Below are positions 1 to 23,247 of a DNA stretch of 23,247 nt, in pieces; the first letter of the stretch is position 1, and each line of letters starts with the position of its first letter. Made by a program: the position numbers and the translations under genes. The DNA is from a virus: positions 1-23,247 of IMG/VR virus record IMGVR_UViG_3300047476_000705; one strand, 5' to 3'. The notes beneath the pieces were generated by a model. That model saw only the letters and a list, made by a program, of their open reading frames with translations. It did no database searches and was not told the origin of the DNA.

Positions 1-1
1 C

Positions 2-670
2 GCCAACTCGGTGGACAGCATCAAAGCCCTGCCGACCGGCTCGGACTTCAATGTGTCGTTCACCATAAAAGCCAGCCTGCAGGCGTCAATCCGGAAAGCC
101 CTGATTGCCGACCAATTGCCGCCGGCCGATGGTCCCGCCAAGACGGCTTACGAGTACAGCGTGCGCGTCGACATGATGCGCCAAGCCCTTGGCCCGATCT
201 ACGGACGCCTGCAGGCTGAGTGGCTCCGGCCGCTGGTCGAGCGCTGCTTCGGCATCGCCATGCGTGCCGGTGTACTGGGCCCGGCTCCGGACACCCTGCA
301 AGGCCGTGACTTCTCGGTGGTTTACCAATCCCCGATGGCGCGCGCCCAGAAGATGGAAGATGTGGCCGCCATGGACCGCTTCGAGATGTCGCTGGCCAGT
401 CAGATGCAACAACTGGCCCAGGTGGATCCCGATGGCGCCATGGCCTTGGCCGATAACTACGACGCCGACCTTGCCGCACGCAAGCGGGCTGAATACTTGG
501 GCGTACCGGCTGACCTGATTCCGGACTCCAAGATCATCGAGAAAAAGCGCCAGATGCGTGAGCAGAAGCGCCAGCAACAACAACAGCAAGCAATCCTTCA
601 ACAAGGCGCAATGGCCGCCGCCCAAGCGGGCGGTGAGGCTATGGGCGCACAAATCGCGGGAGCGAACTAA
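2..670 (+). CDS. Portal (head-to-tail connector) protein, 3' part only
   Basis: C-terminal 222 residues of a portal protein; the frame is open to the window edge, so the true start lies upstream and the GTG at 11 is an internal codon. Portals form the dodecameric ring through which DNA enters and leaves the head. The segment with SFTIKASLQASIRKALIAD and, further on, RQALGPIYGRLQAEWLRPLVERC is typical of the T7 gp8-like head-to-tail connecting family, whose last third is helical. The tail end is a charged, glutamine-rich coil (KRQQQQQQ) followed by an Ala/Gly-rich end, as often seen at portal C-termini. It sits directly upstream of head genes, as expected. The stop overlaps the next start (TAATG). 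Family assignment is from recalled sequence character and gene order; no search was run. Confidence 0.88.
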   Translation, partial: ANSVDSIKALPTGSDFNVSFTIKASLQASIRKALIADQLPPADGPAKTAYEYSVRVDMMRQALGPIYGRLQAEWLRPLVERCFGIAMRAGVLGPAPDTLQGRDFSVVYQSPMARAQKMEDVAAMDRFEMSLASQMQQLAQVDPDGAMALADNYDADLAARKRAEYLGVPADLIPDSKIIEKKRQMREQKRQQQQQQAILQQGAMAAAQAGGEAMGAQIAGAN

Positions 671-954
671 TGGCAACCAACACCCTACTGGCTGCGGCCA
701 CCACTGCCAACGAATCAGCCGACTTCACCGTGGCCGTCGGCGGCACCCTGTCCCTGTACCTGAACTACGGCGCAGGCATCGAGGAATGCCCACCGACTGC
801 TGAAATCCTGATCCAGAAGAAGTCCGGCGCGGATTACGACACCATGTTCCGGCTGAACAGGGCGATGCCGTCCTGTGTCTTGAGTGGTGCGGGAACCTAC
901 CGCGCCAAGCGTGGGCTGCAAGACCGAGCCATCGGCGTCGATAGCGAAACCTGA
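670..954 (+). CDS. Small beta-rich virion-type protein of unknown function
   Basis: 94 residues. The start ATG overlaps the portal stop (TAATG) and the stop overlaps the next start (TGATG), so it is probably translated by coupling from the portal gene. The sequence alternates hydrophobic and polar residues (SLYLNYG, AEILIQKKSG) and ends with GTYRAKRG...AIGVDSET, a pattern I associate with small phage structural proteins of beta-sandwich type. No signal peptide, membrane segment or catalytic motif is visible. Its position between portal and the SGNH esterase suggests either a head or neck decoration protein or an adaptor for the esterase; this is inference. I do not recognise a named family. 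Confidence 0.6.
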   Translation: MATNTLLAAATTANESADFTVAVGGTLSLYLNYGAGIEECPPTAEILIQKKSGADYDTMFRLNRAMPSCVLSGAGTYRAKRGLQDRAIGVDSET

Positions 955-2507
955 TGTACCAGGCAATCGCCCAGCCGATTTACAAGCCCATCTACGAGGC
1001 TATCCAGAGCGTTCTGGGTAGCTTTAACCCGCGCTCACTATTTACGGCAGGATCAGCCGGCGCATGGTACGACCCGAGCGACTTTTCCACACTATTCCAA
1101 GACACCGCAGGCACAATCCCCGTCACCGCCGCAGGGCAAGTGGTCGGCAAGATGCTGGACAAGTCCGGCAACGGCCTAGACTTGGTTGCCCCGAGTAATC
1201 CACTGCGCCCAACGCTTCAGGTTGTGAATGGTGGCTATGCGCTGGTAGGTGCGGCGGCTGAGTACATGACGCGATCAGTTGGTGGTAACTATGCAAACTT
1301 CACGCTGATTGGCGCGGTAAGTGCTGCCACGGAATCTGGCATTAACGGCTGGTTTTTTGACCGCTTCAGCGGGGGTTTTTCCACATATCGCAACGGCGTA
1401 CTAACTGCCGCGCAGTTCTGGAACGGAAGCTCGTACCTAGAGGTATCAACATCTGGACTTGCCTTGCAGGGTAATGTCCCCTATGTGCAGACGGTTGGTT
1501 ATGACGGCACAACGGCCTATAACGGCAAGAACGGCGGGACACCACAGACGCGAGTTCAGGCATATACGCCGGACTCACTTGATGCCCTAAACATCATGGG
1601 CGCGGCATCCGTTGGATATTGGAATGGCGCGTTTTTTGGTTGTATCTACATCAACCGTACTTTGACCGCACAAGAAAAGCTGAATACGCAGGAATACTAT
1701 TACCGCAAGGCCAACATAAGGCCGATTATTGCGGTTGGCGACAGCTTCACCTATAACAACTCATACGGCCAGACGATTGCTGATTTCTACCCGGATCGGC
1801 TCGATGTGCTTCTTGGCACGACTGCCTATCAGGTGCAGAACCTTGGCGTGTCCGGCAATACTTCGGCAAACATGGTCGCCAGAATCACGGCGGTTGACCA
1901 TAAGCGCACGATGGGTAATGGCGTTGCGATTGTCTACGGCGGCACAAATGACACCAATGTGACCTTCTCCGTTCAGGCCGCCCCTGCGCCAACTTCCACG
2001 GTGTTCGCGGTTGAGGCGGGGCGGGGTAGCCGTTTCGGCGCTGGCGCATACATCACCGTCAATGGCGAACAGGCGTTAATCCTGTCTGTGGCGACCGACA
2101 CTATCACCCTGGCATCTGCGCTGAGCTTCACGCCAACAGCGGGGCAGACCGTCCTGATTGATACTCAGGCCAATATCGTCAAGCTGGTGCAGACCATCGG
2201 CTGTCCGAGGACGCTTGTGCTTGGTCAGCACTTCCTGAACTTCGCAACGGGCGGCGAGAACACCACGGCAAGCACAGGAACGCTAGAAACCCTGCGGAAC
2301 AAGCAGCGCACGGCGGCATCCCTGACCGGCGCGGTCTATGTTGACCTATACGACTGGATGCGTGACCTGATTGTGCTTGGTACTTACACGCTCGGCAACG
2401 ATACGGCTTGGCATGTTGCTGTGGGCGACACGCACCTGAACAATACGGGTGAGCAGATTGTTGCCGATGCGATATATGCCGCCATGACCGCCAGAGGGTG
2501 GATGTGA
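954..2507 (+). CDS. SGNH/GDSL-family hydrolase with N-terminal LamG-like region (putative virion esterase or tailspike)
   Basis: 517 residues. Residues about 30-240 look like a LamG/concanavalin-type beta domain (AWYDPSDFSTLFQDTAG, then KSGNGLDL). Residues about 258-517 are an SGNH hydrolase: block I G262-D263-S264 with the nucleophile Ser, block II G298-V-S-G301-N302, block III G329-G-T-N332-D, and block V with H494 in GDTHLN. The usual Asp three residues before the His is Gly491 here, with Asp492 next to it. About 60 residues between blocks III and V (roughly 343-404) look like an inserted beta domain. SGNH enzymes in phages often deacetylate or de-esterify capsule, LPS or cell-wall sugars. 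The place, between portal and scaffold, is unusual. Two sample lines inside the gene count 48-50% G+C against 60-62% in capsid and tail genes, which suggests recent acquisition. Substrate and virion location are unknown. Confidence 0.82.
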   Translation: MYQAIAQPIYKPIYEAIQSVLGSFNPRSLFTAGSAGAWYDPSDFSTLFQDTAGTIPVTAAGQVVGKMLDKSGNGLDLVAPSNPLRPTLQVVNGGYALVGAAAEYMTRSVGGNYANFTLIGAVSAATESGINGWFFDRFSGGFSTYRNGVLTAAQFWNGSSYLEVSTSGLALQGNVPYVQTVGYDGTTAYNGKNGGTPQTRVQAYTPDSLDALNIMGAASVGYWNGAFFGCIYINRTLTAQEKLNTQEYYYRKANIRPIIAVGDSFTYNNSYGQTIADFYPDRLDVLLGTTAYQVQNLGVSGNTSANMVARITAVDHKRTMGNGVAIVYGGTNDTNVTFSVQAAPAPTSTVFAVEAGRGSRFGAGAYITVNGEQALILSVATDTITLASALSFTPTAGQTVLIDTQANIVKLVQTIGCPRTLVLGQHFLNFATGGENTTASTGTLETLRNKQRTAASLTGAVYVDLYDWMRDLIVLGTYTLGNDTAWHVAVGDTHLNNTGEQIVADAIYAAMTARGWM

Positions 2508-2731
2508 CAACCAAGCAGGCGCTGCCGCCGGAAGTGTACGCCCGAGTGTTCGAGAACATCCCCGAGGGCGGGCAAATCCTTGAGGAACTGGTAGCCCGCT
2601 TCGGGCGAAATCCCTATGTAAAGGGCGGCCTTGAGGCCGACAGACAGACCGCTTTCAATGCCGGCGCGCTGGAAGTGGTCAATTTCATTCTGCGCCGGAT
2701 CGAACAAGCCCAGGGGGGCGACCATGACTGA
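2504..2731 (+). CDS. Bbp19-like small head-module protein
   Basis: 75 residues from GTG at 2504. A GTG at 2498 is also in frame, but GAGG at 2494-2497 has good spacing to 2504 and none to 2498. The gene overlaps the end of the esterase gene by four bases. The sequence EVYARVFENIPEGGQILEEL, then GLEADRQTAFNAGALEVVNFI, resembles the small Bbp19-type protein found just before the scaffold in BPP-1-like podophages. It is a short, mostly helical, acidic protein with no membrane segment. The family has no role known to me; a head-assembly role is inferred from its fixed place between portal and scaffold. The stop lies eight bases inside the scaffold gene. Confidence 0.65.
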   Translation: MTTKQALPPEVYARVFENIPEGGQILEELVARFGRNPYVKGGLEADRQTAFNAGALEVVNFILRRIEQAQGGDHD

Positions 2732-3473
2732 CTCTGTATTCGCAACAACCGAAACCGAAACCCCGACGGAAACGCCGACCGAAGTGCCACTGGCCGAGCG
2801 CATCCCCGAAAAGTACCGTGTCACCAAGGAAGACGGCAGCTTCGACATCGAGGCCAGCACCGCCAAACTGGTGGACAGCTATGCCAACCTCGAAAAGCGC
2901 ATGGGCTCCGGCGATGCCCCGCCCAAGGCTCCCGAGGAATACGCCCCGGAAGTGCCCGAGGGCTTCAATCTGGACACCATCAAGGAAGACCCGCTGTATC
3001 AGGATTTCCTCAAAGGTGCGCACGCCAAGGGCATGACCAACAAGCAGGTCGGCTGGATCCTCGAGGAGTTCACCAAGCGCCAAGGCATTGCGGCCGAGGC
3101 CGAGTCCGGCCAGTTGAGCGTGGACCAACTGCGTGCCGAACTGGCTCCGGTCTGGGGCGACGACCCCAAGGCATTCGATGCTGGCATCCAGTCGGGGCTC
3201 AAGGCCATCAAAGCCTATATGCCGAACATCACCCAGGAGCAACTGGCCACCATCCCGAACCATCCGCTGGTCATGCAACTGCTGGCGGCCGTGGGCAAGG
3301 AAGTGGGCGAGGATACCCGCGTGTCTGCCGGCGCCATCGATGCCAAGGACTTCGACAGCCAAGTGGCCGAGATCATGGCCGAGATTGCCACCTTGCCCGA
3401 GCGCGACCCGCGGCGTCTGCAACTGCTCGACAAGAAAGCGGCCCTGTTCGCCAAACGCTACGGCAAGAAATAA
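2724..3473 (+). CDS. Scaffold (capsid assembly) protein
   Basis: 249 residues. ATG at 2724 is chosen because AGGGGGG lies five bases upstream; the frame is open further upstream (to 2631), but that part overlaps the previous gene in another frame. The N-terminus is a low-complexity Thr/Glu/Pro stretch (ETETPTETPTEVP). The middle contains PEEYAPEVPEGFNLD and a long acidic helical region, and the end is a basic helix (LLDKKAALFAKRYGKK). This layout, acidic helical body with a basic C-terminal tail, is usual for T7 gp9-like scaffolds, whose C-terminus contacts the capsid protein. It lies immediately before the capsid gene and is followed by a terminator. Scaffolds act inside the procapsid and leave before or during DNA packaging. 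Confidence 0.85.
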   Translation: MTDSVFATTETETPTETPTEVPLAERIPEKYRVTKEDGSFDIEASTAKLVDSYANLEKRMGSGDAPPKAPEEYAPEVPEGFNLDTIKEDPLYQDFLKGAHAKGMTNKQVGWILEEFTKRQGIAAEAESGQLSVDQLRAELAPVWGDDPKAFDAGIQSGLKAIKAYMPNITQEQLATIPNHPLVMQLLAAVGKEVGEDTRVSAGAIDAKDFDSQVAEIMAEIATLPERDPRRLQLLDKKAALFAKRYGKK

Positions 3474-3510
3474 GTCCCCTCGGAGTCGCTGGCATGGCGG
3501 CGGCTCCCTT

Positions 3511-3534
3511 GCCTCGCTTCGGCGGGGCTTTTTT
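3511..3534 (+). terminator. Rho-independent terminator after scaffold gene
   Basis: GCCTCGC (3511-3517), loop TTCG, GCGGGGC (3522-3528) forms a 7-bp stem with one T-G pair and a stable UUCG loop, followed directly by six T (3529-3534). It ends the portal-to-scaffold transcription unit, or attenuates it, just before the capsid leader. Confidence 0.85.
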
Positions 3535-3543
3535 GTGTCTGCA

Positions 3544-3562
3544 ATAAATCCCCTTTTGGGTA
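3544..3562 (+). promoter_or_regulatory. Late-gene control element, copy 1 (candidate phage promoter upstream of capsid)
   Basis: The 19 bases ATAAATCCCCTTTTGGGTA occur exactly twice in the window, here and at 18185-18203. This copy begins nine bases after the T-run of the scaffold terminator and about 140 bases before the capsid start, the place where a new late transcript would begin. An AT-rich left part, a C/T middle and a GGG near the right end recall the general build of single-subunit phage RNA polymerase promoters, which start at G residues. No convincing sigma-70 -35/-10 pair uses this sequence: the nearest TATA lies 22 bases after it. The sequence shows only the repeat and its position; the promoter role is inferred. 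Confidence 0.55.
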
Positions 3563-3589
3563 GTGGCGTATTGGCAATCTGACTATAGC

Positions 3590-3605
3590 CCGGTCTGGCA
3601 ACCGG
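3590..3605 (+). other. Short hairpin in the capsid mRNA leader
   Basis: CCGGT (3590-3594) and ACCGG (3601-3605) form a perfect 5-bp inverted repeat around the six-base loop CTGGCA. No T-run follows, so it is not a terminator. If transcription starts at the 19-base element, this would be near the 5' end of the capsid mRNA and could stabilise it. The rest of the non-coding stretch 3535-3702 holds the 19-base element, this hairpin, a possible 22-codon leader frame and the capsid ribosome binding site. Confidence 0.4.
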
Positions 3606-3637
3606 ATAACTACTGCAGCCCGCGAATAGCCACGCGA

Positions 3638-3706
3638 ATGCCAGGCCCGTATGGACAACCTGCGATGGCGTACTCCCCACCCCATTTCAGAGGATTTTCC
3701 CAATGA
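3638..3706 (+). CDS. Possible 22-codon leader peptide ending on the capsid start
   Basis: An ATG at 3638 opens a frame of 22 codons (begins MPGPYGQPAMAYS) whose TGA at 3704-3706 overlaps the capsid ATG at 3703 in an ATGA junction, the same junction used by many genes here. No clear Shine-Dalgarno sequence precedes it, and the capsid gene has its own (AGAGGA). It may be a coupling leader or chance. Confidence 0.2.
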   Translation: MPGPYGQPAMAYSPPHFRGFSQ

Positions 3707-4566
3707 GCAACCAAATCACCGAAGCCTTCGTACAAGAGTTCGGCGCAGCCTACAACCATGTCGCCCAGCAGATGGCCTCGCGCCTCGAAGGCGCTGTCAA
3801 GGTCGAGTCCGGCATCGTCGGCACCAGCAAGTCCATCAACCGCGTCGGCCAGCAAATCGCCAGCCAGCGCACCACCCGCCACGGCGACACCCCGATCAAC
3901 GACACCCCGCACTCCACCCGTTATGTCGACCTGCTCGACTACGAAGTGGGTGACATGGTCGACGATCAGGACAAACTGCGCCTGCTCGTGGACCCGACCA
4001 GCGACTACCTGAAAGCCATGGTCGCCGCCCACAACCGCAAGAAAGACGACATCATCATCTCGGCTCTGGGTGGCAACAGCCGCGCCAGCACCGGCAATGT
4101 CGCCTTGCCTGCCGGTCAAAAGATTGCCGTCGGCGGCACCGGTCTGACCAAGACCAAAATCCTGCAGGCCCTCAAGCTGTTCCGTCAGAACGAAGCCGAC
4201 GAAGAAGCCGGTGAAGAACTGTACATCGCCTACAGCGCCACCGCCCTGCAAGATGTGCTGGCTGATACCCAGTTGACCTCGGCTGACTACATGGCCCTGC
4301 AGATGCTGCAAGCCGGTTCGCTGAAAGGCAAGTGGTGCGGTTTCAACTGGATCCCGACCGAGCGCTGCCCGAAAGTGTCCACCACCCGCTTCCTGTACGC
4401 CTGGGCCAAATCCGGCGTGGCGCTGGGTGTCGGTCAGAACATCGTCACCCGTGTCGGCGAAGACCCGTCCAAGTCCTTCAATATGCGCGTCTATGCCAAG
4501 CAGTCGCTGGGCGCCGTGCGTATCGAGGAAGAAAAGGTCGTCGAAATCGCCTGCGTCGAATCGTAA
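3703..4566 (+). CDS. Major capsid protein
   Basis: 287 residues. The start at 3703 has AGAGGA nine bases upstream. The protein begins MSNQITEAFVQEFGAAYNH and continues with a glycine- and charge-rich loop (TRHGDTPINDTPHSTRYVDL) and long amphipathic segments, ending in an acidic beta stretch (IEEEKVVEIACVES). This fits the short (about 280-330 residue) HK97-fold capsid proteins of BPP-1-like podophages. The gene lies between scaffold and cement genes. It is isolated transcriptionally: a terminator and the 19-base element precede it and a GC hairpin follows it, as expected for the most strongly expressed structural gene. Identity rests on order and sequence character. A role as the capsid shell protein is very likely; the exact subfamily is less sure. 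Confidence 0.87.
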   Translation: MSNQITEAFVQEFGAAYNHVAQQMASRLEGAVKVESGIVGTSKSINRVGQQIASQRTTRHGDTPINDTPHSTRYVDLLDYEVGDMVDDQDKLRLLVDPTSDYLKAMVAAHNRKKDDIIISALGGNSRASTGNVALPAGQKIAVGGTGLTKTKILQALKLFRQNEADEEAGEELYIAYSATALQDVLADTQLTSADYMALQMLQAGSLKGKWCGFNWIPTERCPKVSTTRFLYAWAKSGVALGVGQNIVTRVGEDPSKSFNMRVYAKQSLGAVRIEEEKVVEIACVES

Positions 4567-4574
4567 TACCGGAT

Positions 4575-4592
4575 GCCCCGCTTCGGCGGGGC
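4575..4592 (+). terminator. GC-rich hairpin after capsid gene (weak or partial terminator)
   Basis: GCCCCGC (4575-4581), loop TTCG, GCGGGGC (4586-4592) is a perfect 7-bp stem, almost the same hairpin as the one before the capsid gene at 3511. It is followed by GTTCTCC rather than a T-run, so it may only slow transcription or protect the capsid mRNA 3' end. Confidence 0.55.
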
Positions 4593-4628
4593 GTTCTCCA
4601 CCCCCCTCATATTCAGGAGTAAAGAATC

Positions 4629-5147
4629 ATGGCAGTTGAAGCACGCAAAGCCAGCGCCGTCACCGCGGCAGATGCTGGCACCGCAGTAAAGAAAAACATC
4701 AGCGCTGGTCTGCTGAAAGAGTCCGTCGGCGTCGTTGAAGTGGTCAATGCTGACAGCATTGCCTCCACCTACCGCCTCGCCCGCGTCCCGTCGAATGCCC
4801 GTGTCAGCCGTGTGCTGATCTCGTGCGACGCCATCACCTCGGCCGCTGCCGATGTGGGCGTTTACGACATCCCGGCCGTCAACTCGGGCGCTGCGATCGA
4901 TGTGGACTTCTTCGCATCGGCCCAGTCCATCGCCACCGCCCTGTCGCATACCGACATCACGCACGAAGCCGACCCGGCCGACGCTGGTGCTGGCTACGGC
5001 CAAGGCGATGTCGAGAAGCCGCTGTGGCAAGCCCTCGGCCTGACCGCTGACCCGGGCAAGCTGTACGACATCGTGGCGACCCTCACCGCCGCCGCAACCG
5101 CAACCGGCACCCTGGCGCTCAAAGTCCAGTATGTCGACGGCAACTGA
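4629..5147 (+). CDS. Putative capsid cement/decoration protein
   Basis: 172 residues, with AGGAG nine bases before the ATG. The body is rich in Ala, Val, Thr, Ser and Asp (VGVVEVVNADSIASTYRLARVP, then VSRVLISCDAITSAAADVGVYDIP), which suggests a beta-sandwich with an acidic surface. It has no membrane segment or catalytic motif. In BPP-1-type phages the gene right after the major capsid gene codes for the jelly-roll cement protein Bbp16. Place, size and beta-rich make-up fit that role, but I cannot show homology. It is followed by a strong terminator, so it forms with the capsid gene a short high-expression unit. Confidence 0.6.
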   Translation: MAVEARKASAVTAADAGTAVKKNISAGLLKESVGVVEVVNADSIASTYRLARVPSNARVSRVLISCDAITSAAADVGVYDIPAVNSGAAIDVDFFASAQSIATALSHTDITHEADPADAGAGYGQGDVEKPLWQALGLTADPGKLYDIVATLTAAATATGTLALKVQYVDGN

Positions 5148-5186
5148 TGGCGGGTCGGCGCGGCTTGCTGACCACCGTGGAAATGA

Positions 5187-5217
5187 CAAAGGGGCCGCGT
5201 GCCCCTTTGTTTCTCTT
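5187..5217 (+). terminator. Rho-independent terminator before tail tubular A gene
   Basis: CAAAGGGGC (5187-5195) and GCCCCTTTG (5201-5209) form a perfect 9-bp stem around the five-base loop CGCGT, followed by TTTCTCTT. It lies between the cement stop and the TTPA start and closes the capsid-cement unit. Only twelve bases separate the end of the T-rich tract from the TTPA start, so tail genes must depend on read-through or on a start site inside upstream sequence. Confidence 0.85.
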
Positions 5218-5228
5218 GAGGCCATCCA

Positions 5229-5795
5229 ATGACGACCCCCGTAAAAATCTGTTCCAACGCCCTGCTGCGACTCGGCTCCAAGCCGATCAGCGACCTGAAC
5301 GAAGCAACCCCGATGGCACAAGTCGCCGCCAATCTGTATCCGGCGGTTCGGGATTCCGTGCTTCGGATGCACCCGTGGAACTGCGCGATGAAGCGGGCCG
5401 AGCTCGCACAAGAGTCTTCTAGCCCTCCATTCGGCTACACCTACTCGTATGCGCTGCCGTCCGACTTCCTGCGGGCTTGGGTGGCCACTGATGATGGCAT
5501 CCACCCAATCGAGTACGCCGTCGAGCGCCGGAGCCTGTTGACCGACTCGGGCACCGTGTACCTGCAGTATGTGTTCCGCAACGAAGACCCGGCGACCTGG
5601 GACACCAACCTGCTGGAGCTGATGGAAGTGCGCATGGCCGCCGCCATGGCGATGGCTGTGACCGGTGACGCAGCCAAGAAACAAGAGTTCGAGCGCGAAG
5701 CCCTGCAGATCCTGCGCATGGCGCGCGCTGTCGATGGCATGGAAAACCCCGCCCAGCCGTTCCCCGAATCCTCCCTGATGAGCGTGCGCCGATGA
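5229..5795 (+). CDS. Tail tubular protein A (T7 gp11-like)
   Basis: 188 residues, close to T7 gp11 (about 196). TTGAGG (5216-5221) is the ribosome binding site, seven bases before the ATG. The N-terminus KICSNALLRLGSKPISDLNE and the following YPAVRDSVLRMHPWNCAMKRAEL are hallmarks of the gp11/head-tail adaptor family, which builds the ring joining portal to tail nozzle. The stretch YALPSDFLRAWVA and the C-terminal helix with MAAAMAMAVTGDAAKKQEFEREA also fit. The stop overlaps the TTPB start (ATGA), so the two nozzle proteins are coupled. The assignment is strong from motif and order. Confidence 0.93.
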   Translation: MTTPVKICSNALLRLGSKPISDLNEATPMAQVAANLYPAVRDSVLRMHPWNCAMKRAELAQESSSPPFGYTYSYALPSDFLRAWVATDDGIHPIEYAVERRSLLTDSGTVYLQYVFRNEDPATWDTNLLELMEVRMAAAMAMAVTGDAAKKQEFEREALQILRMARAVDGMENPAQPFPESSLMSVRR

Positions 5796-7963
5796 GGTTT
5801 GCCGTCATCAATACCAACTTCACCGCCGGGGAGCTCAGCCCCCGGATGTATGGCCGCGTCGATGTGGCGCGGTACAACAACGGCGCCAAGGACATCACCA
5901 ACGCCATTCCGCTGATTCACGGCGGGGTAGTGCGCCGACCTGGCACCCGCTTTGTGAAAGAAACCAAGACCAGTGCCAAGGTGTCCCGCCTGATTCCCTA
6001 TGTGTTCAGCACCAGTCAGGCGTACCAGTTGGAGTTTGGCGACGGCTACATCCGCTTCTACAACGACTCGGGCGAGAACATCGAGTCCAGCCCGGGCGTG
6101 CCCTACGAGATCGTCAGCCCCTACACCGAGGCGCAGTTGCCCGATGTGGACTTCTGCCAGGGCGCCGACACCATGTTCCTGTTCCACCCCGATGTGTATC
6201 CGCAGCGCCTGCAACGATTCGGCGATGCCATCTGGCGCATCCAGAATGTGCCGTTTGACCCGGAACCGTTTGATGAAATCGGCGAAACGCCGGCCACCAC
6301 CTGCACCCTGTCGTCTGCGGCGGTCGGTTCGCGCACCTTTACCGCCGGCTCCTCGGTGTTCCAGCCCTCGGATGTGGGCCGCGACATCATCAGCGGGGCA
6401 GGGCAAGGCACCATTACCGGCTACACTTCCGGCACCCAAGTGACCGTGAATGTCACTACCGCCTTTGCCAGCACCAGTCTGGCCTCGGGCGCATGGACCA
6501 TCCTCGGTTCGCCGCAGACCAGTTGCACCCCGAGCGCCAAGGATCCGGTGGGCGCCACCATCACCCTGACCCTTGCGTCCGGCGGCTGGCGTTCCACGGA
6601 TGTCGGCAAGTTCGTCAACATCAATGGCGGCCTGTGCAAAATCACCGGCTACACCTCGGCCACCGTGGTCGATGCGCAAATCCGTGTCGAGCTGCAGGCC
6701 ACCGTCGCGGCCGAGGCCGATGCCTGGTACTTGGCTGGCTCGATGTGGGGCGGTGCCTATGGCTACCCGCGCACCGGCTCCCTGTTCCAGCAGCGCCTGT
6801 TCACCGCCGGTTCCCCGGGCTTCCCGCAGTCGGTGTGGATGTCCGAGCTGGGCAACCCCTACGGCTTCGAGATTGGCACCGATGCCGACGCGGGCTTCGA
6901 GGTGCGCCTGGTATCCGACCAAGCCAATCCGATTCAGAGCATCGCCTCCAGTCGCGCGGTGATTGTGCTGACCTCCGGCTCCGAGTTCACCCTCGGGGCA
7001 GACAGCGCCATCACCCCGACCACCGTCATTTCCATCAACCAGTCGGCCTATGGGTGCAATACCCTTGCCCCCGTGCGTGTCGGCAATGAGCTGCTGTTCG
7101 TCAGCCGTTCTGGTCGCCGTATCCGCGCCATCAGCGCCGATCGGTTCGACCCCAATACCTTTGCCGCCCCCGATGTGACCGCACTGGCTGAGCACATCAC
7201 CGACCCGGGCGTGGTGGACATGGACAGCCATGCCGACCCCGAGAGCCTTGTCTGGTGCGTGCGCTCCGATGGCGTGATGCTGACCTGCACCCTTGACCGC
7301 GACAATGAGGTGGTGGCGTGGGCCAAGCATACGACCGATGGCCTGTTCGAGAGCGTGTCCGTGATTCCCATGGGCGACACCTTCGTGGCGTGGGTCATCG
7401 TCAAGCGCACCATCAACGGCGCGACCAAGCGGTATGTCGAGTATTTCGACTGGACCCTGAAAACAGACAGCGCCATCATCGGCACCTCGGGCAGTCCGAC
7501 CGATGCCTGGTCCGGCCTGACCCATCTGGAAGCCAAGACCGTGAATGTCCGAGCTGACGGCATCCTGCAGACCGACAAGACCGTGGCCAGTGGTGCCATC
7601 ACCATCGATCACGAAGCATCGGATGTCGAGTTCGGGCTGTCCTATGTGCCGACCGTCACCCTGCTCACGCCTGAATTGCAAGGCCCGACCGGTAGCGTGC
7701 AGGGCCAACTGATGCGCCCGTACTCTGTGGATATCTTGGTGAAAGACACCATCGGCGCGCGGGTCAACGGCTACGACATCGCGTTCCAGTCCTTTGGCCC
7801 GAATGTGCTGGACGAAGCGCCACCGGAAGCCACCGGCTTCTACCGCATCGAGAACCTTGGATTCGTGCGCGGCTCGGCCGAGGTTGAAATCAGCCAACCG
7901 CAGGCGCTGGAGTTCCACCTGCTCTCGGTCGTCCGGCGCATGGACATTGGACAGAACCCATGA
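5792..7963 (+). CDS. Tail tubular protein B (T7 gp12-like tail nozzle)
   Basis: 723 residues (T7 gp12 is about 794). The N-terminus FTAGELSPRMYGRVDVARYNN, then KDITNAIPLIHGGVVRRPG, is diagnostic of the family that forms the tail nozzle. It overlaps the TTPA stop by ATGA. Residues about 171-313 hold a tandem duplication of a beta module: D194-V-G and G210-Y-T-S recur at D270-V-G and G286-Y-T-S, both pairs 16 residues apart and offset by exactly 76 residues. The rest is beta-rich, with the usual LVSDQANPIQSIASSRAVIVLTSGSE region about residues 372-398. A long frame on the opposite strand over this gene is an artefact of codon bias. Confidence 0.93.
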   Translation: MRFAVINTNFTAGELSPRMYGRVDVARYNNGAKDITNAIPLIHGGVVRRPGTRFVKETKTSAKVSRLIPYVFSTSQAYQLEFGDGYIRFYNDSGENIESSPGVPYEIVSPYTEAQLPDVDFCQGADTMFLFHPDVYPQRLQRFGDAIWRIQNVPFDPEPFDEIGETPATTCTLSSAAVGSRTFTAGSSVFQPSDVGRDIISGAGQGTITGYTSGTQVTVNVTTAFASTSLASGAWTILGSPQTSCTPSAKDPVGATITLTLASGGWRSTDVGKFVNINGGLCKITGYTSATVVDAQIRVELQATVAAEADAWYLAGSMWGGAYGYPRTGSLFQQRLFTAGSPGFPQSVWMSELGNPYGFEIGTDADAGFEVRLVSDQANPIQSIASSRAVIVLTSGSEFTLGADSAITPTTVISINQSAYGCNTLAPVRVGNELLFVSRSGRRIRAISADRFDPNTFAAPDVTALAEHITDPGVVDMDSHADPESLVWCVRSDGVMLTCTLDRDNEVVAWAKHTTDGLFESVSVIPMGDTFVAWVIVKRTINGATKRYVEYFDWTLKTDSAIIGTSGSPTDAWSGLTHLEAKTVNVRADGILQTDKTVASGAITIDHEASDVEFGLSYVPTVTLLTPELQGPTGSVQGQLMRPYSVDILVKDTIGARVNGYDIAFQSFGPNVLDEAPPEATGFYRIENLGFVRGSAEVEISQPQALEFHLLSVVRRMDIGQNP

Positions 7964-8403
7964 TGACCTTCGAGTGGGCAACCCCTGCCGGTCTTGAGGG
8001 CATGAAGCTGCGCGATGCGGATATTGCCGAGCTGGCCATCACAAGCCCTGGGCAAGACCCGCATGACCTGCTCCGGCAGGCGGTGGAGTGCAGTTATTTC
8101 GCCGAACTGGTGCGTGTTGATGGCAAACCGGCGCTGGTCTACGGCGTGGGCCAGACGCAGGTGTACGGCGTGGGCTCGGTGTGGATGCTGGCCAGCGATG
8201 ACATCAAGCTGATCCGCAAGCAGTTCGTGGCCGGATGTCGGGAAAAGGTCGAAATGATGAATCGGATGTTCCCTGTGCTGTGCAACTGGGTGCATTCGGA
8301 AAACACCGTGGCGGTGAATTGGCTCCGGTGGCTAGGCTTTGAGGTTCAAGCGGCAGACAGCCGTGGGATGTGTTATTTCCAGAGAGGACAGAACAATGTG
8401 TGA
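7960..8403 (+). CDS. T7 gp13-like internal protein with GNAT-type fold
   Basis: 147 residues starting at the ATGA junction with TTPB. The pattern of a central ECSYFAELVRVDGKPALVYGVG strand pair, GVGSVWMLASDDI, a helix, and C-terminal HSENTVAVNWLRWLGFEV matches phage proteins of the gp13/DUF2833 group, which look like GNAT acetyltransferases. In T7, gp13 is made with the internal core proteins and is needed for normal virions. Its place between TTPB and a gp14-like gene fits. Whether it binds acetyl-CoA is unknown; I see no proof of the full acetyl-CoA motif. The last eight bases overlap the next gene. Confidence 0.75.
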   Translation: MMTFEWATPAGLEGMKLRDADIAELAITSPGQDPHDLLRQAVECSYFAELVRVDGKPALVYGVGQTQVYGVGSVWMLASDDIKLIRKQFVAGCREKVEMMNRMFPVLCNWVHSENTVAVNWLRWLGFEVQAADSRGMCYFQRGQNNV

Positions 8404-8899
8404 TCCGGTGACAATGACGGTTATCGCCATCGGCTCGGCGGCCGTCGGTGCGTATGGTCAATACCAGCAGGGCAAGACCCAGCAGACCATGTACAACTAC
8501 GAGGCCAAACAGGGCGAGGCCGATGCCAGGGCAGAAGCCAAGGCCGCCATCGTCGAAGCCGACATGATCCGTAAGCGTGGCGCACAGGCGGCGGCAGAAG
8601 CCAACGCAGAGGTGGCCGCTTCCGGCAATCAGTTGGCCTCGGCCGGAGCGCTGGCCATCAATCGCGAGATTTACCGCGGCGCGGAGGAGGATGCCTATTT
8701 CGCCCTGATCGGCGGCAAGGACCGCAGTCAGCGCCTGATGGCTTCGGCACAACTGGACAAGATGCGCGGAGCCTCGGCAAAACAGGCCGGCATCTTCGGC
8801 GCTGTGACCACCTTGGGGCAGGGCGCGGTTGACGCGTACTCCGGCTGGAAACAGGCCGGTAGCCCCACCTACATTGGCAACCAGAAAGGACCGGGCTGA
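8396..8899 (+). CDS. Internal virion protein B (T7 gp14-like ejection protein)
   Basis: 167 residues from ATG 8396, chosen because AGAGAGGA (8381-8388) is seven bases upstream; a longer in-frame extension to 8339 lies wholly inside the previous gene. The start MCDPVTM with a hydrophobic segment (about residues 6-20) followed by YGQYQQGKTQQTMYNYEAKQ is typical of gp14-like proteins. Next comes a long alanine-rich helix and the conserved region SGNQLASAGALAINREIYRG. In T7, gp14 leaves the head and forms a pore in the outer membrane. The gene is joined to the next by a TGATG overlap, consistent with the gp14-gp15-gp16 set. Confidence 0.85.
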   Translation: MCDPVTMTVIAIGSAAVGAYGQYQQGKTQQTMYNYEAKQGEADARAEAKAAIVEADMIRKRGAQAAAEANAEVAASGNQLASAGALAINREIYRGAEEDAYFALIGGKDRSQRLMASAQLDKMRGASAKQAGIFGAVTTLGQGAVDAYSGWKQAGSPTYIGNQKGPG

Positions 8900-10893
8900 T
8901 GGCCAAGATTCCCTATGTCGGCCTGAACTCGCCTTTCGGCAACCGAGGCCCTGACCGCAACACTCCGATGAATGCCGACACCCGAGGCATTGGTTCGGGA
9001 TTGGCAGAGGCGGCTATTGGAATTGCCAAGATTGGCGGTTCGGTGGTGGATGCGATGCAACAGCAGCGGGAGCAGGAACAGGCTCTGGCGGCGGCAGAGG
9101 CGCAAGTCGAACTGCAGCGCCGGACCAACGCGGCAGGTGCCGTGCTGACCGAGTGGACGGACATCGCAAGCCGTCCTGGCTACAATCTGGAAAATGCGGA
9201 TCAGGACATTCAGGGTGCGCTGGACGGCATCGAGAAGCGCGACATCCCCAACCTGTCACCCGAGCGCAAAATCATTTACGACGGCGCAATGCGCAACCTT
9301 GACCAAGACACACTGGCAAGGGCAGGGCAATACCGCAAGACCGTCTATGCCAACCGTGCAGAGGCGGCATTTGCTGCTGGCACGGATGAACTCGGCTCTC
9401 GGGCAACCAACCCCGACCAAGACATCAACGAACTGTATGCCAATGCCGACGCCATGGGCGAAGCGGCTGCCTTCAATCTGCCGGTGGACATGGTGCAGAC
9501 CAAGGTACGGGCGGCCAAGGAAAGCATCTCAGCCGGTCGAATCGGTATCCGTCTGGCCGGGGCGCAGTCCATCGAGGCGCTTGATGCGCTTGAGGCCGAT
9601 GTCGGCGGCGACAAGTATGTGCTGGACGGCACCAAGAAAGCTGCCTATCTGAGCACCATTGCCAACAAAAAAAACACCCTGCAAAACCGCATGGACAATG
9701 ACCTGCAGGCGCGTGAGCGCGGCGCGGAACGGGCGGTCAACGATCTGCAAGGGTATGCCAAGTCGGGATTCCCCCCGCAGCCGCAGGATGTTCTGGACAA
9801 AATCGAAGCGACCCGAGGCACGCCGTTTGAGAAACAGGCACGCCAAGCCGCCCAAATGATCGACATGAACAAAGAGTTCTACACCATGCCGCTGGCTGAG
9901 GCAGAAAAACAGATTGATGATGTGACCTATCTGGCGCGAAACAATGCCAAAGGCAACGAGGATCCGGCGTTCATCAAGTCGGCACTGTCGGCAGCTCAAG
10001 AGATCGTCAAAGAGCGCAAGGCGCTGGCCATGAAGCACCCCATCGAGGCTATGGCCACGGACTCCGGCGTCAAGTTCGAGAAGCTGGACTACCAGAATCC
10101 CGTTAAATTGGCTGAGCAGGTCATCTACCGGATGGACAGGATTCATGCCTACCAAAAGCGCCAAGGCATTCCCGGCATACCGCCCAACCCGTTCACCGAG
10201 GCCGAGCAGTTGGAGTTCAACGACCTGCTGACCAGGTCGCCCAATGACAAGGCGAAAATCAACCTGCTATCTGCCGTGACCGGCGCGGCCACTGGCCCCG
10301 GCGAGTTCAAGCAGATCATGGCCGAGGTCAAGCAGAACAGCCCGCTGAATTACGCGGTGGGCGAACTGCTGGCCATCTCCCCGCAGGCCGGCAAGAACAC
10401 GGCGGCGGCCATCTATGACGGCCAAAAGATTCTGACCGACAAGATTATGCCGGTGCCAGCGGAGAACTTGCTGCTGTCCGAGTACCTGACGCGCACCGAT
10501 GGCGCTCTGGACCCCAGTAGTGATGAGTTCAAGAACGGATACGAGCGATTCAAGCGCCTGTATGCGACCAAGCTGACCGCCGACATGAGCAAGGATGTGG
10601 TCAGTTCCGACGCGGCGACATGGGCATTCAGCATGGCAACCGGCGGGGTAGCAAAAACAGACTACGGTTCCATCGTGAAGCCCTACGGAATGCGCACCGA
10701 CGACCTGATCAAGAAGCTGCCGGACGCCATCATGTCCAGCGCGAAGGCCGCGGGCGTGGCGCTCGATGACCTGGACAGCTATGAGCTGGACCCGCGCCCC
10801 GATTACAACGGCCAGTATTACCTGATTCAGGCCAACGGCGAGATCGTGGTAAACCCCAAAACATCCGACCCAATCATTGTGAAAATTAAATGA
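8899..10893 (+). CDS. Internal virion protein C (T7 gp15-like ejection protein)
   Basis: 664 residues (T7 gp15 is about 747). It starts at a TGATG overlap with the gp14-like gene. The first 30 residues are Gly/Pro-rich; then the protein is almost wholly alpha-helical, with Ala-, Gln- and Glu-rich heptad-like stretches (DAMQQQREQEQALAAAEAQ) and many short helices, as known for gp15. In T7 this protein joins gp16 to form the tube that spans the periplasm during ejection. No catalytic motif was seen. Assignment is by order (directly before the gp16-like gene), size and helical make-up, rather than by a diagnostic motif. Confidence 0.82.
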   Translation: MAKIPYVGLNSPFGNRGPDRNTPMNADTRGIGSGLAEAAIGIAKIGGSVVDAMQQQREQEQALAAAEAQVELQRRTNAAGAVLTEWTDIASRPGYNLENADQDIQGALDGIEKRDIPNLSPERKIIYDGAMRNLDQDTLARAGQYRKTVYANRAEAAFAAGTDELGSRATNPDQDINELYANADAMGEAAAFNLPVDMVQTKVRAAKESISAGRIGIRLAGAQSIEALDALEADVGGDKYVLDGTKKAAYLSTIANKKNTLQNRMDNDLQARERGAERAVNDLQGYAKSGFPPQPQDVLDKIEATRGTPFEKQARQAAQMIDMNKEFYTMPLAEAEKQIDDVTYLARNNAKGNEDPAFIKSALSAAQEIVKERKALAMKHPIEAMATDSGVKFEKLDYQNPVKLAEQVIYRMDRIHAYQKRQGIPGIPPNPFTEAEQLEFNDLLTRSPNDKAKINLLSAVTGAATGPGEFKQIMAEVKQNSPLNYAVGELLAISPQAGKNTAAAIYDGQKILTDKIMPVPAENLLLSEYLTRTDGALDPSSDEFKNGYERFKRLYATKLTADMSKDVVSSDAATWAFSMATGGVAKTDYGSIVKPYGMRTDDLIKKLPDAIMSSAKAAGVALDDLDSYELDPRPDYNGQYYLIQANGEIVVNPKTSDPIIVKIK

Positions 10894-13800
10894 GCGCATT
10901 CAACAAGAGCGATGATGTCACCCAAGACGAAAGGGATGTAGTAGCCCAGCGCAACCGGAACGCGGCCAAAGCGTCCGAGAACCCCGGCCTGTTTGCTGGC
11001 GCGACCGAGCTGTGGAAGCTGCCTGTTTCAGGCGGTGCAAAGGTCGTCGGCGGGTTTGAACCACTGTTCAATGTGCCAGGCAAGGTAAACGAAATCTATG
11101 CCGGCGTGGCCTACAACCTGACACCGGGCGCGTATGGCGAAAATGCCGACGAAGCCGGGAAACTGTATCAGGACCGGATTCGCTGGTCGAATGACTTGGA
11201 GCGTGAGAACCGCGAATGGGCGGCGCAGTATTACCGCCAGTCCGATGCCTATTACCAAAACCCCCAAGGCGAGGGAACGCAGGTTGTCCGCGCCATTGGT
11301 GAAATCATCCCCCGCGCCATTCTTGGCAACAAGTTTGGCCTTGCCGGAAGCGCGGCCGCGGTAGGCGTTCCCGAGGGCGGGGTAACCGAAACCCGTCTTG
11401 TGGATCAGGGCGTGGCTCCTGATGTGGCAGAACAGGCGGGCGACATTACGGCCGCGACCTTTGCTGGCATGAGCCTGTTCCCGGCGGCAAGACTGTCAAA
11501 CAGTATGCTGGCTGACCTTGGCCTTGTGGTTGGCGGCAATGTGGCCATGGGCGCAGGGCAACGCGAACTGTTGAGCCAGGTGCTTGCAGACACGCCAGAG
11601 ATTGCCAAGCAATACGAGGCAATGGATACCAATGCCATCGCCACGGATGTCCTGCTGTCCGTTCCGTTCTGGGGTCTTGCCCGTATGGGCGGCAGTGGCG
11701 TCAGTGCGCAACAAAAGGTCGAAGTCGTTGACCGTGCCCTGACGGTGAAAGCCAACGAGCAGGCCAATGCGATGGACGGCAAAGCACCGGCCACGCCGAA
11801 AGACACCCGCGCCGTGCGCCAGAACAAAGCCGCCGGCATTGAGGCCATCCTGAACGATAAGCCGATGCCGGATCCCAAGCCGGTCAATGCCGTGGATGTG
11901 CCGGAAGCCGCCATCCAGAAACAGGCATTCGCTGAGTCGATTGCCGAGGCCATCCGCACTGGCGATGTGTCCGGTATTCGTCTGATCGAGGATGCGCCGG
12001 CCGTTGATGCACCACCGCCGGCAGATGCCTTTGACCTGAAGGCCGAGGCCGTGATGCGCCGGATTGATGGCAGTATTGGCCAAATCAAGCGCGAATCCCT
12101 GTACGGGGCCGTGGAATATATTGAATCGCGGGGCAGGGCTGATGCCGTGTCCCCCAAAGGCGCAGTAGGCCCGATGCAGACCATGCCGGAAACCCTGCGT
12201 GATCCTGGCTACGGCGTGCGTCCGGCCGCCGATAATTCGACCGCAGAGTTGCGCCGTGTTGGCCGCGACTATGTGGATGCCATGACCAAGAAGTATGGAC
12301 TTGAGGGCGGGCTTGCCGCCTACAACTGGGGCCCCGGAAATTGGGAAAAAGCACTGGCCAAAGCCGGCGGCGATGTGAAAAAGGCGCTTGCCTCGGCACC
12401 GGCTGAAACGCGCGCCTATGTCCCGAAAGTGCTTGCGCGAATCCCCGGCGCAGCGGATACTTACCCCAACGGCGTACCCAAAAACCTGCCGGAGGTGGAA
12501 GCTGATGTCCGAGAAATCAATACTGAATTTTCCCGTGTCACCGCGCAAGGCGCTGATGGATCAGTACGAAGCCACCGTGGCGTCCGGGCAATCGACCAAG
12601 GATCTCTGCCTGACGAGCTGGCTTCTTCACTGCAAGCCATCGACGAAGCCCTCGGAGTCAAGACTACCGTTGTCCGAAATCTCTCCCCAGAAGTAAGGGA
12701 TTTCCACGGCACCACCCTGGGCGATGGCCGTATATTCGTCAACGAGAACAGCGCCCACCCGCTGGTCACTGTGGCCATGCACGAGTTCGGCCACAATCTG
12801 GAAACGACCCATCCCGACCTGTACGCACCCCTGCGTGCGGAGATTGAGCGCCAGTCTGCCGATGGTCTGGCATTCTTCAAGCGCGACACCAAGCAAGCCG
12901 ACGATGCCACGGCGGTCCGTGAGCTGACCAACAACGCCATCGGCGATGCCCTGAGCGACCCGAAGTTCCTGCGCCGGATGGCCGACGAAAACCCGACAGT
13001 CTTTCAGCGCGTGGCCGAAACGGTCATGAAGTATCTGGACGGGCTGCTGGCCAAGGTCGGCCTGAAAGACTACGGCTCGGACCGGTATCTGGATGATGTG
13101 GCCGTGTTCCGCGATCTGCTGGCTTCCACCCTGACCGAATACAATGCCCGCACCGTGGGCTTCGATGAGAAAGGCGCTGTGCTGGCCTATGCTGACGAAA
13201 TCGGCTGGGAGCAGGTCGGCGGCCGCCTGGTCGGAAAGTCCGGCATGGACGAGGGAATGACCGGGCAGGGCGGTGGATTCCAAGTATCTGGCCGCAGCAC
13301 ATGGATCCCGAAGGCCGCGCGCAACGGCAAGCGTTCCCAGTTCTGGTCGAATCGCCCCGAAGGAATCACAGAGGACACCGCACGCAAGGCGCTGGCCAAG
13401 TTTAGCGCCGGCAAGAAGCTGGGCGCGGCCGAGCAGCGGTTCATCGATTACGCCAAGAAAGCCGCCAAGATTGACGAGGCTGAGCGCCAGCAGGCGTTTG
13501 CCGACTTCATGCAGTCCGAGGCCAACCGGCGTGAATTACAGTTTTCCGACAAGCTCGATGACGGCTTTGAGGTTCCCGCTAACGCTTCGCCAGAGGAGGC
13601 CGCGGCCTACCGCATGGCGCAGACCATGCCCAATGCGCAGGTCGAGTTTGGCTACGACCTGGACGGCAACCCCATCAAGACCGTCGGCGAGGCGGTGCAA
13701 GTCATCGAGAAGCTCAAGATCGAGGACATGAACAAGGCCAAGCGATTCGGCCAAGTGGTCGAGCGCGTGGTAGCCGGCAAGACCCTGACCGATGCTGAGG

Positions 13801-16235
13801 CCAAGGTGTCGGACACCATCGCCGCCAAGTACCGTGAGATGGAAAAGGCCGGCGATGCCAAGTTCCTTGACATGAGCAAGTACGAGCGCCTGCAGTATTC
13901 CGCAGAAATGGCCGGCAAGGAAGCTGAGATTCTGGCGGCCAAGGCGGCACAGCGCAGGGCGGCAAGCCTGCTGGCCCAGACTGAGAACCTGCAGCGCGTG
14001 CTTGACCGTGCGCCGAACATGAATCCGGGCCTGCTGGACAAGTATGTGTTTGGCAAGCAACAAGTCACCGACGCGGTATTCGAGCGCCTTGGGCAAGTGT
14101 TCAGCCGAGTTCAAGGCGAACAGCACGCCGCCCGTGCAAGTTTCATGGAGGCGCTGGAAGCGACCAGCCCCAAGTTTTTCGGACTGATCCGCAACACCGA
14201 GGGGATGCTGGCCTTTGCGCGTGAAGTGCTGGGCGAGGACAGCGGTAGCCCCGATGCCAAGAAAGCTGCCAAGGTGTATCTGGATGCCATCGAGGCCATG
14301 CGCGTCCGGGCCAACAGCCTGGGCATGAACATCGGCAAGCTGCCGTATGGCTGGCTTCCGCACCAGTGGGATCAAGGCATGATTGCTCACGGCGGCCGGA
14401 GTCTGGCCGAGCGTGCGGCGACCAAGGCCAGGGGCGAAACCTACACGCCAGCAGATGCCCGCGACGGCTTCGTCAAGGATATGCTGGAACACACCGATCT
14501 GACCGCCCTGCGCAATGAGGACGGCACGGTGATGGACTTGGAGGATGCCACCGCGTTCTATGAGTCGTCATTCGACACCCTGTTCAGCGATGGCCGGAAC
14601 AAGGGCGAAGTCGGCGGGCGTGGCACGCGTGCCTCGAAGTATGACGGCAAGCACCGTGTTATCCACTTCAAGAACGCCGAAAGCTACATGGCGATGATGG
14701 ACAAGTACGGCGGCGGGCGTGATCTGATGCAGGCGATCATGGGCCACATGGACACCATGGCCAAGGACATTGCCATGCTGGATGAATTGGGTGCGAACCC
14801 TGCCCAGACTTTCGAGCTGCTGAAATCCACGGCTGAGCGTGTCGACAACAAGCCGGGGGCAACCTCACAGGGCGCAACGCTGGACATGGTGTTTTCGGTG
14901 CTGAATGGCGAAGTGTCCACTCCGGTCAATGCGACCATTGCCAACTTCGGGCAAGCAACGCGCAACTGGGTGACGGCTACGGCGCTCCAAGGGGTCATGC
15001 TGTCGAGCATTACCGATGCCCCGCTGCAGCAGTTGGTCATCAAGAGTTACGGGCTGGATTTGGGCAAAGGACTCAAGACCACGCTGGGCTCATTCGGCGG
15101 CGACACTGCCAAGGAAGCGGCCAAGCTCGGCATCGTGACCGACTACCTTGCCAACGAGATGGCGCTCTGGGGGCAGGACAATGCCGCCGCCAGCACCACC
15201 GGAAAGCTGGCCGAAGCCACCATGCGCCTGACCGGCGTGAACCGCTGGACGCATTCGATGCGCCGGGGCGCTGAGCTCAATCTGGCCATGGGGATCACCG
15301 ATTGGGTGAATAAGCCATGGGTAAGCCTTGAGGGCAAGACGCTGGAGAATTTCACCCAAAGCGGCGTGACCGAGGCAGACTGGGCGGTATGGCAGAAGGC
15401 CATCCCTTCCGAATTCAAAGGACAGAAAATCCTCGACTACAAGAACATCATGGCCGTGGATGACCCCAATGCCGGCCGCGCCGCGATGCGGTATCTGGGA
15501 ATGCTTGATGATTTTGGCAAGCTGGCGGTGTACGCGCCGGATGTGCGGGTACGCGCAGCTCTGACGCAAGATACAAAGTCCGGAACGGTTGGCGGTGAGC
15601 TCATGCGAAGCATGACCCTGTTCAAATCCTTCGCCCTGGGGATGCCCATGCGTCACCTGCGCCGGTTGCGGCAGATGGATGGCAAGAGCAAGGCCCAGTA
15701 TTCCGCTGCTTACCTTATGGGCCTGACTGCGTTTGGCGCTCTGGCTATCCAACTCAAGCAGATTGCCGCTGGTAAAGACCCGCAGGACATGACTGAGGAA
15801 AAGTTCTGGCTCTCATCCTTGGCGCAAGGCGGCGGTCTAGGCATTCTGTACGATGTGATCTACAAGGGCGTGGAAGCCGAGGGACGCACAGGCCGGCAGA
15901 ACTGGCGCAGCTTATCCAGTCCGGTGTTTGGCCGAGCCGCCGACGCCATCGAAGTGGGCATGGAAGGTGTGATGGTGGCAGCCGGTAGCCAGAAGCATGA
16001 AAAGCAATTCCGCGAACACGCCGCCCGCTTTGCGACCGACAATATCCCATTCTCGAAAATCTGGTGGTACAAGGAAGCCTTCAATCAGATCCTTGGGCAC
16101 GAGATGCGGGAAACCATCAGCCCCGGATACACGGCAAAGGAACGGGCGCGGGCCCAGAAGTACGGCGAGAGCTTCTACATGAAACCCAACGGCGATGTGC
16201 GATCGCCGGACCTTGAAAAGGCGGTAGGCGAATGA
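10890..16235 (+). CDS. Giant ejection protein (T7 gp16-like) with lytic transglycosylase and metzincin-like domains
   Basis: 1781 residues, longer than T7 gp16 (about 1318). It starts at an ATGA overlap. Residues about 400-515 are an SLT lytic transglycosylase: catalytic E412 in ESRG, then SPKGAVGPMQTMP (about 422-434), then A477-YNWGPG. In T7 this domain is at the N-terminus; here roughly 400 residues precede it. A second enzyme-like site follows: H631-E632-F-G-H635-N-L-E-T-T-H641, the HExxHxxxxxH spacing of metzincin zinc proteases with Glu where Gly is usual. The remaining 1100 residues are largely helical, like the gp16 rod, with a hydrophobic stretch near 1610-1635 (AAYLMGLTAFGALAI) that could enter the inner membrane. 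The expected job is to degrade peptidoglycan locally and form the DNA channel during infection. The protease function is inferred only. Confidence 0.88.
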   Translation: MSAFNKSDDVTQDERDVVAQRNRNAAKASENPGLFAGATELWKLPVSGGAKVVGGFEPLFNVPGKVNEIYAGVAYNLTPGAYGENADEAGKLYQDRIRWSNDLERENREWAAQYYRQSDAYYQNPQGEGTQVVRAIGEIIPRAILGNKFGLAGSAAAVGVPEGGVTETRLVDQGVAPDVAEQAGDITAATFAGMSLFPAARLSNSMLADLGLVVGGNVAMGAGQRELLSQVLADTPEIAKQYEAMDTNAIATDVLLSVPFWGLARMGGSGVSAQQKVEVVDRALTVKANEQANAMDGKAPATPKDTRAVRQNKAAGIEAILNDKPMPDPKPVNAVDVPEAAIQKQAFAESIAEAIRTGDVSGIRLIEDAPAVDAPPPADAFDLKAEAVMRRIDGSIGQIKRESLYGAVEYIESRGRADAVSPKGAVGPMQTMPETLRDPGYGVRPAADNSTAELRRVGRDYVDAMTKKYGLEGGLAAYNWGPGNWEKALAKAGGDVKKALASAPAETRAYVPKVLARIPGAADTYPNGVPKNLPEVEADVREINTEFSRVTAQGADGSVRSHRGVRAIDQGSLPDELASSLQAIDEALGVKTTVVRNLSPEVRDFHGTTLGDGRIFVNENSAHPLVTVAMHEFGHNLETTHPDLYAPLRAEIERQSADGLAFFKRDTKQADDATAVRELTNNAIGDALSDPKFLRRMADENPTVFQRVAETVMKYLDGLLAKVGLKDYGSDRYLDDVAVFRDLLASTLTEYNARTVGFDEKGAVLAYADEIGWEQVGGRLVGKSGMDEGMTGQGGGFQVSGRSTWIPKAARNGKRSQFWSNRPEGITEDTARKALAKFSAGKKLGAAEQRFIDYAKKAAKIDEAERQQAFADFMQSEANRRELQFSDKLDDGFEVPANASPEEAAAYRMAQTMPNAQVEFGYDLDGNPIKTVGEAVQVIEKLKIEDMNKAKRFGQVVERVVAGKTLTDAEAKVSDTIAAKYREMEKAGDAKFLDMSKYERLQYSAEMAGKEAEILAAKAAQRRAASLLAQTENLQRVLDRAPNMNPGLLDKYVFGKQQVTDAVFERLGQVFSRVQGEQHAARASFMEALEATSPKFFGLIRNTEGMLAFAREVLGEDSGSPDAKKAAKVYLDAIEAMRVRANSLGMNIGKLPYGWLPHQWDQGMIAHGGRSLAERAATKARGETYTPADARDGFVKDMLEHTDLTALRNEDGTVMDLEDATAFYESSFDTLFSDGRNKGEVGGRGTRASKYDGKHRVIHFKNAESYMAMMDKYGGGRDLMQAIMGHMDTMAKDIAMLDELGANPAQTFELLKSTAERVDNKPGATSQGATLDMVFSVLNGEVSTPVNATIANFGQATRNWVTATALQGVMLSSITDAPLQQLVIKSYGLDLGKGLKTTLGSFGGDTAKEAAKLGIVTDYLANEMALWGQDNAAASTTGKLAEATMRLTGVNRWTHSMRRGAELNLAMGITDWVNKPWVSLEGKTLENFTQSGVTEADWAVWQKAIPSEFKGQKILDYKNIMAVDDPNAGRAAMRYLGMLDDFGKLAVYAPDVRVRAALTQDTKSGTVGGELMRSMTLFKSFALGMPMRHLRRLRQMDGKSKAQYSAAYLMGLTAFGALAIQLKQIAAGKDPQDMTEEKFWLSSLAQGGGLGILYDVIYKGVEAEGRTGRQNWRSLSSPVFGRAADAIEVGMEGVMVAAGSQKHEKQFREHAARFATDNIPFSKIWWYKEAFNQILGHEMRETISPGYTAKERARAQKYGESFYMKPNGDVRSPDLEKAVGE

Positions 16236-16564
16236 GAAAGGACCAACGCATCAAACTGGCGGCATTGTCGGAGAAGCTGGCCGACTATGCCATTGAGGCA
16301 GCCGACCCGAGCCACTGGGGCGTGACCACGCCGCGGGCATCCGACATGAGCAAGGAGGAGCGCTATGACGCGACCTTGAACATCAAGTATGCCAGTGCGG
16401 CCGTCGGGCTTCTGGTGCGCGTCGAGCAGGTGGTGGCGTCACGCAATCCGGTGTTCGACGGCGTGAACGAGCCGAGTGTCGATGGTGAAATCAAGGCCGC
16501 CGAGCGCAAGGCCGAGGAACTGCTGGGGCGGGTGATGAAACGACATGGCAAAGCCCAAGCCTAA
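16232..16564 (+). CDS. Putative terminase small subunit
   Basis: 110 residues beginning at an ATGA overlap with the gp16-like gene and ending 20 bases inside the large terminase gene. It is mostly helical and charged (KDQRIKLAALSEKLADYAIEA; then EIKAAERKAEELLGRVMKRHG), with a basic C-terminal end. Small terminases of T7-like phages (gp18, about 90 residues) sit next to the large subunit and are short helical DNA-binding or regulatory proteins, which fits in size and place. I see no helix-turn-helix motif I can defend. It could instead be an unrelated accessory protein. Confidence 0.55.
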   Translation: MRKDQRIKLAALSEKLADYAIEAADPSHWGVTTPRASDMSKEERYDATLNIKYASAAVGLLVRVEQVVASRNPVFDGVNEPSVDGEIKAAERKAEELLGRVMKRHGKAQA

Positions 16565-18188
16565 AATCAGCTTCCTCGCCTTTTTCCTGCTGTGGGCAGA
16601 ACGGCAAGGGTGGGATGTCCCTGACCTCCATGTCCGGGTCTGTGTCTGGCTGGAGAACAAAGGCCCGCTGGCCCTGCTCATGCTCCCCCGAGGCCATGCC
16701 AAGTCCACCATCTTGGGCATCTATAACGCATGGCGGTATTACTGCGAGCCGCACCTGCGGATCCTGCACCAGGGCGAGTCCGACCCCACCGCCTTCAAGA
16801 CCGCGCGCGATACCAAGGCGGTCCTGCAACGGCACCCGCTGACGGCTGACATGGCCCAAGGCTTGCGTGGTGAGGTGTCGTTCTGGTGGCTTCCGGGCAA
16901 TCTGGACGAGCGCAACCCATCCATGCAGGCCGCTGGCGTGCTGTCGAATGTGACCTCCTCGCGCGCCGATGAAATCCAGAACGACGACATCGAGGTGCCC
17001 AAGAACATCCAGACCGCCGACGCCCGCGAGAAGCTGCGCTACCGGACCGGCGAGCAGGTCCACATTCTGGTGCCCGGTGGCACGGAGCTGTATGTCGGCA
17101 CCCCGCACACGCACGAATCGATCTACAACGACATCATGGCCCAAGACGCCGACTGCTTCATTGTCCGGATGTTCGACCAGGAGTACCGCATCGAGGATGC
17201 CAAGGCCGGCCGTCATGCCATCCCGTTCATGCCGCAGTTCATCTTTGCCGGCATCGGGCAACCGGCCCGACTGCTCAAGCTGAATCAGGACTACCGCATC
17301 GAGGTCAAGGGCAGCGCCTACACCCTGACCCTGTTGGAGCCCCATAGCTTTCTGGACTGCTACGCGGGGCAGGCATGGCCGGAACGGTTCGGTGCCGACG
17401 AACTGGAGCGCCGCCGCCGGAAGACCCGCACCATCAACGAATGGGACAGCCAGTATCAGTTGCACGCCAAGCCGGTCACGCAGACCCGCCTTGATCCTGA
17501 CCGCCTGTTCGAGTACGACATCGAGCCGGAACTGCGCGAGGCCAATGGCGAGGTGTCGATGTGGCTGGGCCATGCGCGTCTGGTGTCGGCATCGCTACGG
17601 TGGGATCCGGCATCCGGCAAGACCGGCTCCGATGTGTCGGCCTTGGGTCTGGTGTTCTCGGACGGCACAGGCCGGCGCTACATCCACCGGACGGAGCCCC
17701 TGATGGGCGACATTGCCGAGTACGGCGCCGACGGCAAGACCATCATCGGCGGGCAGGTGCATACCATCTGCAACACGGTGGAGCGTTTCGCCCTGGGCAG
17801 GGTCACGATTGAAACCAACGGCATCGGCGGGTTCGCCCCGGCGGTGCTCAAGGCCGCCCTGAAACAGCGCGGATTGCAGTGCGGCGTCACCGCCAAGCAT
17901 TCCGTCGGCCAGAAAAACAAGCGCATTCTGGAGGGATTGGAGCCCCTGCTCAATACGGCGGGGATGCTGTGGGCGCATTCCTCGGTGCTCGATGGCCCGA
18001 TCTACGCCCAGATGCAGCAGTGGAATCCGGCCATGACCGGGCAGGAAGACGACTACCTCGATGTGGTGGCGCTGGCCTGTACCGACATTCCGGAACGGGT
18101 GGGTAAAGACTTCGTGAATCACGGCCGGCCGCGCAAGCACTGGACCGGCAGCGTCGGCTCGGTGGAAGCGGAGTTCAGCCGGGGATAA
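16545..18188 (+). CDS. Terminase large subunit (packaging ATPase/nuclease)
   Basis: 547 residues (T7 gp19 is about 586). ATPase part: Walker A R49-G-H-A-K53-S-T in LMLPRGHAKST, and a Walker B-type end D147-D148-I-E150. Nuclease (RNase H-like) part: D354 in RWDPASGKTGSDVSA, E423 in ETNG, and D503/D506 in EDDYLDVVAL, the three acidic positions expected to bind metal. The AKST form of the P-loop is common in this family. The enzyme docks at the portal, pumps DNA into the procapsid and cuts concatemers. It overlaps the small-subunit gene by 20 bases. Its stop codon lies within the second copy of the 19-base element, so transcription control for the fibres begins where this gene ends. Confidence 0.94.
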   Translation: MAKPKPKISFLAFFLLWAERQGWDVPDLHVRVCVWLENKGPLALLMLPRGHAKSTILGIYNAWRYYCEPHLRILHQGESDPTAFKTARDTKAVLQRHPLTADMAQGLRGEVSFWWLPGNLDERNPSMQAAGVLSNVTSSRADEIQNDDIEVPKNIQTADAREKLRYRTGEQVHILVPGGTELYVGTPHTHESIYNDIMAQDADCFIVRMFDQEYRIEDAKAGRHAIPFMPQFIFAGIGQPARLLKLNQDYRIEVKGSAYTLTLLEPHSFLDCYAGQAWPERFGADELERRRRKTRTINEWDSQYQLHAKPVTQTRLDPDRLFEYDIEPELREANGEVSMWLGHARLVSASLRWDPASGKTGSDVSALGLVFSDGTGRRYIHRTEPLMGDIAEYGADGKTIIGGQVHTICNTVERFALGRVTIETNGIGGFAPAVLKAALKQRGLQCGVTAKHSVGQKNKRILEGLEPLLNTAGMLWAHSSVLDGPIYAQMQQWNPAMTGQEDDYLDVVALACTDIPERVGKDFVNHGRPRKHWTGSVGSVEAEFSRG

Positions 18189-18203
18189 ATCCCCTTTTGG
18201 GTA
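18185..18203 (+). promoter_or_regulatory. Late-gene control element, copy 2 (candidate phage promoter upstream of fibre genes)
   Basis: This is an exact second copy of ATAAATCCCCTTTTGGGTA (first at 3544). It overlaps the large-terminase stop (TAA at 18186-18188) and lies 45 bases before the first fibre start. No terminator hairpin precedes this copy, unlike copy 1. The flanks of the two copies differ from the first base outside the 19, so the conserved unit is sharply bounded. TATA-like bases occur 24 bases after it (18227) and 22 after copy 1, too far and too variable for a -10 box served by this sequence. The role as promoter is inferred. Confidence 0.55.
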
Positions 18204-18248
18204 AACGAGCATAGCTAGGCTGTGGGTATATCCTGCAGGGCCTTGCAC

Positions 18249-19037
18249 ATGACCGTTCCCGCCACTTACACCCCCAACGCTTACTATGCCAACGGCAGCA
18301 CCACGGACTTCCCGTTTGGCTTCAAGGTATTCGATGAAAGCCACCTGCTGGTCACTGTCAATGGCGTGACTCAGGCGCTCACCACGAACTACACCGTGAC
18401 CGGCATCGGCACGGAAACCGGCGGCACGGTCACTTTCCTTGTGGCCCCGAGCAATGGCGCATACATCGAGCTGCGCCGGAGTGTTCCGTTGTCACGGCAA
18501 ACCGATTACCAAGCCAATGGCGAACTGCGGGCCGACACGGTCAACGCCGATTTCGACCGGCTCTGGATGGCACTGCAGGAACTCATCACCACGGGAGCTC
18601 TGCTGTCGCCGATCGAGCTGGGCGCGGCCGTTGCCGGCGTGCCGGTGGTGACATTCACCACGGACGGCGTGGCATTCACCAATGCGCTGTTCAAGGGCTA
18701 TCAAGCCTTCCAAGTGGCAACCCCGACCATTGCGGCCGGTGTACTGACGCTGGACATGGAAACCGGCCCCTACTTCAAAGTGGCGCACAACGCCAACATC
18801 ACCACGCTGACTCTGACCAATGTGCTGGCCACCTACGGCTCCAACTTCATCCTTGAGCTGACCCAAGATGGTGTCGGCGGCAAAACCCTTGCATTCCCCG
18901 CCTCGGCGCGCGCTGCCGGCGGTGTTGCCAGTCTGGCCCCGACCACCACGGCCAATGCGCGGAACATCTACTCCTTCGTGACCGCTGACGCCGGCACGAC
19001 TTGGACGGTGTCCGTGATGAAGGATGTGAAAGCCTAA
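18249..19037 (+). CDS. Tail fibre protein with T7 gp17-type N-terminal attachment domain
   Basis: 262 residues from ATG 18249, preceded by GCAGGG with eight-base spacing; an in-frame GTG at 18222 is less likely. The first 120 residues (ANGSTTDFPFGFKVFDESHLLVTV, then ELRRSVPLSRQTDYQANG) match the T7 fibre N-terminal domain that attaches the fibre to the tail nozzle. The end (LTLTNVLATYGSNFILELTQDG, then TTWTVSVMKD) is a beta domain seen in phage fibre proteins. At 262 residues it is far shorter than T7 gp17 (about 553), so it is likely only an adaptor or short stem, with binding parts supplied by the following genes. The stop overlaps the next start (TAATG). Confidence 0.88.
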   Translation: MTVPATYTPNAYYANGSTTDFPFGFKVFDESHLLVTVNGVTQALTTNYTVTGIGTETGGTVTFLVAPSNGAYIELRRSVPLSRQTDYQANGELRADTVNADFDRLWMALQELITTGALLSPIELGAAVAGVPVVTFTTDGVAFTNALFKGYQAFQVATPTIAAGVLTLDMETGPYFKVAHNANITTLTLTNVLATYGSNFILELTQDGVGGKTLAFPASARAAGGVASLAPTTTANARNIYSFVTADAGTTWTVSVMKDVKA

Positions 19038-19507
19038 TGTTCACCGCATGGCAGGCCCAGTTTGCCAAGCCTGCGGCCACCGTCGCCGGCAACTTCGGCG
19101 ACCTCGTGCAGCCAATCCAGCAGGTGTCCGGCTCGGGCACGGTCACGGTTCCTGGCGCAATCATCGGCAGCGGGTTCAGCAAGTCCAGCACGGTGCCTGC
19201 AGGTGGCGCGACCTTGGCCCTGTACACCAACGGCGAGGGCTACACCGACGACGACGGCACATGGGAGTGGTGGATTCCAGCCATGGCCAACAAGGGCAAT
19301 TCCTACTGGGCCGAGCTGGTGGCCGGCATCGGTACTGGCACCATGTCTGGCTCCCCGCTGAGCACCCGATTGCAGATTTCCGGCGGCCCGAGCTGGTCGC
19401 TTGATCAAGTTGGAAAGCTCCGCACTTTCACCCTGAACTTCTATGACGCCGCATCCGGCGGCAGCCTTGTTTCAACCGGCACGATTACCTTGGATACCAT
19501 CCCATGA
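19037..19507 (+). CDS. Tail-fibre-locus structural protein, unknown
   Basis: 156 residues from ATG 19037, coupled to the fibre gene by TAATG; an in-frame GTG at 19001 lies inside that gene and is not needed. The sequence is rich in Gly, Thr, Ser and aromatic residues (GEGYTDDDGTWEWWIPAM, then GPSWSLDQVGKLRTF), consistent with a beta-sandwich of the kind found in fibres and tail accessory proteins. No enzyme motif is seen. Place within a five-gene fibre run suggests a virion or receptor-binding role. I do not recognise a family. Confidence 0.65.
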   Translation: MFTAWQAQFAKPAATVAGNFGDLVQPIQQVSGSGTVTVPGAIIGSGFSKSSTVPAGGATLALYTNGEGYTDDDGTWEWWIPAMANKGNSYWAELVAGIGTGTMSGSPLSTRLQISGGPSWSLDQVGKLRTFTLNFYDAASGGSLVSTGTITLDTIP

Positions 19508-19905
19508 GCAACACCTCCGAACTGACTGCCGCGCGCAAGAACACCATGGCCGACGCACTGGCCACCAGTTTGAACAGCGGCTACCTGCGCATCTACTCCG
19601 GCACCAAGCCTGCAACGGCTGACACCGCGCTGTCTGGCAACACCCTGCTGGCTGAGCTTCGGTTCAATGCCACCGCCGCGCCTGCCGCGGTAGCCGGTCT
19701 GCTGACCTTCAATGCCATCACCCAAGACTCCAGCAACGATGCCAACGGCACGGCCAGCTTCTTCCGGGCGTTCCGATCCAACGGCACCACCGTGGAGTTC
19801 CAAGGCACCTGCGGGCTGTCCGGCGAGGGCTTGAACCTGTCGACCCTCACCATCACCGCAGGCGGCACCACCGCTGTGGCCAGCCTCACCTACCAGGTGC
19901 AGTGA
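19504..19905 (+). CDS. Tail-fibre-locus structural protein, unknown
   Basis: 133 residues joined to the previous gene by ATGA. The N-terminal helix (LTAARKNTMADALATSLN) is followed by beta-rich sequence (GYLRIYSGTKPATADTALSG; then STLTITAGGTTAVASLTYQVQ). I have the impression of similar short proteins recurring beside phage fibres; the fold looks like a beta-sandwich with small residues. There is no membrane segment or catalytic motif. It is likely a tail accessory or fibre-tip protein; the role is inferred from neighbours only. The stop and next start overlap (TGATG). Confidence 0.62.
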   Translation: MSNTSELTAARKNTMADALATSLNSGYLRIYSGTKPATADTALSGNTLLAELRFNATAAPAAVAGLLTFNAITQDSSNDANGTASFFRAFRSNGTTVEFQGTCGLSGEGLNLSTLTITAGGTTAVASLTYQVQ

Positions 19906-20435
19906 TGCGCAAGCGCCGGCCAACGCTGACTCCGGTTCTGGTCGATACGACCGGGCGGGGCACCATTGAGCTGGAGCGCCGACTCAAGGCACTGGAGGCC
20001 GGTGGCGGTGGCGGCGGTGGAACCCTGACCGACGGCGACAAGGGCGACATTACCGTGTCTGCCTCTGGCGCGACATGGGTGATTGATAACGGCGCGGTGA
20101 ACACCTCCAAGCTGGGCGGCGACATTACCACGGCGGGCAAGTCCCTGCTGAATGATGCCGACGCGGCGGCACAGCGCGCCACGCTCGGGCTTGGCACTGC
20201 GGCCACCAGCAACACCGGCGATTTCGCGGCGAGTTCGCACACCCACACCTCGGCGGCCATTACGGACTTCGCCGAATCGGTCGATGATCGCGTGGCTGCG
20301 CTCCTTGTGGCGGGTGCCAATGTCACGCTGACCTATGACGATGTAGCCAACACTCTGACCGTTGCGTCCTCGGGCGGTGGTGGCAGCGGCCTATCTCTTG
20401 CACAAGCCATGACCGTTTCATCCTTGAGGATCTAA
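19905..20435 (+). CDS. Fibre-like protein with poly-glycine hinges
   Basis: 176 residues from ATG 19905; a GTG directly before it is also in frame. After a basic start (MRKRRPTLTPV) and a helix (ELERRLKALEAGG) comes a run of seven glycines, then a region typical of phage fibre shafts: GDKGDITVSASGATWVID, AAQRATLGLGTAATSNTGDF, and SSHTHTSAAITDFAESVDDRVAALL. A second Gly/Ser run (GGGGSG) follows near the end. The phrases LGLGTAATSNTG and SHTHTSAAITDF are common in trimeric fibre proteins. The short length and basic head suggest a linker between the adaptor and a distal protein. The stop is directly followed by the next gene. Confidence 0.72.
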   Translation: MRKRRPTLTPVLVDTTGRGTIELERRLKALEAGGGGGGGTLTDGDKGDITVSASGATWVIDNGAVNTSKLGGDITTAGKSLLNDADAAAQRATLGLGTAATSNTGDFAASSHTHTSAAITDFAESVDDRVAALLVAGANVTLTYDDVANTLTVASSGGGGSGLSLAQAMTVSSLRI

Positions 20436-21611
20436 ATGATACTTCTTGACGCCACCACGCATACGCTGGAAGCCACGACAAGCGCGGCGGTTTCGACCAA
20501 CTATGTCATCTCGTATGCTGACATAACCACCTCGACATTTCTGCCTGCGTCCTCTCAGGGCAATATCACGACCGCCACGACCACGACGGTGGTGGCTGCC
20601 CCAGGCGCATCCACGCAACGGCAGATTAAGCTGGCCTCGTTCTATAACAACGGCTCGGCATCGCAGACCGTCACGGTCAAAAAGGATGTGTCCGGCACCG
20701 AGTACATCATCATCCGCGCGGTGATTGCTGCAGGCGAAACCCTGCAGTACACCGATGGCAATGGCTGGGAAGTGTTGGACAGGGCAGGGCGTGTTCGCAC
20801 TGGCGCAACACAAGACACCGGATACAACGGACTGCTGTCGGCATTCTACAAAGTCGGCACGGCTCCCGAAGCGGCAGGCCAGTGGTATTGCTGGGCGAAA
20901 GATACCGGCAATCCGGGCGCGTGGGCGGTAGGTTCGCCCGGTCTTAACGGACGCGCAACGGATGGCACCACGGCAGGCGATGCCGGATGCTTCCTGATTG
21001 CCAACCCATCAACGGGCAACAACTACCTGACCAACTACGCAGCGGCGGCATCTGTTGTCTGCCAGCCGTGGGTGTTCGATGTGCTATGGGTCAATACCGG
21101 CCTTGTTGTCACCACCACCACCGCGCAAGCCATCGCTTCCCCGACTGCCCTGCCAGCCCGTGATGTGAACGGATCGAGCAACGGCGAGGGCGTGTGGGCA
21201 GGCATCCTTGTCGCCACGGCAACCACAAACGCGGGTGCGATTACCAACACCACCATCAGCTATACCAACTCGGACGGCACGGCAGGCAAGACCGCCACCA
21301 TATCCAGCTTCCCCGCCACAGCGGTCATTGGCACGGTGGTCTGGTTCCAACTGGCGGCAGGCGACAAGGGCGTGCGCTCGATTCAATCCGTGACCCTCGG
21401 CACCTCGTATGCAGGCGGCGCTATCAGCATCATTCTTGCCCGACCGTTAGCCAATCAACCGAACCTCGTGGCCAATGTGGGCGGTGTGGACACGCCGCCC
21501 CAGAATCCCGGCGTGCGCCTTTACAACGGCACCTGCGCCTTGCCATTCGGCCTGATGAGCGCGACCACGGCGACAACCATAAGCGGTTCAATCTCAGTCA
21601 TGGAGCGATAA
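20436..21611 (+). CDS. Large tail-fibre-locus protein, probable receptor-binding or tail structural protein
   Basis: 391 residues; GAGGA (20426-20430) lies five bases before the ATG. It is highly enriched in Thr, Ala, Gly, Ser and Val, with alternating beta pattern throughout. The first 120 residues contain KLASFYNNGSASQTVTVKK and IIIRAVIAAGETLQYTDGNG, a beta-sandwich pattern I associate with phage tail and head-fibre proteins. The middle has QWYCWAKDTGNPGAW, and the end PPQNPGVRLYNGTCALPFGL. I do not see a C-type-lectin or depolymerase motif. As the longest and last protein of the fibre run it is the best candidate for the distal receptor-binding part. It is directly followed by endolysin. 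Confidence 0.65.
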   Translation: MILLDATTHTLEATTSAAVSTNYVISYADITTSTFLPASSQGNITTATTTTVVAAPGASTQRQIKLASFYNNGSASQTVTVKKDVSGTEYIIIRAVIAAGETLQYTDGNGWEVLDRAGRVRTGATQDTGYNGLLSAFYKVGTAPEAAGQWYCWAKDTGNPGAWAVGSPGLNGRATDGTTAGDAGCFLIANPSTGNNYLTNYAAAASVVCQPWVFDVLWVNTGLVVTTTTAQAIASPTALPARDVNGSSNGEGVWAGILVATATTNAGAITNTTISYTNSDGTAGKTATISSFPATAVIGTVVWFQLAAGDKGVRSIQSVTLGTSYAGGAISIILARPLANQPNLVANVGGVDTPPQNPGVRLYNGTCALPFGLMSATTATTISGSISVMER

Positions 21612-22229
21612 ATGAGCCTTCAACACCTCCAGCAGAAAATCGGTGTGGCCGCAGATGGCCAGTTCGGCCCCAAGACATTCGCGGCCGCGCGCGATTACTT
21701 CGAGCTGACCGCCTACCAAGCCGCCCATTTTTTTGGGCAGTGTGCCCATGAAACTGGGCAATTCAAGCGGTTCACCGAGAATCTGAATTACTCGGCCACT
21801 GGCTTGATGCGGGTCTGGCCCAGCCGGTTCAGCCCCATGAGTGTGGCGCTGGCCTATGCCAATGACCCCGAGGCCATCGCCAACCGTGCCTATGCCGACC
21901 GCATGGGCAATGGTCCGGCCAGTTCGGGTGACGGCTGGTTCTTCCGTGGGCGCGGCGCTCTGCAATTGACCGGGCGCGCCAATTACACCGACTTCTCGGT
22001 GTCGTCCAACAAGTTCGCGGCCGTGCTCGACGACCCCGATCTGGTGGCCACTGAGTACAGTTTCGACTCGGCGGCATGGTTCTTTACCAAAGCACGACTG
22101 TGGGCGGTGTGCAATCGGGGAATTGACGACACCACCATCGAGGCCGTGACCCGCAAGATCAACGGGGGCACGCACGGCCTGCGGGAACGCACGGAATTGA
22201 CCAAGCGTTTCTACGGCTGGATGGGCTGA
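21612..22229 (+). CDS. Endolysin, GH19 chitinase/lysozyme type
   Basis: 205 residues starting directly after the previous stop. The first 32 residues (LQQKIGVAADGQFGPKTFAA) form the short peptidoglycan-binding-like or lead helix region seen in GH19 phage lysins. Catalytic acids are E47 in CAHETG and E56 in FTENLNYS; the hallmark GDGWFFRGRGALQLTGRANY lies about residues 104-123. It cuts the glycan chain of peptidoglycan. There is no N-terminal signal sequence or anchor, so it needs a holin to reach the wall; the holin candidate lies downstream. It heads the lysis cassette. Confidence 0.93.
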   Translation: MSLQHLQQKIGVAADGQFGPKTFAAARDYFELTAYQAAHFFGQCAHETGQFKRFTENLNYSATGLMRVWPSRFSPMSVALAYANDPEAIANRAYADRMGNGPASSGDGWFFRGRGALQLTGRANYTDFSVSSNKFAAVLDDPDLVATEYSFDSAAWFFTKARLWAVCNRGIDDTTIEAVTRKINGGTHGLRERTELTKRFYGWMG

Positions 22230-22257
22230 ACACTTTTTTTTCAGGGGAAAACATGAA

Positions 22258-22476
22258 ATGAACAGCGTGGAATTCGGGGCGGTGATGGCAGTGATTGCAG
22301 GGATTGTGTGGCTTGTGCGCCTTGAGGGGCGTATCAACCTGTCCGACCGGCTCATCATGGCCATCGAGAAACGCATGGAGGGATTGGAAGTCCGAATCAT
22401 CTCCGAGCTGCGCGACATCAAGACCGATATAAAAGCCCTGTCCGACAAAATCGACCACAAAGCCGATAAGGAATAA
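22258..22476 (+). CDS. Small membrane protein with one TM segment and coiled coil (lysis-cassette)
   Basis: 72 residues. AGGGG (22242-22246) precedes the ATG at 22258; an earlier ATG at 22253 stops after two codons. One N-terminal membrane segment (about residues 8-21, AVMAVIAGIVWLV) is followed by a charged coiled coil (DRLIMAIEKRMEGLEVRII, then DIKTDIKALSDKIDHKADKE). Such single-pass coiled-coil proteins beside holins resemble the XhlA/antiholin-type helpers of other phages, but the topology is reversed here (membrane segment first). It may regulate holin timing, or be a second holin. The assignment is inference from place and topology. Confidence 0.6.
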   Translation: MNSVEFGAVMAVIAGIVWLVRLEGRINLSDRLIMAIEKRMEGLEVRIISELRDIKTDIKALSDKIDHKADKE

Positions 22477-22479
22477 GCG

Positions 22480-22695
22480 ATGAATATCAAGCAAGCATTA
22501 TCCGACTTCTGGGCAAGCGCCCGTAAATCCGCAACCATGTGGGTCGCCGCGTTCTGGGTCGCCCTGGGCGTGGCCGAAACTCAAGTCCAACTGCTGCAAC
22601 CGCTTATCGGCGACAAGTGGTTCGGCGTCCTGTCCATCGTGATCAGTGCCAGCCTCGCGGTGGCACGGATGCGCTCACTGGGCAAGAAAGAATGA
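22480..22695 (+). CDS. Putative holin (two membrane segments)
   Basis: 71 residues with AAGGA (22468-22472) seven bases before the ATG. It has two hydrophobic segments, about residues 18-33 (SATMWVAAFWVALGVA) and 47-62 (WFGVLSIVISASLAVA), with charged ends (basic RMRSLGKKE at the C-terminus). The size, two-segment topology and place between endolysin and spanins fit a class II holin, which forms inner-membrane holes that let endolysin out. The stop overlaps the Rz start by ATGA. A name within a holin family is not certain. Confidence 0.68.
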   Translation: MNIKQALSDFWASARKSATMWVAAFWVALGVAETQVQLLQPLIGDKWFGVLSIVISASLAVARMRSLGKKE

Positions 22696-23186
22696 TTGCC
22701 TGGTCGCTGGTGCTGCGCTTCCTGCGTGGCATTCCGTGGCAACTCTGGGCCATCGTCGGCGCTCTGTTTGGGGTATGGCTCTGGGGCCATATCCAATACA
22801 AGGCCGGCTATGAGCAACGCAATCAGGAGGCCATCGAGGCCAACATCCTCAAGGAGGTCGCCTTCCTTGAGAAAGCCCGCGCCGCCGAGCGCCGGCATCA
22901 GGACGAGATGAACCGCATCTCGGCCAATTTCATAAAGGAAAAGGAGCAGAACGATGAACAACAGAAGCGCCTTGTGGCTGAGCTTACCGCTGGCACTGTC
23001 CGCCTGCGCAAGCAGTGGCAAGGCTGTGCCAATCGCCTGCCCGAAACCGGCGACACCGCCGGCAGAAGTGATGAAGACGCCCGACTTCGAGCAGAAGGTG
23101 CGGCAGCTCTTGTTCGACTCGGAGCCGAAGCCGACCAGTGGATCCGATCCTGTCAATCCGTAATTCAATCCGACCGCAAGGAGTAA
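22692..23186 (+). CDS. Rz: i-spanin (Rz-like)
   Basis: 164 residues from ATG 22692, coupled to the holin stop (ATGA); the longer in-frame extension upstream to 22539 overlaps the holin and is rejected. It has an N-terminal inner-membrane segment (PWQLWAIVGALFGVWLWGHIQ, about residues 14-34, quoted in part), then a long charged coiled coil in the periplasm (AIEANILKEVAFLEKARAAE; EMNRISANFIKEKEQNDEQQ). That is the Rz plan: the inner-membrane half of the spanin complex that fuses inner and outer membranes at the end of lysis. The partner Rz1 is encoded wholly within it in another frame. Confidence 0.87.
   Translation: MIAWSLVLRFLRGIPWQLWAIVGALFGVWLWGHIQYKAGYEQRNQEAIEANILKEVAFLEKARAAERRHQDEMNRISANFIKEKEQNDEQQKRLVAELTAGTVRLRKQWQGCANRLPETGDTAGRSDEDARLRAEGAAALVRLGAEADQWIRSCQSVIQSDRKE
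22954..23163 (+). CDS. Rz1: o-spanin lipoprotein (Rz1-like), nested in Rz
   Basis: 69 residues in the +1 frame inside the Rz gene. A short basic start (MNNR) is followed by a hydrophobic signal and the lipobox LSAC with the modified Cys at C18 (LSLPLALSACASS). The mature part is Pro-rich (CPKPATPPAEV) and ends in SDPVNP, as typical of Rz1. It would be lipidated, placed in the outer membrane and joined to Rz through the periplasm. Full nesting of Rz1 within Rz is the lambda arrangement. It supports a host with an outer membrane. Confidence 0.88.
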   Translation: MNNRSALWLSLPLALSACASSGKAVPIACPKPATPPAEVMKTPDFEQKVRQLLFDSEPKPTSGSDPVNP

Positions 23187-23189
23187 GCC

Positions 23190-23247
23190 ATGAGTGCCTG
23201 CCAAGTTGAGAAACTGCAAAACGGCAATTTCCGCATTTCCCGCGAAT
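23190..23247 (+). CDS. Start of an unidentified gene, cut by the window end
   Basis: ATG 23190 begins MSACQVEKLQNGNFRISRE and remains open to the window edge. AAGGAG (23178-23183), which overlaps the last Rz codons, lies six bases before it, an ideal ribosome binding site. Only 19 residues are visible, so no function can be given. It is the next gene in the lysis-end operon. Confidence 0.6.
   Translation, partial: MSACQVEKLQNGNFRISRE

Follow-up and report, generated by a model that had tools for sequence, protein, structure and literature searches.

A 19-bp sequence repeated ahead of the late gene modules of a temperate podovirus probably forms the upstream half of three late promoters, which would serve the portal, capsid and fibre operons. 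The sequence is predicted to be bound by a small HTH protein of the phage, which would activate the sigma-70 RNA polymerase of the host. Each promoter would comprise a 14-bp dyad box with an AT-rich lead at about -38 to -25, followed by 12 bp and a -10-like hexamer of the form xAnnnT, with no -35 element.

The window, meaning the whole stretch of DNA analysed, is a 23,247-nt IMG/VR fragment of this phage. It carries the 3' end of the portal gene and genes for the scaffold, capsid, tail tube proteins, internal virion proteins, terminase, fibre and lysis functions. The capsid protein shares 38-44% identity with those of Pelagibacter phage HTVC010P and its relatives and of Yersinia phages YeP4-6. 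A contig of 14,233 nt (L034) matches window positions 1-5017 at 99.9% identity and adds 9.2 kb upstream. This upstream part is lambda-like, with a YqaJ exonuclease, a cI-like gene, replication genes, a NinB-like gene, a Ref-type nuclease and one RusA-like gene. Joined, window and contig cover 32.5 kb of a genome of perhaps 37 kb, leaving about 5 kb uncovered. Two window genes stand apart from the promoter question. Between portal and scaffold, positions 954-2507 encode a 517-aa protein that is SGNH-hydrolase-like by eye (the match to phrog_14008 is weak) and is possibly a moron. Positions 10890-16235 encode a 1,781-aa virion protein in which a transglycosylase-like part (phrog_2013) is joined to a C-terminal half assigned to phrog_684, with an HEFGH metalloprotease-like motif between the two.

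The repeat ATAAATCCCCTTTTGGGTA occurs exactly at window positions 3544-3562 and 18185-18203, both on the + strand, as a sequence-only reading had reported. No further window site has three or fewer mismatches, and none arose in 100 dinucleotide shuffles. A third copy, AAAAATCCCCTTTTGGGTA, differs at one position and lies beyond the window (L034:7787-7805), ahead of small genes and the portal operon. Over the joined 32.5 kb, the wider scan at up to four mismatches that had been suggested for the full genome yields this one addition and no more: the next-best 19-mer site has seven mismatches, no better than expected by chance. One box match called automatically, at +827 in L034, was discarded, as it lies inside a coding sequence. 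Among 2.9 million viral contigs, the exact 17-mer AAATCCCCTTTTGGGTA was confined to L034 and L035, each of which is a record of this phage. All three copies lie on the late strand, one ahead of each late module (portal, capsid and fibre), which supports the earlier view of a promoter-type element placed as in T7. The relevant window features are as follows.

3511..3534, + strand: intrinsic terminator, with a stem at 3511-3528 of 7 pairs (6 GC) followed by T6; it ends the portal/scaffold operon directly before copy 1
3544..3562, + strand: box copy 1, predicted capsid late promoter; AT-rich lead plus TCCCC-TTTT-GGGTA, exact 19-mer repeat, with the relatives' class A box at the same place
3575..3580, + strand: -10-like hexamer CAATCT with TGn ahead of it; it fits xAnnnT and stands 12 bp downstream of copy 1, within the spacing of the family
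3703..4566, + strand: major capsid protein (phrog_3437, E 7.7e-92), the first gene that copy 1 would serve
16545..18188, + strand: terminase large subunit (phrog_38, E 1.4e-77), the gene ending at copy 2
18185..18203, + strand: box copy 2, predicted fibre late promoter; exact 19-mer repeat whose first bases overlap the terminase stop codon
18216..18221, + strand: -10-like hexamer TAGGCT; it fits xAnnnT and stands 12 bp downstream of copy 2, within the spacing of the family
18249..19037, + strand: tail fibre/spike protein (phrog_1640 N-terminal anchor, E 6.4e-42), the first gene that copy 2 would serve

The surroundings of both copies agree with their earlier description as non-coding or nearly so. 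Copy 1 is non-coding and directly follows the intrinsic terminator, again as first described. The start of copy 2 coincides with the terminase stop codon (18186-18188), and its end lies 45 nt ahead of the fibre ATG. The assignment of copy 2 as a fibre promoter is supported by the relatives, in which a box also lies inside the 3' end of the terminase gene. Copy 2 is overlapped, at positions 18181-18194, by a terminator-like stem, GGGGATAAATCCCC, with TTTT after it. It was rejected as an explanation of the repeat, being present at copy 2 only.

Downstream of the box, the signal has a second part. An xAnnnT hexamer stands exactly 12 bp after all three copies in this phage (CAATCT, CAATCT and TAGGCT). 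Of 45 deduplicated boxes from relatives, 42 have the same pattern exactly 13 bp downstream and the other three have it at 12 bp, with counts of 0-5 at other spacings. By base composition, the 42/45 figure has a probability of about 1e-57, to be read with the caution that the deduplicated boxes are partly related by descent and not fully independent. The two fixed bases of the hexamer correspond to A-11 and T-7, the most important positions of a sigma-70 -10 element. The hexamers are otherwise poor, mostly with 3/6 matches to TATAAT. None of the 45 deduplicated boxes has a -35 better than 3/6, and TGn, the extended -10, precedes the hexamer in only two of them; in this phage it is found at copy 1 only. 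Against the standard sigma-70 criteria, the promoters as a set have a -10 with A-11 and T-7 and lack a TTGACA-like -35 or an extended -10. The earlier statement that no sigma-70 boxes fit the repeat stands for the -35 and falls for the -10, as a -10-like xAnnnT follows every copy at 12 bp. A blind scan for a dyad, N12/13 and xAnnnT with at least three like copies returned a single group in this phage, identical to the 19-mer repeat, and a single group in the relative G009.

The motif of this phage was searched for in its relatives, and nothing was found. The relatives' own element emerged from comparing places rather than letters: phages with a capsid about 70% identical carry a different repeat upstream of capsid and fibre, AAATA-GTCGG-GAWW-CCGAC (class A). 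Complete relatives have about five class A copies per genome, all on the late strand, located at the end of the early region, ahead of the portal, capsid and large internal virion protein genes, and inside the 3' end of the terminase gene. None lies between cI and cro or elsewhere in the immunity region of the relatives. The same layout recurs in Yersinia phage YeP5, in Pseudomonas prophages and in a prophage of E. coli 23GD11002. A tally confined to the 81 contigs that encode the small HTH protein gave 164 class A boxes, against 1-4 in shuffles of all 81. At least two boxes are present in 63 of these contigs, and a box lies within 60 nt of the HTH stop codon in 41. Most box classes conserve a GGAWW core. 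A repeat search in the distant relatives Piluca, TPWB-05 and G016 (L036, L037 and G016 among our records) found no analogous box, despite an HTH protein about 30% identical.

The candidate regulator is a protein of 86 aa (L034:7527-7787), encoded by the last early gene before the first box, its stop codon touching that box. Wherever the early region of a relative is covered, a homologue stands in the corresponding position. The gene lies within the early lytic operon, at the position of Q in lambda and away from the cI-like repressor. Neither Pfam nor NCBIfam gave a match to the protein above cut-off, and no PDB relative was found by sequence. All 38 HTH members match the PHROG 16553 profile (E 2.7e-14 for the protein of this phage), which is labelled transcriptional repressor without stated evidence. 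An AlphaFold model (pLDDT 83.5) predicts a compact multi-helix HTH fold of the XRE type. The nearest structures are the small dimeric regulators C.EcoT38IS, CylR2 and C.Esp1396I; the match to C.EcoT38IS (Z 8.5, rmsd 2.5 over 70 residues) has a Z low enough to indicate a common fold only.

In six lineages, a change in the box is accompanied by one in the recognition helix. Where R/K is the second helix residue and GW (or GY) comes later in the helix, the box is GTCGG..CCGAC or a near variant, and the departures from this pairing are:

L070: helix PN, box GGCGG..CCGCC
L102 and L116-118: helix GL/GI, box TTCGG..CCGAA
L142: helix SP, box TTCAG..TCTAA
This phage: helix PP, box TCCCC..GGGTA
L103/L140: helix STLDNY/STLDQY (R/K kept, later residues changed), box TCCGG..CARGA
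L109/L112: helix SSIFYW (R/K kept, later residues changed), box GCCAG..TAGAA

The xAnnnT at 12-13 bp is kept in all covarying lineages. Such covariation ties the box to the HTH protein and weakens explanations based on host factors. One explanation of this kind, in which an alternative host sigma uses the box as its -35 or a host regulator binds there, would account for the absence of a sigma-70 -35 alongside a GGAWW core conserved in most classes. We nevertheless consider it very unlikely: from one phage lineage to another, the box varies in step with the HTH gene of the phage, and it is found again in phages of three host genera (Pseudomonas, Escherichia and Yersinia). Similarly little weight is given to the dyad as an RNA hairpin, either a boxB/nut-like antitermination site or a processing site. 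The class A arms do form a perfect inverted repeat with a GAAA loop, and they change symmetrically in L070 (GGCGG/CCGCC) and in L102/L116 (TTCGG/CCGAA). However, the pairing is largely lost in several lineages, which weakens this reading: L142, L140 and L109/L112 keep only 3, 2 or 1 of the five pairs while retaining the spacing to xAnnnT. A fixed distance of 13 bp to a -10 would be meaningless for an RNA hairpin, and copy 1 lies after, not before, its terminator.

The sequence-only reading had proposed that the 19-mer is the promoter of an undescribed single-subunit phage RNA polymerase, in view of its position ahead of capsid and fibre, like phi10 and phi17 of T7. This proposal now appears extremely improbable. 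No T7 RNA polymerase homologue was detected in the records of this phage (32.5 of perhaps 37 kb), in eight complete relatives or in YeP5, with T7 itself as positive control (E=0). That query replaced a PF00940 search, which gave no match even in controls and was not used. Nor is there a polymerase-type gene in the annotation of the E. coli prophage, whose stretch begins with the integrase and reaches the first part of the spike gene. Moreover, the early region is lambda-like, with cI, Ref and RusA, and the signal is bipartite with a host-type -10 rather than one contiguous promoter of about 20 bp with the start at its end. A more serious competitor, though still an unlikely one, casts the HTH protein as a repressor and the boxes as operators, which would keep the late promoters off until induction. 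It draws on the PHROG 16553 label, on the XRE-type fold common to many repressors, on the overlap of the box with the region of sigma region 4 and on C.Kpn2I, an XRE protein that represses from a site over a real -35 (PMC6237814). Here, in contrast, the missing -35 favours activation over repression: with no -35 and almost no extended -10, there would be little basal activity to repress. The position of the HTH gene in the early lytic operon, at the Q position and away from the cI-like gene, suits an activator made after induction, and no box lies between cI and cro.

Under the preferred reading of the HTH protein as an activator, induction would lead to early transcription through the HTH gene. 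The XRE-fold protein, probably dimeric, would then bind the dyad box at about -39 to -26, the place otherwise taken by sigma region 4. Once bound, it may recruit or stabilise the host sigma-70 RNA polymerase and thereby make weak, -10-only promoters usable, switching on the portal, capsid and fibre operons. The copies and their places, the fixed spacing, the missing -35, the gene position, the recurrence across the family and the covariation are features of the sequences themselves, and from them we infer binding, dimerisation, activation and the use of host sigma-70. Several points count against this account. A dimer centred near -32, at the usual site of sigma region 4, would be unusual for an activator of the XRE fold, and this phage has three boxes only in the 32.5 kb covered. 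The PHROG repressor label, the C.Kpn2I precedent for repression, the poor -10 hexamers and the distant relatives without a repeat also weigh on the same side.

The arrangement resembles several known systems in part. In T4 middle promoters, a MotA box 13 bp upstream of the -10 replaces the -35 (PMC2988021). The MotA/AsiA system shares with the present one a phage box in place of the -35, 12-13 bp from a sigma-70 -10, and a phage protein (here predicted) working with the host polymerase. The T4 box, however, is a 9-bp asymmetric sequence serving middle genes with AsiA as partner, whereas here a dyad box and a predicted XRE fold, with no AsiA-like partner known, would serve the late genes of a temperate podovirus. 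Lambda CII and other small phage HTH activators are likewise very small HTH proteins with sites in the -35 region of promoters that lack a useful -35. The CII site is a TTGC-N6-TTGC direct repeat, unlike the inverted repeat ahead of late structural operons described here, and none of the 38 HTH members matched the CII Pfam family or any Pfam activator family. The XRE controller (C) proteins of restriction-modification systems, which include the nearest predicted structures, have an XRE fold of about 80 aa and dyads near the -35, and they activate or repress. C-boxes are two adjacent autoregulatory dimer sites, whereas the present boxes are single and lie at several distant late promoters; no sequence relation between the HTH protein and C proteins was found. 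Lambda Q and P2 Ogr offer the precedent of a single phage regulator of late genes, and the HTH gene lies in the Q position. Unlike in those systems, several promoters here each have their own box, rather than relying on antitermination, and the HTH protein gave no match to the Ogr zinc finger.

The capsid leader also contains two small hairpins, at window positions 3586-3612 (TAG-C-CCGG..CCGG-ATAA-CTA) and 3642-3662 (CAGG-C-CC..GG-ACAA-CCTG). Both share an asymmetric internal loop, with C opposite AYAM. Across 26 aligned leaders, the first has 8 pairs, 6 of them with two-sided changes. No Rfam family corresponds to these hairpins, which look like an undescribed leader RNA, possibly one involved in capsid autoregulation. 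In enterobacterial relatives (L159 at 22181 and L066 at 19932), the second hairpin contains GCCGGGAAACCGAT, a sequence very like the promoter box.

HTVC010P-like temperate podoviruses carry T7-like virion genes without a phage polymerase, and how their late genes are switched on is undescribed in the open-licence literature searched, where we found no account of this element or of the group's late promoters. The answer proposed here names both the protein and the site, specifies a fixed geometry, and extends to prophages of Pseudomonas and E. coli. It also presents a case of an XRE-fold protein apparently working from the place of sigma region 4, and the box and protein pairs that have diverged in nature provide material for work on promoter specificity. 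More tentatively, and as a possibility we hold with less than even confidence, the family may share a late switch in which an XRE-fold dimer of about 85 aa stands in for the contact between sigma region 4 and the -35 at about five dispersed late promoters, with no help from an AsiA-like partner. Box and protein would have diverged together into mutually insulated regulons.
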